Assembly (NCBI GenBank): GCA_024742405.1 | Contig: JANSYP010000005.1 | Span: forward strand, 62,001-126,000 | Reading direction: 5' to 3' | Source of the DNA: Paracoccaceae bacterium | GTDB lineage: Bacteria > Pseudomonadota > Alphaproteobacteria > Rhodobacterales > Rhodobacteraceae | Length of the DNA: 64,000 nt | Shown here: positions 1-64,000 of the stretch, piece by piece | How the letters are laid out: each line of letters begins with the position of its first letter | Position numbering within the stretch: position 1 is the stretch's first letter | The notes under the pieces: generated by a model | Told to the model about the DNA's origin: nothing | The model's database searches: none | Seen by the model: the letters and a program-made list of their open reading frames with translations, nothing else | Position numbers and translations under genes: made by a program

Positions 1-62
1 TGACGGTGGCGGTGCTGATCGCCTTCCCGGGCATCGTGCTGTGGCTGCCCAGCCTGCTCTGA
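1..62 (+). CDS. TRAP transporter large permease, C-terminal end (partial)
   Basis: Only the last 19 codons are inside the window. The reading frame ends at TGA (60-62) and encodes a hydrophobic tail ending FPGIVLWLPSLL. A Phe-Pro followed by a Trp-Leu-Pro-Leu-Leu ending is typical of DctM-type TRAP transporter large permeases, which are inner-membrane proteins that couple sodium flow to uptake of organic acids. The call rests on this short tail alone, so another polytopic membrane protein remains possible. It ends 7 bases before the convergent LysE-family gene. Confidence 0.5.
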   Translation, partial: TVAVLIAFPGIVLWLPSLL

Positions 63-68
63 GCCCGC

Positions 69-677
69 CTAGGACGACACCGCGAGTTTGACGCCGAGGG
101 CCCCGAAGGCCGCAGCGAAACTGCGCTTGATCCATTGCAGCACGTTGGGCCGCTGGATCACGTAGTCCCGCGCATAGGCCGCGAAAGCCCCGTAGATGAC
201 GAACACGACAAAAGTCATCGCCATGAAGACCAGCGCGAGGCTGACCAGCACCCCGGTGGCATGGGCGGCATCGGCGGGGACGAACTGCGGCAGGAACGCG
301 AGGAAGAAAAGCGAGAGCTTGGGGTTCAGTACGTTCAGCAGCGCGCCGTCGATAGCGATCCGCGCGAAGCCGGTTTGCCGCTTGTCCTCGGAGACATCGA
401 GGCTGCCGCTGTCGCGCAGCGTCTTCCATGCCATGTAGAAGAGATACGCCACGCCGAGATACTTGATCACCTGGAACGCCAGCGCGCTGGTATGCAGCAG
501 CGCCGCAAGGCCCACGATGCTCGCGACCGCCGCAGGGATGATCCCCACCGTGCAGCCAACGGCAGCTGCGATGCTCGCCCGAAAACCGCGGCCAAGACCG
601 AGGGCCAGTGTGTAGATCACGCCCGTGCCCGGCATCAGCACGACCACAAGCGAGGTGAGCAGGAATTCCGGCGACAT
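69..677 (-). CDS. LysE/RhtB family amino-acid exporter
   Basis: A 202-residue inner-membrane protein of the usual LysE/RhtB length. It opens with MSPEFLLTSLVVVLMPGTGV, the family's first helix with its conserved Pro-Gly. About six hydrophobic helices follow, and an LNPKLSLFFLAFLPQF segment near residue 125 matches the family's NPK motif. LysE proteins export amino acids or related metabolites. The start at 677 was chosen because family members begin right at this helix; an in-frame ATG at 716 would add a basic extension unlike the family. It is monocistronic, convergent with the TRAP gene, and the substrate cannot be predicted. Confidence 0.85.
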   Translation of the reverse strand: MSPEFLLTSLVVVLMPGTGVIYTLALGLGRGFRASIAAAVGCTVGIIPAAVASIVGLAALLHTSALAFQVIKYLGVAYLFYMAWKTLRDSGSLDVSEDKRQTGFARIAIDGALLNVLNPKLSLFFLAFLPQFVPADAAHATGVLVSLALVFMAMTFVVFVIYGAFAAYARDYVIQRPNVLQWIKRSFAAAFGALGVKLAVSS

Positions 678-905
678 GGCAGGCCCTTTTGTTGCGACGC
701 GGCAGTGTCGGGGCAAACACCGCCCGGATCAATAGGAGGGGGGGACGAACGCGCAAAATCGCCGCGGGGCACCATCGCCGCGCCGCGTTAGTTTTCCGGT
801 TTAACCACCAATTCACTCAAGGCTGTCCGGTCGGCGATGCTACTTTGTCGAGGCGCTAAGAGAGTGCGGCGCGGGAACTCAACCGAACCAGAATCGGAGC
901 ACAGG

Positions 906-1454
906 ATGCTTGATCACGACCATTTCCAGAAGCGCGGTGTCTGCAAAGAAGCCTACGCGTCAGAGCGCGCCCGCAAGATCCTGGAGAAGAAGGGGCTTTG
1001 GGACCACCGCTACACGCTCGACGAAGTCGAAGTGTCCTGCGATCCGTTCGATCTGGGCATCGACAAGCTGCGCGCGGTTGCGGAAACCGGCGGCGCCACC
1101 GGGTCCCTGAGCGTGACGGCGATGGCGGGCTGCCGCGTCGTCGCCAGCTTCAGCTGGCGCTACCAGATCCGGGGCGATGACGAGACATGGCTCCTTTCGG
1201 CCGAGCGTCGCCCCCATGACGGCAGCGTACACTGCGCCGAGGCCGCCTATGGCCTCAATGGCGGGCTCTTCGACAATATCAGCGAGGACAGTCTCATGGT
1301 GCGTCTCTTCGCCTGGATGATCCGCGATGTCGGCACCGCACAGGGGCTGATGCCGGACTGGGCCGGTAGCTTTTCTGCAGGGGCCAGCCAGTACGCGCTC
1401 ATTACGATAGATGATTGCGTGTCCTGCGACACGCCGTTTTGCAACTGCGAGTAA
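906..1454 (+). CDS. Unknown protein with Cys-rich C-terminus
   Basis: An open frame of 182 residues from ATG 906; a longer in-frame start exists at 837, but that extension is poor in coding character. I do not recognise the family. It is soluble and acidic with no signal peptide or membrane segment. Internal Cys residues are present, and the last 14 residues are IDDCVSCDTPFCNCE-like, with a CxxC and a CxC motif at the extreme C-terminus. Such a tail could bind a metal or form a disulfide, but this is inference. It is flanked by the LysE gene and a convergent ABC ATPase gene and appears to be transcribed alone. Confidence 0.6.
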   Translation: MLDHDHFQKRGVCKEAYASERARKILEKKGLWDHRYTLDEVEVSCDPFDLGIDKLRAVAETGGATGSLSVTAMAGCRVVASFSWRYQIRGDDETWLLSAERRPHDGSVHCAEAAYGLNGGLFDNISEDSLMVRLFAWMIRDVGTAQGLMPDWAGSFSAGASQYALITIDDCVSCDTPFCNCE

Positions 1455-1462
1455 CGCATGCC

Positions 1463-1485
1463 CCAAGGATGGTTTATATCCTTGG
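1463..1485. terminator. Hairpin between convergent genes
   Basis: A perfect 8-bp inverted repeat, CCAAGGAT and ATCCTTGG, around a 7-base loop, just after the stop of the unknown gene ending at 1454 and just beyond the repeats at the end of aglK. There is no T-run on either side, so it is at best an atypical bidirectional terminator. Confidence 0.4.
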
Positions 1486-1486
1486 A

Positions 1487-1556
1487 TGTAGCGTAACGAG
1501 TGGCCTTCCAGTGTAGCGTAACGAGTGGCCTTTCAAATGTAGAGTAACGAGTGCCC
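1487..1556. repeat. Three tandem copies of the aglK 3' end
   Basis: Two copies of a 21-bp unit starting TGTAGCGTAACGAG are identical (1487-1507 and 1512-1532, period 25). A third at 1538-1556 differs at two bases and contains the terminal codons and stop region of the ABC ATPase gene. Read on the minus strand the third copy encodes the protein's final residues HSLLYI, so the array looks like a local tandem duplication of a coding end. Confidence 0.8.
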
Positions 1557-2636
1557 CTCGTGAAAGAGGTGCAGTTTTTCCAGCGGGGCCGTCAGTTTTA
1601 GTGGCGTGCCCCGACTGATTTGGTGGATACCCGGCAGCTTGGCGATGGTCTGGGCGTCGTCGCCTTCGAACGCCTTGACCGGGTTACAGTAGACGACCGT
1701 GACCTCGCCAAGCTTCTCGCTGAGCAGGACAGTGCTGTCGATCAGCACCGGGTCGCCCTCTTCGGCCACGGTCAGATCCTCGGGCCGCACGCCGATGGCA
1801 ATCTCTGCGCCGTCGAGCGCCGCGGCCGACGGGATCGGCACGTCGACCTCCGCCCCCGTGGGCAGGCCGATGCGCGTGGCATCGCCCGTGCCGACGATCC
1901 GACCCGGCAGCATGTTCATCGCAGGCGAGCCGATGAACTGCGCCACGAAGGTGTTTGCGGGTTTCTCATAAAGTTCCAGCGGCGTGCCGACCTGGCTGAT
2001 CCCGCCGCCCGCGAGCACGACGATGCGGCTGGCCAGGGTCATCGCCTCGACCTGGTCATGGGTGACATAGATCATCGTGCTGTCGGGCATGGATTCCTTG
2101 AGCTGCGCGATCTCGATCCGGGTGGCCACCCGCAGCGCCGCGTCGAGATTCGAGAGCGGCTCGTCGAAGAGGTACACCTTGGGGTCGCGCACGATCGCCC
2201 GCCCGATCGCGACGCGCTGGCGCTGGCCGCCCGACAGCGCCTTGGGCAGCCGGTCGAGGTAAGGGTCGAGCTGCAGGATCTTGGCCGCGCGTTCGATCGC
2301 CGCGTCGATCTCGGCCTGAGGTTTCTTTGCGATCTTGAGCGCGAAGGCCATGTTGTCGCGCACGGTCATGTGTGGATAGAGCGCGTAGGACTGGAACACC
2401 ATGGCGATGCCGCGCTGCGCCGGGGGTACGTCGTTGACGACATCCCCCTCGATCTCCAACGTCCCGCCTGTGATCTTCTCCAACCCGGCGATCATGCGCA
2501 AAAGGGTGGACTTGCCGCAGCCCGAGGGCCCGACAAAGACGATCAGTTCTCCGGTCTGGATATCCAGATTGATATGGCTGAGCACCTTGACGTCGCCATA
2601 AGCCTTGGCCACGTCGGTGAGCTTCAGTTCTGCCAT
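1533..2636 (-). CDS. aglK: Alpha-glucoside ABC transporter ATP-binding protein AglK
   Basis: A 367-residue MalK/UgpC-type ATPase that energises the sugar importer encoded upstream. It shows Walker [10 protein letters not shown] (about 37-45), the signature [14 protein letters not shown], Walker [13 protein letters not shown], the H-loop VTHDQVEAM, and the C-terminal regulatory (TOBE-like) domain with IGVRPEDL. It is the last gene of the minus-strand agl operon, 21 bases after aglA. Its gene order (E-F-G-A-K) and neighbours match the rhizobial agl alpha-glucoside system. Its 3' end has been duplicated in tandem (1487-1556). Confidence 0.93.
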
Positions 2637-2657
2637 CTCCCCCTCCCGTTCATGTTT

Positions 2658-4310
2658 CTAGCGCCGTCGCATCAGGCAGGGCTGCCATGGGCCCAGATGG
2701 ATCATGCCGTCCAGCATGGGGCTGGCGCTGTTGAGCTCGACGCCGACGGTGTCCCAGATCCCGCCCGGTGCGGCGATGGTGCCGGGCCGGTCGGACAGAT
2801 TGAACGCGCAGAACAGGGCCTCGCGGTCATCGCTGCGCATGAAATGCAACACGTCCCCGGCGGTCGCGATGGGCGACTGGGCGCCCTTTTGAAGTGCCGG
2901 GTGCACCCGGCGAAAGCTGATGGCGCGGCGGTAATGGTGCAAGAGCGCGCCGGGATCGTTCTCCTGCGCGTCCACGGCCAGCGGATAGTGATCCGGCGCC
3001 ACCGGCAGCCAGGGCTTTTCACCGCTGAAGCCGGCATTCAAGCTCTCGGTCTCCCAGGGCATCGGCGTGCGGCATCCATCCCGGCCCTTGAACTCCGGCC
3101 AGAACTCGATGCCGTAGGGATCCTGCAGATCCTCGAACGCAACGTCGGCCTCGTGCAGGCCCAACTCCTCGCCCTGAAACAGGCAGATCGACCCGCGCAG
3201 GCACATCAACAGCGTCGCGTATTGGCGCAAAGCCGCGGGCGGTAACTCCCACCGCGAACAATGGCGCTTCACGTCATGATTCGAAAACGCCCAGCAGGCC
3301 CAGCCCTCCGGGGCCGCGTCGGTGAGCTGCTGGAACGTGTCTGCCACGCGCGCCGCGGCCAGGAAGTCGTTGGACAGGAACTCGAACGCGTAGCACATCT
3401 GCACCTTGTCGCCGCCCGATGTGTATTCTCCCAGGATCTCGAGACCGCGTTGCGCATCGCCCACTTCGCCCACCGCCGCGGCGGCGGGGTACTGGTCCAG
3501 CAGCGCCCGGAACCGCCGCAGAAAGTCGAGATTTTCGGGCTGGTTCTTGGAATGGATATGGCGCTGGTGATTGTAGGGGTTCACCCGCGGGGCGATGGAA
3601 TCGTTGCGCTCCTCCGGCGGCAAGGGCGGGTTGTCGCGCAGTTCGCGGTCGGCAAAGTAGAAGTTGATCGTGTCGAGCCGGAAGCCGTCGACCCCGCGGT
3701 CGAGCCAGAAGCGCGCGACATTCAGCAGCTCCACCTGCACAGCCTCGCAATGCAGGTTCAGATCGGGCTGCGAAACGAGAAAGTTGTGCAGATAGTACTG
3801 CTCGCGCTTGGCATCCCAATGCCAGGCCGGACCGCCGAAGACCGAAAGCCAGTTGTTGGGCGGGGTGCCGTCGGGTTTCGGGTCGGCCCAGACATACCAG
3901 TCCGCGCGGGGGTTCGTGCGGTCGGACCGCGACTCCTCGAACCAGGGATGCTGGTCGGAGGTGTGCGACAGCACCAGATCGATCATCACCTTCAGACCCA
4001 ACCGGTGCGCCGTGTCGATCAGCGCATCGAAATCCGCCAGCGTGCCGAACATCGGATCGACGTCGTAGTAGTCGGAGATGTCATAGCCGAAATCGGCCAT
4101 CGGCGAGGTGAAGAAGGGCGAGATCCAGATCGCGTCCGCCCCCAGGGAGGCGACGTAGGGCAGTCGGTGCACGATCCCCAGCAGATCGCCGATCCCGTCG
4201 CCGTTGCTGTCCTGATAGCTGCGCGGATAGATCTGGTAGATGATCGCACCGCGCCACCAGTCCGGGTCGGCCGCCAGGATGGGATTGCTGTCGCCCTGGG
4301 GGGTGTTCAT
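2658..4310 (-). CDS. aglA: Alpha-glucosidase AglA (GH13)
   Basis: A cytoplasmic alpha-glucosidase of 550 residues that hydrolyses imported sucrose, maltose, trehalose or similar alpha-glucosides. GH13 landmarks are present: IIYQIYPRSYQDSNGDGIGD at the N-terminus, DLVLSHTSDQHPWF, GFRLDTINFYF with the nucleophile Asp, AVGEVGD with the acid/base Glu, and FSNHDVKR with the transition-state Asp. The start at 4310 (MNTPQGD) was chosen over 4433 because the longer form overlaps aglG and lacks similarity to any GH13 start. It lies 11 bases after aglG and 21 before aglK. Confidence 0.93.
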   Translation of the reverse strand: MNTPQGDSNPILAADPDWWRGAIIYQIYPRSYQDSNGDGIGDLLGIVHRLPYVASLGADAIWISPFFTSPMADFGYDISDYYDVDPMFGTLADFDALIDTAHRLGLKVMIDLVLSHTSDQHPWFEESRSDRTNPRADWYVWADPKPDGTPPNNWLSVFGGPAWHWDAKREQYYLHNFLVSQPDLNLHCEAVQVELLNVARFWLDRGVDGFRLDTINFYFADRELRDNPPLPPEERNDSIAPRVNPYNHQRHIHSKNQPENLDFLRRFRALLDQYPAAAAVGEVGDAQRGLEILGEYTSGGDKVQMCYAFEFLSNDFLAAARVADTFQQLTDAAPEGWACWAFSNHDVKRHCSRWELPPAALRQYATLLMCLRGSICLFQGEELGLHEADVAFEDLQDPYGIEFWPEFKGRDGCRTPMPWETESLNAGFSGEKPWLPVAPDHYPLAVDAQENDPGALLHHYRRAISFRRVHPALQKGAQSPIATAGDVLHFMRSDDREALFCAFNLSDRPGTIAAPGGIWDTVGVELNSASPMLDGMIHLGPWQPCLMRRR

Positions 4311-4321
4311 CGCGGCATCCC

Positions 4322-5464
4322 TCACTTGACGGACCCGGCCAGAAGCCCGCGCACGAGATAGCGCTGCATGCTGAAGAACACGATCAGCGGCACCGTGATG
4401 GAGATGAAGGCCGAGGTGGCGAGGATCTCCCAATTGCCGCCACGGGTGCCCAGAAGCTCCACGATCTGGCGGGTCATGACCGTCGTCTCGCCGGTCGCGT
4501 CGATCAGGAACACCAGTGCCACGAGCAGGTCGTTCCAGGTCCAGAGAAACTGGAAGATCGCAAAGCTGGCCAGCGCTGGGAAGCTGAGCGGCAGGATGAT
4601 TTTGACGAAGATCTGGAACTCCGTCGCGCCGTCCACGCGCGCGTTCTCGATGATGTCGCGCGGCAACCCGGCCATATAGTTGCGCAATAGGTAAATCGCG
4701 AGCGGCATGCCAAAGGCGGTATGGGCCAACCAGACACCGACATAGCCTTTGCCGATCCCGATATCGTTATGGAGCTTCAGCAGCGGGATCAGCGCCAGTT
4801 GCAACGGCACGACCAGCAATCCGACAATGGCCGCGATCAGCAAGGCCCGGCCCGGGAAATCCATCCAGGCCAGTGCATAGGCCGCGAAGGCGGCGACGAG
4901 GATCGGGATGATCGTCGCCGGGATCGTCACCGTCAGCGTGTTGAAGAAGGCCTTGGCCATGCCTTCGTCGCTCTGGGGATTGATCAGGATCTGGTTGTAA
5001 TTCTCCAGCGTGAACTGTGGCGGCACGGTCGTGGTCACAAAGACCCGCTGGCCGCGCGAGCCCGACATCTCCTCGGGCGAAGTGAAGCGGTAGGCGCCAT
5101 TCTCGGTCACGGTCAGCTGCTCCCCGCCCCGCAGATCGGCGGTCTCGCCCGGCGCATAGGCGCTCACCGCACGTGATGAGCTGCCCCAGGACGAAATCGT
5201 CGTCGGTTGATCGAAAAGCTCGCCTTCGATGACCCAGAGATCGCCCTCCTGCTTTTGGTCAGACGGCGGCGCGGTGCGCAGCTGCACGGTCTGCTCGGTC
5301 GGGAACATCGCGTTCCACCAGCCCGAGCTGGAGATCTGATCGGCTGTCCGGAACGAGGAAATGAATAGACCAAGGGTCGGGATCAGCCACAGGATGACCA
5401 GGGCCGCGGCCGAGATATTGACCACCCAGGTCAGCGAGGATTTCTTGCCGGCGATATTATCCAT
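4322..5464 (-). CDS. aglG: Alpha-glucoside ABC permease AglG
   Basis: A 380-residue inner-membrane permease of the MalG class. After the first helix (about 12-33) comes an unusually long periplasmic insertion, roughly residues 40-150, before the main permease block. This insertion is characteristic of AglG rather than of ordinary 280-residue MalG proteins. The EAA loop is seen as PRDIIENARVDGATEFQIF, which contacts the ATPase. The protein ends in the usual RYLVRGLLAGSVK. It is followed by aglA after 11 bases and separated from the upstream oxidoreductase gene by about 120 bases. Confidence 0.92.
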   Translation of the reverse strand: MDNIAGKKSSLTWVVNISAAALVILWLIPTLGLFISSFRTADQISSSGWWNAMFPTEQTVQLRTAPPSDQKQEGDLWVIEGELFDQPTTISSWGSSSRAVSAYAPGETADLRGGEQLTVTENGAYRFTSPEEMSGSRGQRVFVTTTVPPQFTLENYNQILINPQSDEGMAKAFFNTLTVTIPATIIPILVAAFAAYALAWMDFPGRALLIAAIVGLLVVPLQLALIPLLKLHNDIGIGKGYVGVWLAHTAFGMPLAIYLLRNYMAGLPRDIIENARVDGATEFQIFVKIILPLSFPALASFAIFQFLWTWNDLLVALVFLIDATGETTVMTRQIVELLGTRGGNWEILATSAFISITVPLIVFFSMQRYLVRGLLAGSVK

Positions 5465-5583
5465 CGGTGAGCTTCCTTCGCGTCCTAGAAGACATCAGAT
5501 GCAAGCGGCAAAGACGGCAAGCCGCGACGGTGCTTTGGCTCGGAACCTGCGCGGGACAGCGACAAGGCGAATCGAGCATCGGC

Positions 5584-6819
5584 TCAGCCCTCTCCCAAGG
5601 TTTCAACGGCATGGACACGAGGAAAATGGCCCTGCCAGACCCCTGTCCGCGCCCGGTCGCGGGCCTCGTATGCCGCGATGGCAGCATCAATGGTCTCGCA
5701 TCCGGGCTCCGCGCGACCTTCGGCGAGATCGGTCAGACGCATGGTGTACCAGGCCGTGATGCCGCCTTCGGGGGCTTTGGCAAACCTCGGAAAGGCGGGT
5801 TCGGGCAGTTCACCGGCCTTCCAGAGATCGGGAAGCGATGGCTCCAGCACGAGCGCCCTTGCCAACCCGACAATGTCGGCGGCCCCGCTGGCGAGGATCT
5901 CTTCGGCATGGGTCCGCGTCTTGACGCCGCCGGTCAACATCAATGGTTTTGCGGTCACCTGCCGTGCGCGGTGTGCAAACCCGAGGAAGTAAGGACCGCG
6001 CCCAAGTCCCTCCGATGCCGGACTGGCGCCCGGGAAATAGGTACCACCGCTGAGATCGATCAGATCGACGGAGGTCTGGTCAAGCGCGCGCACAACCTCG
6101 AGCGCGTCGTCTTCCGAGAACCCGCCCTCCAGCTGATCCGAGGTGTTGAGTTTTACCGCGACGGGAAATTCCGGCCCGACCGCCGCGCGGACCGCATCGA
6201 GCGTCTCCAACAGCAGCCGCATGCGGTTTTCGACAGATCCGCCATACCCGTCTCGGCGCTGATTGAAGAGCGGCGACAGAAACTGACTGAGCAGGAACCC
6301 GTGTGCGGCATGGATCTGCACCCCGCCAAAACCTGCCTTCTGCGCCAGCCGGGCGGTGCGCGCAAACTCCGCCGGCAGAGAGGCGATCTCGTCGGCGGTC
6401 AGCTCCGCGCAAGTCAGTCCGGGCAAGACAAGCGCGCTTGGGCCCTTGGGCTTGCTCGTGGGCGCGTAGGCAAGCGCGCCGGCATGGCCCAATTGCAGCC
6501 ATAGATGCGCCCCGTTTTCGCGGCCATGCCGCGCCAGCGCTTCGAATTTCGTCGGGTCAGACGCCTCGTTGAGAACCAGATTGCCCGGCTTTTCGGCGAA
6601 GCTGGCGCTGCCTTGCACTTCGCCGATAATGGCGAGCGCCAATCCGCCTTGCGCCCACCTCCGGTACAGGTTGCTTTGCGCGGCGGTCGGATGTCCGGTG
6701 CCGTCGCCAAGCGAATCCGACATGGCGGATTTCGCGATCCGGTTTTTCAACACGGCCCCGCACGGCAACTCCAGCGGTTGAAAGAGCGCGTCCGTCGTTA
6801 TGCGTCCGAGCGCGGTCAT
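5584..6819 (-). CDS. NADH:flavin oxidoreductase / Old Yellow Enzyme family protein
   Basis: A 411-residue FMN-dependent TIM-barrel enzyme. Motifs include the N-terminal substrate loop LKNRIAKSAMSDSLGD, the barrel motif IHAAHGFLLSQFLSPLFNQR, DGYGGSVENRMRLL, and a late GGVKTR for FMN phosphate binding. Family members reduce activated alkenes or act in fatty-acid and xenobiotic metabolism. It starts inside the aglF stop (overlap of 4 bases), so it is co-translated with the alpha-glucoside operon, yet it has no known role in the standard agl system. Length is normal for the family. The substrate is unknown. Confidence 0.88.
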   Translation of the reverse strand: MTALGRITTDALFQPLELPCGAVLKNRIAKSAMSDSLGDGTGHPTAAQSNLYRRWAQGGLALAIIGEVQGSASFAEKPGNLVLNEASDPTKFEALARHGRENGAHLWLQLGHAGALAYAPTSKPKGPSALVLPGLTCAELTADEIASLPAEFARTARLAQKAGFGGVQIHAAHGFLLSQFLSPLFNQRRDGYGGSVENRMRLLLETLDAVRAAVGPEFPVAVKLNTSDQLEGGFSEDDALEVVRALDQTSVDLIDLSGGTYFPGASPASEGLGRGPYFLGFAHRARQVTAKPLMLTGGVKTRTHAEEILASGAADIVGLARALVLEPSLPDLWKAGELPEPAFPRFAKAPEGGITAWYTMRLTDLAEGRAEPGCETIDAAIAAYEARDRARTGVWQGHFPRVHAVETLGEG

Positions 6820-7823
6820 CTCATTTCCTTGCGCGCATTATGCACGTTCCAGACAAGGATCGGGGTGACCAGCAGCATGATGATCATTGCCGAGGCGGAC
6901 CCCACGCCCCAGTCGTTGGCGCGGAAGAGCTTGTCATACATGTAGTTCGCCAGGACCTGCGTCTCCCATTGTCCGTTGGTCATGGCAAAGACGATGTCGA
7001 AGACCTTGAGCACGACGATGGTGATTGTGGTCCAGACCACCACGATCGTGCTCATGATCTGCGGCACCTTGATCTTGAAGAAGATCTGCAGCGGCGAGGC
7101 GCCATCGACGATGGCCGCCTCTATCGTTTCTTCGGGTATGCCGCGCAGGGCCGCGGACAGGATCACCATGGCAAAGCCCGTCTGGATCCAGATCAGCACC
7201 GCCATCAGGAAGAAATTGTTCCAGAAGGGCGTGGTCAGCCAGGCCTGCGGATCAGTGCCGCCAAGCCCCAGATAGATCGCATTCAGGATGCCGATCTGGC
7301 CCTGCTCCAGCGGGCGGGCGTCATAGACCAGCTTCCAGATCACCGCCGCGCCGACAAAGCTGATCGCCATCGGCATGAAGATGATCGATTTCGCGATGTT
7401 GCCCCATTTGATCCGGTCGGTGAGCTGCGCCGCGAGCAGTCCGAAGGCGGTGGAGGCTGCCGGGACCACGATGAGCCACAGGATGTTGTTGCGCATCGCC
7501 TCCCAGAATTTCGGCTCCGCCGCCATCTGCGCGTAGTTCGAGAACCCGACCCACTGGGACCCGCCGCCGGGCATCCGTTCGGTCAGCGACAAGCGCAGCG
7601 TCTCATAGACCGGATAGGCCAGGTAGAGTGTCAGAACGAAAACCGCGGGAAACAGGAACAGCCAGGGCCGGATCATGTTGGCGCGGTTGATGTTGCGCCC
7701 CGCGTTGGGTCCCCGTGCCGGACAGATCACGGTGTCGAGCAACAGGTTGGACAGCGAGAAGTAGGCCAGACAGCCACCGACGCCGAGGAAAATGGTGATC
7801 AGTCCCTGAAGTGCTGGATGCAT
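6816..7823 (-). CDS. aglF: Alpha-glucoside ABC permease AglF
   Basis: A 335-residue MalF-class inner-membrane permease. It begins with an N-terminal hydrophobic segment (ITIFLGVGGCLAYFSLSNLL), followed after a cytoplasmic stretch by a second helix (PWLFLFPAVFVLTLYLAYPV) and the permease core. The EAA motif appears as GIPEETIEAAIVDGASPLQIF. The start at 7823 is preceded by GGGAGGGA at a good distance; a start at 7841 would overlap this site. It lies 85 bases downstream of aglE and overlaps the oxidoreductase gene by 4 bases. Confidence 0.92.
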   Translation of the reverse strand: MHPALQGLITIFLGVGGCLAYFSLSNLLLDTVICPARGPNAGRNINRANMIRPWLFLFPAVFVLTLYLAYPVYETLRLSLTERMPGGGSQWVGFSNYAQMAAEPKFWEAMRNNILWLIVVPAASTAFGLLAAQLTDRIKWGNIAKSIIFMPMAISFVGAAVIWKLVYDARPLEQGQIGILNAIYLGLGGTDPQAWLTTPFWNNFFLMAVLIWIQTGFAMVILSAALRGIPEETIEAAIVDGASPLQIFFKIKVPQIMSTIVVVWTTITIVVLKVFDIVFAMTNGQWETQVLANYMYDKLFRANDWGVGSASAMIIMLLVTPILVWNVHNARKEMR

Positions 7824-7908
7824 CGCGCATGTCCCTCCCAAGACAGTTGCGTCATCGGCCCGTGTCGCCGCAGGAACCGGGGCCGCGACAGGCGCGGCCC
7901 CGGCAGGA

Positions 7909-9306
7909 TCACTTCAGCGCGTCCCAGCTCGCCTGGATCGCAGCGGCGATCGAGGCCGCGTCCGCGCCGCCGGAATAGTCGACCATGCCGGTCCAGAAAC
8001 TGCCCGCGCCGACGCCGCCGGGCATCAGGTCCGAGCCATCGAACCGGAAGGTCGTGGCCGAGGTCAGGATCTCGCCTTGCCCGCGCTGTGCGTCATTGGC
8101 GTAATTGTCGGGGTTGGCCGTGGTCATCGGCGTCAGGAACCCGTCCTGGGCCATCATGACCTCGTGGGCAAAGGGTGTCTGAAGAAACTCCAGGAACGCC
8201 GCGTTGGCCGGATTGTCGTTGGTGATCGCGAAGAGCGTGCCCGCGCCCAGCACCGGGCGGCCGAGGTCCTTTTCCTCGAAGGCCGGAAAGTAGAAGAAAT
8301 CCACGTCTTCGCCCAGAACCGTGCCTTCGGGGAAATAGGCCGGAATGAAGGACGCCTGCCGGTGCAGGTAGCATTGCGGCGGGGCTGCAAAGAGACCCTT
8401 GGGGCTATCGCGGAAATCGGTGGCCGCGAGTGCCGCGGCACCGCCGACGACATAGTCGTCATTGCGCGCGAAGGCGCCGAATGCCTCGATCGCCTCCACG
8501 ACCTGCGGGTCATCAAAGGGGATCTCGTTGGTGGTCCATTGGTCGTAGACCTCGGGCGGATGGATTCGCAGCATCATGTCTTCGACCCAGTCGGTCGCGG
8601 GCCAGCCCGTCGCCCCGCCGGAGCCCAGCCCGATGCACCAGGGCGTTTCCCCCTCCTCGACGATGAGGTCGGTCAGCGCTTGCAGCTCTTCCATGGTCTC
8701 GGGCACTTCGACGTCCAGATCCTCGAAGTTTTCCGGTACGTACCAGACGAGCGACTTGACGTTCACATTGAAGAAGAAGCCGTAGAACTCGTCCTCGCCG
8801 TTCGCGTTCGCATAGGTCCCCAGATCGACCCAGCTGTCGCCCGCGGCATAGTTTTCACCGACCCATTCAGCCGCGCCCTCGGGCAAGGGCGTCAGAAATC
8901 CGCGCGAGGCCATGTTTGCGGCCAGACCGGGCTGCGGGAACACGGTGATATCGGGGGCAGAGCCCGCTTCGGCATCGATGACGATCTGCTGCTCAAGGCT
9001 GTCGGAGCCGACATAGGACCAGTTCGCGCCCGTCGCCTCGCCGAAATAGGCCATCAAATTCTCGAAAGCCTGCCCCTCGCCGGCGAGCCAGGGGCCGAAG
9101 ACCGTGATGCTCTCACCGGTCAGGTCGTGGCTCTCGGCATAGGCATTGTAACTGTCCCAGTTGAAGCTGCCCTCGCCGGGCGCGAAAATCATCTCGCCGT
9201 CTGCGGTCGCTACCGACGCGGCGCCCGCGGCCGCCAATGCAAGCACCGCGGCAGATGTCATCAGTCTTCGAGCCGCGAGTCGTCCAGCCGTACGTCTTTC
9301 AGCCAT
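7909..9306 (-). CDS. aglE: Alpha-glucoside-binding periplasmic protein AglE
   Basis: A 465-residue solute-binding protein, first gene of the operon. A basic N-terminus followed by a hydrophobic stretch (MTSAAVLALAAAGAASVATA) forms a signal peptide, so the mature protein is periplasmic. The body is a family 1-type sugar-binding fold with SITVFGPWLAGEGQAFE near residue 65. The start at 9306 has a strong ribosome site GGGAGGAT seven bases upstream. The promoter and control sites lie in the 188-base gap shared with the divergent beta-glucosidase gene. Confidence 0.92.
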   Translation of the reverse strand: MAERRTAGRLAARRLMTSAAVLALAAAGAASVATADGEMIFAPGEGSFNWDSYNAYAESHDLTGESITVFGPWLAGEGQAFENLMAYFGEATGANWSYVGSDSLEQQIVIDAEAGSAPDITVFPQPGLAANMASRGFLTPLPEGAAEWVGENYAAGDSWVDLGTYANANGEDEFYGFFFNVNVKSLVWYVPENFEDLDVEVPETMEELQALTDLIVEEGETPWCIGLGSGGATGWPATDWVEDMMLRIHPPEVYDQWTTNEIPFDDPQVVEAIEAFGAFARNDDYVVGGAAALAATDFRDSPKGLFAAPPQCYLHRQASFIPAYFPEGTVLGEDVDFFYFPAFEEKDLGRPVLGAGTLFAITNDNPANAAFLEFLQTPFAHEVMMAQDGFLTPMTTANPDNYANDAQRGQGEILTSATTFRFDGSDLMPGGVGAGSFWTGMVDYSGGADAASIAAAIQASWDALK

Positions 9307-9419
9307 AGTCGATCCTCCCAAATCCCTGGTGGCTCCCCTATCCGGGGCTTCCTACAAGGGCTAACGCGGTGTGGGCTGCCCAACAAGCATTTCACGCACG
9401 CGCCTTGCGAGTCGCCCCC

Positions 9420-9432
9420 CGCTAGCGCTAAC
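9420..9432. promoter_or_regulatory. Candidate LacI-type operator in aglE-GH1 intergenic region
   Basis: The 188-base divergent gap contains the palindrome TAGCGCTA with a central CG (9423-9430), extended by a further matching base outside one mismatch (GCTAGCGCTAAC). LacI-family regulators favour such CG-centred sites, and agl operons in rhizobia are controlled by the LacI-type AglR. No such regulator gene is in the window, so its identity is open. Confidence 0.4.
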
Positions 9433-9494
9433 AGCAAGACGGTCGCAGCTCCAAATCAATTTCTGCGCAGCCAATCCGCAGTCCGGAGAGTGCC

Positions 9495-10841
9495 ATGGCC
9501 CAAACCGCCCTACCGCCCCGCAGCGCCTTTCCCGAAGGCTTCCAGTTTGGCACGGCCACCTCGGCCTACCAGATCGAGGGTCACGGGTTCGGCGGCGCGG
9601 GTCCGACCCATTGGGACAGCTTTGCAGCCACGCCCGGCAATGTCGAGAATGCCGAAAACGGCGCCGTCGCCTGCGACCACTACCACCGCTGGGCCGCGGA
9701 TCTGGACCTGATCGCCGGGGCGGGCTTTGACGCCTACCGCTTTTCGACCTCCTGGGCGCGGATCCTGCCCGATGGATGGGGCACGCCCAACCCAGACGGC
9801 CTAGCCTTTTACGACCGGTTGATCGACGGGATGCTGGAGCGCGGCATCAGACCGGCCGCCACGCTCTATCACTGGGAGCTGCCGCAGGCGCTGGCCGATA
9901 TCGGCGGCTGGCGGAATCGCGAGACACCGCGCCGCTTCGCCGATTTCGCCGAGCTGATCGGGCGCAACTATGGCGACCGGCTGTGGAGCACGGCGCCGAT
10001 CAACGAACCGATGTGCGTGGCGTGGCTGTCCCATTTCGATGGGATGCTGGCACCGGGCATGCGCGACATTCGCGCGACGGCGCGCGCCGTGCACCATGTC
10101 CTGCTGGGCCACGGGCTCGCCATCGCGGCGCTGCGAGGACAAGGCGTCGGGAACCTCGGCGCCGTGGTCAATCTGGAATGGGCCCACCCGGCATCGGAAA
10201 ACCCCGAGGACGTGCAGGCAGCCGCCCGCTATGACGCGATCTACAACCGCATGTTCCTCGGCCCTCTTTTCGAAGGCGCCTACCCCGACCTTGTGCTGGA
10301 GGGCCTCGGCCTGCATCTGCCCGAGCGTTGGGAGGACGAATTCGGCACCATCCGCGCCCCGCTCGACTGGCTCGGTCTGAACTACTACACCTGCAAGCGT
10401 CTCGCCTCCGTCCCCGGCCCCTGGCCGCACTATGCCGAACGGCCCGGCCCCCTGCCCGTGACCGACATGGAGTGGGAGATCTATCCCGACGGTTTGCGCG
10501 ATTTCCTGATCCGGACCACGCAGGAGTATTCCGGCGACCTGCCGCTCTATGTCACCGAAAACGGGCTGGCCGCAGGACAGCGCACCGGTGATCCCTCGGG
10601 CACGGAGGACCCCAGCCGCATCGCCTATCTGGCCTCCCATCTCGAGGCGGTACAGGCGGCGCTCGCAGCCGGCGTGCCACTGAAAGGCTATTTCGTCTGG
10701 TCGCTGCTCGACAATTACGAGTGGGCTCTGGGCTATGCCAAACGGTTCGGATTGGTCCATGTTGACTTCGACACGCTGGACCGGACCCCCAAGGCGTCCT
10801 ATCACGCGCTGCGACAGGCATTGAGGCAGGACGGCACGTGA
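9495..10841 (+). CDS. Beta-glucosidase, GH1 family
   Basis: A 448-residue cytoplasmic GH1 enzyme of normal length that releases glucose from beta-glucosides. It shows FQFGTATSAYQIEGH near the N-terminus, the acid/base Glu171 in the INEP motif, NYYTC near 300, and the nucleophile Glu355 in YVTENGL. No signal peptide is seen. A GGAGAG ribosome site precedes ATG 9495. It overlaps the downstream glucokinase gene (GTGA), so glucose release and phosphorylation are translationally coupled. It diverges from the alpha-glucoside operon, suggesting shared control of both glucoside classes. Confidence 0.93.
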   Translation: MAQTALPPRSAFPEGFQFGTATSAYQIEGHGFGGAGPTHWDSFAATPGNVENAENGAVACDHYHRWAADLDLIAGAGFDAYRFSTSWARILPDGWGTPNPDGLAFYDRLIDGMLERGIRPAATLYHWELPQALADIGGWRNRETPRRFADFAELIGRNYGDRLWSTAPINEPMCVAWLSHFDGMLAPGMRDIRATARAVHHVLLGHGLAIAALRGQGVGNLGAVVNLEWAHPASENPEDVQAAARYDAIYNRMFLGPLFEGAYPDLVLEGLGLHLPERWEDEFGTIRAPLDWLGLNYYTCKRLASVPGPWPHYAERPGPLPVTDMEWEIYPDGLRDFLIRTTQEYSGDLPLYVTENGLAAGQRTGDPSGTEDPSRIAYLASHLEAVQAALAAGVPLKGYFVWSLLDNYEWALGYAKRFGLVHVDFDTLDRTPKASYHALRQALRQDGT

Positions 10842-11782
10842 CAGGTACGCACCCCTTCGTTCTCGCCGCAGATGTCGGCGGCACAAACACACGGCTGGCG
10901 CTGTGCAATGGCATTACCGTCGACACATCGACCGTGCGGCGATTTCCCAACACGGGGTTCAACAGCCTCACGGACGTGCTGCACGCCTACCGCCAGGAAT
11001 TCGATGCACCGGTGTCGGCGGCCTGCGTCGCCGTCGCAGGACCGGTGCGAAACGGCGTCGGACGGCTGACCAACCGCGACTGGCAAATTGCGGCCGACGC
11101 GCTCTGCGCCGCGACGGGTGCCGCCGAAGGCCACGTGATCAACGATCTTGCGGCCCAGGGCCACGCGCTGGACCATATCGAGGGCCAGGCCATCCTGGGA
11201 CCCGACCTCCCCGACAAAGGCACGCGGCTGGTGGTCGGTGTCGGCACCGGGTTCAACGCCTCGCCCGTGCACAGGACGGCGGCCGGCACCCATGTGGTCG
11301 CATCTGAAGCGGGCCATGTCAGTCTCCCGGTCTGGAATGCCCAAAGCCTCGCGCTGGCCGAGGCGATCGCCCGGGACCGCGGCTTCGCCTCCGTAGAAGA
11401 GGTTCTGTCGGGACGCGGTCTGCTGCGGGTGCACGGGTTTTGCGCCGGGCCGCAGGCGGAAGCGCTGGAAGGAAGGGCGATCCTGGAGCGGGCCTCGCAC
11501 GCACCCGATAGCGCCGAGGCCGCTGCTGCCGAACTGATGACCGAGACCCTTGGGCGCGTGGTCGGCGATCTGGCGCTGATCCACCTGCCCGACGGGGGCG
11601 TGTTTCTCGTGGGCGGGATGGCGCGGGCCCTGCGTCCCTGGCTCATGGGCCCGAGCTTCTCGCGCGGCTATCTCGACAAGGGACGGTTCTCGGATTTCCT
11701 GCGGACCTTCCCGGTCGCGCTGGTCGAAGACGACTATGCCGCCCTCACCGGCTGCGCGGACTATGTCGCCCGCGCAACCTGA
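10838..11782 (+). CDS. glk: Glucokinase
   Basis: A 314-residue glucokinase converting glucose to glucose 6-phosphate with ATP. The N-terminal phosphate motif AADVGGTNTRLAL lies at about residues 10-22, INDLAAQGHAL near 100, GTGFNASPV near 145, and SEAGHVSLPVW near 160 contains sugar-binding residues. The start is GTG 10838, embedded in the stop of the GH1 gene. It belongs to the Glk family rather than the ROK family, as there is no Cys-rich zinc motif. It finishes the pathway begun by the alpha- and beta-glucosidases. Confidence 0.92.
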   Translation: MTGTHPFVLAADVGGTNTRLALCNGITVDTSTVRRFPNTGFNSLTDVLHAYRQEFDAPVSAACVAVAGPVRNGVGRLTNRDWQIAADALCAATGAAEGHVINDLAAQGHALDHIEGQAILGPDLPDKGTRLVVGVGTGFNASPVHRTAAGTHVVASEAGHVSLPVWNAQSLALAEAIARDRGFASVEEVLSGRGLLRVHGFCAGPQAEALEGRAILERASHAPDSAEAAAAELMTETLGRVVGDLALIHLPDGGVFLVGGMARALRPWLMGPSFSRGYLDKGRFSDFLRTFPVALVEDDYAALTGCADYVARAT

Positions 11783-11914
11783 ACCCGAGCGCCGCTAAGG
11801 CGATTTTAATCGCACATCCTCTAGACAGGCCCGGACTGGAACGGATCTGGGCTCGAGGCGCGCGTACTCCATGAACGGCATTGTTATCGCGGCATCTGAT
11901 TTCGGCGGTCCGGC

Positions 11915-12199
11915 ATGGCACGCGTGATCACGCTTCCTGACCGTCTGGACAGCACGGCGTGCAGCGAACTGCTGCCCATGCTGATTGCCCATCGGACAGA
12001 CCCGGTCGACCTGGACGGCAGCGCCGTTTCCCATATCGGGGCGGTGGGCGCGCAGCTCCTGCTGGCGGCCCGCGCAAGCTGGACCGACCCTGACCGGTTC
12101 CGGGTCACGGGCCTTCAACAGCCAGCCCTGCGCTGTCTTGCCGAGCTTGGCTTTGCGCCCGACCATGTTGGCGCCGTGCCAGCGGGACCGGCGCCATGA
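11915..12199 (+). CDS. STAS-domain protein of chemosensory operon
   Basis: A 94-residue single STAS domain. It has the fold's sequence pattern: LPDRLDSTACSELLPML, then LDGSAVSHIGAVGAQLLLAA, where the Ser region corresponds to the conserved switch loop, then a beta strand and terminal helix. Such small STAS proteins occur as first genes of alphaproteobacterial che operons, and their role is not settled. It overlaps the following cheY by 4 bases. The ribosome site is weak. Confidence 0.75.
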   Translation: MARVITLPDRLDSTACSELLPMLIAHRTDPVDLDGSAVSHIGAVGAQLLLAARASWTDPDRFRVTGLQQPALRCLAELGFAPDHVGAVPAGPAP

Positions 12200-12558
12200 C
12201 CACGGTCCTTGCCGTCGACGACAGCCGCACGATGCGCGAAATCATTGCCCTGACGCTCCGGGGTGCCGGCATCGATACGCACCTGGCCAAGGACGGCCAG
12301 CACGGGCTCGAGGTGCTGGAGGAGCTCGCGCCGGACGCGATCATCACGGACATCAACATGCCGCGGCTGGATGGCTATGGGTTCATCGCGGCGGTCCGGG
12401 ACCGCAGCCAGAGCCGCACGGTGCCCATCCTCGTGCTGACGACCGAGAGTGCGGACGACCTCAAGGCGCGCGCCCGCGCCGCCGGGGCCACCGGCTGGAT
12501 CGTCAAGCCTTTCGATCCGGGCAAGCTGGTGCGCGCCGTCCAGATGGTCACCGGCTGA
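12196..12558 (+). CDS. cheY: Chemotaxis response regulator CheY (first copy)
   Basis: A 120-residue stand-alone receiver domain. The acidic pair is Asp8-Asp9 (AVDDS), the phospho-acceptor Asp52 (TDINMP), the switch Thr82/Thr83 (LVLTTES) and the conserved Lys104 (IVKPFDPG). No output domain is attached, so it acts by protein contact, either at the flagellar motor or as a phosphate sink. It starts within the STAS stop and lies 12 bases before cheA. Confidence 0.93.
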   Translation: MTTVLAVDDSRTMREIIALTLRGAGIDTHLAKDGQHGLEVLEELAPDAIITDINMPRLDGYGFIAAVRDRSQSRTVPILVLTTESADDLKARARAAGATGWIVKPFDPGKLVRAVQMVTG

Positions 12559-12570
12559 GGCGCTCCGGAG

Positions 12571-14679
12571 GTGCGCGCGTCCGATGATCCGATGGCCGAG
12601 TTCCGCGCCACGTTCTTTGCCGAGTGCGAAGACCTCCTGGAGGGCGCGCAAGCGGGACTTCTGGCAATGCAGCACGGCCGCGCCGATTCCGAGACGCTCA
12701 ACGTGGTCTTTCGCGCGGTCCATTCGATCAAGGGCGGCGCCGGCGCCTTTGCGCTCGAGGAGATCGTCGCCTTTGCCCATCAGTTCGAAACCGCCCTTGA
12801 TCAACTGCGCACCGGCACGCTGCAACCGGACGCGGCTACCATCCTGCTGCTCTTGAACGCTTCCGACGGGTTGTCGGATCTGGTTGCCGCATCCCGGGAC
12901 GGTACATCCCTGGAGCGCGGAGCAACCGACGCCACCCTGGCCGACCTGTGCGCGCTCGTCAGCGACGGAAAGGCTGACGAGAACCCGACCGAGGGATTCG
13001 TCGTCACCAAGCTATCGCTCGATCTGGACGCCCCCGAGCCACCCTTGCCGGAACGACAGACCTACCGGATCGACTTTGTTCCGGACGACGCGCTCTACGC
13101 ACTTGGAAACGAGCCGCTGTTTTTGTTCCGCGCACTGGCCGAGCTTGGTGATCTGGAGGTCGTTGCGGACATCGCCATGGTGCCCGAGATCGACAAGTTC
13201 GTACCAGGCAGCTCCTATGTCGGCTGGACGCTGGATTTGACGACAGCGGCGTCGGACGCCGAGATCGCTGAAGTGTTCGACTTCGTCGACGGCCTCTGCA
13301 CACTACGGATCGCACGGGTTCCGGCAGATCGGGCCCTTGATCCGGTACCGTGCCCGCCGCCGGGCGCTCAAACCGCGTCAGCCCAAGCTCCCGGAAGCGC
13401 CCCGCAGGAAGGCCCGGTGGGCGAGCCCCCCCAGACGCGTCCCGAGGCGCACCTGCCGCAGGCCTCCACCGCGGCGCCCGTGGCGGCGACCGTGCGGGTC
13501 GACCTGGACCGTATCGACCGATTGGCGAACCTCGTGGGTGAATTGGTCATTCAGCAGGCGATCCTGACCCAAAGCATCGCCGATACGGGGCTGACACGGC
13601 GCTCCACCGTGAGCCAAAACCTCGAAAAGCTGACGGGGCTCACACGCGAGATGCAAAACGGCGTCATGATGATCCGTGCCCAACCGTTGAAATCTCTGTT
13701 CCAGCGGATGTCCCGAATCGTTCGCGAAGCCTCCGCTGCATCGGGAAAGCCGGTCCGGTTTAGCACCGAAGGCGAGGCCACCGAAATTGACAAGGCCATG
13801 ATCGAAGGGTTGGCCGATCCGTTGATGCACATGCTGCGCAACGCGGTCGACCACGGTCTGGAGCCGCCTGGAATCCGCGCCGCGGCAGGCAAGTCCGCCC
13901 AGGGGGACGTCAGGCTCTCCGCCGCGCACCGCTCCGGCCGGGTTGTGATCGAGGTTACCGACGATGGCGGCGGCATCGATCGCGCAAAGGTCTTGGACAC
14001 CGCCATCTCTCGTGGGCTCGTTTCAGCCGGCGCGCAACTCTCCGAGCCCGAGATCGACAGCTTGCTCTTCCTGCCGGGGTTTTCCACGGCCGGAGAGGTC
14101 TCGAACCTGTCTGGTCGAGGCGTGGGCATGGATGTCGTGCGCAGCGCGATCCAGACCCTGGGCGGGCGCATCGCCATACGCTCCGAAACCGGGCGCGGCA
14201 CGACCTTCTCGGTCAGCCTTCCGCTCACCCTGGCTGTTCTCGACGGCATGATCGTCGATGTGGCCGACGAACGCCTCGTCCTGCCGGTGCACACCATCAT
14301 CGAAACCTTGACCCTGTCGGATGATGAGGTCGGCGAGCTTGCGCCGGGGTCATCGCTCGCCATGGTCCGCGGACAGATCCTGGCGCTGCTCGATCTTGGG
14401 TCCGCGCTTGGCTACCGCGCGCCGTTGGAAACCATCGCGGGCGCCCAAGCCTTGGTGATCGCGCTGGAGGGGAACGAACGGGTGGCCCTGCTGGTGGACG
14501 CGATCCACGATCAGCGGCAGGTCGTCATCAAGGGTCTGAGGGACGGGTTCGGCCGCGCGCCGGGGGTGGCCGCGGCGACAATCCTGGGAGATGGCCAGGT
14601 CGCCCTGATCCTCGACCCGATCGAAATCGTCGCGCACGCCGGCATCCGTGCCGCCGCCCCTCTTTCGTCTGCAGGATAA
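12571..14679 (+). CDS. cheA: Chemotaxis histidine kinase CheA
   Basis: A 702-residue kinase with standard domain order. The HPt domain carries His51 in AVHSIKGGAGAF. A middle region (about 165-250, YRIDFVPDDALYALG) is followed by a Pro/Ala-rich linker, the dimerisation helices from about 308, the ATP domain with N-box HMLRNAVDHGLEPP (420-433), G1 DDGGGID (464-470) and G2 SGRGVGMDVV (514-523), and a C-terminal CheW-like domain. The start is uncertain: GTG 12571 touches its GGAGG, while ATG 12592 lies 20 bases downstream of it. It receives signals via CheW and phosphorylates the two CheY proteins of the operon. Confidence 0.92.
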   Translation: MRASDDPMAEFRATFFAECEDLLEGAQAGLLAMQHGRADSETLNVVFRAVHSIKGGAGAFALEEIVAFAHQFETALDQLRTGTLQPDAATILLLLNASDGLSDLVAASRDGTSLERGATDATLADLCALVSDGKADENPTEGFVVTKLSLDLDAPEPPLPERQTYRIDFVPDDALYALGNEPLFLFRALAELGDLEVVADIAMVPEIDKFVPGSSYVGWTLDLTTAASDAEIAEVFDFVDGLCTLRIARVPADRALDPVPCPPPGAQTASAQAPGSAPQEGPVGEPPQTRPEAHLPQASTAAPVAATVRVDLDRIDRLANLVGELVIQQAILTQSIADTGLTRRSTVSQNLEKLTGLTREMQNGVMMIRAQPLKSLFQRMSRIVREASAASGKPVRFSTEGEATEIDKAMIEGLADPLMHMLRNAVDHGLEPPGIRAAAGKSAQGDVRLSAAHRSGRVVIEVTDDGGGIDRAKVLDTAISRGLVSAGAQLSEPEIDSLLFLPGFSTAGEVSNLSGRGVGMDVVRSAIQTLGGRIAIRSETGRGTTFSVSLPLTLAVLDGMIVDVADERLVLPVHTIIETLTLSDDEVGELAPGSSLAMVRGQILALLDLGSALGYRAPLETIAGAQALVIALEGNERVALLVDAIHDQRQVVIKGLRDGFGRAPGVAAATILGDGQVALILDPIEIVAHAGIRAAAPLSSAG

Positions 14680-14683
14680 CATC

Positions 14684-15151
14684 ATGACCGCTGAGACACG
14701 CCCCGGCGACGATACAGGCCGCGAACTTCTGTCCTTCCATGTGGCAGACCAGAACTACGCCTTCGACATCCTGTCGGTCCGCGAGATACGTGGTTGGTCC
14801 AGACCGACGCCCCTGCCACACGCGCCGGCCTATCTGCTCGGCGTGATCAATCTGCGCGGCACTGTGCTTCCAGTCATCGATCTGGCCGCACGGTTGGGCA
14901 TGCCGGACCGCCAGAGCACCCCGCGCGACGTGATCATCGTCGTGACCGTGGCCGAGACAGATGTGGGGCTTCTGGTCAGCGCGGTGTCGGACATTCTGAC
15001 CCTCCCCCGCGATGCGTTGCAGCCGCCGCCCGGACCGGCGGCCGACCCGGTCGCCGCATTTGTCAGCGCACTGGCCGCGCAGGACGGCGCCATGATCCGG
15101 CTGCTGGATCTGAACGCAGTCATCCCGGCCCAGGGCGGCGCTGCGGCATGA
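14684..15151 (+). CDS. cheW: Chemotaxis coupling protein CheW
   Basis: A 155-residue CheW adaptor linking receptors to CheA. The family pattern is clear: LLSFHVADQNYAFDILSVRE, the receptor-contact PLPHAPAYLLGVINLRG, TVLPVIDLAARLGM and the second subdomain with IIVVTVAETDVGLLV. The start at ATG 14684 follows a GCAGGA site that overlaps the cheA stop. The longer frame from 14648 lies inside cheA and is not supported. Its stop overlaps an ATG that opens the uncharacterised 500-base stretch. Confidence 0.92.
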   Translation: MTAETRPGDDTGRELLSFHVADQNYAFDILSVREIRGWSRPTPLPHAPAYLLGVINLRGTVLPVIDLAARLGMPDRQSTPRDVIIVVTVAETDVGLLVSAVSDILTLPRDALQPPPGPAADPVAAFVSALAAQDGAMIRLLDLNAVIPAQGGAAA

Positions 15152-15654
15152 CGCGGCACGCAGCAGAGAATTTGGCGACACGCCCGTCTAAGGAGCCGGG
15201 AGACGCCGCCTTCATCTCTCTCGATGGTCCGCGCGGGCGCAAAACTAGCCCGGCCGGTCGGAGGACAGCGCCCGGCTTGGCTTCCGCCCAGCCACCCACT
15301 GTACCGCACATCATTAGGAAGCCGCGCCAATACGGCAGGATCTGCACAAAGACGTCGCCGCCTGATCCTGCGCTCTGCATGACAAGGGACAGAATCCGCC
15401 CAGAGCCGATGCGCGGCACCTTCGACGCCATCCCGGGCCGTAACGTCACACCATGTTTTAACGCTGCGCCGCAGACAATGCCCTGGCGCGTGGTCTGCGC
15501 GCTGTTGCGGCCCGGTGGGGGACAATTTATCGATCCTGTTGGACCGGTGGTCCGGGATCGCGACCTGGTTCCTACCGTGTGCAGGCCGACCGCGCACCGA
15601 CAGTCGAAACCGGCCGACGCTGCAAGCCTTGCCGGGATGGGACACAAGAAATGA
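15148..15654 (+). other. Unassigned 500-base gap in che operon with a doubly coupled ORF
   Basis: Between cheW and the second cheY there is about 500 bases without a recognisable gene. One frame stays open across it for 168 codons; its ATG overlaps the cheW stop (ATGA) and its TGA overlaps the ATG of the second cheY. The product would be rich in Arg and Pro and resembles no che protein I know. Its third-position GC looks lower than in flanking genes. It may be a real coupled gene, a decayed gene, or chance. Confidence 0.3.
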
Positions 15655-16037
15655 CACTCCGGGAGAAACTGCGGATCATGGTCGTCGACGATATGTCGAC
15701 CAGCCGCGGACTGATCGTGCAGGCCCTGGAGGCATTCGGGATCCAGTCCGTGAGCCATGCCCCCGGCGGCGCCGAAGCGCTCGAAGCGCTGCGTATGGCG
15801 CCGGTGCATCTCATAATATCCGACTACAACATGCCGGGTATGGACGGATTGCAGTTTCTCAACACCCTGCGCGCGCAGAAAGCGACCAAGGACACAGGCT
15901 TCATCCTGATCACCGGGCGTGCCGACCGCCAGATGATCGAAGAAGGACAACGGCTCGGCATGAACAACTTTCTCAAGAAACCATTTCAGCCGGTGGAGCT
16001 TCGCCAATGTATCGAGGCGGTTGTCGGGCGACTCTAA
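15651..16037 (+). CDS. cheY: Chemotaxis response regulator CheY (second copy)
   Basis: A 128-residue receiver domain distinct from the first copy. It has Asp13-Asp14 (VVDDMS), phospho-acceptor Asp58 in SDYNMPGMDG, switch Thr88 (LITGR) and Lys110 before Pro (FLKKPF). The start at ATG 15651 fits the usual distance to the acidic pair. Having two CheY proteins per CheA is common in alphaproteobacteria, where one drives the motor and the other drains phosphate. It is directly upstream of the putative CheZ/CheT-like gene. Confidence 0.92.
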   Translation: MTLREKLRIMVVDDMSTSRGLIVQALEAFGIQSVSHAPGGAEALEALRMAPVHLIISDYNMPGMDGLQFLNTLRAQKATKDTGFILITGRADRQMIEEGQRLGMNNFLKKPFQPVELRQCIEAVVGRL

Positions 16038-16098
16038 CCCTGGCCACGAACCGGGCGACGGGCCGTCGGCGACGCACATCGGCAAGGGAGGACAGCAG

Positions 16099-16491
16099 AT
16101 GGGACAGCTTCTGGCGCGCAGAACCGCCGCCCATTTGCGCACGCTCGCGACGGATTGCGAGAGGATCCAGGGGGCCGTCGGGGACCTGATCGCGTGGGAT
16201 GCGTCGGACCGGACGAAACGAAGGCCCGCGGGCTTGGCGGAGCAGACCTTGCACGATTTGCAGGGGCTCGACCGGATCGGCCAGCTTCTGCGCGACCTGG
16301 CCGACGTGCAGCACGCCCTGTCGATGTCCGACAGGAACGACGGAGCCGAAATGGCCGCGGCGCGGGCCGTAGAGATTGCGCGGCTCCAGGAAACCCGCAT
16401 GGCGCTGGCCGCCGGATCCCTGGACGGCGAGACGCCTGAGCCCCGGCCTGCGCGGCGTGACGGCGGAGCAGAAGACTGCGAGTTGCTCTAG
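16099..16491 (+). CDS. Small helical protein, possible CheZ/CheT-like phosphatase
   Basis: A 130-residue, largely helical protein with a strong GGGAGGA ribosome site 12 bases before ATG 16099. The second helical block contains LQGLDRIGQLLRDLA, giving a DxxxQ pair at Asp58 and Gln62. CheZ-type CheY-P phosphatases use exactly a DxxxQ motif. The C-terminus is a Pro/Arg-rich linker (about 110-121) followed by a short acidic-hydrophobic tail, EDCELL, resembling the arrangement by which CheZ docks CheY. It is last in the che operon, after the second cheY. The phosphatase call is inference from motif, architecture and context. Confidence 0.5.
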   Translation: MGQLLARRTAAHLRTLATDCERIQGAVGDLIAWDASDRTKRRPAGLAEQTLHDLQGLDRIGQLLRDLADVQHALSMSDRNDGAEMAAARAVEIARLQETRMALAAGSLDGETPEPRPARRDGGAEDCELL

Positions 16492-16518
16492 GGCACCTGG
16501 CGAACGACAAGGCCCCGC

Positions 16519-17205
16519 TCAGGAGGTTTGGGCGCGGTCGCGGATCTCTTCCCAGGCGCGATTGACGGCAATCAGCCGCGCTTCAGCGAGGCGCATCGCC
16601 TCTTCCGGGAGACCGCGCGCGAGCATCCGGTCGGGATGGGTTTCGCGGACGAGGTCCCGCCAGAGCGGCCGGATCTCGGCAAGCGACATATCCGGCTTGG
16701 CGCCCAGGACCTCGTAAGGATCCGGGTCCGCACCCGGCACGAACCGCGCCTGCAACCCGCGAAACTCCCCCGCAGTGAGATCGAAGATCTCTGCCACCCG
16801 GCGCAGGAACACATCCTCGCCCGGATGATAGGTGCCGTCGGCCATCGCGATGTGAAAGAGCCCCTCCATCAGGTCGCGCAGGCTGTCATGGTCGGGGCCG
16901 AACATACCGCGCACCTTTTGGGCATATTCCTCGAACCCGGCCACATCCTGGCGCGCGAGGTTAAAGACCCGGGCCGCTGCCGCCTCCGCGTCGCGGGGGA
17001 TGTGAAAAACCTCGCGGAAGGCCGTGACCTCGTCGCGGGTGACCTGGCCGTCCGCCTTGGCCATTTTCGCGCCCAGGGCGATCACGGCGATCGTAAAGGC
17101 CACGCTGCGTTCGGGCGGACTGCGCAAGAGGTCGAAGACATGGGCCAGCGGCTCGCCCTGGGCGAGCGCGGAAACCGCTTCTGCAATGCGCGACCAGATC
17201 GACAT
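16519..17205 (-). CDS. DjlA-like protein (TerB domain plus J domain)
   Basis: A 228-residue protein with two domains. Residues about 25-150 form a helical TerB-like domain (IALGAKMAKADGQVTRDEV and a second AMADGTYHPGEDVFL acidic repeat). The C-terminal 65 residues form a J domain with DPYEVLGAKPDMSLAEIRP and the essential HPD in ETHPDRML. It would act as a DnaK co-chaperone. Unlike enterobacterial DjlA it shows no clear N-terminal membrane anchor. It is convergent with the che operon. Confidence 0.88.
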   Translation of the reverse strand: MSIWSRIAEAVSALAQGEPLAHVFDLLRSPPERSVAFTIAVIALGAKMAKADGQVTRDEVTAFREVFHIPRDAEAAAARVFNLARQDVAGFEEYAQKVRGMFGPDHDSLRDLMEGLFHIAMADGTYHPGEDVFLRRVAEIFDLTAGEFRGLQARFVPGADPDPYEVLGAKPDMSLAEIRPLWRDLVRETHPDRMLARGLPEEAMRLAEARLIAVNRAWEEIRDRAQTS

Positions 17206-17251
17206 GGGCCAGAACCTGACGCAAACCGGCGGCGATGGAAAGCCGGTGCCG

Positions 17252-17863
17252 TCAGAGCAACGCTATGTTTCCCGCAGCCCGGCGGAGACTTGCAGATATC
17301 CCGGGCTGTGTGGCCTGCCGGACATCCACGCGCGGGTCCTCGAACCCGTCCAGCGCGGTTTCCAGTGCGTCCGCATCGGGGTGGCTCAGGGTCAGCCGCT
17401 CTAGGCGGACGCCCCGGTCCGGGAGCCGTTGGGGCGGAAGCGGCGCGCTTTGCCACTCGATCAGGCCGGGATACGTTCCGTCGTAGGGCGAACAGCCACT
17501 TTCAGGTACTGCCATCAGCCAGTGCAGGTCACCGCGCGTGAGGGCGCGGATCCGACCCGCACCGGGCGGAGCGATCAGCAACGCCTGCGTCAAATTCTCC
17601 ACGCGCGCCATCCAGGCGACGAGCCGGGGCGGTCCGGTAAATGCATCGAGCCCGAAACATCGGGCAAAGGCGGGTTGCGTGCCGCGGGGATCGATGGCGA
17701 TCACCTCAAGGTAGGTCTCCGGCCCGAGAGAGAGCAGACAATTATGGGTACCGAGCGCGGCATGCTCTCCCCCTGCGACCAGCTCCGCTCCGAGCCTGTG
17801 CTCGGCCCAGGCGCGCCCGTCCTCCAACCGCTCGGCGGCGATGACGATGTGATCAAGCTCCAT
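17252..17863 (-). CDS. VOC-superfamily (glyoxalase-like) protein
   Basis: A 203-residue protein that starts with MELDHIVIAAERLEDGRAW, a typical opening strand and helix of the glyoxalase-like (Glyoxalase_3) fold. ETYLEVIAIDP near 60 gives a further strand with a likely metal-binding Glu. The start at 17863 sits after a G-rich site; upstream codons to 17929 look non-coding. The substrate is unknown. It lies between a DnaJ-type gene and the mutase gene, and nothing in the context fixes its role. The 190 bases upstream, toward the mutase gene, hold nothing recognisable. Confidence 0.75.
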   Translation of the reverse strand: MELDHIVIAAERLEDGRAWAEHRLGAELVAGGEHAALGTHNCLLSLGPETYLEVIAIDPRGTQPAFARCFGLDAFTGPPRLVAWMARVENLTQALLIAPPGAGRIRALTRGDLHWLMAVPESGCSPYDGTYPGLIEWQSAPLPPQRLPDRGVRLERLTLSHPDADALETALDGFEDPRVDVRQATQPGISASLRRAAGNIALL

Positions 17864-18052
17864 GCGCGCCCCCGGGTCCGCCGGATACTGCACATCGGCA
17901 CAGACCCCGGCCCGCGCCACAGGTCGCATGGGAGTATCGGGATGCGGCGCCCGAAGCCTCCGCCGAGATCGCGCAGGCCCCAGCCCGACAGCGCGCCGGA
18001 AACGCCCGGCACACGGCTCGCCGACGGCCTTTGCCGAGCATCAAAGTCTCGC

Positions 18053-20194
18053 CTACTCCGCCGCCTTGGGCGCCTCGGCGCGGATCAGCCGCAGGATGTC
18101 GCGCGCGGCGTCGGGAATGTTCGTGCCCGGGCCAAAGATCGCCTTCACCCCGGCATCGTAGAGATAGTCGTAATCCTGCTGCGGAATGACACCGCCGCAG
18201 ATCACGATGATGTCCCCCGCACCCTGGCGTTTGAGCTCTTCGACCATCTGCGGCGCCAGCGTCTTGTGACCCGCGGCCTGGCTGGAGATGCCCACCACAT
18301 GCACGTCATTGTCGATGGCGTCCTGGGCGGCTTCTGCCGGGGTCTGGAAGAGCGGGCCGACATCGACATCGAACCCGATATCGGCGAAGGCCGTCGCGAT
18401 CACCTTGGCGCCGCGGTCATGGCCGTCCTGACCCATCTTCACCACCAGCATACGGGGCCGGCGGCCTTCGTTCTCGGCGAAGGCCTCGATATCCTTCTGG
18501 ATCGCCGCGAACCCGTCATCGCCCTCATAGGCCGCGCCATAGACGCCGGCGAGGGTTTTGACCTCTGCCCGGTGGCGTCCGAACACCTTTTCCATCGCCA
18601 TCGAAATCTCTCCCACACTGGCCCGGGCGCGCGCCGCTTCCACCGCCCCTTCCAGAAGGTTGCCGCCTTCGCGGGCACGCCGCTCCAGCTCTGCCAGCGC
18701 CGCGTCACAGGCGGTCTGGTCGCGCTCGGCCCGGATCCGTTCCAGCCGCGCGACCTGGGATTTGCGCACCTGCTGGTTGTCGATCTCCATGATGTCGATC
18801 GGATCTTCCTTGTCCTTGCGGTACTTGTTGACGCCAACGATCACCTCGTCGCCGCGGTCGATCATGGCCTGGCGCCGCGCCGCGGTTTCCTCGATCCGCA
18901 GTTTCGGCATGCCCGAGGCCACGGCCTTGGTCATGCCGCCCATCTCCTCGACCTCTTCGATCAGCGCCCAGGCATCTTCGGCCAGTTTGGCGGTCAGCGC
19001 CTCGACATAGTAGGAGCCCGCGAGGGGATCGATGACGTTCGTGACCCCGGTTTCCTCTTGCAGGATCAGCTGCGTGTTCCGCGCGATCCGCGCCGCGAAC
19101 TCCGTCGGCAGGGCGATGGCCTCGTCGAGCGCATTGGTGTGCAGCGATTGCGTGCCGCCCAGCACCGCGCTCATCGCCTCATAGGCGGTGCGCACGACGT
19201 TGTTGTAGGGATCCTGCTCCTGCAAACTCACGCCACTGGTCTGGCAGTGGGTGCGCAGCATGGAGGATTTGGGGTTCTTCGGCTCGAATTCTTCCATGAT
19301 CCGGTGCCAGAGCAGCCGCGCGGCCCGCAGCTTGGCCGCCTCCATGAAGAAATTCATGCCGATGGCGAAGAAGAACGACAGCCGCCCGGCAAAGGCGTCC
19401 ACATCCATGCCCCGCGCGATGGCCGTGCGGACATATTCGCGCCCGTCGGCCAACGTAAAGGCCAGCTCCTGCACCAGGTTCGCCCCGGCCTCCTGCATAT
19501 GGTAGCCGGAGATGCTGATGGAGTTGAACTTCGGCATCTCGGCAGACGTGTATTCGATGATGTCTGCGATGATCCGGATCGAGGGTTCGGGCGGGTACAC
19601 ATAGGTGTTCCGCACCATGAATTCCTTCAGAATGTCGTTCTGGATCGTGCCCGACAGGACGGACCGGTCATGGCCCTGCTCCTCGCCCGTGACGATGAAA
19701 TTCGCCAGGATCGGGATCACGGCGCCGTTCATCGTCATCGAGACCGAGACCTTGTCGAGCGGGATGCCGTCGAACAGGATCTTCATGTCCTCGACGCTGT
19801 CGATGGCGACGCCCGCCTTGCCGACATCGCCGACGACGCGTTCGTGATCGCTGTCATAGCCCCGGTGGGTGGCCAGATCGAAGGCGACCGACACGCCCTG
19901 CTGCCCCGCCGCCAGCGCCTTGCGATAGAAGGCGTTGCTCTCCTCGGCCGTCGAAAAGCCCGCATATTGACGGATCGTCCAGGGCCGTCCGGCATACATC
20001 GTGGCCTTGACGCCCCGGGTGTACGGTGCCTCGCCCGGGATACCGCCGAGATGGTCCACCGCGTCCAGATCCGCCTCTGTATAGAGCGGCTTGACGGCGA
20101 TGCCCTCCAGCGTCTCCCATGTCAGATCATCCAGCGGACGGCCGCGCAGTTCCTTTTCAGCCAGCGCTTTCCAGGTCTCCAACTTGTCGGTCAT
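18053..20194 (-). CDS. scpA: Methylmalonyl-CoA mutase
   Basis: A 713-residue single-chain mutase that converts (R)-methylmalonyl-CoA to succinyl-CoA, the last step of propionyl-CoA assimilation. The N-terminal TIM barrel carries [20 protein letters not shown] and the substrate-binding [11 protein letters not shown]; the C-terminal cobalamin domain has [17 protein letters not shown] with the DxHxxG motif supplying the lower His ligand. The enzyme acts in the cytoplasm. It shares the region with pccA and pccB, and diverges from a DUF4174 gene. Confidence 0.95.
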
Positions 20195-20351
20195 GGCTCA
20201 GGATCCTCGGGTTGCGCAGGCCGGGCCTGCGGACAGGGGTCGGGGTATAGCACACATGGGCGGAGCGACGTGCGCAAAGCCGTGAGACTTGGCGGATTCG
20301 GCTTTCGTCTTGGGGGGTGCACGTCCTATATGGCAATCAGCAGGAGGCCAA

Positions 20352-20804
20352 ATGAGAACACTCGTCGCAATGCTCGCCGCGGTCACGCTCAGCAGTCCAT
20401 CGTGGGCGCAGGATGACCCCGACACGATTTCAGATCCTCCGCTGATCACGGAGGCCGATACGCTCGATCCGTTTCTGTGGGTCGCACGTCCCGTCATCGT
20501 TTTTGCCGACACGCCCAACGATCCGCGCTTCATCGAACAGGTCGGCCTGCTCGAAGCCCGCAAGCAAGAGCTTTTCACCCGCGACGTCGTGGTGATCACC
20601 GACACCGATCCCGCGGCGGGCTCGGAGTTGCGCCGCGAGCTCAGACCGCGCGGCTTCCAGCTGGTGGTGATCGGCAAGGACGGACAGGTCAAGCTGCGCA
20701 AGCCAGCACCCTGGTCGGTGCGCGAGATCACCCGCCAGATCGACAAGTTCCCCCTGCGCCGGCAGGAGATTCGCGAAGACAAACAGGCGGCCGGGGCGGG
20801 ATAA
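20352..20804 (+). CDS. DUF4174 domain protein, exported
   Basis: A 150-residue protein with a cleavable signal peptide (MRTLVAMLAAVTLSSPSWA) followed by a thioredoxin-fold-like DUF4174 region: WVARPVIVFADTPNDPRF, a central ELFTRDVVVITDTD strand, and a C-terminal RGFQLVVIGKDGQVKLRKP. It likely resides in the periplasm; the function of the family is unknown. The start at 20352 has AGGAGG eight bases upstream. The gene lies between the mutase and pccA genes but on the opposite strand. Confidence 0.75.
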   Translation: MRTLVAMLAAVTLSSPSWAQDDPDTISDPPLITEADTLDPFLWVARPVIVFADTPNDPRFIEQVGLLEARKQELFTRDVVVITDTDPAAGSELRRELRPRGFQLVVIGKDGQVKLRKPAPWSVREITRQIDKFPLRRQEIREDKQAAGAG

Positions 20805-20843
20805 CCCGCCCGCACCAAAAGGAAACCGCCCGGCGCGATCATC

Positions 20844-22877
20844 TCATTCGAACTCCATGATCACATCGTCGACCGCAAGGCTGTCCCCAGCGGCGGCGTT
20901 GATTTTGCCCACGGTCGCCTTGCGTTCGGCGCGCAGGATGTTTTCCATCTTCATCGCCTCAACGGTGCAGAGCGACTGACCCTCCTGCACCTCTTCGCCG
21001 ACCTCGACATCGACCTTCACGATCAGTCCCGGCATCGGGCAGAGCAGCATCTTGGACGTGTCCGGCGGCAGCTTTTCGGGCATCATCGCGACCAGTTCGG
21101 CCTGGCGCGGGGTAAAGACCTGCACCTTCAGGTCGGCGCCGCGGGTGCGGATCCGGTAGCCGCCGGTGACATGGCCGACCTTGAGCACGAGCGGCGCGCC
21201 GTCGATCTCGAAATGGGCCAGACTGTCGCCGGGGGTCCAGTCGCTGGTCACCCGATGCACAGCGCCCGTTTCGGGCAGCGTGACCGTGGAGCCCGCCGGA
21301 TCAGCGTCGATCTGGACCGGAAACGCACGCCCCGCCGCCTTCACGACGAACTCGCGGCCGATGAGACGTTCGTGGTTGTCCATGCGGCCCGACACGCGGG
21401 TACGGCGGATCTCGTCGACGCGGTAAAGCGCGGCGACGGCAGCTGCAACGCGGCTCAGCGCGTCGTCGGGCAGCGTGACGCCGTCGAACCCGTCGGGGTA
21501 TTCTTCGGCAATGAAGGCCGTGGTGATCTCGCCCGAGATGAATTTAGGATGGTCATATACCGCCGACAGAAACGGCAGGTTGTGGCCGATCCCCTCGACC
21601 TCGAAACTGTCGAGCGCCACGCGCATCGCCTCGATCGCCTGCGCCCGGTCCGGCGCCCAGGTGCAGAGCTTGGCGATCATCGGGTCGTAATACATGCTGA
21701 TCTCGCCGCCCTCGAAGACGCCGGTGTCATTTCGCACCACCACGTCACCGGCCGCCCCCGCCGCGGTTCCGGGGCTGTAGGCCGCCGTTTCCGCCGGCGG
21801 CCGGTAGCGCACCAGACGCCCGATCGACGGCAGGAAGTTGCGGTAGGGATCCTCGGCATAGAGCCGGCTTTCCATCGCCCAGCCGGTCAGCGTCACGTCG
21901 TCCTGGCTGATCGACAGCGGCTCTCCGGCCGCCACGCGGATCATCTGCTCCACCAGATCGACCCCGGTGATCAGCTCGGTCACGGGATGCTCCACCTGCA
22001 GGCGGGTGTTCATCTCAAGGAAGTAGAAATTCTTGGCGCCGTCGACGATGAATTCCACCGTTCCCGCGCTGGCATAGCCCACCGCCTTGGCCAGGGCGAC
22101 GGCCTGTTCGCCCATCGCCCGGCGCGTCGCCTCATCGAGAAACGGCGAAGGCGCTTCTTCGATGACCTTCTGGTTGCGCCGCTGGATCGAGCATTCGCGC
22201 TCGCCCAGATAAACCGCGTTGCCGTGGCCGTCGGCCAGCACCTGGATCTCGATATGGCGCGGCTGGGTGACGAACTTCTCGATAAAGATCCGGTCGTCGC
22301 CGAAGCTGTTCGCGGCCTCGTTCTTGGACGACTGGAAACCCTCGCGCACCTCATCTTCTTTCCAGGCGATGCGCATCCCCTTGCCGCCGCCGCCCGCGCT
22401 GGCCTTGATCATCACCGGATAGCCGATCTCGCCGCTGATCTTCACCGCCTCGTCGGCATCCTCGATCAGACCCATATAGCCGGGCACGGTGCTGACCCCG
22501 GCCTCCTGGGCAATCTTCTTGGAGGTGATCTTGTCGCCCATGCTCTCGATCGCGCCAACGGGCGGGCCGATAAAGGCCACACCGGCCGCGTCCAGAGCCT
22601 CGGCGAACCTGCTGTTTTCACTCAGAAAGCCATAGCCGGGATGCACCGCTTCGGCGCCGCTTGCAGCGATCGCCTCCATGATTCTGTCGATCACAATGTA
22701 GGATTGGTTGGCCGGCGGCGGACCGATATGCACCGCCTCGTCCGCCATCTTCACATGGAGCGCCTGTGCGTCTGCGTCGGAATAGACCGCGACCGTGGCG
22801 ATCTCCATCTTCCGCGCCGACTTGATCACCCGGCAAGCGATCTCGCCCCGGTTCGCAATCAGGATCTTTTTGAACAT
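20844..22877 (-). CDS. pccA: Propionyl-CoA carboxylase, biotin-containing alpha subunit
   Basis: A 677-residue subunit combining biotin carboxylase and biotin carrier. It starts MFKKILIANRGEIACRVIKS, has the ATP-grasp loop KASAGGGGKGMRIAW, the biotin-carboxylase signature FLEMNTRLQVEHPVTE, and a C-terminal carrier with the biotinylated Lys643 in EAMKMEN. With PccB it carboxylates propionyl-CoA to methylmalonyl-CoA for the mutase. It is separated from pccB by about 1.8 kb of small genes and by a terminator, so it probably has its own promoter. The region has no obvious regulator gene. Confidence 0.95.
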   Translation of the reverse strand: MFKKILIANRGEIACRVIKSARKMEIATVAVYSDADAQALHVKMADEAVHIGPPPANQSYIVIDRIMEAIAASGAEAVHPGYGFLSENSRFAEALDAAGVAFIGPPVGAIESMGDKITSKKIAQEAGVSTVPGYMGLIEDADEAVKISGEIGYPVMIKASAGGGGKGMRIAWKEDEVREGFQSSKNEAANSFGDDRIFIEKFVTQPRHIEIQVLADGHGNAVYLGERECSIQRRNQKVIEEAPSPFLDEATRRAMGEQAVALAKAVGYASAGTVEFIVDGAKNFYFLEMNTRLQVEHPVTELITGVDLVEQMIRVAAGEPLSISQDDVTLTGWAMESRLYAEDPYRNFLPSIGRLVRYRPPAETAAYSPGTAAGAAGDVVVRNDTGVFEGGEISMYYDPMIAKLCTWAPDRAQAIEAMRVALDSFEVEGIGHNLPFLSAVYDHPKFISGEITTAFIAEEYPDGFDGVTLPDDALSRVAAAVAALYRVDEIRRTRVSGRMDNHERLIGREFVVKAAGRAFPVQIDADPAGSTVTLPETGAVHRVTSDWTPGDSLAHFEIDGAPLVLKVGHVTGGYRIRTRGADLKVQVFTPRQAELVAMMPEKLPPDTSKMLLCPMPGLIVKVDVEVGEEVQEGQSLCTVEAMKMENILRAERKATVGKINAAAGDSLAVDDVIMEFE

Positions 22878-23015
22878 GTCCTGTCCTCTCGTCTGTCATA
22901 GCCCGGTGCGCGCGGCCGTGTCCGGACGCAAGGCGTTTCGCTCTGTGTGAAGTGGGGCGTACGTTGTGGAGCGCGGCGCGTGCGCACACGGGGATGCGCC
23001 CTGCGCGCAAACGTG

Positions 23016-23050
23016 CAAAAAAGCGGTCCGGGTACGTCACCCGAACCGCT
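23016..23050 (-). terminator. Rho-independent terminator upstream of pccA
   Basis: Read on the minus strand, two 12-base arms (23050-23039 and 23033-23022) with one mismatch form a stem around a 5-base loop, followed at once by six T residues. It lies about 170 bases past the stop of the gene at 23221-23589, so it ends the pccB-side transcript before pccA. Confidence 0.8.
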
Positions 23051-23128
23051 AGAAAGACCAGTGCACTCAACTGAACTCGTACCCGAACCGTACTGTTTGC
23101 TGGTCGGTTCTTGTACGGGTTCTATTAC
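23039..23128. promoter_or_regulatory. Repeated ACCCGAACCG elements upstream of pccA
   Basis: The gap 22878-23220 holds no gene. Besides the terminator it contains a second exact copy of ACCCGAACCG (23039-23048 and 23081-23090), and beyond it a partial inverted partner, CGGTTC plus TACGGGTTC, up to about 23122. They sit about 160-250 bases before the pccA start and could be a second hairpin or a binding site. Confidence 0.3.
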
Positions 23129-23220
23129 CGAGCGGGTGCAGCAAAACAAGCCCGACGCACCGTGATTGTGTACAATCGCGAGAGTTTTCTGCGGTGCGGC
23201 GCAAATTTGACCATTGGCGA

Positions 23221-23589
23221 TCATCGGCGCGCCTCGAATGCATCGGAATCGAGCGCATTTGGAAAGCTGATCTCGATAACCTTCGGGTCGAGCCTCAGGA
23301 GCGCGTCGTAGCTGGAGGGATCGAAAGGATCCTCGGCGGCGACGACTTCGCGGCCGAAGAGCCAGGACAACCGGCCCGCATCCAGATTTCCGCGTTCAAA
23401 GGGTTCTGCGCCGAAGTGCGCCCAAAGCGCCGCGACAAAGGCCTCATCGGCCGCGCGGTCAGAGGGGCGACGGTCCGCGTAACGTTCGCGCGCAACAAGG
23501 GGTGTGACGCCCTTGGGATTGGCGCGACGGATCGTGAACTGGTGATCCGTGCCCGGCAGGCGGCCGGGAAAACCGCGATGCTTGATCAT
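23221..23589 (-). CDS. Small unknown protein between pccB and pccA
   Basis: A 122-residue soluble protein without signal peptide. It shows HQFTIRRANPKGVTPLVARE near residue 16, a helical centre (AADEAFVAALWAHFGAEPF) and SYDALLRLDPKVIEISFP near the end. I do not recognise a named family. Its codon pattern and the terminator downstream support a real gene. It lies in the short-gene segment between pccB and pccA, 45 bases after the small lipoprotein gene. Proteins with this placement may serve the carboxylase, but nothing in the sequence proves it. Confidence 0.65.
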   Translation of the reverse strand: MIKHRGFPGRLPGTDHQFTIRRANPKGVTPLVARERYADRRPSDRAADEAFVAALWAHFGAEPFERGNLDAGRLSWLFGREVVAAEDPFDPSSYDALLRLDPKVIEISFPNALDSDAFEARR

Positions 23590-23634
23590 ATCCGCGCCCC
23601 CAGATGTACGGGGGCGCGGTGTATTTCAAAGCTC

Positions 23635-23760
23635 TCAGAGCTTGCCGGTGAACTCGGGCTCGGGCTCGATGATGACGGGCGCCGGCTCCTCCTGCTGAGC
23701 GCAGGCCGCAATGAAGGTAACAAAGCCAAGAGCCACAAAGAGCTTCTGGGTGATCGACAT
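23635..23760 (-). CDS. 41-residue lipoprotein
   Basis: A very short protein, MSITQKLFVALGFVTFIAAC followed by 21 residues rich in Glu and Pro. The first 20 residues form a signal peptide ending in a lipobox-like IAAC, so the mature protein would be a 22-residue acylated peptide. ATG 23760 is preceded by an AGACG-containing, only moderate ribosome site. The sequence after Cys20 is acidic (QQEEPAPVIIEPEPEF). It is sandwiched between two unknown genes in the pccB-pccA interval. The function is unknown. Confidence 0.65.
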   Translation of the reverse strand: MSITQKLFVALGFVTFIAACAQQEEPAPVIIEPEPEFTGKL

Positions 23761-23902
23761 GAACGTCTCCAGTTCTGATTGATGCCGCGCGCAACGGCAC
23801 AGGCAGGTGCTGCGCTCGCCCGTTTCCGTGCGCACGCGTGTAAAACCCTAACGAGTAAGGATAAAGTCACAAGCAAAACTTGCGCAGAGTGCGTTTTCGG
23901 CG

Positions 23903-24265
23903 TCATTGTTGCCGCCTCGCAGCATGAGCAATCCATCGTGCGCGCCGCACACTGTCCTCCAGCACCCCTGTCAACGAGGCCTGCAGCGGCGCCGGTGGAG
24001 GCGAGGCCATCGCTCCACCGGCGCGCACGCACAACCCTGCCTCCTCCCTGCAGGGATGTATCTCTATGATCGGCGAAAATCCGCGCACGTGACGCAGAGC
24101 GCGCCACACATCCTTGCGGATTTCATGCGCCAGAACCGTCAGACGCCCGCCGCCGGGCAAGCATGTCTGCGCCCAAAGCCCCGGCCCATCGGTCCGTGCC
24201 CCGGGCCTCCGCGACAGGATGACGCCGCCGTCCACGCGGGCGATATGCCAGCCATTGCGTCTCAC
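23903..24265 (-). CDS. Unknown protein coupled to ridA
   Basis: A 120-residue protein starting at GTG 24265, which overlaps the ridA stop (GTGA), so it is translationally coupled. It contains WHIARVDGGVILSRRPG, a likely beta segment, then RLTVLAHEIRKDVWRALRHV. The C-terminus is positively charged. No signal peptide or membrane helix is seen, and I do not recognise the family. The longer open frame to 24427 runs inside ridA and is not used. It is followed by about 140 bases before the small lipoprotein gene. Confidence 0.55.
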   Translation of the reverse strand: MRRNGWHIARVDGGVILSRRPGARTDGPGLWAQTCLPGGGRLTVLAHEIRKDVWRALRHVRGFSPIIEIHPCREEAGLCVRAGGAMASPPPAPLQASLTGVLEDSVRRARWIAHAARRQQ

Positions 24266-24651
24266 GGGCGCTTTGCCACCATGTCGATTTCGACCAGCGC
24301 CCCCACCGCCAGCGCGGTCACACCGACCGTGGTGCGCGCAGGGCGCCGGTCCGCGGGGAAATACTCCTGGTAGACGCTGTTGAAGCCCGGATAGTCGCGC
24401 TCGAAATGGGTCAGATAGATCCGGCATTGCAGCACGTGCGACAGATCCAGACCGATCTCGCCCAGCACGATCTGCAGGTTCTCCATCACCCGCCGGGTCT
24501 GCGCGGCGACGCCCTCGGGCAGCGGTGCATCGGGGTCATCGGGATGGGTTGGCATCTGCCCCGTGATCATCACCCAGCCGTCGGCCTCCACCGCATGGGA
24601 AAACGGGGCCACGGGACGCGGGGCCGACGACAGGAGATGAAATTCGGGCAT
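24262..24651 (-). CDS. ridA: RidA family protein (YjgF/YER057c/UK114)
   Basis: A 129-residue protein with the RidA pattern: APFSHAVEADGWVMITGQMP near the start, VMENLQIVLGEIGLDLSHVL, CRIYLTHFERDYPGFNSVYQEYF, and RPARTTVGVTAL with the conserved Arg. RidA proteins hydrolyse reactive enamines and imines. The start at 24651 fits family alignments; codons upstream to 24768 lie in the pccB end. It sits 52 bases after pccB and overlaps the next gene, giving an apparent pccB-ridA-unknown-lipoprotein-unknown operon. Confidence 0.88.
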   Translation of the reverse strand: MPEFHLLSSAPRPVAPFSHAVEADGWVMITGQMPTHPDDPDAPLPEGVAAQTRRVMENLQIVLGEIGLDLSHVLQCRIYLTHFERDYPGFNSVYQEYFPADRRPARTTVGVTALAVGALVEIDMVAKRP

Positions 24652-24703
24652 TTCGGAGTCCTTGGGACCTTGCAGTTGGCTCGGGATCAGCGGACGCGCC
24701 GGC

Positions 24704-26236
24704 TCAGAGCGGGATGTTGTCGTGCTTCTTCCACGGCGTCGTGACCTTCTTGTTGCGCAGGCTGGCAAAGGCCCGGGCCACGCGCTTGCGCGTCGAATGC
24801 GGCATGATCACCTCGTCGATGAAGCCGCGCTCCGCCGCGACGAAGGGATTTGCGAAGCGGTCCTCATAATCGTTGGTGCGCGCCGCGATCTTGTCGGGAT
24901 CGTCCAGTTCGCTGCGATAGAGGATCTCCACCGCGCCCTTGGCGCCCATCACAGCGACTTCGGAGGTCGGCCAGGCGTAGTTAAAGTCGCCGCGCAAGTG
25001 CTTGGAACTCATGACAACATAAGCACCGCCATAGGCCTTGCGGGTGACCACGGTGACCTTCGGCACCGTCGCCTCGCCATAGGCGAACAGCAGCTTCGCG
25101 CCATGCTTGATCACGCCGCCATATTCCTGCGTCGTGCCGGGCAGGAAGCCAGGCACATCGACCAGGGTCAGGATCGGGATCTCGAAACAGTCGCAGAAGC
25201 GTACGAACCGCGCGCCCTTGCGCGAGCTGTCGATATCGACACAGCCCGCCAGCACCATGGGCTGGTTCGCGACAACGCCCACGGTCTGACCCTCGAGCCG
25301 GATGAAGCCGGTGATGATGTTGCGCGCGTAATCCTCCTGGATCTCGTAGAAATCGCCCTCGTCGGCGATCTTCGTGATCAGTTCCTTCATGTCGTAAGGC
25401 GTGTTCGGATTGGCCGGGACCAGCGTGTCCAGGCTCGCCTCGACCCGTCCCGGATCGTCGAAGAAGGGGCGCACGGGCGGCTTCTGGCGGTTGTTGAGCG
25501 GCAGGAAATCGATCAGGCGCCGCACCTCAAGCAGGGCCTCGACATCGTTCTCGAACGCGCCGTCGGCGACGCTGGACTTGCGAGTATGGGTGCCAGCCCC
25601 GCCCAGCTCTTCGGCGGTCACCACCTCGTTGGTGACGGTCTTCACGACGTCCGGGCCGGTGACGAACATGTAGCTGCTGTCGCGCACCATGAAGATGAAA
25701 TCGGTCATCGCAGGGGAATAGACCGCGCCGCCGGCGCAGGGGCCCATGATCACGCTGATCTGCGGGACGACGCCGGAGGCCTCGATATTGCGCAGGAAGA
25801 CCTCGCCATAGGCGGCCAGACTGTCGACGCCTTCCTGGATGCGCGCGCCGCCGCTGTCGTTGAGCCCGATCACCGGGGCGCCGTTCTGCATCGCCATATC
25901 CATGATCTTGCAGATCTTCTGGGCGTGGGTTTCCGAGACGGAGCCGCCGAGCACGGTGAAATCCTGACTGAAGACATAGACCTGGCGGCCGTTGATCGTG
26001 CCCCAGCCCGTAACGACGCCGTCGCCCGCGGGCTTGTCCGCATTCATGCCGAAATCGACACAGCGATGCGTGATGAACATGTCGAACTCTTCGAAGGACC
26101 CCTCGTCGAGCAGCAGTTCGACCCGCTCCCGCGCGGTGAGTTTGCCCTTGGCGTGCTGCGCCGCGATCCGTCGTTCTCCGCCACCGGTGCGCGCAACCTC
26201 TCGGCGGGTCTCCAGTTCCTGCAGGATATCTTTCAT
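24704..26236 (-). CDS. pccB: Propionyl-CoA carboxylase, beta (carboxyltransferase) subunit
   Basis: A 510-residue carboxyltransferase that transfers CO2 from biotin to propionyl-CoA. It starts [20 protein letters not shown], has [19 protein letters not shown] and [16 protein letters not shown] in the N-domain, and [20 protein letters not shown] plus [16 protein letters not shown] in the C-domain. The start at 26236 was chosen over 26284 because family members begin there. It is the first gene of the minus-strand block and faces an MFS gene across a gap with TTTGCAAA-type sites. Confidence 0.95.
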
Positions 26237-26306
26237 CGACGGGTCCTTTTTGGTTTTGCGGGACCCTATCCGCGCAGCCCGCATTCAGAAAGCCTGAATG
26301 AGGATA

Positions 26307-26347
26307 TTTGCAAACTATTGATGCTTGTCGATTTGCGAAATGCAAAT
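26307..26347. promoter_or_regulatory. TTTGCAAA-type control sites between pccB and MFS gene
   Basis: The 140-base divergent gap holds a perfect TTTGCAAA (26307-26314), a one-mismatch TTTGCGAA (26332-26339), and an inverted repeat ATTTGC-N5-GCAAAT (26331-26347). Short-chain acyl-CoA regulators such as PccR of Rhodobacter sphaeroides recognise TTTGCAAA motifs at propionyl-CoA genes. The sites are about 70-110 bases before pccB and 30-70 before the MFS start. Confidence 0.6.
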
Positions 26348-26376
26348 CTGAAAAGCGCCCAAGTTGGAGGCTCTTT

Positions 26377-27639
26377 ATGGACATCGCCGGGCATTCCGCC
26401 GTAGCTGCGGCCATGCCCCACGCGCCCGTCAGCCATTTTCTGGATCGCACCACGCCGCCCCACATCGGCACACTGGTCCTGCTCGCCGGATTGTCGGCGG
26501 CGGCGATGAACATCTTTCTGCCGTCCCTGCCCTCGATGACCGCCCATTTCGACACCGAGTACCGCGTGATGCAGCTGTCGGTCTCTCTCTATCTGGGGGC
26601 CAACGCGATCCTCCAGCTCTTCATCGGGCCGATTTCGGACAGGTTCGGGCGCCGGCCGCTCATTCTGGGCTCCTTCGTGCTCTTCTGCCTTTTCACGCTG
26701 GGTACGATTTTCGCACCCACGGCCGAGGTCTTTCTGGCCTTTCGAATGCTGCAGGCAGTCGTTGTCACCGGCATGGTACTGTCGCGCGCCATCGTCCGCG
26801 ACATGGTCCCCGAAGCCCAGGCCGCATCGATGATCGGCTACGTGACCATGGGCATGGCACTGGTGCCGATGCTGGTGCCGATGCTCGGTGGCGTACTCGA
26901 CCAGCTCTTTGGCTGGCAGGCCAATTTCTGGCTGCTCTTCGCGCTCGGTGTCGGCGTGACCGCACTGGCCTGGTACGATCTGGGCGAAACGGCTCCAGCC
27001 GCGGGCCCGGATGGCAACCGCAGGCTCGGCGATCTGCCCGAACTGTTCCGCAGCCCGCGCTTCTGGGGCTACTGTTTCGCGACCATGCTCGCCTCCGGAG
27101 CGTTCTTTTCCTATCTCGGGGGCGCGCCCTATGTCGGCAGCGAGGTTTTCGGGCTCAGCCCCGGTGTGCTGGGGCTCTTTCTGGGCGCGCCGGCCCTTGG
27201 CTATCTTGTCGGCAATGGGCTGTCGGGGCGCTACTCTGTTCGGTTCGGGATCAACGCCATGGTGCTCACCGGAACGCTGATGACCTCCAGCGGACTCGCC
27301 CTGGCGCTCCTGAGCTTTTACGCCGGCGCCGGGTCGATCTGGACATTCTTCGGCTTCACCATTTTTGTCGGGCTCGGCAACGGACTGGTGCTGCCCAACG
27401 CGACCGCGGGCATGCTCTCGGTCCGGCCCCACCTGGCGGGAACCGCCTCGGGCGTGGGCGGGGCGATGATGATCGGTGGCGGGGCGGCGCTCGCGGCGCT
27501 CGCCGGGGCCGTGCTCACCCCCGGGGCCGGTGCGACGCCGCTGCTATGGATCATGTGGACGACCTCGGCGCTGTCGGTCGTCGCGATCTGTGGCGTGATC
27601 TGGCGCGCGCGGCAGATCGAAAACAAGCCGCTGGACTAG
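26377..27639 (+). CDS. MFS drug-resistance exporter, Bcr/CflA type
   Basis: A 420-residue, 12-helix major facilitator. Helix 1 carries LLAGLSAAAMNIFLPSLPSM, and the loop after helix 2 has the signature GPISDRFGRRPLILGS; helix 5 carries GYVTMGMALVPMLVPMLGG, the drug-antiporter motif C region. Bcr/CflA proteins export drugs or metabolites such as dipeptides in exchange for protons. The start at ATG 26377 has TTGGAGG seven bases upstream. It diverges from pccB and may share its control region, which raises the possibility that it exports a propionate-related compound. Confidence 0.88.
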   Translation: MDIAGHSAVAAAMPHAPVSHFLDRTTPPHIGTLVLLAGLSAAAMNIFLPSLPSMTAHFDTEYRVMQLSVSLYLGANAILQLFIGPISDRFGRRPLILGSFVLFCLFTLGTIFAPTAEVFLAFRMLQAVVVTGMVLSRAIVRDMVPEAQAASMIGYVTMGMALVPMLVPMLGGVLDQLFGWQANFWLLFALGVGVTALAWYDLGETAPAAGPDGNRRLGDLPELFRSPRFWGYCFATMLASGAFFSYLGGAPYVGSEVFGLSPGVLGLFLGAPALGYLVGNGLSGRYSVRFGINAMVLTGTLMTSSGLALALLSFYAGAGSIWTFFGFTIFVGLGNGLVLPNATAGMLSVRPHLAGTASGVGGAMMIGGGAALAALAGAVLTPGAGATPLLWIMWTTSALSVVAICGVIWRARQIENKPLD

Positions 27640-27700
27640 GCACGCCGTCCCTCCCCGTCAGGCGCCCGGCGCACCCTGCCCCAAAGCGCCACATCCGGGC

Positions 27701-28918
27701 CTACTCGATCAGCCCGGCCTCCTTCGCCCCGGCCAGATAGGCTGCCTCCACAGCGGCCAGCGTTTCAGCGGCCGAGCGCTGTCCGGTGAAGAACCCAGGC
27801 AGTTCGGCGCTGAGCGCGCCATGCATCAGCCCCATCTGGCGCGTCGACGGGTAGGACGCCGGCTGGGGCGTGGCGGTCGCCGTGGCGATCGCACCCTCGG
27901 CCAGACGCGTCGGCCGGTACCCGGGGATCAGCCAGATCGCAGCGTCGTTGTTGGCCTCCACCATCCCGGTGTCGAGCGCCTGCATCGCGACCCGAAATGC
28001 AGCGTCAGCGGCTGCGTCCGGGATGTTCTTGGCGATCACGATCCCGTCCCACCAGAGCGTCGTGGCGGGCGGCCCGTCCGACGTGGCCCGCGGCGCCGGC
28101 GCACCGACGATCTGGCCCACGACCTGGCTTTCTTCCGGATCATCCATCGCGGCGGACTGGCTGGACCACAGGATCGCCATCGCGATGCGGCCCTGCTGGA
28201 GCTGCTGCTGGACCGCGGCGCTGTCGCTGGCGAGGTAGCCCGGATCGAGATAAGCGGTGACCGCGCGCATCATATCCAGCGCTTTCAGCCCGGCCTCCGA
28301 ATTGACCTGTGGCTGACTGTCCTCACCGTAAAAGGTCCCGCCGTAGCCGACGAACATGTTGACGAACTCCTGGGCGAGATCCCAGCCAGAGGCCATCGTC
28401 GCCCCCATCGGAAAATCGACCACGCCCGCCCGCCGGATCGCCTCGGCCGCGGCCAAAGCATCGGCCCAGGTCACCGGCGGTGCCAGCCCAAGATCGTCGA
28501 AGATATCCTTGCGGTACATCAGGTGCTGGGTGTTGACCATCATCGCCACGGCCATGATCTGGCCGTTCACCGTGATGAGCTGGTTGGGCACCAGACCCTG
28601 GCCGTGTTTCGCGACAAGATCGTCGAGCGGGCGAATCGTACCCTCGGTCAAAAGCGGCGTGATTGTGTCGTTGGACACTCCGCCGATCTGGTAGGGCGAC
28701 GGCGTGGCCGCAAAAGCCGCCTGCTGTTTGCTGCGCATCTCCGGGTCGAGCTCGGTCCGGACATTGCCGCAGGCCGCCATGGCATCGCTTACGGCCTTCC
28801 AGGCGTCGAACCCGGGAGTGAGCGACGCAACTGGTGTGGTATTCTCGAAATCGCAAGCCATCGCGGCGGTTCCCGCCAGGCTGAGGGTCCCGGCGATGAC
28901 GAAGGTGCGTAGGCTCAT
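27701..28918 (-). CDS. Orphan ABC sugar-binding protein
   Basis: A 405-residue periplasmic solute-binding protein of the carbohydrate (family 1) type. Signal peptide MSLRTFVIAGTLSLAGTAAMA is followed by the mature start CDFENTTPVAS; Cys21 precedes an acidic stretch but is not a proper lipobox. Body motifs include SPYQIGGVSNDTITPLL, LMYRKDIFDDLGLAPPVTWA and YGGTFYGEDSQPQVNSEAG. No permease or ATPase genes adjoin it, so it is an orphan receptor or works with a transporter elsewhere. It converges with the MFS gene. The 160 bases upstream hold nothing recognisable. Confidence 0.85.
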   Translation of the reverse strand: MSLRTFVIAGTLSLAGTAAMACDFENTTPVASLTPGFDAWKAVSDAMAACGNVRTELDPEMRSKQQAAFAATPSPYQIGGVSNDTITPLLTEGTIRPLDDLVAKHGQGLVPNQLITVNGQIMAVAMMVNTQHLMYRKDIFDDLGLAPPVTWADALAAAEAIRRAGVVDFPMGATMASGWDLAQEFVNMFVGYGGTFYGEDSQPQVNSEAGLKALDMMRAVTAYLDPGYLASDSAAVQQQLQQGRIAMAILWSSQSAAMDDPEESQVVGQIVGAPAPRATSDGPPATTLWWDGIVIAKNIPDAAADAAFRVAMQALDTGMVEANNDAAIWLIPGYRPTRLAEGAIATATATPQPASYPSTRQMGLMHGALSAELPGFFTGQRSAAETLAAVEAAYLAGAKEAGLIE

Positions 28919-29079
28919 ACTGTCTTTCCCAAACGGTGGCGCGTCGTACTTCGGCTGTACGCCGCGCCGGAGGCCACATCAAACAGAAGACAGCTATCCT
29001 CTGGCGGGGCGATCTGCACCGGCCGGGTGATCACGGTCCGGTGATGCCAGCCGGCCAGCTATGCGCCAAGTCGCGCCGC

Positions 29080-29739
29080 TCAGCCGCAGCGATACACGTC
29101 GGGCTCTCCGGAGACCTCGGTGCGAGTCCGGCACCAGACCGCGAGCGACCGGATATAGGGCTGCCGGGTCTCGCCCACCACGCTCGTGATCGCGCCCAGA
29201 TTGGCCTCGGCCTCGAGCTTCGTGGCAAAGGGAACCGTGCTTTGGAACCACTCCCCCGATTGCAGGATCACCGCGTCGAACCCCGCAGAGCGCAGCTTTG
29301 CCAGCTCGACCCTCTGGCTGGTGAGATTCTTTTCCGCGCCGGCGATCACGACCCAGTCGCCGCCGAACAGGGGCTCGAGCGGCTCGACGATCGGAACCTC
29401 GACAATCGGCTCGTCTGTCCCGGGCGGGTCGATGACTGTCCCGTCGTCGGGCGGAACGATGATCGCATCGACCGGCGGTCCATTTTCCATGCTCTCCAGC
29501 ATCGCGGTCGCGCGGGTGTCGCTTTCGGTGAGCTCGTCCTTCACCCGGCGCAACTCGGCCTCCAGCAACGGCAGCTTGATCTTGGCCGTCACCTCCTCCC
29601 GGTCGAGCGCCTGAAGCGTCAGCCCGAGCCGCTCGGCAAAGAAGCCCGGAAAAAACACGAAGCACAGGATCGCCAGTGCGCCGACGCCCAATGTCACCGC
29701 CTGGGCCAGCGCCTTGAGCGTCTCGATGAAACTCTTCAT
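29080..29739 (-). CDS. Membrane-anchored protein with SPOR-like C-terminus
   Basis: A 219-residue protein. An N-terminal helix (TLGVGALAILCFVFFPGFFA, about 16-35) is followed by a charged coiled-coil-like stretch (45-75), a Pro/Asp-rich linker (about 88-120), and a C-terminal domain beginning GGDWVVIAGAEKNLTSQRVE. The latter resembles a SPOR-like repeat fold (AELAKLRSAGFDAVILQSG), which in other proteins binds peptidoglycan. The family is not firmly recognised, and the topology (inside N-terminus, domain outside) is inferred. It lies 130 bases after the HlyD gene, on the same strand. Confidence 0.6.
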   Translation of the reverse strand: MKSFIETLKALAQAVTLGVGALAILCFVFFPGFFAERLGLTLQALDREEVTAKIKLPLLEAELRRVKDELTESDTRATAMLESMENGPPVDAIIVPPDDGTVIDPPGTDEPIVEVPIVEPLEPLFGGDWVVIAGAEKNLTSQRVELAKLRSAGFDAVILQSGEWFQSTVPFATKLEAEANLGAITSVVGETRQPYIRSLAVWCRTRTEVSGEPDVYRCG

Positions 29740-29869
29740 GCCCGGCCCCTTCGCGATCCCGCTCTGACCCCAGTAGCTACCGCTACGTCAGTTGCCTTGC
29801 CAGCCTTCATCGACGCCCGTCGCTAGGACGCGCGTGAATTCGGGCGCCGCACCCTCCCGATGGGGCGCG

Positions 29870-31099
29870 TCAGTGCCCGGTAAAGACCAGCGTGCGCACC
29901 GGCAGGAAGATCGCCTGCATCCGCAGCAGCATCGCATGGACCACGCCGACGGTGTCCACGGTATGCAGTGCGACGCGCTGAAACGCGGTCACGTCCGGAT
30001 CGTCGAGCCGTTCGTGATTGTTGGTGTAGACATTGGCGATGCAGTGGCTGCCCGGCGGGATGACGTGGGTCTGACCCTCGAAGAGCGGCTCCAGGATCAC
30101 CGTCACGGTGCCCTCGCGCTGGTCCGCCACATCCTGAAGCTGATCGGTCGGCCGGAACTGTCCCGCGGCGATCACGTCCTGCACATCCGTCACCCGCATC
30201 GGGATGATCACGAACGGATGCGACACGCAGGTGATCTCGCCCAGCATCCCCGGCTTGATGACCTGGGCCGAGATCTGGTTGAAGCCGGCCTGAAACTGCT
30301 CGCTGCGCTGGCCCAGCGGGATCAGCAGACCCGCGGGTCGCAGGATCGAGCTGACATAATCGCCCGAACGCAGCGCGAACTGCTCTATCGTGCCCTCGAC
30401 CCCGGCCGTCACCAGCGTCTTTTCCAGCTCCACATCAGCCTGGCGGAGCGCGGCCTCGGCGGCCACGCGCTGCGCGGGCAGCAGGATGGTCAGGTTGGCT
30501 CGCGCCGCCTCGCGCGTCGCGACCGCCGCATCCACGGCGCCCTGTCGCCCGGCGACCGCCGTTTCCAAGCGCTCGATATCCCGCGCGCTCACGACCGATG
30601 AATTGCGCTCGAACAGCTCCCGCTGGGTGTCGAGCTCGTCCTGCGCCTGCTTCAGCGCCCCGTCGGCCTGGCCCAGCTGCCCTTCGGCGGCGGCAAGCTC
30701 CGCCTCGGACACGACGATCGCCGCATCGACCTCGCGCACATCCGCCCGGGCCCGCTCCAGCGCCGCGCGCTGGCTGGCATCGTCGAGGCGAAAGATCGGA
30801 TCACCCACCGCCACGGTCTGTCCGTTCTCCACGTACACCTCTTCGACCCGACCCGGCGTTTCGGGCAGGATCGTCACCGTACGGAAAAAGGACGACACGG
30901 TCGTCGTCGCCGGGTGGTAGTAGAAGATCAGCGTGATCAGAGAGATGGTCAGGATCGCGCAGGCGGTTATGCCATAACGCAGCTCGAACCACATCGAATA
31001 GAGCGTGATCTCCCGCCCGATCCGCTTGTCCTGCACATAGCGGCGAATGAGGTAATCGGGCAGGATCGTCACCGACGAGCAGAACAGAAACTCAAACAT
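29870..31099 (-). CDS. HlyD-family membrane fusion protein
   Basis: A 409-residue protein with an N-terminal transmembrane helix (about 48-68), a biotinyl-lipoyl-like half-motif (LPETPGRVEEVYVENGQTV), a long Ala/Glu/Arg coiled-coil hairpin (roughly 105-235) and a beta-barrel region (VEGTIEQFALRSGDYVSSIL). It is the adaptor subunit of an efflux or secretion system and would span the periplasm. No pump or outer-membrane channel gene is adjacent. It overlaps the upstream small membrane-protein gene by 8 bases, so the two form a pair, loosely like enterobacterial yiaV-yiaW. Confidence 0.85.
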   Translation of the reverse strand: MFEFLFCSSVTILPDYLIRRYVQDKRIGREITLYSMWFELRYGITACAILTISLITLIFYYHPATTTVSSFFRTVTILPETPGRVEEVYVENGQTVAVGDPIFRLDDASQRAALERARADVREVDAAIVVSEAELAAAEGQLGQADGALKQAQDELDTQRELFERNSSVVSARDIERLETAVAGRQGAVDAAVATREAARANLTILLPAQRVAAEAALRQADVELEKTLVTAGVEGTIEQFALRSGDYVSSILRPAGLLIPLGQRSEQFQAGFNQISAQVIKPGMLGEITCVSHPFVIIPMRVTDVQDVIAAGQFRPTDQLQDVADQREGTVTVILEPLFEGQTHVIPPGSHCIANVYTNNHERLDDPDVTAFQRVALHTVDTVGVVHAMLLRMQAIFLPVRTLVFTGH

Positions 31100-31493
31100 C
31101 GTGGGCTGTCTTTTCCGCCGTCGGTTCCGGCTGCGGCTCGGGCTCCTGTGCCAGCTTGCGCAGCGAGCGCGCGATCGACGACAGCGGCGTCATGAAGTCG
31201 GGCAGGTTGATTGCGGCCAGCACCAACGCCGCCACCCAGTAGATGTTGCTGTGCGTCAGCAGCGCGATCAGGGTCAGAATGCCGATCAGCTGCAGCTGCG
31301 CATTGTTGGCCTTGTGCGCCATCCGGTCCGGCACGGAATGCAGATGCATGTAGAAATTGCCGACGAGAAACAACAGCAGGACCAGAAACACCACCATGGC
31401 GTTGAACAGGATATCCGGCTGTCCCGGGGCGGTGATGAAGAAGGGCAGATGTTCGGTGCCCAACTCGGTGCCGTGCGTGGCCGTATCAGCCAT
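31092..31493 (-). CDS. Small inner-membrane protein paired with HlyD
   Basis: A 133-residue protein with three hydrophobic helices: FNAMVVFLVLLLFLVGNFYM, LQLIGILTLIALL, and YWVAALVLAAINLPDFM. The N-terminal 25 residues are hydrophilic, and the C-terminus is a charged tail ending EPTAEKTAHDV. The start at 31493 is one of two candidates (31547 is the longer). No named family is recognised. Overlap with the HlyD gene indicates a joint function, most likely as an inner-membrane partner of the fusion protein. Confidence 0.7.
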   Translation of the reverse strand: MADTATHGTELGTEHLPFFITAPGQPDILFNAMVVFLVLLLFLVGNFYMHLHSVPDRMAHKANNAQLQLIGILTLIALLTHSNIYWVAALVLAAINLPDFMTPLSSIARSLRKLAQEPEPQPEPTAEKTAHDV

Positions 31494-31601
31494 CGGTCCC
31501 TCCCCCGCGTGCGTTTTTCGAAGAAGCCTAGCCGCCCGATCCGGCAAAAGCGAGACCTCGGAGGACCGGAACGCCCCTGGGCGCAGCGGCCAGCGGATCC
31601 G

Positions 31602-32699
31602 TCATGCGTTGAAGAGAAAATGCAGGACGTCGCCGTCCTTCACCTCATAGCCCTTGCCTTCGACCCGCATCTTGCCGGCCTCCTTGGCGCCCTGCTCGCC
31701 GTCGAGCGTGACATAGTCTCCATAGGCGATGGTCTCGGCCCGGATGAAGCCGCGCTCGAAATCGCCATGGATGACGCCGGCGGCCTGGGGTGCGAGCGTG
31801 CCGCGCCGGATCGTCCAGGCGCGCGCCTCCTTGGGGCCGACGGTGAAATAGGTCTCCAGCCGCAGCAGCTCGTAGCCCGCGCGGATTAGCCGGTCGAGCC
31901 CGGCCTCCTCCAGCCCCATCTCCTCCAGAAAGACCTCGGCCTCCTCGGCGTCGAGCTGGCTGATCTCCTCCTCGATGGCGGCCGAGATCACCACGGTGCC
32001 CGCGCCCTGCTCTGCCGCCATCTCGGCCACCGCGGCGGAGAACGCGTTGCCCTCGGCAGCCGCGCTCTCTTCGACATTGCAGACATAGAGCACCGGCTTG
32101 GTGGTCAGAAGCTGCAGCGCCTTCCAGGCCTTGGCATCCTCGTCGGCCACCTCGACCACGCGGGCGGGCTTGCCCTCTTCGAGAACGGCGAGCGCCGCTT
32201 TCAGCAGGCGTTCCTGCTGGACGGCCTCCTTGTCGCCGCCGCGCACCTTGCGCAGCAGACCCTGCAGCCGCTTTTCGATGCTCTCGATATCGGCCAGCAT
32301 CAGTTCAGTCTCGATCGTGTCGGCATCGGCCACCGGATCGACGCGCCCTTCCACATGGGTGATGTCGCCATCCTCGAAACAGCGCAGCACATGGGCGATG
32401 GCGTCGACCTCGCGGATATTGGCCAGGAACTGGTTGCCGAGCCCCTCGCCCTTGCTGGCGCCCTTCACCAGCCCCGCGATATCGACGAATGTCATGCGGG
32501 TCGGAATGATCTGTTTGGAGCTCGCGATCCGCGCCAGCTTGTCGAGCCGCTCGTCCGGCACCGCCACCTCGCCCACATTGGGCTCGATCGTGCAGAACGG
32601 AAAATTCGCCGCCTGCGCCGCGGCGGTGCGGGTCAGCGCATTGAACAGCGTCGACTTGCCGACATTCGGCAGACCGACGATCCCCATCTTGAAGCCCAT
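31602..32699 (-). CDS. ychF: Redox-regulated ATPase YchF (Obg family)
   Basis: A 365-residue P-loop protein. Walker [15 protein letters not shown] is at about residues 8-21, the switch [19 protein letters not shown] follows near 68, a YVCNVEESA stretch replaces the NKxD motif, as expected for this ATP-preferring family, and a C-terminal TGS-like domain begins near [18 protein letters not shown]. It associates with ribosomes. The start at 32699 (MGFKMGIVG) fits the family; the extended frame upstream is unlikely. It is monocistronic. Confidence 0.95.
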
Positions 32700-32851
32700 G
32701 GTGGCACACCTCATCCTGACGGGGGGCGCGTACGCCCGGCCCAAGTCGCGCCGCTTCTAGGGTGCGTGGCTGCAGCCTGCAACCACGAGCACGACCAGGG
32801 CCGCGCCGATGCGTGCTAGACTGCCCACAGCCCAGATGGAGGACCCAGCCG

Positions 32852-33262
32852 ATGTCGATCAGCCCCTATCTTTTCTTCCCCGGCACAAGCCGCGAGGCCC
32901 TGACCGCCTATGCCGAAATCCTCGGCGGCGAGGTCGAAGCGATGATGACCTATGGCGACGCGCCACCGGGCGAAGAGATGCCCCCCGTGGACCCCGCATG
33001 GATCATGCATGGCGCGATCCGCGTCGGCACCGATCTGATCATGGCGACGGACGATGCGCCGGGCCGGAATGTGACCCCCGCCTCGACCTACGTCATGGTG
33101 ACCCTGCCCAGCCGCGATGCGGCGGCAACGGCCTTCGACCGGCTGGCCGAGGGCGGCGAGGTCCAGATGGGTTTCGAGAAGACCTTCTGGTCCGAGGGGT
33201 TCGGGTCTCTCCGCGACCGTTGGGGCCAGCTCTGGATGATCTCGGCAGAAACCACAGCCTAG
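32852..33262 (+). CDS. VOC-family protein (PhnB-like)
   Basis: A 136-residue glyoxalase-superfamily protein starting MSISPYLFFPGTSREALTAY, with ILGGEVEAMMTYGDAP, a central VGTDLIMATDDAPG and C-terminal RDRWGQLWMIS. This matches the PhnB/YjdN-type family, which has a beta-alpha-beta-beta-beta fold and no fixed reaction. The AGGAGG-like site GGAGGA is 12 bases before ATG 32852. It lies alone between ychF (divergent) and trpA; the trpA gene follows after 163 bases on the same strand. Confidence 0.85.
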   Translation: MSISPYLFFPGTSREALTAYAEILGGEVEAMMTYGDAPPGEEMPPVDPAWIMHGAIRVGTDLIMATDDAPGRNVTPASTYVMVTLPSRDAAATAFDRLAEGGEVQMGFEKTFWSEGFGSLRDRWGQLWMISAETTA

Positions 33263-33310
33263 CTCGCCGCGACAAAGACGCCGACCCGTCGGCAGGATCC
33301 ACCGCAGTTC

Positions 33311-33343
33311 TACCGACGCAATACCGACGTGATACCGACGCGT
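33311..33343. repeat. Three 11-bp direct repeats TACCGACG upstream of trpA
   Basis: TACCGACG occurs three times with exact 11-base spacing (33311, 33322, 33333), about 80-115 bases before trpA. Spacing near one DNA turn would place protein sites on one face of the helix. It could be a regulatory array or a chance duplication of a short unit. Confidence 0.6.
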
Positions 33344-33425
33344 TGCAGACAGCCGTTTCCCGGCAGGGATTGCCATTTCCTGCTTCCTCCGCCAAACCCC
33401 CGCAATCCACGGGACGGGGGGACAT

Positions 33426-34217
33426 ATGACACGGATCGACCGGAAATTCGCGGAACTGGCCGAGGCGAAACGCAAGGCATTCGTGGCCTATGTCATGGCC
33501 GGCGATCCCGACTACGACACCTCGCTGGAACTGATCCGCGGCCTTCCTGGCGCCGGCGTCGATGTGATCGAACTGGGCATGCCCTTCACCGATCCGATGG
33601 CCGACGGCCCGACCATCCAGCTCGCCGGTCAGCGCGCGCTGGAGGCCGGCCAGACCCTGCGCAAGACGCTCGACATGGCCCGCGCTTTCCGCGAGACCGA
33701 TCAGACCACCCCGATCGTGATGATGGGCTATTACAACCCGATCTATAACCGTGGCGTGGACCGGTTCCTCGAAGACGCCCGCGAGGCCGGCATCGACGGG
33801 CTGATCATCGTCGACCTGCCGCCAGAGGAAGACGCCGAGCTCTGCCTGCCGGCCCAGGCCGCGGGTCTGAATTTCATCCGTCTGGCCACGCCCACGACCG
33901 ATGACGCGCGGTTGCCGGCGGTGCTGAACAACACCTCCGGCTTTGTCTATTATGTGTCGATCACCGGGATCACCGGCGCGGCGGCCCCCCAGGCGAGCGA
34001 TGTGGCGCCCGAAGTCAGCCGCATCAAAGCCGCCACGGAGCTCCCTGTAATCGTTGGTTTTGGCATCCGAACACCGGAGTCTGCGCGCGCCATCGCGGGC
34101 ATCGCGGACGGCGCCGTCGTGGGCTCCGCCATCGTCAAGCAGATCGAAGAAGGCCGTCCCGTGCCGGAGATCCTCGATTTCGTCCGCGGCCTCGCCGATG
34201 GTGCCCACGCGGCCTAG
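33426..34217 (+). CDS. trpA: Tryptophan synthase alpha chain
   Basis: A 263-residue TIM-barrel enzyme that cleaves indole-3-glycerol phosphate to indole and glyceraldehyde 3-phosphate. Catalytic Glu in [15 protein letters not shown] (about residue 48) and the following Asp are present, with [16 protein letters not shown] and the phosphate loop [14 protein letters not shown]. The GGGGGG-rich site CGGGGGGAC precedes ATG 33426. trpB and trpF are not in the window, unlike the classic trpFBA arrangement. Confidence 0.95.
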
Positions 34218-34231
34218 GCACCGCTGGTCCG

Positions 34232-34876
34232 TCATCCGCCCCAGAAAACGGCCAGAACCAATGGCAGATCCTTCCGCAGCCGGTGATCTCGCGGATCGTC
34301 ACGCAGGACCAGCCAGCGGCCATCGTCCCATCGGGTCAGCCCCTCGGCCGTCTAGCAGTGACCGCGATAGGGCAGATCGCGCACGGTACGCACCGCCGCG
34401 TGCCAGATCGCGAATCCCATCTCCGTCCAATGGCAATGCGCGCAGCCGGTAGCGCCGCTTGCCGTCCAGCTTGCAGGCATGAAGTTGCCCTTTGCGCCGC
34501 TCCCGCAGCCCCAGCTCCAGGATCATCGCATTTCCGCGCAGCACCGGCCCGCGCAGCCCAGGCCAGACGCGGGTCTCGCGGACTGCGACGCCTTCGACTT
34601 CCGCCCCATTGTCCTTGCTCGGCAGATCGAGAAACGGACCCGGAAACCAGCGGCCCTCAAGCAATTTCTAGAGCTTACCGGGCTTTTACAGTATCAGATG
34701 CCCCGCACTCTGGTCGACGTCGCGCTTCGCGGATCGTCCTCGGCCTCGACCAGCGCGAAGTCCCCCAGGGTCTGCCGGTTGCTGTCGAACGCAATCTCGG
34801 CGAGCTCGTTCAGCGCCTCGCGACGCCGAAAGCGCAAAGCAACTGGGCGCATACGGCCGTTCCTTCGCGCAATCAT
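34232..34876 (-). pseudogene. Degenerate unknown gene between trpA and the RACo-like gene
   Basis: On the minus strand, segments with coding character lie in different frames: a start-like block at 34876-34694 (RRREALNELAEIAFDSNRQT), a block at about 34660-34420 (FLDLPSKDNGAEVEGV, LRERRKGQLHACKLDGKRRY), then WHAAVRTVRDLPYRGHC before a TAG and TRWDDGRWLVLRDDP to a stop at 34232. They read as one broken gene with at least two frame changes and a stop. The original family is not recognised, and the whole 34218-35003 gap holds nothing else I can support. Confidence 0.4.
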
Positions 34877-35003
34877 GCCCGTGTTTTCTGCGATGGATCT
34901 CTGGTTTCCGCCGATGACGTGAACAGATAAGAGAGCAAGTGTTTCGCGAAGCTGCGGTTCCGGCCAAGCCGGAGGGTGGAGCGACAAAACAAGGACTTTC
35001 GCT

Positions 35004-37061
35004 TTGACTGCTACTGATCCCGCCAAGGATTCTCTCGTCGTCTTTACGCCTTCGGGCAAGCGCGGGCGCTTTGCTGTAGGTACGCCGATTCTGACCGCGG
35101 CACGGCAGCTCGGCGTCGATTTGGACAGCGTCTGCGGTGGGCGCGGGATCTGCTCAAAATGCCAGATTGCGCCGGGAAGCGGTGATTTCTCCAAGCACGG
35201 GATCACCGTCGCGGCCGATGCGCTGTCGCCTTGGAACGCGGTCGAGGAACGCTACCAGCAGAAACGAGGGCTGAAACCAGGCCGGCGTCTGGGCTGTCAG
35301 GCAACGGTGCAAGGCGATGTGGTCATTGACGTGCCGCCCGAAAGCCAGGTCCACCGCCAGGTCGTACGCAAGGCCGCGACCGCGCGCGACATCCGCATGG
35401 ATCCCGCCACACGCCTGATCGCAGTGGCGGTGCAGGAGCCCGACATGGACGAGCCCTCGGGCGACTTCGAACGGCTCCGGGCAGCGTTGCTGGAAAGCGG
35501 GTTGACCGAGGCACGCACCATCACCGCTGATCTGCGCGTCCTGCAAAAGCTCCAACCCGCGCTGCGCAAGGGAAAGTGGGAGGTGACGGTCGCCCTCCAC
35601 CAGCCGGCGGGCAGCGACCAGGCGAAGGTTCTCGATCTCTGGCCAGGCTTCTATGACGGCCCGCTTTGCGGACTGGCCATCGATCTGGGCTCCACCACCG
35701 TCGCGGCGCACCTGTGCGATCTGCGCGACGGGCGTGTGCTGGCGTCGGGCGGGGTGATGAACCCGCAGATCCGGTTCGGCGAGGACCTGATGAGCCGGGT
35801 CTCCTACGCGATGATGAACGAAGGCGGCGCGGCCGAGATGTGCACCGCCGTGCGGGCCGCCCTGCGCGATCTGGCGATCGGCGTTGCCGAGGACGCAGGC
35901 GTGCTACCAGAGGCGATCTTCGAGGCCGTCATCGTCTGCAACCCGGTGATGCACCATCTGCTGCTGGGGGTCGATCCGGTAGAGTTGGGCCAGGCGCCCT
36001 TCGCCCTCGCCGCCTCAGGGGCGCTGACATTCGATGCAAACGAGATCGATCTGACAGGCATCAATCCCGGCGCACAGGTCTATATGCTGCCCTGCATCGC
36101 GGGCCATGTCGGCGCCGACGCCGCCGCGGTCGTGTTGTCGGAAGCGCCGGGCGAGACCGAAGAGCTGACGCTGGTCGTCGATGTCGGAACGAATGCCGAG
36201 ATCGTGCTGGGCAATCGCGATCAGGTGCTCGCTTGTTCCTCGCCCACAGGCCCGGCCTTCGAGGGTGCGCAGATCAGCTCCGGCCAGCGCGCGGCGCCCG
36301 GTGCAATCGAGCGGGTCGAGATCGATCCCGAAACCAAGATCCCGCGCTTTCGTGTCATCGGCTCGGAACTCTGGTCCGACGATCCCGGCTTTGCCGAAGC
36401 GACCGAGGGCACGGGCATCAGCGGCATCTGCGGGTCGGGCATCATCGAGGCCGTGGCCGAGATGCGCATGGCCGGACTGCTCGACGCTTCTGGCCTGATC
36501 GGATCGCGCGAGGCCACCGACAGCGACAGGATGCGGCCCGATGGCCGGACCTGGTCCTACATGCTCCATGACGGACGCGCCGAAGACGGCCCCCTGATCT
36601 GCGTCACGCAGGGCGATGTCCGGGCGATCCAGCTTGCGAAATCCGCGCTCTATGCCGGGGCGCGGCTCCTGATGGACGAGGTCGGCGCCGATAGCGTCAG
36701 CCGTATTGTGCTGGCCGGTGCCTTCGGGGCCCATATCTCGCCCAAGCATGCGATGGTGCTGGGCATGATCCCCGATTGCGCGCTCGACCAAGTCGTCTCA
36801 GCCGGCAACGCGGCGGGCACCGGAGCGCGGATCGCGCTGTGCAACCGTGCCGCGCGGGTCGAGATAGAAGCGACGGTCGGCACGATCACCAAGGTCGAGA
36901 CCGCGATCGCGCCGCGGTTTCAGGAGCATTTCGTGAACGCCAACGCCTTGCCCCATGCGACCGACCCGTTCCCCGAGCTTGCCAAGGTCGCGCCACTGCC
37001 CAACGTCAGCTTCAATACCGGGGCGGACCGTCCGAACCGGCGCCGGCGCCGCGCCAGCTAG
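35004..37061 (+). CDS. ASKHA-domain protein with ferredoxin, RACo-like corrinoid activator
   Basis: A 685-residue protein. The N-terminal [2Fe-2S] domain has Cys44, Cys50, Cys53 (SVCGGRGICSKC) and Cys98 (RRLGCQA). A linker domain follows, then the actin-like ATPase: LAIDLGSTTVAAHLCD (about 225), VVIVCNPVMHHLLLG and LVVDVGTNAEIVLG. This is the architecture of reductive activators of corrinoid methyltransferases (RACo/DUF4445). The start is TTG 35004 with AAGGA nine bases upstream. No corrinoid protein or methyltransferase gene is next to it, and a short acyl-CoA ligase gene follows after 4 bases. Confidence 0.85.
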   Translation: MTATDPAKDSLVVFTPSGKRGRFAVGTPILTAARQLGVDLDSVCGGRGICSKCQIAPGSGDFSKHGITVAADALSPWNAVEERYQQKRGLKPGRRLGCQATVQGDVVIDVPPESQVHRQVVRKAATARDIRMDPATRLIAVAVQEPDMDEPSGDFERLRAALLESGLTEARTITADLRVLQKLQPALRKGKWEVTVALHQPAGSDQAKVLDLWPGFYDGPLCGLAIDLGSTTVAAHLCDLRDGRVLASGGVMNPQIRFGEDLMSRVSYAMMNEGGAAEMCTAVRAALRDLAIGVAEDAGVLPEAIFEAVIVCNPVMHHLLLGVDPVELGQAPFALAASGALTFDANEIDLTGINPGAQVYMLPCIAGHVGADAAAVVLSEAPGETEELTLVVDVGTNAEIVLGNRDQVLACSSPTGPAFEGAQISSGQRAAPGAIERVEIDPETKIPRFRVIGSELWSDDPGFAEATEGTGISGICGSGIIEAVAEMRMAGLLDASGLIGSREATDSDRMRPDGRTWSYMLHDGRAEDGPLICVTQGDVRAIQLAKSALYAGARLLMDEVGADSVSRIVLAGAFGAHISPKHAMVLGMIPDCALDQVVSAGNAAGTGARIALCNRAARVEIEATVGTITKVETAIAPRFQEHFVNANALPHATDPFPELAKVAPLPNVSFNTGADRPNRRRRRAS

Positions 37062-37065
37062 GCCG

Positions 37066-38259
37066 GTGGCGGAGCGTTGCGACTGGCGCGACGGGGCGCA
37101 GGTTCTTGGACCGGACGCGCTGCGGATCAGGGTGTTGCGCGCCTATGACCGGGCCGGACGCGGTGGCGACCTCGCGCTCGACAGCGCCGATTGCGACCTT
37201 TCGGTCGGCTTGGCCTTTGGGCCGGTCGAAGACGGCCCCCGGCTGATCACGCGCACCGCCGGCAGCACCGGACTGCCGCGCCGGGTGATCCGGAGCCACG
37301 CCTCCTGGACGGCCTCCTTTGCGATCATGGCGGAGCGGTTCGGCATCTCGCCCGACGACCGTTATGGTGTCCTCGGCGATCTGTCCCATTCGCTCAGCTT
37401 TTATGCCCTCGCCGAAGGCTTGCATCTCGGCACCACAGTCTGGCTGGCCGGCGGCGCCGCGCCTGCGGCGATGGCCCGCGAATTGGCCGAAGCTGGCGTC
37501 ACTGTGCTCTATGCGACGCCGACCCAGCTCCGGGCACTTGAGCGGGCCAGCGATCCCGACCTCCGCCTTCCCCTACTTCGGCTGGTGCTTGTTGGCGGCG
37601 GGCCTTTCGATGGCGCCGCGGCGCGCGCCACCCTGCGGCTGTTCCCCCAGGCACGGACAGAGGTCTTTTACGGGACCTCAGAGACCAGTTTCCTGACCCT
37701 TGGGGGACCGCGCAACGATGGCTTGGCGCCGGCGTTTCCAGGTGTCGATCTGGTGCTTTGCCGCCCGGATGGATCGATCTGCGCATCGAACGAGACCGGC
37801 GAGGTCCGGGTCAGCGGACCCTATATCGCACGGGGATACGCCGACGGAGACGGCCCCGTTGCGACCGGCGCGCGCCGCGATGGCCACGGGCGCGTGACAC
37901 TCGGCGAGCAGGGGGTGCGGGACGCCGATGGCATGGTCCGCATCCTCGGTCGCGGCGCACGGATGGTCACAGTGGCTGACCGCAATGTTTTTCCGGCGGC
38001 CGTTGAATCCTGGCTTCTCGCACAGGACGGGATCGGCCATGCAGTGGTGCTGCCGCGGCCCGACGCCCTGCGCGGGCACCGTCTTGAGGCCGCGATCTGC
38101 TGGCGCGGCGGGGATCTGGGCCGTTTGCGCAGGGATCTGCGCGGCGCGCTCGGACCCGAAGCGACACCTGCTCGCCTGGTCGCGCTGGAGGACTGGCCGC
38201 TGCTGCCCTCCGGCAAGACCGATCTGGCGCGGGTCCGGGCCGCGCTCGCGCTGCCATGA
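37066..38259 (+). CDS. Short acyl-CoA ligase / AMP-dependent synthetase
   Basis: A 397-residue adenylate-forming enzyme, about 120 residues shorter than typical members at the N-terminus. The P-loop TAGSTGLPRRVIRS, the A5 motif VFYGTSETSF, the A7-A8 block (GEVRVSGPYIARGY, VRDADGMVRILGRGARMV) and the C-terminal Lys in LLPSGKTDLAR are present, so adenylation and thioesterification look possible. Start GTG 37066 lies 4 bases after the RACo-like stop. Its stop overlaps the ATG of the thiolase gene, suggesting joint metabolism of one acyl substrate. Confidence 0.82.
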   Translation: MAERCDWRDGAQVLGPDALRIRVLRAYDRAGRGGDLALDSADCDLSVGLAFGPVEDGPRLITRTAGSTGLPRRVIRSHASWTASFAIMAERFGISPDDRYGVLGDLSHSLSFYALAEGLHLGTTVWLAGGAAPAAMARELAEAGVTVLYATPTQLRALERASDPDLRLPLLRLVLVGGGPFDGAAARATLRLFPQARTEVFYGTSETSFLTLGGPRNDGLAPAFPGVDLVLCRPDGSICASNETGEVRVSGPYIARGYADGDGPVATGARRDGHGRVTLGEQGVRDADGMVRILGRGARMVTVADRNVFPAAVESWLLAQDGIGHAVVLPRPDALRGHRLEAAICWRGGDLGRLRRDLRGALGPEATPARLVALEDWPLLPSGKTDLARVRAALALP

Positions 38260-39341
38260 ACGCGCGCATCCTCGCGGCCAAACGCAGCCCGGTCTGCCCG
38301 AGCGGCGGGGCCTTCAAACAATGCTCCATCGAAGCACTCGCGGCCCCGGTGATCGCAGCCCTTCTCGATGCCGCAGGAGTCGCGGCGGAAGAGGTGGATG
38401 AGGTGATCCTCGGCAACGCGCTCGGGGCCGGGGGCAATCCGGCGCGGCGCGTGGCGTTGGCGGCGGGCCTGCCCGAGAGTGTCGCAGGCCTCACGCTCGA
38501 CCGGCAATGCGCCTCGGGCCTCGACGCGCTGCGCATTGCCGCCGCCATGGTGGACAGCGGTCAGGCGCGCGTCATCATCGCGGGTGGGGCCGAAAGCCAT
38601 TCGACGCGCCCCGTCCGCACGGCACGCGACACGGGTCTGGTCTATGAACAGGCCCGTTTCACCCCTTGGGTCACCCGCGATCCAGACATGGCCGCGGCAG
38701 CGGCGGACCTCGCCCGGCGGCGGGGTATCTCCCGGCATGCAGCCGACGCCTATGCCATCGAAAGCCACGCCAAGGCCCGCAGGGCTGGAAAGCGCCTCTC
38801 CGAGGAAATCGTGCCCGTATCAGGCGTGGACCGGGATGGCTTCACGCGCACACTCACCGCCGAGACCGCGGCGCGGGCGCGCATGCTTGCGGACCCGGTG
38901 AGTGCCGCGAACATGGCCGTCTCCGCGGATGGCGCCGGCTTTTGCCTCGTCGCGGCGGCGGACTTGAGAGCGCCGGCAACGGCACGGATTGCGGCGGCAG
39001 CGACCCTCGGCGCGGATCCGTTGGAACCCGGTTTGTCTGCGCTGCCGGCAATCGCGGCGGTGCTTGAAGCTGCGGGCCTGCGCGCCATTGACCTCGCCGC
39101 GATAGACTTGATGGAAGCCTTCGCGGTTCAGGCGATCGCAACGATCGATTCAGCGGGCTTCGATCCGGACCTGGTCAATCCGGCGGGCGGCGCGATCGCC
39201 CGGGGCCACCCGATCGGAGCGTCCGGGGCCATCGGCGCGGTGCGCGCAGTCCATGAGCTGCAACGATCGGGCGGGCCCGTGCTCGCGGCCATACCGGCCG
39301 CAGGCGGGGTCGGCACTGCCGTCATTCTGACGCCAGGCTAG
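38256..39341 (+). CDS. Thiolase-like protein with altered second catalytic motif
   Basis: A 361-residue thiolase-fold protein. The nucleophile Cys85 in LDRQCASGLDALRIA is conserved, as is GHPIGASGA with the His. The C-terminal CxGGG motif, whose Cys acts as general acid/base, is replaced: the sequence reads LAAIPAAGGVGTAV, with no Cys. The protein is shorter than the usual 390 residues. Standard thiolysis is therefore doubtful; it may be a modified condensing enzyme or a partner lacking one function. It is coupled to the acyl-CoA ligase (ATGA) and overlaps the convergent glycosyltransferase end by 20 bases. Confidence 0.8.
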   Translation: MNARILAAKRSPVCPSGGAFKQCSIEALAAPVIAALLDAAGVAAEEVDEVILGNALGAGGNPARRVALAAGLPESVAGLTLDRQCASGLDALRIAAAMVDSGQARVIIAGGAESHSTRPVRTARDTGLVYEQARFTPWVTRDPDMAAAAADLARRRGISRHAADAYAIESHAKARRAGKRLSEEIVPVSGVDRDGFTRTLTAETAARARMLADPVSAANMAVSADGAGFCLVAAADLRAPATARIAAAATLGADPLEPGLSALPAIAAVLEAAGLRAIDLAAIDLMEAFAVQAIATIDSAGFDPDLVNPAGGAIARGHPIGASGAIGAVRAVHELQRSGGPVLAAIPAAGGVGTAVILTPG

Positions 39342-40455
39342 GCGCGTTTCCCGGCGCCACGCGATCAAGGGCTTCAGCCATCACCGTCGCGGTGTCTGCC
39401 CACCGCGGCAGCTTGGCACCCGCGATCTGCGCCCCGGCTTCGGCCCTTGTGCGGGCTTCGGGCTCGGTCATCAGCTGCCGCAAGGCCCCCGCGAACGCCT
39501 GTGCGTCATCGGTCGGCACCAGCGCGCCGGCCGCATCCGGCACGGTGTCGGGGATTGCGCTGTTGCGGCAGGTGACGATTGGCAGACCGTGGCTCAGCGC
39601 CTCCGCAAAGACCATACCGTAGCCTTCGAGCCGGGAGGCCAGGGCGAAAACCGCGGCACTGCGGTAGAGGTGGGAAAGCTCTGCCTCGGATATCTCGCCC
39701 CGAAATTGAACGCGTTCCGACAGTCCGAGCCGCGCCGATTGCGCGACGAGCGCCGCGGCGGTGGCAGGGTCGCGCGGCGCACCCGCGATGACAGCCTGCC
39801 AGGGCAGGTCGACCAGACGCGCGAGCGCCTCGAGCAGAACATCGTGGCCCTTGCGCGGCACAAGTGTTCCGACTGACAGAATGAGCGGCGGCTCTACAGG
39901 CGCGCGCGGGCCCAGGGGCTTCGGCACCCCCGGCAGGGCCACGCTGATCTTCGTCTCTGGCACACCGAAGCTGCGGATCAGGTCTTCGCGGGTGCGCGGG
40001 CTCGGCACGACAACATGCGCCGCGCGCTGCAGATTGGCTCGTTCGGTGCGCCGCAGCCACGCGGCCCTATCGGGCGCAAGTCCCGTTTCCAGGGCCAGTG
40101 GATGGTGAATCATCGCCACGAATGGCGCGCGCAACCGCGCGAACTCGATCGGCTCCAGCGCGCCTACGACAAAGCCGTCGAGGATGGCCGGAACCTCGGG
40201 CGACAGTGCCGCAAGGACCCGACCGGTGGTCGCGACCTCCCAAGCAGAGGGGGCGGGAAACCCACCGGGAAGGCGCAGTGACCGTACCGGGCGGCCCATT
40301 CTGCGCAGCTCCAGAAGCACCTGTTTTTCATAGATATATCCGCCGGTGCGGGTGTCTGGATCGCCGGGAATCAGAAAAGCTGCTGCGCCAGGGAACAAAC
40401 CGCCCCCGGGATTGTTATAGCCTTGTCTACTTGGCAGGTTTTCGCCGCGCACCAT
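39322..40455 (-). CDS. GT4-family glycosyltransferase
   Basis: About 377 residues if ATG 40455 is used; TTG 40398, just before the conserved AAFLIPGDPDTRTGGYIYEK block, is an alternative with a G-rich site. The GT-B fold pattern is clear: RAAHVVVPSPRTREDLIRSF, the nucleotide-sugar domain start ILSVGTLVPRKGHDVLLEAL, and the retaining-enzyme E-x7-E region ALASRLEGYGMVFAEALSHG. The acceptor is unknown. It is monocistronic and divergent from opgH, so a role in cell-surface glycans is plausible but unproven. Confidence 0.85.
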   Translation of the reverse strand: MVRGENLPSRQGYNNPGGGLFPGAAAFLIPGDPDTRTGGYIYEKQVLLELRRMGRPVRSLRLPGGFPAPSAWEVATTGRVLAALSPEVPAILDGFVVGALEPIEFARLRAPFVAMIHHPLALETGLAPDRAAWLRRTERANLQRAAHVVVPSPRTREDLIRSFGVPETKISVALPGVPKPLGPRAPVEPPLILSVGTLVPRKGHDVLLEALARLVDLPWQAVIAGAPRDPATAAALVAQSARLGLSERVQFRGEISEAELSHLYRSAAVFALASRLEGYGMVFAEALSHGLPIVTCRNSAIPDTVPDAAGALVPTDDAQAFAGALRQLMTEPEARTRAEAGAQIAGAKLPRWADTATVMAEALDRVAPGNAPSLASE

Positions 40456-40565
40456 AATGTCACTGTGTGATCACATTGAATTCGTTTAGACCGCTTCAAT
40501 ATTCTGCGGATGCAAACACCCGCTCCCCACCGGTCGCCCACTGACCAAGCCATGAGTACCTGCGT

Positions 40566-42383
40566 ATGACTAACGCTGCACTGCAAATCGAACCCCAGGC
40601 CATCGACCGCGACGATTGGGCCCCCGGCCCGGTGTTCGGCCAGCCCACGCCAAGGCATCTTCGTCGGCGCCGGCACGTCTTCCTGGCGCTGACGCTGGCC
40701 ACTGTGGTCGGGCTGATCGGCGCGCTGGCGTGGCTCATGCACCATGGCGGAATCACCTTGATTGAGGGCGCGATGCTCGTCGCCTTTTCGGCCACGTTGC
40801 CCTGGTTGGCGGTCGGCTTTTGGAATGGGATCATCGGCTTCCTGCTCGACTGGCGTTACGCGGAGCCCGGCACCAAAGTGACGCCCGCGCTCGCTCGCGA
40901 ACGGCCCGACGCCCCGATCCAGTCTCGCGTCGCGATCGTGATGGCTGTCCGCAACGAGAATGTCGCCCAGGCTGTCCGGCGGCTGGAGCGGATACAGCTT
41001 GGCCTTAACAGGACCGATTGGGCCGATCAGTTCGACTTTCACCTGCTCAGCGACAGCGACGATCCAACGATCGCCGCGAACGAGGCCGGCGCCGTCGCGG
41101 CCTGGCGCGCCCGCTCGCCCGATGCGCGCATCCATTACCGTTGCCGGACCGACAATTCCGGGTTCAAGGCCGGCAATATCATGGAGTTTCTCGACCGCTG
41201 CGGCGACGAGTACGAATTCTATCTGCCGCTCGACGCAGACAGCATGATGGGGCCATCGGCGATCCTGCGGCTGGTGCGGGTGATGGAGGCCTCTCCCGAG
41301 ATCGGCATTTTGCAGGGTCTGGTGGTCGGCACGCCGTCGCGCACGTTCTTCACCCGTGCGTTCCAGTTCGGCATGCGCCACGGCATGCGCGCCTACACGC
41401 TCGGCTCCGCCTGGTGGCAGGGCGATTGCGGGCCTTACTGGGGCCATAACGCGCTGATCCGCTGTCAGGCGTTCCGGCTGCATTGCCGCCTGCCGCATCT
41501 TGAGGGAAGCGGGCCGCTCGCCGGCGACATCCTCTCCCATGATCAGATCGAAGCCTCGATGATGCGGCGCGCCGGCTATGAGGTCCGCGTGCTGCCGGTG
41601 GAGGACCAGAGTTTCGAGGACAACCCGCCGAGCCTGCCCGACTTCATCAAGCGCGAACTGCGCTGGTGCAACGGCAACTTCCAGTATCTGCGCCTGCTGC
41701 GCATGCCCGGATTGCTGCCCGTCAGCCGGGTTCAGATCTCGCTGGCCATCATGATGTATGTCGGCGCCCCGGCCTGGTTTCTGTTCCTCGCGCTGACCGC
41801 CGGTCTGGTGGGCGGCACCGATCAGATCAGCGTGATCCCCCTGGCCCAGGGTCTGACCTTTTTCGCCGTGATCATGTCGGTCAACCTGATGCCGAAACTG
41901 ATGGGGCTGGCCCAGGTCCTCGTCAGCAGCACGGAAAGCCGCCGCTATGGCGGACGGCTGAGGCTGCTGGCCGGCGGGCTCTGCGAGATCATCTTTGGCA
42001 TGCTGATCGCCCCCGCCGTCGCCCTGGCCGTCACGATCTTTGTCATCGGCATGATGATGGGCCGGCGCATCCGCTGGGACGCGCAACAGCGCGACCGGGC
42101 ACAGCTCGCATGGTCGGAAGCGGCGCGCGCGCTCTGGCCCCAGACCATCGCCGGCACGGCCTTTGGTATCTATATCGGGCTGACGGTGCCCTGGGCGCTC
42201 ATCTTTGCCGCCCCGATCATCATCTCGCTGGGTGGAGCGATCCCCCTGGCGGTGCTGAGCACGCATCCCGCGCTCGGCGCATGGTCGCGACGCATCGGGC
42301 TATTCGACATCCCCGAGGACCGCGCCGCGCAGGAGATCGCGTTCGACGGCATTGAAACCCCGGCCAAGGCCGCCACCTTCTAG
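40566..42383 (+). CDS. opgH: Glucan glucosyltransferase H (OpgH/MdoH)
   Basis: A 605-residue inner-membrane GT2 enzyme that polymerises UDP-glucose into the backbone of osmoregulated periplasmic glucans. Two helices (about 40-90) precede the catalytic domain: AIVMAVRNEN, LLSDSDDPTIAANE, LPLDADSMMG, the acceptor-region GHNALIRCQAF and the RELRWCNGN motif corresponding to QxxRW. Further helices follow. It is shorter than the enterobacterial protein. The usual partner opgG is not adjacent; a YceI-family gene follows after 31 bases. Confidence 0.93.
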   Translation: MTNAALQIEPQAIDRDDWAPGPVFGQPTPRHLRRRRHVFLALTLATVVGLIGALAWLMHHGGITLIEGAMLVAFSATLPWLAVGFWNGIIGFLLDWRYAEPGTKVTPALARERPDAPIQSRVAIVMAVRNENVAQAVRRLERIQLGLNRTDWADQFDFHLLSDSDDPTIAANEAGAVAAWRARSPDARIHYRCRTDNSGFKAGNIMEFLDRCGDEYEFYLPLDADSMMGPSAILRLVRVMEASPEIGILQGLVVGTPSRTFFTRAFQFGMRHGMRAYTLGSAWWQGDCGPYWGHNALIRCQAFRLHCRLPHLEGSGPLAGDILSHDQIEASMMRRAGYEVRVLPVEDQSFEDNPPSLPDFIKRELRWCNGNFQYLRLLRMPGLLPVSRVQISLAIMMYVGAPAWFLFLALTAGLVGGTDQISVIPLAQGLTFFAVIMSVNLMPKLMGLAQVLVSSTESRRYGGRLRLLAGGLCEIIFGMLIAPAVALAVTIFVIGMMMGRRIRWDAQQRDRAQLAWSEAARALWPQTIAGTAFGIYIGLTVPWALIFAAPIIISLGGAIPLAVLSTHPALGAWSRRIGLFDIPEDRAAQEIAFDGIETPAKAATF

Positions 42384-42414
42384 GGTCACTGACCACCGCC
42401 TAAGGATGCTTCAC

Positions 42415-43008
42415 ATGCGCCGCTCCGTCCTCGCCGCTGTTCTGTTTTTCCCGGCTGCGCACGGGGCGGCGCCGGCGATGGCGGATCCCGCCACTTATGT
42501 GATCGATCCCGAACATACGGTGGTCGCACTGATGGTGGATCACCTGGGCTACGCAAAGACGTTGCTGCAATTCACAGACGTGAGCGGCAGTTTCGTCTAT
42601 GACGACGAGACCCAGACGCTGTCTGACGTCACGGCGACGGTCGGGGCGGACAGCATCGAATCCTTCAGCGAACGGCGCGACGGACATGTTCGCGGGAAGG
42701 ATTTCCTTGATGTTGCGACCTTCCCCGAGATCACCTTTACGGCCGATGGCGGCACACCGGCGAGCGACACCACCGGAACAGTCGAGGGCACACTCACCCT
42801 GCTGGGTCAGTCGCTGCCGATGGAGCTGGAGGTGACGTTGAACAAGATCGCGCCCTACCCGTTCCTGCATCAGAAAGAGACGATCGGCGTAAGTGCCCGC
42901 GGCACGATCACCCGCAGCGACTTTGGCATGACCTATGCCGTGGAGGGCGGCATCGTCGGCGATACGGTCGACGTGCTGATCGAGGTCGAAGCGCTGCGCG
43001 AAGACTGA
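42415..43008 (+). CDS. YceI family periplasmic protein
   Basis: A 197-residue protein with signal peptide MRRSVLAAVLFFPAAHGA and a YceI lipocalin-like beta barrel: YVIDPEHTVVALMVDHLGYA, FTDVSGSFVYDDET, GKDFLDVATFPEITFTA, and the closing FGMTYAVEGGIVGDTVDVLI. YceI proteins bind polyisoprenoids or similar amphipathic molecules in the periplasm. The start at ATG 42415 has AAGGAT eight bases upstream. It follows opgH closely and may be co-transcribed with it. The 135 bases after it carry only GC-rich intergenic sequence. Confidence 0.9.
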   Translation: MRRSVLAAVLFFPAAHGAAPAMADPATYVIDPEHTVVALMVDHLGYAKTLLQFTDVSGSFVYDDETQTLSDVTATVGADSIESFSERRDGHVRGKDFLDVATFPEITFTADGGTPASDTTGTVEGTLTLLGQSLPMELEVTLNKIAPYPFLHQKETIGVSARGTITRSDFGMTYAVEGGIVGDTVDVLIEVEALRED

Positions 43009-43143
43009 CCGGCGGCGACCGCTCCGGGAGCACTCCCGCCCGTCGTCGCCCGTTCCGGACGCCTCCCGTTGGGCCGCGCAGGCGCTGACGCGCCTGCAGC
43101 AGCCCCCGGCAGGTCGGACATCACACCGCCAGGCAGTTGCCTT

Positions 43144-44176
<1,033 letters not shown>

Positions 44177-44190
<14 letters not shown>

Positions 44191-45007
44191 TTGGATCCTC
44201 ACTTGTGGCTAAAGAGGCAGGCGCGGCTTCGGGGAACCGCCAGGCTGCGACATCCTCGGCGATGGCCTGTGCGGCCGCCGTCAGTTTCGGGAGTTCTGCT
44301 GTCAGCCCTTCGAGCGTACAGCGGGTGAGCGCTCCGGTCAGCGACAGCCCACCCAGCAGGCGCCCGCGCGGCGACAGCACCGGCACGGCGACGCATGTGA
44401 TGCCGGGCTCGTGCTCTTCGCGGTCGAAGGCGTAGCCATCGGCATGGATCTGCACGAGCTCCTGCCGGAGGGTGGCCTCATCGGTGATGGTCGTTTGCGT
44501 GAACCGGTGAAAGGATTGCTGCGGCAGAACGCGGTCGAGCTCAGCCGCTCCGGCATAGGCCAGCATCGCCTTGCCCACGCCGGTGCAATAGGCCGGCCCA
44601 ACCCGCCCGGCCTGACTGAACATATCCACCGGGCGCTTGGCATTGCGCTTGTCGACATAGAGCACATGGGCGCCGTCGAGCTGCGCCAGATGCACCGTTT
44701 CGCCGGTCTCCGCGCTCAGCCGGTCGAGATGACTGCGCGCGAGCGGTGCCAGGCTCGATTGAGTCCAGGCGGCATGGGCGAGCCGGACGAGCCGGACGCC
44801 GAGCGCATAGGTCTGGGTTTCGGGATCGTGGGTCAGCATGCCCTGACTGACGAGCGTCTGCAGCAGCCGGTAGAGCGTGGCCTTCGGCAAACCGCACACT
44901 GTCTGCAACTCCGCCAGGCGCGTCGGGCGGCCAAAGCTCGCCACGCGGTCCAGAACGCCGAGCGCTTTGCCCACCGTTCCATCGCCGGGGGGGGGCACCT
45001 CCGTCAT
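44177..45007 (-). CDS. IclR-family transcriptional regulator of the galactoside locus
   Basis: A 276-residue regulator. The winged helix-turn-helix covers about 10-70 ([34 protein letters not shown]). The ligand-binding IclR effector domain follows, with [33 protein letters not shown] and [10 protein letters not shown]-like strands. Start ATG 45007 has a strong GGGAGGAT site. It is transcribed away from the ten-gene galactoside operon and sits before the ATPase gene, so it is the probable regulator of both directions. Whether it represses or activates cannot be read from sequence. Confidence 0.9.
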
Positions 45008-45092
45008 CGCTATCCTCCCTGCCCTCCCGCCTTTGAGTGGCGGGTCGAGTGTTGACAAGCTTAGGCGAGTCGGTGTGTGCTTTTCAATATAA

Positions 45093-45105
45093 GAAACGAC
45101 GTCTC
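45093..45105. promoter_or_regulatory. Candidate IclR-type operator in galactoside divergent promoter
   Basis: The 127-base gap between the IclR gene and the binding-protein gene contains the imperfect palindrome GAAACGACGTCTC, 13 bases with one mismatched pair, inside an AT-rich stretch that includes a TATAAG promoter-like hexamer (45088-45093). IclR regulators bind such short palindromes. The assignment is tentative. Confidence 0.3.
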
Positions 45106-45134
45106 ACATAGTGGAACATTCTGGGAGGATCTCC

Positions 45135-46394
45135 ATGCGGACCCTAATGACCGCGCCACTGTCGGCGCTGGCCCTGTCTACGATGATTGCGGCACCGCTC
45201 GCGGCCAGCGACGACCCGTTGACCGGCACGCTGCGCATCGCATCGGACATGAGCAATCCCGCCCCCCGCGCCGTCATGGAAGGCATGGCCGCGCGGTTCA
45301 GCGAGATGCATCCCGATCTGGAAATCGAGGTCGAAATCATCGATCGCGAAGCCTACAAAACGCAGATCCGCAACTTCCTTCAGGCCGATCCGCCGGATGT
45401 GGCCAATTGGTACGCGGGCAACCGCATGGCACCTTATGTCAATGCGGGCCTGTTCGAGGACATCAGCGATCTCTGGGACGACGAGATTTCCGCAGAGCTT
45501 GCCTCAACCAAAGGGGCGATGACGCTGGACGGCAAGCAGTGGGGCGTGCCCTACACCTACTACCAATGGGGCGTGTATTACCGGAAGGATCTCTATGACC
45601 AATACGGGCTGAGCGAAGCCACGGATTGGGACAGCTTCAAATCGAACTGTCAGACGCTGCTCGACAACGGCATAAAATGCTTCACCATCGGGTCCGCGGC
45701 CCCTTGGACAACGGCTGGCTGGTTCGACTACATCAACATGCGCACCAACGGGTACGATTTCCATATGGCGCTTGCCAATGGCGAGATCCCTTGGACCGAC
45801 GACCGCGTGCGCGCGACCTTCGCCAACTGGCGTGAACTCATCGACATGGGCGCCTATGTCGACGACCATCTGGGCTACAGTTGGCAGCAAGCTCTTCCTT
45901 TCATGACTCAAGGGAAGGCGGCCGCTATCTTGATCGGAAACTTCGCCGTCGCCCCGTTGCGCGATGGAGGGCTCGACGACAGCAAGCTCGATTTCCATCA
46001 GTTCCCGGCCATCACCGAAGGCGTGGAAATGGCCGAAGATGCACCGACCGACACATTCCACATCCCCTCGGGCGCCAAGAACAAGGACGCCGCCCGTGCC
46101 TTCCTGCGCTTCGTGGTTTCGGCGGACAATCAGACCCTGATCAATGGCGCGGACCAGTTGGGACAGCTTCCCATCAATTCCGGCAGCGCGGTCGGAGAGG
46201 ACAAGTTTCTGATCAAAGGGTTCGAAATGCTGTCCGAAAACAGCCCCGGAGGGGTCGCTCAGTTCTGGGACCGCGATGCGCCGGCCGAGATGGCCAAGAT
46301 CTCAATGGACGGGTTCCAGCGCTTCATGGACCAGCCCGACCAGCTCGACCGCATCCTCGACCAGCTCGAACGCGCACGCGAGCGCATCTACTAA
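45135..46394 (+). CDS. Galactoside ABC transporter substrate-binding protein
   Basis: A 419-residue family 1 solute-binding protein with signal peptide (MRTLMTAPLSALALSTMIAA) cleaved near AAS-DDP. The mature part has GTLRIASDMSNPAPRAVMEG, DPPDVANWYAGNRMAPYVNA, the GVPYTYYQWGVYYRKDLYDQ strand and GKAAAILIGNFAVAPL. It is the entry gene of the plus-strand operon, with GGGAGGAT upstream of ATG 45135. Context (alpha- and beta-galactosidases) predicts lactose, melibiose or raffinose-type galactosides as ligands; the binding specificity itself cannot be read. Confidence 0.88.
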   Translation: MRTLMTAPLSALALSTMIAAPLAASDDPLTGTLRIASDMSNPAPRAVMEGMAARFSEMHPDLEIEVEIIDREAYKTQIRNFLQADPPDVANWYAGNRMAPYVNAGLFEDISDLWDDEISAELASTKGAMTLDGKQWGVPYTYYQWGVYYRKDLYDQYGLSEATDWDSFKSNCQTLLDNGIKCFTIGSAAPWTTAGWFDYINMRTNGYDFHMALANGEIPWTDDRVRATFANWRELIDMGAYVDDHLGYSWQQALPFMTQGKAAAILIGNFAVAPLRDGGLDDSKLDFHQFPAITEGVEMAEDAPTDTFHIPSGAKNKDAARAFLRFVVSADNQTLINGADQLGQLPINSGSAVGEDKFLIKGFEMLSENSPGGVAQFWDRDAPAEMAKISMDGFQRFMDQPDQLDRILDQLERARERIY

Positions 46395-46491
46395 GCGGAG
46401 CCGGGCCTGACGGCCCGCCACGACACTCGCGCGCCCCGGTCCTACCGGACTAGGGCGCGCCGCCGCCCAGCATAACCGAGGGGTCCTCGTT

Positions 46492-47406
46492 TTGAGCGAT
46501 CATTCCAACATCTCCGGCGCGCCCGGCTTTTGGTATCGTAACCAGCGCCGCCTTGCGCCCGCGCTGTTTCTGGCCCCCGGGATCCTTTTCTTCTCGATCT
46601 ACGTGATCATCCCGATCTTTCAGTCCTTCAACCTGTCGCTATACGAATGGGACGGGCTGGGGGCAGCCGAGTATGTCGGCCTGCGCAACTACGAAGAGCT
46701 TTATTGGGACGAGGCGTTCTATACCTCGCTGCGCAACAACGTGATCTGGCTGGTGCTCTATCTGCTGGCGATCCCGGGTGGGCTCTTCATCGCGCTCTTT
46801 CTCAACCAGACCGTGACGGGCATCCGGATCTACAAGTCGCTGTTTTTCTTTCCCTTCGTGATCAGCCAGGTCGTCGTCGGCCTGGTGTTCACCTGGTTCT
46901 ACGACCCGACATTCGGTCTGCTGAATGCCATGCTTGCGTGGGTCGGCCTCGGCCCGATCAATGTGCTTGGCAACGAGCATACCGTGACCTACGGGATCAT
47001 CCTCGCCGGGCTCTGGCCGCAGACCGCCTATTGCATGATCCTCTATCTCACCGGGCTGAACGCCGTGGATCCCGAACAGGTCGAGGCCGGGCGACTCGAC
47101 GGCGCAAAGGGCTGGAAGATGCTCTGGTACGTCGTGCTGCCGCAACTGAGGCCGGCCACCTTCATCGCCTTCGTCGTGACGATCATCGGCGCGCTCAGAA
47201 GCTTCGACATGATCTCGGTGATGACCCAGGGGGGACCCTTCGGCGAAAGCCGCGTGCTGGCCTACTACATGTTCGAGGTCGCGCTCAGTGAGTACGGCTT
47301 CCGCATGGGGTACGGGGCCGCCATCGCCGTTGTGCTGTTCCTGATCATGCTGGTCTATATCGGTTTCTTCCTCGCGAAGATGTACCGCGACGAGCGGGGG
47401 GGCTAA
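46492..47406 (+). CDS. Galactoside ABC permease (LacF/MalF-like)
   Basis: A 304-residue inner-membrane permease starting at TTG 46492 after a GAGGGG site. Helix 1 is ALFLAPGILFFSIYVIIPIF, and the EAA loop appears as NAVDPEQVEAGRLDGAKGWKML, which docks on the ATPase. Seven or so helices follow the MalF pattern without the large periplasmic insertion. It comes 97 bases after the binding-protein gene and 3 bases before the second permease gene. Unlike most of the operon it has a rare start codon. Confidence 0.9.
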   Translation: MSDHSNISGAPGFWYRNQRRLAPALFLAPGILFFSIYVIIPIFQSFNLSLYEWDGLGAAEYVGLRNYEELYWDEAFYTSLRNNVIWLVLYLLAIPGGLFIALFLNQTVTGIRIYKSLFFFPFVISQVVVGLVFTWFYDPTFGLLNAMLAWVGLGPINVLGNEHTVTYGIILAGLWPQTAYCMILYLTGLNAVDPEQVEAGRLDGAKGWKMLWYVVLPQLRPATFIAFVVTIIGALRSFDMISVMTQGGPFGESRVLAYYMFEVALSEYGFRMGYGAAIAVVLFLIMLVYIGFFLAKMYRDERGG

Positions 47407-47409
47407 GCT

Positions 47410-48258
47410 ATGTTTCCAACACCGGTTGAAAAGCTTGGGCCCCGCGCCCGCATCGGCTACCAGGCGCTCCTGCCGCTGGCCCTGATCATGTGGCTGCTGC
47501 CACTGTTGGCCGTGGCCGTGTTCTCGATCCGGCCCGAAACCGACTTTGCCACGGGCAATTACTGGGGTTGGCCGTCCTCGTTCGACGCTCTGTCGAACTA
47601 TGCGCTCGTCTTCACTGGCTCGGACATGCCGCGCTATCTGATGAACTCGGTGCTGATCACGGTGCCGACGGTGATCGGCGCGGTGGCGCTCTCGGCGATG
47701 ACGGGCTTTGCGCTCGGCATCTACCAGTTCCGCGGCAATGTTCTGATCTTCTTCATGTTCGTGGCGGGCAACTTCGTGCCCTTCCAGATCCTGATGGTGC
47801 CGGTCCGCGATCTGACACTGCAGCTTGGCCTCTATGATACCAAGATGGGCTTGGTGCTCTTCCATATCGCGTTCCAGACCGGCTTTTGCACGCTCTTCAT
47901 GCGCAACTTCATCCGGGCCCTGCCCCGCGAGCTGATCGAGGCCGCACGGGTCGAGGGGATCAGCGAATTACGCATCTTCTGGTATGTCGTGCTGCCGCTG
48001 ATGAAGCCTGCGCTGGCGGCCCTGTCGGTGCTGATCTTCACCTTCATCTGGAACGACTACTTCTGGGCCATCGTGCTGACCCAGGGCGCCGACAGCCAAC
48101 CGGTGACGGCCGGGATCACCAGCTTCAACGCGCAGTATCGCGCGGCCTATCACCTGATGAGTGCGGGCAGTCTCGTCGCCGCCCTTCCGCCGGTGCTGAT
48201 GTTCTTCGCGATGCAGAAGCACTTCATCGCCGGCCTGACACTGGGCGCGGTGAAATGA
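47410..48258 (+). CDS. Galactoside ABC permease (LacG/MalG-like)
   Basis: A 282-residue inner-membrane permease. The first helix is QALLPLALIMWLLPLLAVAV, and the EAA motif reads LPRELIEAARVEGISELRIF; the end, KHFIAGLTLGAVK, is the canonical MalG-class C-terminus. With the preceding permease it forms the channel for galactosides. It lies 3 bases downstream of its partner and is followed by an 82-base gap containing 30-bp repeats before the alpha-galactosidase gene. Confidence 0.9.
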   Translation: MFPTPVEKLGPRARIGYQALLPLALIMWLLPLLAVAVFSIRPETDFATGNYWGWPSSFDALSNYALVFTGSDMPRYLMNSVLITVPTVIGAVALSAMTGFALGIYQFRGNVLIFFMFVAGNFVPFQILMVPVRDLTLQLGLYDTKMGLVLFHIAFQTGFCTLFMRNFIRALPRELIEAARVEGISELRIFWYVVLPLMKPALAALSVLIFTFIWNDYFWAIVLTQGADSQPVTAGITSFNAQYRAAYHLMSAGSLVAALPPVLMFFAMQKHFIAGLTLGAVK

Positions 48259-48270
48259 CGTCGTTTCTAA

Positions 48271-48350
48271 GGGCCGCATCCTGTCAAACGCCGCCACGAA
48301 AGGGCGCACACTCTCAAACGTCGCCACGGAGGGGCGCAGCATGTTAAAGA
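48271..48350 (+). repeat. 30-bp tandem repeat supplying the GH4 gene's ribosome site
   Basis: Units at 48271-48300 and 48301-48330 match at about 23 of 30 bases (shared core TCAAACGNCGCCACG), and a third partial unit continues through the start codon at 48341. The GGAGGGGCGCAGC ribosome site of the alpha-galactosidase gene spans the border of units 2 and 3. Confidence 0.65.
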
Positions 48351-49711
48351 TTGCCTTCATCGGTGCAGGCTCGACCATTTTCATGCGCAACATCGTTGGC
48401 GATGTGCTGCAGCTTCCGGCCCTGGCGGGGGCGGATATCGCGCTGATGGACATTGACGAACCCCGGTTGGCCGAGTCCGCGCTTGTCGCGCGTCAGTTGG
48501 TTGCAGCTAGCGACGCGTCCGCCTGCATCACGGCCACCACCGACCGGACCGCAGCGCTTGACGGTGCTGACTTCGTGATCACCGCCTTCCAGATCGGCGG
48601 CTACCGGCCCTGCACGGTCACCGATTTCGAAGTGCCAAAGGCCCACGGGCTACGCCAGACCATCGGCGACACGCTGGGGGTGGGCGGCATCATGCGCGGG
48701 CTGCGCACGGTGCCGCATCTCTGGGCGCTGGCCGAGGATATGGCCCGGCTCTGTCCGGACGCCTGGCTGTTGCAATATGTCAATCCGATGGCGATCAACA
48801 CCTGGGCTCTGTCGGCGCGTTATCCCGGACTGAAACAGGTGGGGCTCTGCCACTCGGTCCAGAACACGGTCGCCGAGTTGGCCCATGACCTGGAACTTGA
48901 TCCGGCATCCCTGCGCTACCGCGTGGGGGGCGTGAACCACGTCGCCTTCTTCCTGCGGCTCGAAGAGGCGCGCGCCGACGGGACGCTGCACGACCTCTAC
49001 CCCGCCCTGCGCGAGGGCTATGCCGCGGGCCGGCTGCCCAAGCCGCCGCTGCTGATGCCAAGATGCGAGAACCGCGTGCGCTATGAGGTGATGGAGCATC
49101 TGGGCTATTTCTGCACCGAAAGTTCGGAGCACTTCGCAGAGTACGTGCCTTGGTTCATCAAGGACGGCCGGGACGACCTGATCGAACGCTTTGCGGTACC
49201 GCTCGATGAATACCCGAAACGCTGCGAGGAACAGATCGGCGACTGGCAGGCCAGGGCCGCCGCGCTACGAGAGGAGGGTGCGGACCCCGCCGCGATTCTG
49301 GGCACGGATGTCAGCCATGAGTTCGCCGCGGACTTGATGGAGGCCATCGTCACCGACAGACCGCAGAGGATCTACGGCAATCTGCCGAACCGCGGTCAGA
49401 TCCCACAACTGCCACTCGGGGCCGCAGTGGAAACGCCTTGCCTCGTCGATGCCAACGGGGTGCAGCCGATAACGGTCACCGATATCCCGCCGCAACTCGT
49501 CGCGCTGATGCGCAGCCAGATCAACGTCCATGAACTTGTGGTCGAGGCGCTGATGACCGAGAAGCGGGATCATGTATATCACGCCGCCATGATGGACCCG
49601 CACACGGCCGCCGAATTGGACTTGCGCCAGATCCGCGCCCTCATTGATGACCTGATCGCGGCCCACGGCGATTGGCTGCCGAGCTGGTGCCGGACGCGAC
49701 GGGCCGCATGA
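48341..49711 (+). CDS. melA: Alpha-galactosidase, GH4 family
   Basis: A 456-residue NAD- and Mn-dependent glycosidase. The Rossmann opening is MLKIAFIGAGSTIFMRNIVG, and GH4 motifs include LQYVNPMAINTWAL (metal/sugar-binding Asn), GLCHSVQNT (metal Cys-His), RVGGVNHVAFFLRL (metal His) and YFCTESSEHFAEYVPWF. It releases galactose from melibiose- or raffinose-type sugars in the cytoplasm by a redox-elimination mechanism. A GGAGGGG site lies nine bases upstream. It is coupled to the downstream SDR gene by ATGA. Confidence 0.92.
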   Translation: MLKIAFIGAGSTIFMRNIVGDVLQLPALAGADIALMDIDEPRLAESALVARQLVAASDASACITATTDRTAALDGADFVITAFQIGGYRPCTVTDFEVPKAHGLRQTIGDTLGVGGIMRGLRTVPHLWALAEDMARLCPDAWLLQYVNPMAINTWALSARYPGLKQVGLCHSVQNTVAELAHDLELDPASLRYRVGGVNHVAFFLRLEEARADGTLHDLYPALREGYAAGRLPKPPLLMPRCENRVRYEVMEHLGYFCTESSEHFAEYVPWFIKDGRDDLIERFAVPLDEYPKRCEEQIGDWQARAAALREEGADPAAILGTDVSHEFAADLMEAIVTDRPQRIYGNLPNRGQIPQLPLGAAVETPCLVDANGVQPITVTDIPPQLVALMRSQINVHELVVEALMTEKRDHVYHAAMMDPHTAAELDLRQIRALIDDLIAAHGDWLPSWCRTRRAA

Positions 49712-50472
49712 GCACGCGCTTCGAAGATCTCGCGGGCGCGTCGGTTGTGATCACCGGCGGTGGCTCGGGCATCGGCGCGGCGCTGACCGAAGGCTTTCTG
49801 CGCCAGGGCGCGCGCGTCGCGATCCTGCAGCGCTCCGACGCGGGCGCGTTCTGTGACCGGATGCACGCCGAGACCGGCACGAGGCCGCTCGACCTGCGCT
49901 GCGACATCACCGATACGCCCGGCCTGCGCGCCGCGATCGCCACGGCGGCCGAGGCACACGGCCCCGTCACGGTGCTCGTCAACAATGCTGCCAACGACAA
50001 ACGTCACACCACCGCAGAGGTTGACGAGGCGTTCTGGGACTGGTCCCAGGCCATCAACCTCAAAGCCTATTTCTTTGCCATCCAGGCAGTTTTGCCGGGC
50101 ATGAAGGCGTCGGGCGGCGGATCCGTCGTCAATATCTCGTCGATCAGCTATATGATGGGCAATGCGGGCTATCCATCCTACAGCGCAGCCAACGGGGCGA
50201 TCACGGCGCTCAGCCGCAGCCTGGCCCGCGAGGCCGGCCCCGACAATATCCGGATCAACGCAATCGCGCCGGGCTGGGTGCTGACCGACAAGCAGCTGGA
50301 GATGTGGGCCACACCCGAAGCGCTGGCCGACCATTTGGCGCGTCAGTGCATCCCCGAGCATCTCAAGCCCGCCGATATCGTCGATCCGGTGCTCTTTCTC
50401 GCGTCCTCCGCCAGCCGCATGGTCACAGGACAGTTGCTGCCGGTCGACGGGGGCGTCGTGGTGACCGGATGA
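49708..50472 (+). CDS. SDR oxidoreductase, likely galactose 1-dehydrogenase, catalytic Lys changed
   Basis: A 254-residue short-chain dehydrogenase. The cofactor loop TGGGSGIGAAL, the LVNNAAND turn and Ser144/Ser145 plus Tyr158 are present. The YxxxK motif is altered: the sequence after Tyr158 is SAAN (codon AAC 50191-50193), so Asn162 replaces the catalytic Lys. Close sugar-dehydrogenase relatives would be expected to keep Lys. Position between alpha-galactosidase and KDGal kinase genes predicts oxidation of galactose to galactonolactone. Overlaps at both ends indicate coupled translation. Activity is uncertain because of the substitution. Confidence 0.85.
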   Translation: MSTRFEDLAGASVVITGGGSGIGAALTEGFLRQGARVAILQRSDAGAFCDRMHAETGTRPLDLRCDITDTPGLRAAIATAAEAHGPVTVLVNNAANDKRHTTAEVDEAFWDWSQAINLKAYFFAIQAVLPGMKASGGGSVVNISSISYMMGNAGYPSYSAANGAITALSRSLAREAGPDNIRINAIAPGWVLTDKQLEMWATPEALADHLARQCIPEHLKPADIVDPVLFLASSASRMVTGQLLPVDGGVVVTG

Positions 50473-51374
50473 GCAATGACGACCCCTGGATCGCTGTGGA
50501 CTGGGGCACCTCGCGGCTGCGGGCCTGGCGCATGGACGGCGCAACCCTTCGCGACGCTGGCGAATCCGACCTTGGCATGGGCGGATTGAGCCGCGACGGG
50601 TTCGAGCCGGCCCTGCGCGCACTGATCGACGGGTGGCGCGACCGAGCCCCCGTGGAGATCGTCGCATGCGGCATGGTCGGCTCCCGGCAAGGTTGGGTCG
50701 AGGCGCCCTATCGCGCAGTTCCCTGCCCGCCTGTGGCGACAGAGCCCGTCCGCGCAGAGACGCGCGACCCCGGACTCATAGTCTGGGTTGTCTCCGGCCT
50801 GCGTCAGGACAGTCCGCCGGACGTGATGCGCGGCGAAGAAACTCAGATCGCAGGATTTCTCGGCCTCAATCCGGAATTCGACGGCGTGCTCTGCCTGCCC
50901 GGAACCCATACGAAGTGGGTTCAGATCTCGGCCGGCGAAGTGGTGAGTTTTCAGACCTTCATGACGGGCGAGCTCTATGCGGCGCTTCAGGCGCACACCG
51001 TGCTGCGGCATTCGCTCGGCGCGCCCGGATGGGACGGCGAGGCGTTCGATGCGGCGGTCGAGGACGGCCTTGCCTATCCGCAGAAACTGGCGGCGCGCCT
51101 CTTTGGACTTCGTGCCGGACATTTGCTGCAGGGACAGGCACCGGCCGTGACACGCGCGCGCCTGTCGGGGCAGCTGATCGGAGCGGAACTTGCCGCTGCC
51201 CGGCCCTATTGGCTGGGCCTGCCGGTCGCCGTCATCGGATCGGGCGACCAGTCGGGGGCCTATGTGCGGGCGCTGTCCAACCAGGGTCTCGCAACCACAC
51301 TGGCGGACGCCGATGCCATGACCCGCGCCGGGCTGATCCGCGCCCGCGCCCTGCTGAAGGAACCCACATCATGA
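50469..51374 (+). CDS. dgoK: 2-dehydro-3-deoxygalactonokinase
   Basis: A 301-residue kinase that phosphorylates 2-keto-3-deoxygalactonate to KDPGal. It starts [20 protein letters not shown], the DgoK phosphate motif. [20 protein letters not shown] and [13 protein letters not shown] are typical for the family. The start ATG 50469 overlaps the SDR stop (ATGA), and its stop overlaps the aldolase start. Length is normal. It acts in the cytoplasm in De Ley-Doudoroff galactose catabolism. Confidence 0.93.
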
Positions 51375-51976
51375 GCCGCGAGCTCATCGCCATTCTGCGC
51401 GGCATCACACCGCTGGACGCTCTACCCGTAACCGAGGCGCTCATTGCCGCTGGGATCGACCGGATAGAGGTTCCGCTGAACTCGCCGCACCCGTTCGAGA
51501 GTATCGCCGCGATGGCGGAGGCCTTTGGCGAGGATGCCCTGATCGGCGCGGGCACGGTGCTCAGCCCCGAACAGGTCGCGCGTGTGTCCGGCGTCGGCGG
51601 CAAACTCATCGTCTCGCCCAACAGCGATACAGACGTGATCCGTGCGACCAAAGCCGCCGGATTGCAAAGCTTTCCGGGCTGCTTCACCGCAACGGAGTGT
51701 TTTGCGGCACTTGCCGCGGGGGCGGACGGCCTGAAGATCTTTCCCGCCTTCCAGATGGGCCCGGCCGGGCTCTCCGCCCTCGGCGCGGTCCTGCCCGCCG
51801 GTGCTTCGGTTTATGCCGTGGGCGGTGTCGGGCCGGAGCATTTCTCCGACTGGCGCGCCGCCGGAGCGTGCGGCTTCGGCATCGGCACAGCGCTCTATGC
51901 GCCGGGACGCAACGTCGCCGAGATCACCGCGCGGGCCGCCGATCTGGTCACGGCCTACGATATGGCGATGCGATGA
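51371..51976 (+). CDS. dgoA: 2-dehydro-3-deoxy-6-phosphogalactonate aldolase
   Basis: A 201-residue class I aldolase that splits KDPGal to pyruvate and glyceraldehyde 3-phosphate. It starts [20 protein letters not shown]; the Glu in IAILRGIT[13 protein letters not shown] and [11 protein letters not shown] (Schiff-base region) and the phosphate site [11 protein letters not shown] are visible. The gene overlaps dgoK and the lactonase gene by ATGA at both ends. The fused dgoA' type of enterics is not used here; it is a separate gene. Confidence 0.93.
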
Positions 51977-52827
51977 CCCTTCATGACACGCGGCTCTGCG
52001 CACTCGGCGAAGGACCGCTCTGGCACCCGGAGCGCGGACAGCTGTTCTGGTTCGACATCCACGGCCACCGGCTGCTCAGCCGCGATGGCGACGTGGCGCT
52101 GGATTGGCCCTTCGAAATGGCAGTGTCCGCGGCAGGATGGGTCGATCGCGACACGCTGCTTGTCGCTTCGAGCACCGGGCTTTTTCAGTTCGATCTGACC
52201 ACGGGGCGGTCTGCGCCGGTGGCGAAGCTGGAGGCCGACCGGCCCGAAACCCGCTCCAACGATGGGCGGGCCGATCCCCATGGCGGGTTCTGGATCGGGA
52301 CGATGGGCAACAACGCCGAGCCCGGGCTGGGTGCCATCCACCGCTACTATCGCGGCGACTTGCGGACGATTTTCGATCCGGTCGATATCCCCAATGCGAT
52401 CGCCTTCCACCCCGATGGTGAAACTGCCTGTTTCACCGACACAGCCACGCGGATCATCCAAAAGGTGCAGCTCGGGCCAGAGGGCTGGCCCAAGGGCGAC
52501 CCTGAGCCCTGGATCGACCTGCGCGCGAACTCTGAGCATCCCGATGGTGCTGTCTTTGACGCGGAGGGGCATCTTTGGGTTGCGCTCTGGGGCGCCGGTC
52601 GTGTCGCCCGGTTTACCCCCGATGGCACACGCGTAGGCGAGATGAGGCTGCCCGCGCCCCACAGTTCCTGTCCGGCCTTTGGCGGCGATGGTCTCGGAAC
52701 ACTATTCGTCACATCCGCCAGAGCGGATCTGGATGCCCACGCCCTGGCTGAGGCGCCTCTGTCCGGCGCGGTCTTCACCGCCCTGACGGACGTCGCGGGG
52801 GTCGCCGAACACCGGGTGATGCTATGA
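51973..52827 (+). CDS. SMP-30/gluconolactonase family lactonase
   Basis: A 284-residue six-bladed beta-propeller. [19 protein letters not shown] contains the metal-binding Glu near residue 13, followed by [18 protein letters not shown] (Asn and Asp metal site), [18 protein letters not shown] and [19 protein letters not shown]. It would open galactono-lactone made by the SDR. No signal peptide. ATG 51973 lies in the aldolase stop, and its stop overlaps the GH42 gene. Confidence 0.92.
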
Positions 52828-54725
52828 ATCGGAGCCTCGGCGTCTGTTACTACCCGGAACACTGGCCAGAAGCGCAGTGGGCCGAGGATGCCGCGCGGAT
52901 GGTCGACCATGGCATCACGCGGGTGCGGATCGGTGAGTTCGGCTGGTCGCGGCTGGAACCCCACCCCGGCGAGATGCGGTTCGAGTGGCTCGATCGGGCG
53001 ATGGAGGTTCTCGGCGCGGCGGGCCTCGGCGTCATCCTCGGTACGCCCACGACGACCCCGCCGCGCTGGATGCTGGACCGGCACCCGGATATGCTGGCGG
53101 TGGACGCAGAGGGCCGGGTGCGCGGCTTCGGCTCGCGCCGGCATTATTGCTTCAGCCACCCTGGCTACCGGCATGAGGCCGAGCGGATCACCGCCAAGCT
53201 CGCGGACCGCTACGGGCGCCACGCGCACCTGATCGCCTGGCAGACCGACAATGAATATGGCTGCCATGACACGGTGCTGAGCTATTCTGCGGCCGCGCGC
53301 GACGGGTTTCGCCGCTGGCTCGCGGACCGCTATGGCAGCATCGAGGCGCTGAACGCCGCCTGGGGCAATGTGTTCTGGTCGATGGAGTATCAGCGGTTCG
53401 ATCAGATCGACCTGCCAAACCTGACCGTGACGGAGCCGAATCCGGCACATGTCATGGCCTTCCGGCGTTATTCCTCGGACATGGTGGCGCTTTTCAATTG
53501 CGCACAGGTAAAACTGATCCGGCAGGCCTCGGATGCGCCGATCCTGCACAACTATATGGGCCGCGTGCTGGAGTTCGACCATTTCGAGACCGGTGCGGAT
53601 CTGGATATCGCCGCCTGGGACAGCTATCCGATCGGCTTTCTGTCGGACCGGCTCGATGCTCCTACCGAGCACAAGGCGCGCTACGTCCGCCAGGGTGATC
53701 CGGACTTCCAAGCCTTCCACCACGACCTCTACCGGGCGGTCGGGCAAGGCCGCTGGTGGGTGATGGAGCAACAGCCCGGACCGGTGAACTGGGCGCCGTG
53801 GAACCCCGCACCGCTGCCCGGGATGGTCCGGCTCTGGACCTGGGAGGCATTCGCCCATGGCGCCGAGACGGTGTCCTATTTTCGTTGGCGGCAGGCGCCG
53901 TTCGCGCAGGAACAGATGCATGCCGGGCTCCTGCGGCCGGACAGTGCTCCCGCACCCGGTCTGGCCGAGGCCGCACAGGTCGCACGCGAGGTTGCGGACC
54001 TGCCGGAAGTGCCCGAGGCACGTGCTCCGATCGCGTTGGTTTTTGACTACGCCAGCGCATGGGCCTGGGACACGCAGCCTCAGGGCGCGGACTTCACATA
54101 TTTCGATCTGGTCTTCGACTGGTACCGCACAGCGCGCGAGTTGGGCCTGTCGATAGATGTCGTCAATGCCCGCGACGGCACGATCGGGGATTATTCGGTC
54201 GTGCTGATCCCGGGCCTCGCGACCCTGCCGGATGCTTTGCTCGACGCTCTGGACCAGTTTCAAGGTACGGCCCTGATCGGCCCGCGCAGCGGGGCAAAAA
54301 CCGAAGAAATGGCCATTCCGGTGCCCCTGCCCCCAGCGTTAGCCGGGCTCGACGTCACCGTCTCGGCCGTGGAAAGCTTGCCGCCCGGGATCAAGGTGCC
54401 ACTTGCAGACGGCGGCGCGTTTCATCGCTGGCTGGAGCATTTGGACACGAGCCTCGCGCCGAGGGAACGGACCTGTGACGGCGCCCCGGCCTGCGTCACG
54501 CACGGCGCGCTCAGCTATGTCGCCGGATGGCCCGACGCCGCGGCCCGTACGCGGATGCTGCGACGCGCCTGCGAAACGGCCGGCGTCACCACCCAGGACC
54601 TGCCGGAAGGGCTCCGCTTGCGGGAGGACGGACGGCACTGCTTTGCCTTGAATTACGGTCCGGAACCGGTGACATGGCGTGGACGAACCCTGGAGCCTGC
54701 GGGAGTGACCTGGTGGGACATCTGA
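52824..54725 (+). CDS. Beta-galactosidase, GH42 family
   Basis: A 633-residue enzyme hydrolysing lactose and other beta-galactosides. It opens SLGVCYYPEHWPEAQWAEDA; Glu144 in WQTDNEYG is the acid/base and Glu315 in VMEQQPGPVNWAPWN the nucleophile. The barrel is followed by a trimerisation (Rossmann-like) domain and a small beta domain ending PAGVTWWDI. No signal peptide, so it is cytoplasmic. The start overlaps the lactonase stop. Together with the GH4 enzyme it lets the operon use both alpha- and beta-linked galactose. Confidence 0.93.
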   Translation: MNRSLGVCYYPEHWPEAQWAEDAARMVDHGITRVRIGEFGWSRLEPHPGEMRFEWLDRAMEVLGAAGLGVILGTPTTTPPRWMLDRHPDMLAVDAEGRVRGFGSRRHYCFSHPGYRHEAERITAKLADRYGRHAHLIAWQTDNEYGCHDTVLSYSAAARDGFRRWLADRYGSIEALNAAWGNVFWSMEYQRFDQIDLPNLTVTEPNPAHVMAFRRYSSDMVALFNCAQVKLIRQASDAPILHNYMGRVLEFDHFETGADLDIAAWDSYPIGFLSDRLDAPTEHKARYVRQGDPDFQAFHHDLYRAVGQGRWWVMEQQPGPVNWAPWNPAPLPGMVRLWTWEAFAHGAETVSYFRWRQAPFAQEQMHAGLLRPDSAPAPGLAEAAQVAREVADLPEVPEARAPIALVFDYASAWAWDTQPQGADFTYFDLVFDWYRTARELGLSIDVVNARDGTIGDYSVVLIPGLATLPDALLDALDQFQGTALIGPRSGAKTEEMAIPVPLPPALAGLDVTVSAVESLPPGIKVPLADGGAFHRWLEHLDTSLAPRERTCDGAPACVTHGALSYVAGWPDAAARTRMLRRACETAGVTTQDLPEGLRLREDGRHCFALNYGPEPVTWRGRTLEPAGVTWWDI

Positions 54726-55729
54726 TCCCGGGAAAAACCCTGTTCGGCGCCCTGCCGGACGGGCGTGAGGTACATCAGATCGTGCTGGCGGATGGCACGC
54801 TCTCGGTGGCGCTGTTGTCACTGGGGTGCATTTTACAGGATGTGCGGCTGGCCGGCGTGGCGCACAGTCTGACGATCGGCACGGACGACCTTGCCGCCTA
54901 TGCCGGACCCATGCGCAGTTGCGGATCGTTGATCGGCCCGGTGATCAACCGCATTTCCGGCGGCACGGCGGAGCTTGACGGCGAGCGCTTCGACTTCAAG
55001 CGCAATCAGGACGGTCAGCATACACGCCACAGCGGCGCGGCCGGAACGCATCGCCTCACCTGGGATGTGGCGGAGCTCGACGAGACCTCCGTAACCTTCG
55101 AGACCAGCTTGCGCGACGGTGAGGGCGGGTTCCCCGGCAACCGTGTCGTCGCCGCGCGCTTTCGCTTGACCGATCCCGGCGTGCTGGAAATGCGTGTGGC
55201 GGTCACAACCGACGCGCCGACCTGGGTGAACTTCGCGAATCACAGCTACTGGAACCTCGACGGCACGGAAACCTATGCGGGTCACCGGCTGCAGGTCGCC
55301 GCGGACCGCTACTGCGTGCCTGGCCCCGGCGATCTGGTCACGGGCGAGGTGCTGCCCGTCGATGGCACGCCCTTCGACTTTCGCGAGGGCCGCGTGCTCT
55401 CACCCGGTGACGATGCCAAACTCGATCTGAACCTCTGCCTGGCCGACCGGCGGCGCGATCTGACGAAGGTGCTGGAACTTGCGGGCGCGACCGGAATCAC
55501 GATGACGATCGAGACGACCGAACCGGGTCTGCAGCTCTATGATGCGAACGGATTCACTACGGGCGGTGCGGTGGGTCATGACGGGCGCAGCTACGCGTCC
55601 TACGCGGGCCTCGCAATCGAAGCACAGGCTTGGCCGGACGCGCCGAACCAGCGACGCTTTCCCTCGATCGTCCTACGGCCCGGTCGGGCCTACGAGCAGG
55701 TAACCCGTTGGTGTTTCTCACGGAACTGA
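54713..55729 (+). CDS. galM: Aldose 1-epimerase (galactose mutarotase)
   Basis: A 338-residue mutarotase interconverting alpha- and beta-galactose. The gene starts at GTG 54713, overlapping the GH42 end by 13 bases. Motifs: ALLSLGCILQDVRLAG, LIGPVINRISGGTAELDG, the catalytic His region FANHSYWNLDG, and the C-terminal ETTEPGLQLYDANGF with AIEAQAWPDAPN containing the catalytic Glu. It completes the operon, since the GH4 and GH42 enzymes release different anomers. No terminator is obvious in the short AT-rich gap after it. Confidence 0.92.
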   Translation: MGHLIPGKTLFGALPDGREVHQIVLADGTLSVALLSLGCILQDVRLAGVAHSLTIGTDDLAAYAGPMRSCGSLIGPVINRISGGTAELDGERFDFKRNQDGQHTRHSGAAGTHRLTWDVAELDETSVTFETSLRDGEGGFPGNRVVAARFRLTDPGVLEMRVAVTTDAPTWVNFANHSYWNLDGTETYAGHRLQVAADRYCVPGPGDLVTGEVLPVDGTPFDFREGRVLSPGDDAKLDLNLCLADRRRDLTKVLELAGATGITMTIETTEPGLQLYDANGFTTGGAVGHDGRSYASYAGLAIEAQAWPDAPNQRRFPSIVLRPGRAYEQVTRWCFSRN

Positions 55730-55766
55730 CCTTTTGAGCATCGGTAAAAAGAGACCAGGTGTTTGA

Positions 55767-56490
55767 ATGAACACGCAATGGCGACTTTAGGCTTTTTTCG
55801 TATCTAGCGGTGGCGGCGGCGGCTCCAAAGCGAGCGACCTATCCGAAAGGCGGATCATCGAAGAGGATAGCGACGGGTCTCTCAATTGCTGCCAATTCGA
55901 CCGTACAACCCGGAGCAATCTCTCTGTAAACGACAACCGGCAATTCATCGAGAACGGTTGCGTCGTCGGTGAACGCCTTGCGGCAGTCGACCCGCAACAA
56001 ACGACCTATGGCGTCTGGGATGAGCAGGTAAATGTGGGCGGCGCTCCGGCACTCCGAACGAGGGTGGCAAGCTTGGGCGCTATGACGTCGGCCGGAAATC
56101 TCCACGCCAGCGATGCAACCTATCGCGGCGCGTCAGTCGGGTTTTCCGCGATGGCGTGGCTGAAGGCTCCGCCGTCACCGCATCAGAGGGGCAAGTCGAC
56201 GCTACAAACGGGTGCAGGCAGGTTGCCATCGGAAGCAGGGGAACCGTTTCGAGGAATTTGACCTTGTGCGACCAGTGTGTGGATACATCCTGCGACTTCA
56301 CCGGAAGTGGGCAGGTCAATGGGTCGGGTTTTTTTGATGGACGTTTCGAACGACTTTCCAGGTTACGACCTGAGCGAAACCGACCAAGGCAACGTCTACG
56401 GTTCTACCGCAGAAGAAATCGGTGGGGGTGTTCAACATGTCGGGAACGGCAAACTCCGATTACTCCGGCGCGTTCGGCGGGGCACGCTGA
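55767..56490 (+). pseudogene. Broken Slam-dependent surface lipoprotein (TbpB-like barrel)
   Basis: ATG 55767 opens a frame with an in-frame TAG at codon 8. The frame then continues through a Gly-rich segment (SSGGGGGS, where a lipobox Cys would be expected) to NRQFIENGCVVGERLAAVDP, QTTYGVWDE and TYRGASVGF. The reading then changes frame (TASEGQVDATN, SGQVNGSGFFDG), changes again (GNVYGSTAEEIGG), and ends in a third frame with MSGTANSDYSGAFGGAR and TGA 56488-56490. These are hallmarks of TbpB-type beta-barrel lipoproteins. At least one stop and three frameshifts make it non-functional. Confidence 0.75.
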
Positions 56491-56524
56491 CCTCCGGCAA
56501 GAGCCGGCATGCAATCTGGACCGC

Positions 56525-57657
56525 ATGGGCCTTTCGCCGGTGAAAACACTCCCCAGGGCGGGGGACTGCGTTCTTGCCCTCGTGGTGGGCCATTCCGTGC
56601 TTGGCGGTCAAGGGTCACCGGCTCTCGGTCAAGCCCAAAGCGAATCGCAAGACGCGCGCGATATCGAGCCGCGTTTTCTCGCGGGACAGACCGTTCTCGA
56701 CGCCGGGCGGCCCGCGAAGGCGATCCCCACTTTCCAGAATGTTCTGGCACAGGACCCCAGCCTCATCTGGGTTCTCCCGGAACTTGCTCGCACCTTTTTC
56801 GTTGCCGAGATCTGGCAGCGGGCGCGGTCGGAGTTCTTTGCGGACTTGTCGGCGAACCTGCCAGACCTAGTGCTGCGGAACGTGCGTAGGTTCATCCGTG
56901 CCGTCGACTCGCGCTGAGGGTTCGAGTGGGATCTCAGCGTCGCGCTCGCCGAGATCGGCGAAATTGGACGCTTTCGCACCGACCCACTGAATCTTCGTTT
57001 CGGTGACACGCTCCTTCCGTTCACGCGCGATCGGTCCGGAGACACCGAGCTGGGGATCAAGGTTATCGGGGCCGCTCATCTCCACCACTGCGTCGCCAGC
57101 GTCGGCGAAGCGTCCGTAATCGCCTTCGGCGAGCTTTTCTTTCATCGATGCTGTCGAAGACAAAGCGTTCAGGGACAGCACCGTCTGGCTGCGTGGCGCC
57201 GTGCAGATCACGGCGCCGCGGACGACCTACTCGCTTTTCGCCGTGGTCGACCGTCGGGAGCTTCGCGATCACAGGTGGGAGTCGGCACGGGATCAGAGAC
57301 CGTGGCATCGTCGGCATCTCGACCTGCGGCGAAGTCCGGGAGGTGGAGGCCCGGTTCGAAGGCTACAACACCTACGGTCTGGTGTTCTTCGGCCGGTTCA
57401 ATGCGCGATACGGGATAGAAATCCCGCCCGAGATCTCCTGATCGCGCAGGGCGTTCACGGAAAGCAACCCGATCTTCTCCGAAGGCCCCGACGAAGATCG
57501 GTGGGGAGCGTCTTTGCGGATCGCGAAGTCTATCCTGTTCTGCGCAGGCGGCCTCTCGCCATTTGTGCAAGACGCGAATGAGTGCGTGGACGGCGGCATT
57601 ACGGCATTCAGCTATACCGAGACGGCCGTCCAGATCGGACTGAACCGGCAGTTGTGA
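56525..57657 (+). pseudogene. Broken Slam (surface lipoprotein assembly modifier, DUF560)
   Basis: From ATG 56525, a TPR-like segment (FLAGQTVLDAGRPAKAIPTF, ELARTFFVAEIWQRARSEFF) runs to an in-frame TGA at 56915-56917. The same frame continues past it with FEWDLSVALAEIGEIGRFRT and LNLRFGDTLLPFTRDR, the start of the outer-membrane barrel. Later barrel pieces are in other frames, ending with GGITAFSYTETAVQIGLN and TGA 57655-57657. Slam proteins move surface lipoproteins across the outer membrane; the adjacent broken lipoprotein gene is the expected client. The intact gene would be about 400-450 residues. Confidence 0.75.
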
Positions 57658-57669
57658 CCAGCGGGACGC

Positions 57670-58002
57670 CGACCGCGCGTGAAGCCGGTGGGTTGGACCC
57701 GTTGGGATGGATGAGACGCGGCTCGACGGCAAGAAACAGCAGCACCAGCAGCGTGAAACCCGACAGCCATGTGCCAAAGCAACTCCATCTGAACCGGATC
57801 AGGGTTTCGGGCATCCATTCCATCGCATGCATGCTCTGTGTGTCGCAGAACGCGCCCCTATGGACCCGTTGCACCTGACCGGACACCCTCCATGCAGATC
57901 CGGCGATGTGCGCGGACCCAGACGCGGCGGGAAGAAACGGAAAGCTGCGCCGGTCCAGGCAAGGTCGGTGATAACATCAACCCGGCCCGCGGCGATCTGC
58001 AC
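57670..58002 (-). pseudogene. puuD: Remnant of puuD (membrane-bound urate hydroxylase)
   Basis: On the minus strand after uraH, one frame has VDVITDLAWTGAAFRFF, close to the family's THVITAIAWIGASFxF helix. Another has MPETLIRFRWSCFGTWLSGF followed by TLLVLLF and EPRLIHPNGS, matching the PuuD N-terminal region (MPETLHWFKWEAY-type). About 100 codons remain of roughly 400; the rest, including the cytochrome c part, is missing at the border with the Slam remnant. It is a fragment with at least one frameshift. Confidence 0.65.
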
Positions 58003-58036
58003 CGAGGAGCCCGCGCAAGATCAAGTCCGGCGCGAC

Positions 58037-58387
58037 TCAGCTGCCGCGATAAGTCCCATATCCGAAGGGCGAGAGCAGCAGCGGCACGTGATAATGGCTG
58101 TCCGCATCCGAGATGCCGAACCGGATCGGCACGATGTCCAGAAAGAGCGGCGGATCGCCCGCCTGCCCTGTCGCGCGCAAATAGTCCCCGGCGTGGAAAT
58201 GAAGCTCATAGATGCCGGTCGCAAACGCTTCGCCGGGCAGGATCGGCGTGTCGGTGCGCCCGTCTCCATTTGTCACGGCCTCGGTCAGCTTTGCCCCGGC
58301 CGCATCGTGCAGCGTGATCCGAAGCCCCGCCGCGGGGCAGCCACGGGCGGTATCGAGCACATGGGTTGTCAGAAATCCGTTGGGCAT
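58037..58387 (-). CDS. uraH: 5-hydroxyisourate hydrolase
   Basis: A 116-residue transthyretin-like enzyme of the urate pathway that opens 5-hydroxyisourate to OHCU. It begins [20 protein letters not shown], with the catalytic His in THVLD. The centre has [15 protein letters not shown], then [20 protein letters not shown], ending in the family's signature C-terminal YRGS. The frame is fully open with normal length, so it is probably functional although its neighbours are decayed. The start at 58387 is preferred over 58456. It diverges from the puuE remnant. Confidence 0.92.
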
Positions 58388-58525
58388 GGCGTATCTCCCA
58401 ATACTGGCCAAAATGCTGGCGCATTCCGCAGATCGCCGCAATGGCTTTTGCACCAATGGCAGGGCTGGCTCGCATCGAGCAGGTGCTCTGCGATACGTCC
58501 GGACGGAGTTGAGCGAGCCGCCGAA

Positions 58526-58869
58526 ATGACAGCATCTCCGCCCCGGTATCCTCCTGATTTACATGGATATGGCACCGTACCGCCCGATCCGCACTGGCCG
58601 GGCGAGGCAAAGATCGCCGTGCAGTAGGTGATGAATTACGGGGAGGGCGGCGAGAACTGCTTCCTCCATGGAGACCCGGCCTCCGAGGCCTTCTTATCCG
58701 AGATCGTGAGCGCCGCCGCCTGGCCGGGCGCCCCGACAGGGCTCAAGCGCTGCGCCGGTTCCTCGAATACGCGCAGGGCCACGCCGGCGTCTGGTTCGCC
58801 CGCCGGGTCGATATTGCCGATCATTGGGCCGCTACGCATCCGCCCGTCGCCCGACCGCGTCCCAGCGAC
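58526..58869 (+). pseudogene. puuE: Internally deleted puuE (allantoinase) fused to uraD
   Basis: ATG 58526 opens a PuuE-like N-terminus (LHGYGTVPPDPHWPGEAKIA) that hits TAG at codon 34 (58625-58627). The same frame continues with NYGEGGENCFLHGDPASEAF and SEIVSAAAWPG. It then passes, near 58730-58747 and with a frame change, directly into the C-terminal linker ALRRFLEYAQGHAGVWFARR. The roughly 200 residues of the polysaccharide-deacetylase-like catalytic core are missing. The frame then runs into the intact OHCU decarboxylase. It cannot make allantoinase. Confidence 0.8.
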
Positions 58870-59361
58870 ATGTCCCGCGAGGCGTTCGTTGCAGCCTATG
58901 GCGGGATTTTCGAGCATTCGCCCTGGATCGCGGAACGCGCGTTTGAGCTGGAACTTGGCCCCGCCCACAACAGCGCCGCCGGACTGCACAATGCACTGGC
59001 ACGTGCCTTTCGCGGCGCAGCGGAAGACGCGCGTCTCGGCGTGCTGACCGCCCACCCGGATCTGGCCAGCAAGCTGGCCGAGGCGCAGCGCCTGACCGCC
59101 GAGAATGCGGAAGAGCAAAGCAGCGCAGGGCTCGACGCGCTGACTGATGCCGAGCGCGCCCGGTTCATCGAGTTCATCGCAGCCTATACCGCGCGCTTCG
59201 GATTTCCCTTCATCATCGCGGTGCGCGATCACGACAAGGCAGGCATCCTCTCCGCCTTTGAACGCCGCCTGACCCACGACCGCGACACCGAATTTCACGA
59301 GGCCTGCCGCCAAGTCGAACGCATCGCGCGCCTGCGTCTTGACGCGCTCCTCCCGGAGTAA
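58870..59361 (+). CDS. uraD: OHCU decarboxylase domain (UraD)
   Basis: A 163-residue all-helical enzyme converting OHCU to allantoin. The catalytic His lies in TAHPDLASKLAEA, the Glu region is AEEQSSAGLDALTDAE, and RFGFPFIIAVRDHDKAGIL is the conserved helix. In relatives it is the C-terminal half of a PuuE-UraD fusion; here the frame is continuous with the puuE remnant, and ATG 58870 lacks a ribosome site, so its translation is uncertain. A stop at 59359-59361 precedes the alc remnant by 3 bases. Confidence 0.85.
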   Translation: MSREAFVAAYGGIFEHSPWIAERAFELELGPAHNSAAGLHNALARAFRGAAEDARLGVLTAHPDLASKLAEAQRLTAENAEEQSSAGLDALTDAERARFIEFIAAYTARFGFPFIIAVRDHDKAGILSAFERRLTHDRDTEFHEACRQVERIARLRLDALLPE

Positions 59362-59364
59362 GCC

Positions 59365-60142
59365 ATGCCGACTATCGAGACCCTGAACCCCGACGTCCCG
59401 CTCTATGCCCGGACAGGCATCAATCTCGCCTCCGAAGGGCTGGGCGCACGCGCGGTGTCCTGCACCAACGAATTCTTCGCGCCGCTGGAACGCATGCTCC
59501 ATGACAGCGTGCCAGAGTTTTTTGCCGACCGGTTCGACGATCACGGCAATTGGATGGACGGCTGGCAGACCCAGCGGCGCCGCGACGGCGGGCACGACGA
59601 CGCGGTAGTCAAGCTGGCCGCCCCAAGGCTGCTTTTGGGCTGTAACGTGGATAAAGCCCAATTTACCGTAAACTACGCGCCGGGCGGCAAGATCGAAACA
59701 GTGTCGCTCCCCCTGACGAGGAAACCCGCTAGGTCCAGATCGTGCGACACAGAGCGCACGGCGGCAGTGCGCACCATTTCCCTAGCATGACAGTTTCCAG
59801 ACCTGAACCCATCCGCGGTTGCACATCTACCGCCGATGGCGGTGTGGCACGTCTGCCTGTTTTCGACGTGCCGGAGCTCTACGTGACCGCCGACGGCCAG
59901 GATATCGACCTTGCCACATTGCTCAACGGGAGCAATCCTGGCCCTTCCGACGCCAACCACAGCGACTACGCCCGACTTCAGGCAACGGGGCGCGGGATCG
60001 AATGGGCGATGACTGGGAGACCCTGTGGCGCCGCGCACCCGGTTATGAATGGATGATGATCGTCCTCGGCGCGCTCGGCTGTATCGACGGCGTCCTCGTC
60101 GACACAGCCCGTTTCAAGGGTCATTCCTCGGAACTCTGCTGA
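59365..60142 (+). pseudogene. alc: Decayed allantoicase
   Basis: ATG 59365 starts an allantoicase-like N-domain (INLASEGLGARAVSCTNEFF, WMDGWQTQRRRDGGHDDAVV) that runs off into unrelated codons after YAPGGKIETV. The second repeat follows about 100 bases later (STADGGVARLPVF, IDLATLLNGSNPG), then shifts frame to MGDDWETLWRRAPGYEWMMI and VLVDTARFKGHSSELC, ending at TGA 60140-60142. The C-terminal third is missing, as is the linker between repeats. It follows uraD by 3 bases, so it was once part of that operon. Confidence 0.75.
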
Positions 60143-60178
60143 GTCCAACCCGCTGATCTGCTCATTTTCGGCGACGGG

Positions 60179-60805
60179 CTAGCCGTCCCGACCCAATGGC
60201 ACTCGAAGGTTTGAGGCGTCTGTCATGACGTAGGTAATCCCATCAACAATCCTGCCATCTGGCAATTCTGAGCCAATAGGCATGCTGGAGAGCTTTTCGA
60301 AGCCAAGCTTTCTGATGAGTTGCGCAGTTGCCGTGTTTGGTGCGGCGTGGCCAACTGCGACGCGGCGTGCATCCAAAAAGCGAGAACGTATACCTGAGAA
60401 CGGCCGCCGTTCCCTCGGTCATATAGCCCAGCCGCGCAAATCTCGACCGCACCCAAAAAGGCAAGTCAGGATGCTCTTCTGTTCCAGTCTGGATCGAAGG
60501 GCTCAATTGATCCCACCAGCGTGTCGTCAGTACTCACGGCCAAGCACTGAAGTCGATCGCGAGCTTTGAACTGCGACAGGCTCCGACAGGCGACCACTTC
60601 CTGCCAATCGGAGGATGTTTCCTCGTCAAAGAGCGCATGCGGCCATGGAACCAGGGATGAAGAGCGTCCAGTTTTTGCCAATGGCTTCGGCCAAAGTGGT
60701 GCCATCGCCTTCACGGCAAGGCCGCATCAGCAGCCGATCCGTTTTGATCGGTAAAGGCAGCGAAACTTGCCAAAATTGTTCTGCCCCTGAATTCAACGTC
60801 GTCAT
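60179..60805 (-). pseudogene. Frameshifted GNAT acetyltransferase
   Basis: Starting at about 60805 on the minus strand, pieces in three frames add up to a RimJ-like GNAT: LPIKTDRLLMRPCREGDGTT, then DRLQCLAVSTDDTLVGSIEP, then DLPFWVRSRFARLGYMTEGT, then RVAVGHAAPNTATAQLIRKL with FEKLSSMPIGSELPDG. Several frameshifts separate them, so no complete enzyme can be made. It lies between the alc remnant and hemF. Confidence 0.7.
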
Positions 60806-60992
60806 GTCACCGCACACTCTCTGGCGACAAGTTGCCCAACCGCGGGTTTTTCGACGTTCTCTCGAACTCAAAGAAGGGTAGCAGCCATCTCTCCATTAAC
60901 CTGCGTACAGGCCCATGAATTCCCGCAGAACTCCCACTTCGATTGCGAGCCCATCGGCCAGACGCATTGCGCGTGGAACACGTCTTGAGCCT

Positions 60993-61883
60993 TCAGACCC
61001 ATTTCGCCAGAGGCGGCAGGCTCATGAGCACGGCATTGGCGTCGTGGCCAGTTTCCAGCCCGAATTTCGTGCCACGGTCATAGACCAGGTTGTATTCGGC
61101 ATAGAGCCCACGATGCACCAGTTGCGCGTCCTTGTCGTCTTCGGACCAGGGCGTGTCGCGGCGCTTTTCGGTGATGGGCACGAAGGCTGGCAGAAACGCC
61201 TCGCCCACTGCCTGGGTAAAGGCGAAATCCGCATCCCAGTCACCGGTGTTCAGATCGTCGTAGAAGATGCCTCCGACACCCCGGGCCCGGCCCCGATGAG
61301 GCACGAAAAAATACTCGTCCGCCCAAGCTTTGAACCGGTCGTAATAGTCCGCGTCATGGGGGGTGCAGGCCTCGCGCAGGACGTCGTGAAAGGCCTGCGT
61401 GTCTTCGGGATACTCGATGCAGGGGTTCAGGTCCGACCCGCCGCCGAACCACCAGGCCTGTGGGGTCCAGAACATCCGCGTGTTCATATGTACCGCGGGC
61501 GTGTGAGGGTTGCGCATATGGGCGACCAGACTGATGCCCGAGGCCCAGAACCGCGGATCCCCGGACAAATCGAGGTCGCGCCGGGCTGCCATGGCGCGTT
61601 GAGCACGCTCTTCCAGAACTCCGTAGACGGTCGAGACATTCACGCCGACCTTTTCGAACAGCCGCCCACCGCGCATCACCGACATCAACCCGCCGCCCGC
61701 GTCACCGCCATCGGCCGCCGCGCGGCGTGTCTCGGACACGTCGAACCGGCCCGCAGGCAGTTCCGCGAACGGGCCCGTGCGCGTTGTGTCCTCGAGCTCT
61801 TCGAAGGCGGCGACGATACGGTCGCGCAAGGTCCGGAACCATGCCGAAGCACGCGTCTTACGGTCGTCGAACTGCTCTGTCAT
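60993..61883 (-). CDS. hemF: Oxygen-dependent coproporphyrinogen III oxidase
   Basis: A 296-residue enzyme that decarboxylates two propionates of coproporphyrinogen III using oxygen. Conserved blocks include GGGLMSVMRGGRLFEKVGVN, the catalytic-site HMRNPHTPAVHMNTR with paired His, WWFGGGSDLNPCIEYPED and YAEYNLVYDRGTKFGLETG near the end. The start at 61883 has GAGGAGGA ten bases upstream; the longer frame to 62096 is discarded. It is monocistronic on this strand, opposite to a small lipoprotein gene. Confidence 0.95.
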   Translation of the reverse strand: MTEQFDDRKTRASAWFRTLRDRIVAAFEELEDTTRTGPFAELPAGRFDVSETRRAAADGGDAGGGLMSVMRGGRLFEKVGVNVSTVYGVLEERAQRAMAARRDLDLSGDPRFWASGISLVAHMRNPHTPAVHMNTRMFWTPQAWWFGGGSDLNPCIEYPEDTQAFHDVLREACTPHDADYYDRFKAWADEYFFVPHRGRARGVGGIFYDDLNTGDWDADFAFTQAVGEAFLPAFVPITEKRRDTPWSEDDKDAQLVHRGLYAEYNLVYDRGTKFGLETGHDANAVLMSLPPLAKWV

Positions 61884-61983
61884 GGGGTCCTCCTCGCCGG
61901 TATTGCGCTCTGGCATACCGTATCCGACAAGCGTCTGGAACACGTGATTTGCCAACGCGCAGGCGCGGGGATAGCGTCGCGAT

Positions 61984-62403
61984 ATGAATATCCTGAGCAA
62001 TTTCGGCGGAAGCCGCAGGGTCGCAGGTGCGTGCTTTTTTCTGCTGGTTCTGGCGGCCTGCAGCACCCCGCAAGAGCGCTGCGTGCGCGACGTCAACCGC
62101 GACTTGCAGACCGTGACCGGTCTGATCGCGGAGACCGAAGTGAACCTCGCGCGCGGCTACACTTACGAGACCGAAGTACAGAATGTGCGCGTGGGGGTCA
62201 CCGGATGTGTCGGCGGCGGGCGGTATTACCGGAGCGGGGTACGGTTCTGCGGGTCGACAGAGCCGCGGGCGGTTCAACGGGCTGTGCCCATCGACCCCCA
62301 GACCGAACAGCGCAAGCTCGCCGGGCTGAAGAAACGGCAGGCCGAATTGACCGAGCTTGCGGCGCGCGCCCAGGCCGTCTGCCTGGAGCGCTACCCGGCC
62401 TGA
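61984..62403 (+). CDS. Small lipoprotein of unknown function
   Basis: A 139-residue protein with a lipoprotein signal: basic start, hydrophobic ACFFLLVLAAC (lipobox LAAC, Cys at about 26) and a mature part with several Cys residues. It contains a C-terminal coiled-coil-like TEQRKLAGLKKRQAELTELA. The region around residues 70-90 is Gly/Arg rich with a Cys-Val-Gly-Gly-Gly stretch. The family is unnamed. It is divergent from hemF with a 100-base gap and precedes a convergent small gene. Confidence 0.75.
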   Translation: MNILSNFGGSRRVAGACFFLLVLAACSTPQERCVRDVNRDLQTVTGLIAETEVNLARGYTYETEVQNVRVGVTGCVGGGRYYRSGVRFCGSTEPRAVQRAVPIDPQTEQRKLAGLKKRQAELTELAARAQAVCLERYPA

Positions 62404-62447
62404 ACCGGACGCCGCCTCCCCAGATCGGCGCCCGGCTAGGTCGAAGG

Positions 62448-62708
62448 CTAGATCGGGACGTTGTTGAAGTACGCCTCGGCGATATCAGCCTCCAATTCCT
62501 CCAGAGCACGGCGCAAATCGGTCGGAACAGGGCGATGCGAAGCCTCTATCCCGCTGACGACATTGCGGACCGCATCGTGGAGAACTCGCGGATCGGTTTC
62601 TCCCTTGGCGAGAAGCGCTTCGAGACCGCGCGCTCTGTCATACGTATCGAGGTTTTGAATGATCATCTGTGCCGCCTTTTCAAGCTTTGGCGCGGTGTCC
62701 CGAAGCAA
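62448..62708 (-). CDS. Small helical protein of unknown function
   Basis: An 86-residue, acidic, helical protein: KLEKAAQMIIQNLDTYDRAR, RVLHDAVRNVVSGIEASHRP and LRRALEELEADIAEAYFNNV. No membrane segment or signal peptide. I do not recognise a family. It lies 30 bases after the YdcH-like gene on the same strand, ending a three-gene operon (unknown, YdcH-like, this). It converges with the lipoprotein gene. Confidence 0.6.
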   Translation of the reverse strand: MLRDTAPKLEKAAQMIIQNLDTYDRARGLEALLAKGETDPRVLHDAVRNVVSGIEASHRPVPTDLRRALEELEADIAEAYFNNVPI

Positions 62709-62738
62709 GGTCGCCGCGCGCGGGGGGATGAGTGAGGA

Positions 62739-62954
62739 TTAACCGGCTTTGCGATAGGGCACATGGTCCGCACCGAGCCGATGGATCTGCTCTTTCACAA
62801 CGAGCCGCTTTCGTTTGAGGGTTTGCAGCGCGGTCGTATCGGGCACCGGGCGGGACTGTTCGCTGCCGATCGCCGCTTCGAGCGCGGCGTGGCGCAGCAT
62901 GAGCGCGGCAAGGCGGCCGCCTGAGGTGTGGCTGCTGGCATCGTGACGCGTCAT
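62739..62954 (-). CDS. YdcH/DUF465 family protein
   Basis: A 71-residue helical hairpin protein. The pattern RLAALMLRHAALEAAIGSEQ, then SRPVPDTTALQTLKRKRLVV and KEQIHRL matches the DUF465/YdcH family, whose function is unknown. The start at 62954 was chosen because it overlaps the stop of the upstream gene (ATGA) and fits the family length. It is the middle gene of a three-gene minus-strand set. Confidence 0.75.
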   Translation of the reverse strand: MTRHDASSHTSGGRLAALMLRHAALEAAIGSEQSRPVPDTTALQTLKRKRLVVKEQIHRLGADHVPYRKAG

Positions 62955-63439
62955 GCGGCGTCTCCCTTCATCTGGTTGGGCGCAGAGCGGCTGCTCCATT
63001 CGCCAAGCTCGTCCATCGAAGCAACCGGCACGTCATGCCGTTTTTCGACCTGCTGCCATGTCATGCGCGACCCGATGCTTTCCAGCAGCCGGGGCAGATG
63101 CGCCTCCGCTCGGTTTCCGGCTTCCCGTGTCGCATCGAAACGTACCTTCCAGGGACCGTGTCCGGACAGGTCCGACTTGCCGAGCGACGTGCCGCTGTCT
63201 TCGGCACGCCAGATGAACCGTGTGCCGCACGCCACCGAACGCAGAACAAAAAGACGCTTCAGACCCGTGTGACGCAACGACTGAACCAGTTCGCGAGAAG
63301 GACCGTCCCACCCGACGATGAGATCGACACCGACAAAGGCTCCCGGGGCGCGTGACCGCCTGCGTTTGGGTGGAGCTGTGCGTGCGGGCCCCCTGGGCAC
63401 CGTGATCTCGGAAAAACTGGACGGGTGATCGAGCATCAT
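62951..63439 (-). CDS. Unknown protein, first of a three-gene operon near oxyR
   Basis: A 162-residue soluble protein. The N-terminal 30 residues are basic and disordered-looking (RTAPPKRRRSRAP), followed by GVDLIVGWDGPSRELVQSLR, FVLRSVACGTRFIWRAED, WKVRFDATREAGNRAEAHLP and RMTWQQVEKRHDVPVASMDE. I do not recognise the family. Its stop overlaps the YdcH-like start. It diverges from oxyR across 110 bases, so shared regulation is possible. Confidence 0.6.
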   Translation of the reverse strand: MMLDHPSSFSEITVPRGPARTAPPKRRRSRAPGAFVGVDLIVGWDGPSRELVQSLRHTGLKRLFVLRSVACGTRFIWRAEDSGTSLGKSDLSGHGPWKVRFDATREAGNRAEAHLPRLLESIGSRMTWQQVEKRHDVPVASMDELGEWSSRSAPNQMKGDAA

Positions 63440-63511
63440 GACCTCCGATAACTGTCTCTGTGCATCTCAAAATGGAGGCGATGCATCCTATATACGAGAC
63501 AATGGATTTTC

Positions 63512-63530
63512 GAATTTCTATTGGAAATTC
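63512..63530. promoter_or_regulatory. Inverted repeat in oxyR promoter region
   Basis: A perfect 7-bp inverted repeat, GAATTTC-N5-GAAATTC, lies 20 bases before the oxyR start in the AT-rich divergent gap. LysR regulators commonly bind such dyads upstream of themselves, so it may be an autoregulatory site. Confidence 0.45.
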
Positions 63531-63549
63531 CTATATTCTCGGAGCGCCC

Positions 63550-64000
63550 ATGCAACCGACCCTCAAGCAACTTCAATATCTCGTCGCACTGGACGAGACG
63601 CGCCACTTCCGCAAGGCCGCTGAACGCTGCGGCATCAGCCAGCCCTCACTCAGCGTGCAGATCGCAAATCTCGAAGAGGTCCTGAGCGTGCAGCTGGTCG
63701 GTCGCGGTCGCGGCCCGGTCACTCCCACTGCCGCGGGACGCGAGGTGATCGACCGGGCCCGCCGCATTCTGCAAGAGACCCGCGATCTGGCCGATTGCGC
63801 CCAACGTCTGGGCGACGGTCTGTCGGGTACCGTTCGGTTGGGCGCACCATCAACGCTCGGGCCCTATTTCCTGCCACGCGCCGTGGGGCGGCTGCACCGT
63901 GAGCATCCCGATCTCAAACTCTACATTCGAGAGGCCCGTCCGAACCAGTTGATCGAGGATCTCGACCGCGGCGAACATGACCTCATCCTGATGCAGCTTC
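63550..64000 (+). CDS. oxyR: OxyR hydrogen-peroxide regulator, N-terminal part (cut by window end)
   Basis: A LysR-type regulator of which 150 codons are visible. The N-terminal winged helix reads PTLKQLQYLVALDETRHFRK, AAERCGISQPSLSVQIANLE, and the effector domain begins SGTVRLGAPSTLGPYFLPRA. The DNA-binding start and the LGAPSTLGPYFLP-type block are closest to OxyR, which activates catalase and peroxide-defence genes; the redox Cys pair lies beyond the window. GGAGCGCCC precedes ATG 63550. Confidence 0.85.
   Translation, partial: MQPTLKQLQYLVALDETRHFRKAAERCGISQPSLSVQIANLEEVLSVQLVGRGRGPVTPTAAGREVIDRARRILQETRDLADCAQRLGDGLSGTVRLGAPSTLGPYFLPRAVGRLHREHPDLKLYIREARPNQLIEDLDRGEHDLILMQL

Follow-up and report, generated by a model that had tools for sequence, protein, structure and literature searches.

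The gene at 16099..16491 (+) of the window, the whole 64,000-nucleotide stretch of Paracoccaceae DNA analysed here, encodes a 130-residue protein that, judged by its sequence, is a distant orthologue of CheT and a divergent new member of the CheT kind. The original prediction had named it a CheZ/CheT-like phosphatase. The CheT half of this proposal is sustained by profile homology and operon order, whereas the CheZ half fails as homology and holds as functional analogy, so that membership is supported for CheT only. Our whole explanation, in which this CheT orthologue would form a dimeric hairpin bundle and hydrolyse CheY-P via Q62 and D58, is in our judgement probable.

The reading frame follows a Shine-Dalgarno-like AGGGAGGA read at 16085..16092 (+), with the ATG 6 nt further on, and its start Met is equivalent to the start of the same-genus orthologue. 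The putative catalytic pair D58 and Q62 (codons 58-62, 16270..16284, +) lies in the segment LQGLDRIGQLLRDL, in the context LQGLDRIGQ, which has the form QxxDxxxQ. Codons 108-130 (16420..16488, +), delimited from the AlphaFold2 model and the tail pattern of relatives, encode the Pro/Arg-rich linker GETPEPRPARRD and an acidic-hydrophobic tail, EDCELL. The length, DxxxQ pair, linker and tail given in the original prediction were all confirmed on reading the sequence, as was the location right after a second cheY, the preceding gene cheY2 (15651..16037, +) encoding a response regulator (PF00072, 1.6e-25) with 78% identity to its same-genus orthologue. A Pfam scan of the protein returned no family at E <= 1, including no CheC/CheX/FliY family. 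The latter are the CheY-P phosphatases of bacteria without CheZ; they are alike in the role proposed here, CheY-P dephosphorylation in the absence of CheZ, and differ in fold and motif (ExxN).

Upstream, the che operon of the window comprises a cheS-like STAS gene (11915..12199, +; PF13466 1.6e-06, just under cut-off), in the same operon place as the STAS genes of S. meliloti and Ruegeria sp. TM1040, cheY1 for another response regulator (12196..12558, +; PF00072 2.2e-26), cheA with Hpt, dimerisation, ATPase and CheW-like domains by Pfam (12571..14679, +; NCBIfam CheA 6.8e-125, below its cut-off) and cheW (14648..15151, + as listed, with a GTG start; PF01584 6.9e-39). The CheT-like gene thus stands at the end of the series cheS-cheY1-cheA-cheW-cheR-cheY2, in which the window's cheR is a remnant. 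A TerB-DnaJ (DjlA-like) protein is encoded convergently with the operon at 16519-17205 (-).

Conservation of the gene after cheY2 was followed in loci chosen by cheY2 similarity alone and ranked by it. Among the best 30 of 44 cheY2-positive family genomes, the window's genome included, QxxDxxxQ was present in this gene at 29 of 30 loci (at 28 it lies in the first-listed ORF, at L046 in an overlapping second one); at L050, which alone does not have it, cheY2 is followed by cheB. A second set, the 80 best-ranked of 580 confirmed stretches, comprises named loci, and the motif was found at 79 of the 80 (72 in the first-listed ORF, seven in another overlapping ORF); at the 80th, L067, the gene is cut by the contig end. 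Because some genomes recur between the sets (L053 and L002, for example, are the same contig), these counts are not independent. Loci with the motif include Rhodobacter capsulatus, Thioclava, Roseobacter, Sulfitobacter, Celeribacter and Paracoccus. A bare DxxxQ was rejected as evidence since 52% of shuffles of the window protein contain one; QxxDxxxQ occurs in 2.9% of them and in 127 of 6000 shuffled proteins of the 30-locus set, and it is its conservation across loci that raises the motif above chance. The operon order cheS-cheY1-cheA-cheW-cheR-cheY2-cheT was found in 59 of the 80 named loci (best 80 of 580).

The window protein was aligned with 79 named positional orthologues (alignment A4, 80 rows, L067 being left out for its contig end); QxxDxxxQ served to choose the ORF for each named row, no complete locus lacking the motif. 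Mean column identity is 24%, and only Q55, D58 and Q62 are invariant (80/80), which agrees with the conservation expected of D58 and Q62 in orthologues; D66 is present in 76 of the 80 rows. By 100-degree wheel arithmetic, Q55, D58, Q62 and D66 lie in an arc of 80 degrees that faces away from L57 and L64. DxxxQ was also kept in all rows of the 30-row alignment A3, which omits L046, L050 and L023 (the second copy of the window's own locus) and includes L002 and L004 as additions.

Genes after cheY2 that are annotated hypothetical and keep QxxDxxxQ were also read in Ruegeria sp. TM1040 (WP_011536822.1; L195 6389-6718), Leisingera thetidis (L196 3390-3716) and Phaeobacter inhibens 2.10 (WP_014881834.1; L199 2384-2728); these three orthologues do not have the acidic-aromatic tail. 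The che operons of these Ruegeria, Leisingera and Phaeobacter genomes are located on plasmids. The 3.7-Mb record CP090106.1, titled S. meliloti pSymB, carries a che operon together with flagellar genes, so that a chromosome may have been deposited under a plasmid title; its CheT, although over the NF047973 cut-off, is annotated hypothetical. In Agrobacterium, a plasmid of conjugative type (L198 5001-7682) carries a lone cheY2-like gene, a small protein and two flagellin genes; the small protein after cheY2 was considered and rejected, being unrelated to the CheT-like family. A tblastn search of plasmids with one protein of the second family described below gave only E 0.2 and 0.9.

The link to CheT comes from profiles. 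The NCBIfam CheT equivalog NF047973, whose cut-off is 200 bits, is the sole NCBIfam model matched by the window protein, at 13 bits and thus below cut-off (E 0.077, residues 48-110 against model positions 53-114). At E <= 0.1 it matches 25 of the 80 rows of A4 (best 9.2e-6), the next model matching 8 of 80; the other 55 positional orthologues have no match at this threshold, and the Ruegeria TM1040 orthologue does not match the model either. Matches were found in 19 of 198 family genomes, the window's genome not being one of them. In 16 of these 19 loci a same-strand cheY2 lies upstream, in a 17th cheR and cheW do, and L006 and L015 have no che neighbour within the stretch fetched. At class level, one of 289 genomes, not the window's own, was matched, and in a second alphaproteobacterial family 19 of 99 (best 4.8e-11). 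No genome had a match over the cut-off among the 198, 289 and 99 sampled, yet S. meliloti CheT passes, with 225.5 bits: the model is narrow.

All 19 loci of the second family have a cheY2 match and a CheD match. In four of the five loci read, cheY2 and the matching protein are separated by a CheD-like protein (confirmed by Pfam in one of them, PF03975 1.9e-24), and in L181 cheY2 directly abuts the matching gene. Eighteen of the 19 proteins were aligned (A5; L164, with an unclear start, was left out): Q, D, Q and L are invariant and DxxxQ is present in 18 of 18. Aligned by hhalign, A4 and A5 gave 99.2% (E 1.8e-19, 122 columns), and BLASTP of the window protein against the A5 member L174 gave 33% over 72 residues (E 6e-7).

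The S. meliloti operon reads cheS-cheY1-cheA-cheW-cheR-cheB-cheY2-cheD followed by the gene matching NF047973, which the record annotates as hypothetical; its STAS and response-regulator genes are named cheS and cheY here after excerpts of PMC12654446 and PMC8429497. With hhalign, A4 gave 91.2% against S. meliloti CheT (E 1e-6, 116 columns) and A5 97.4%; in controls, A4 gave 0.15% against reversed CheT, at most 1.2% against 50 CheT shuffles, and 0.6% and 0.1% against two unrelated proteins. BLASTP of the window protein against S. meliloti CheT was not significant (E 0.44): homology over most of the length is seen with the family profile, not with the single sequence. The two proteins are alike in standing at the end of a che operon and in carrying QxxDxxxQ in the same register (LQGIDLAVQ in S. 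meliloti, LQGLDRIGQ in the window). S. meliloti CheT has 124 residues, lies directly after cheD and has an acidic tail with an aromatic end (GDFEAF), whereas the window gene immediately follows cheY2 without an intervening cheB or cheD, its product ends in ELL and scores 13 bits against the cut-off of 200, and cheR is lost in its genome.

Searched as a single sequence against 295 family genomes, the window protein retrieved itself, one same-genus protein encoded in the order cheR, cheY2 and the matching gene, and a match at 8.1e-4 in a 1145-aa frame that was set aside as chance-like; the contigs of named genomes gave no confirmed match with the window protein alone. The A7 profile, which contains the window protein, matched in 11 of 385 class genomes, five in the window's own family (its own genome included) and six elsewhere. 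Outside the family, cheB-cheY2-cheD precedes the match in L185 and L191 and a cheD does so in L189, while the matches in L192-L194, which have no che gene, may be due to chance.

Given A4, AlphaFold2 modelled the window protein with pLDDT 81.9 and pTM 0.70. Helices are predicted at residues 2-40, 48-75, 83-93 and 97-107; helix 2, encoded at 16240..16323 (+), carries D58 and Q62 and would pair with helix 1. No secondary structure is predicted after residue 107, and pLDDT is below 50 in residues 119-130. The R. capsulatus member has the same predicted hairpin (helices 19-46 and 55-84). The anticipated fold was therefore recovered in two members, as a predicted monomer composed of a two-helix hairpin and then short helices, which fits a CheZ-like hairpin without proving one. 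With Foldseek neither model had a match reaching E <= 0.001, and the structures listed were generic hairpins, EsxA among them; VIA-align placed a PE/PPE complex first (Z 9.2), then EsxA. CheZ was not among the 50 structure matches listed from each of the sets of 142, 285 and 125, which excludes nothing. The A4 profile searched against PDB sequences retrieved coiled coils (best keratin, 4.6e-5), which we took as compositional.

By analogy with CheZ, whose D and Q are the model for the catalytic roles assigned here, the window protein probably works like CheZ. Two hairpins would associate into a dimeric helical bundle, Q62 of each subunit would enter the active site of CheY with D58 helping to orient it, and a water molecule so activated would hydrolyse the phosphoryl group from CheY-P, while the flexible tail might dock CheY, CheR or another partner. 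Excerpts of PMC12654446 state that S. meliloti CheT has DxxxQ and enhances the dephosphorylation of one of the two CheYs. In a lineage without CheZ, such active signal termination would run in parallel to the CheS/CheY1 phosphate-sink route described for rhizobia, which, according to excerpts of PMC8429497, do without CheZ, CheY1 serving them as a phosphate sink together with CheS.

The same protein could instead serve mainly in adaptation, binding CheR and tuning methylation, with DxxxQ a structural feature or a relic. Indeed, excerpts of PMC12654446 describe a complex of S. meliloti CheT with CheR, and cheR is present in 79 of the 80 named che loci (best 80 of 580). Many CheT tails, moreover, have the form G-[DE]-x-x-[LWF]-F, with a common terminal F that is L in the window protein, and look like the acidic, aromatic pentapeptide of receptors to which CheR binds (excerpts of PMC7390727). 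These tails, however, are less conserved in A4 than D58 and Q62, and the genome of the window itself argues against this reading. About 500 nt separate its cheW from cheY2, and only a decayed C-terminal part of cheR is recognisable there (15388..15603, +; 33% over 72 aa to the same-genus CheR, itself a PF01739 match at 6.2e-63), matched by 68 of 77 CheR queries, 67 of them at E <= 1e-3. A search of the whole genome (98.25% complete) with PF01739 found no CheR, whereas eight of 14 control genomes matched. One MCP, with HAMP and MCP signalling domains, was found in this genome (L183 1228-2889, -). The cheR remnant, the absence of a CheR match and the single MCP together point to chemotaxis in which CheR does not methylate receptors. 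With no CheR match, a CheT-CheR complex is unlikely in this organism. The cheT gene has nevertheless outlived cheR, its frame and D58/Q62 being intact. Rough NG86 estimates, near saturation, are dN 0.54 against dS 1.83 for the window gene and its same-genus orthologue, on a branch much of which may be older than the cheR loss. Retention of CheT after the loss of its reported partner, taken with these values, favours a phosphatase role that does not need CheR, and we consider a mainly adaptive function unlikely.

Two further observations concern tails. The sole MCP of the window's genome has DWKGF at its end, similar to the pentapeptides through which receptors bind CheR or CheB, in a genome where no CheR was found. 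Tails ending [VIL]E[LF]F were present in 19 of the 23 CheD proteins listed (operons of L163-L181, L185, L187, L189, L191 and L197), S. meliloti CheD, not among the 23, ends in IEFF, and CheT tails read, for example, DFELF; a common docking partner for the similar CheT and CheD tails is possible. A looser acidic-hydrophobic end pattern occurs in 58 of 2058 frames of >= 150 aa in loci L053-L132.

A place for the protein within the CheZ family proper, as a diverged member, is in our view quite improbable. CheZ and the window protein share the DxxxQ pair, a helical hairpin (predicted for the window protein), a flexible linker and a hydrophobic tail, and cheZ likewise adjoins cheY in E. coli; excerpts of PMC12654446 also report a high similarity between E. 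coli CheZ and the AlphaFold model of S. meliloti CheT. The profile-to-profile comparison with CheZ, however, revealed no detectable sequence homology: against 17 CheZ proteins (alignment A6, E. coli CheZ and 16 others; L135, L141, L150 and L152 left out), hhalign gave 1.6% for A4 and 1.7% for A5, and A4 against E. coli CheZ alone gave 0.3%. The window protein has no PF04344 match and is 84 residues shorter than CheZ (130 against 214 aa), and the invariant Q of CheZ is at -1 from D, whereas that of the CheT-like family is at -3. None of 100 family genomes, the window's own included, has a PF04344 match, and 70 of 190 class genomes have one. Each of these searches included 14 controls, among which E. 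coli and B. subtilis matched, one of them over cut-off.

With its cheR already dead, the operon might be in decay and the gene non-functional. The adjoining remnant, the genome with one MCP and no CheR match, and the replacement of the terminal F of the tails by L would fit this view, which we nonetheless hold to be very improbable: the frame, the ribosome site, D58/Q62 and helix 2 are all kept, the frames of cheY2, cheA and cheW are open, and the dN and dS values, with the reservations given, speak against it. Least probable, in our estimate, is a binding role towards CheA or CheY without enzymatic activity, through a hairpin like the DHp of HisKA_3 kinases, which have a DxxxQ-type motif too, since the hairpin fold and the matches of three of 80 members to the CheA dimerisation domain, so weak (best 0.023) and few that they look like chance, are set against an A4 alignment with no invariant His, only Q55, D58 and Q62.

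A paper on S. meliloti CheT is reportedly that of Agbekudzi et al. 2024. In the titles and opening abstracts of the papers listed for CheT or CheZ, no description of CheT in Rhodobacterales was found. One passage of PMC12654446 places R. sphaeroides and C. crescentus among bacteria with CheD, CheS and CheT and names no gene, and another counts C. crescentus, not R. sphaeroides, among those with CheT homologues; the idea of relatives in this group is thus partly in print, while the family-wide conservation and the CheR loss were not met in the excerpts of that paper.

A broader reading may be advanced tentatively, and we doubt it more than we believe it: CheT-type proteins would be the general CheY-P phosphatase of Rhodobacteraceae, CheR-free in the genome studied here with its one receptor, which would separate the phosphatase role of CheT from its role with CheR; the tail, of one kind with the CheD tail of sister operons, would serve as a docking tag for an array partner common to both. 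Such proteins would have gone mostly unnoticed because their sequence drifts everywhere except at QxxDxxxQ.

The conserved gene after cheY2 is a direct candidate for ending the CheY signal in a family in which none of 100 genomes has CheZ, and CheT-like genes could explain how the signal is reset without a classical CheZ. The window's genome, which retained CheT after losing CheR, offers a natural test, made practicable by Ruegeria sp. TM1040 and Phaeobacter inhibens with their orthologues annotated hypothetical.
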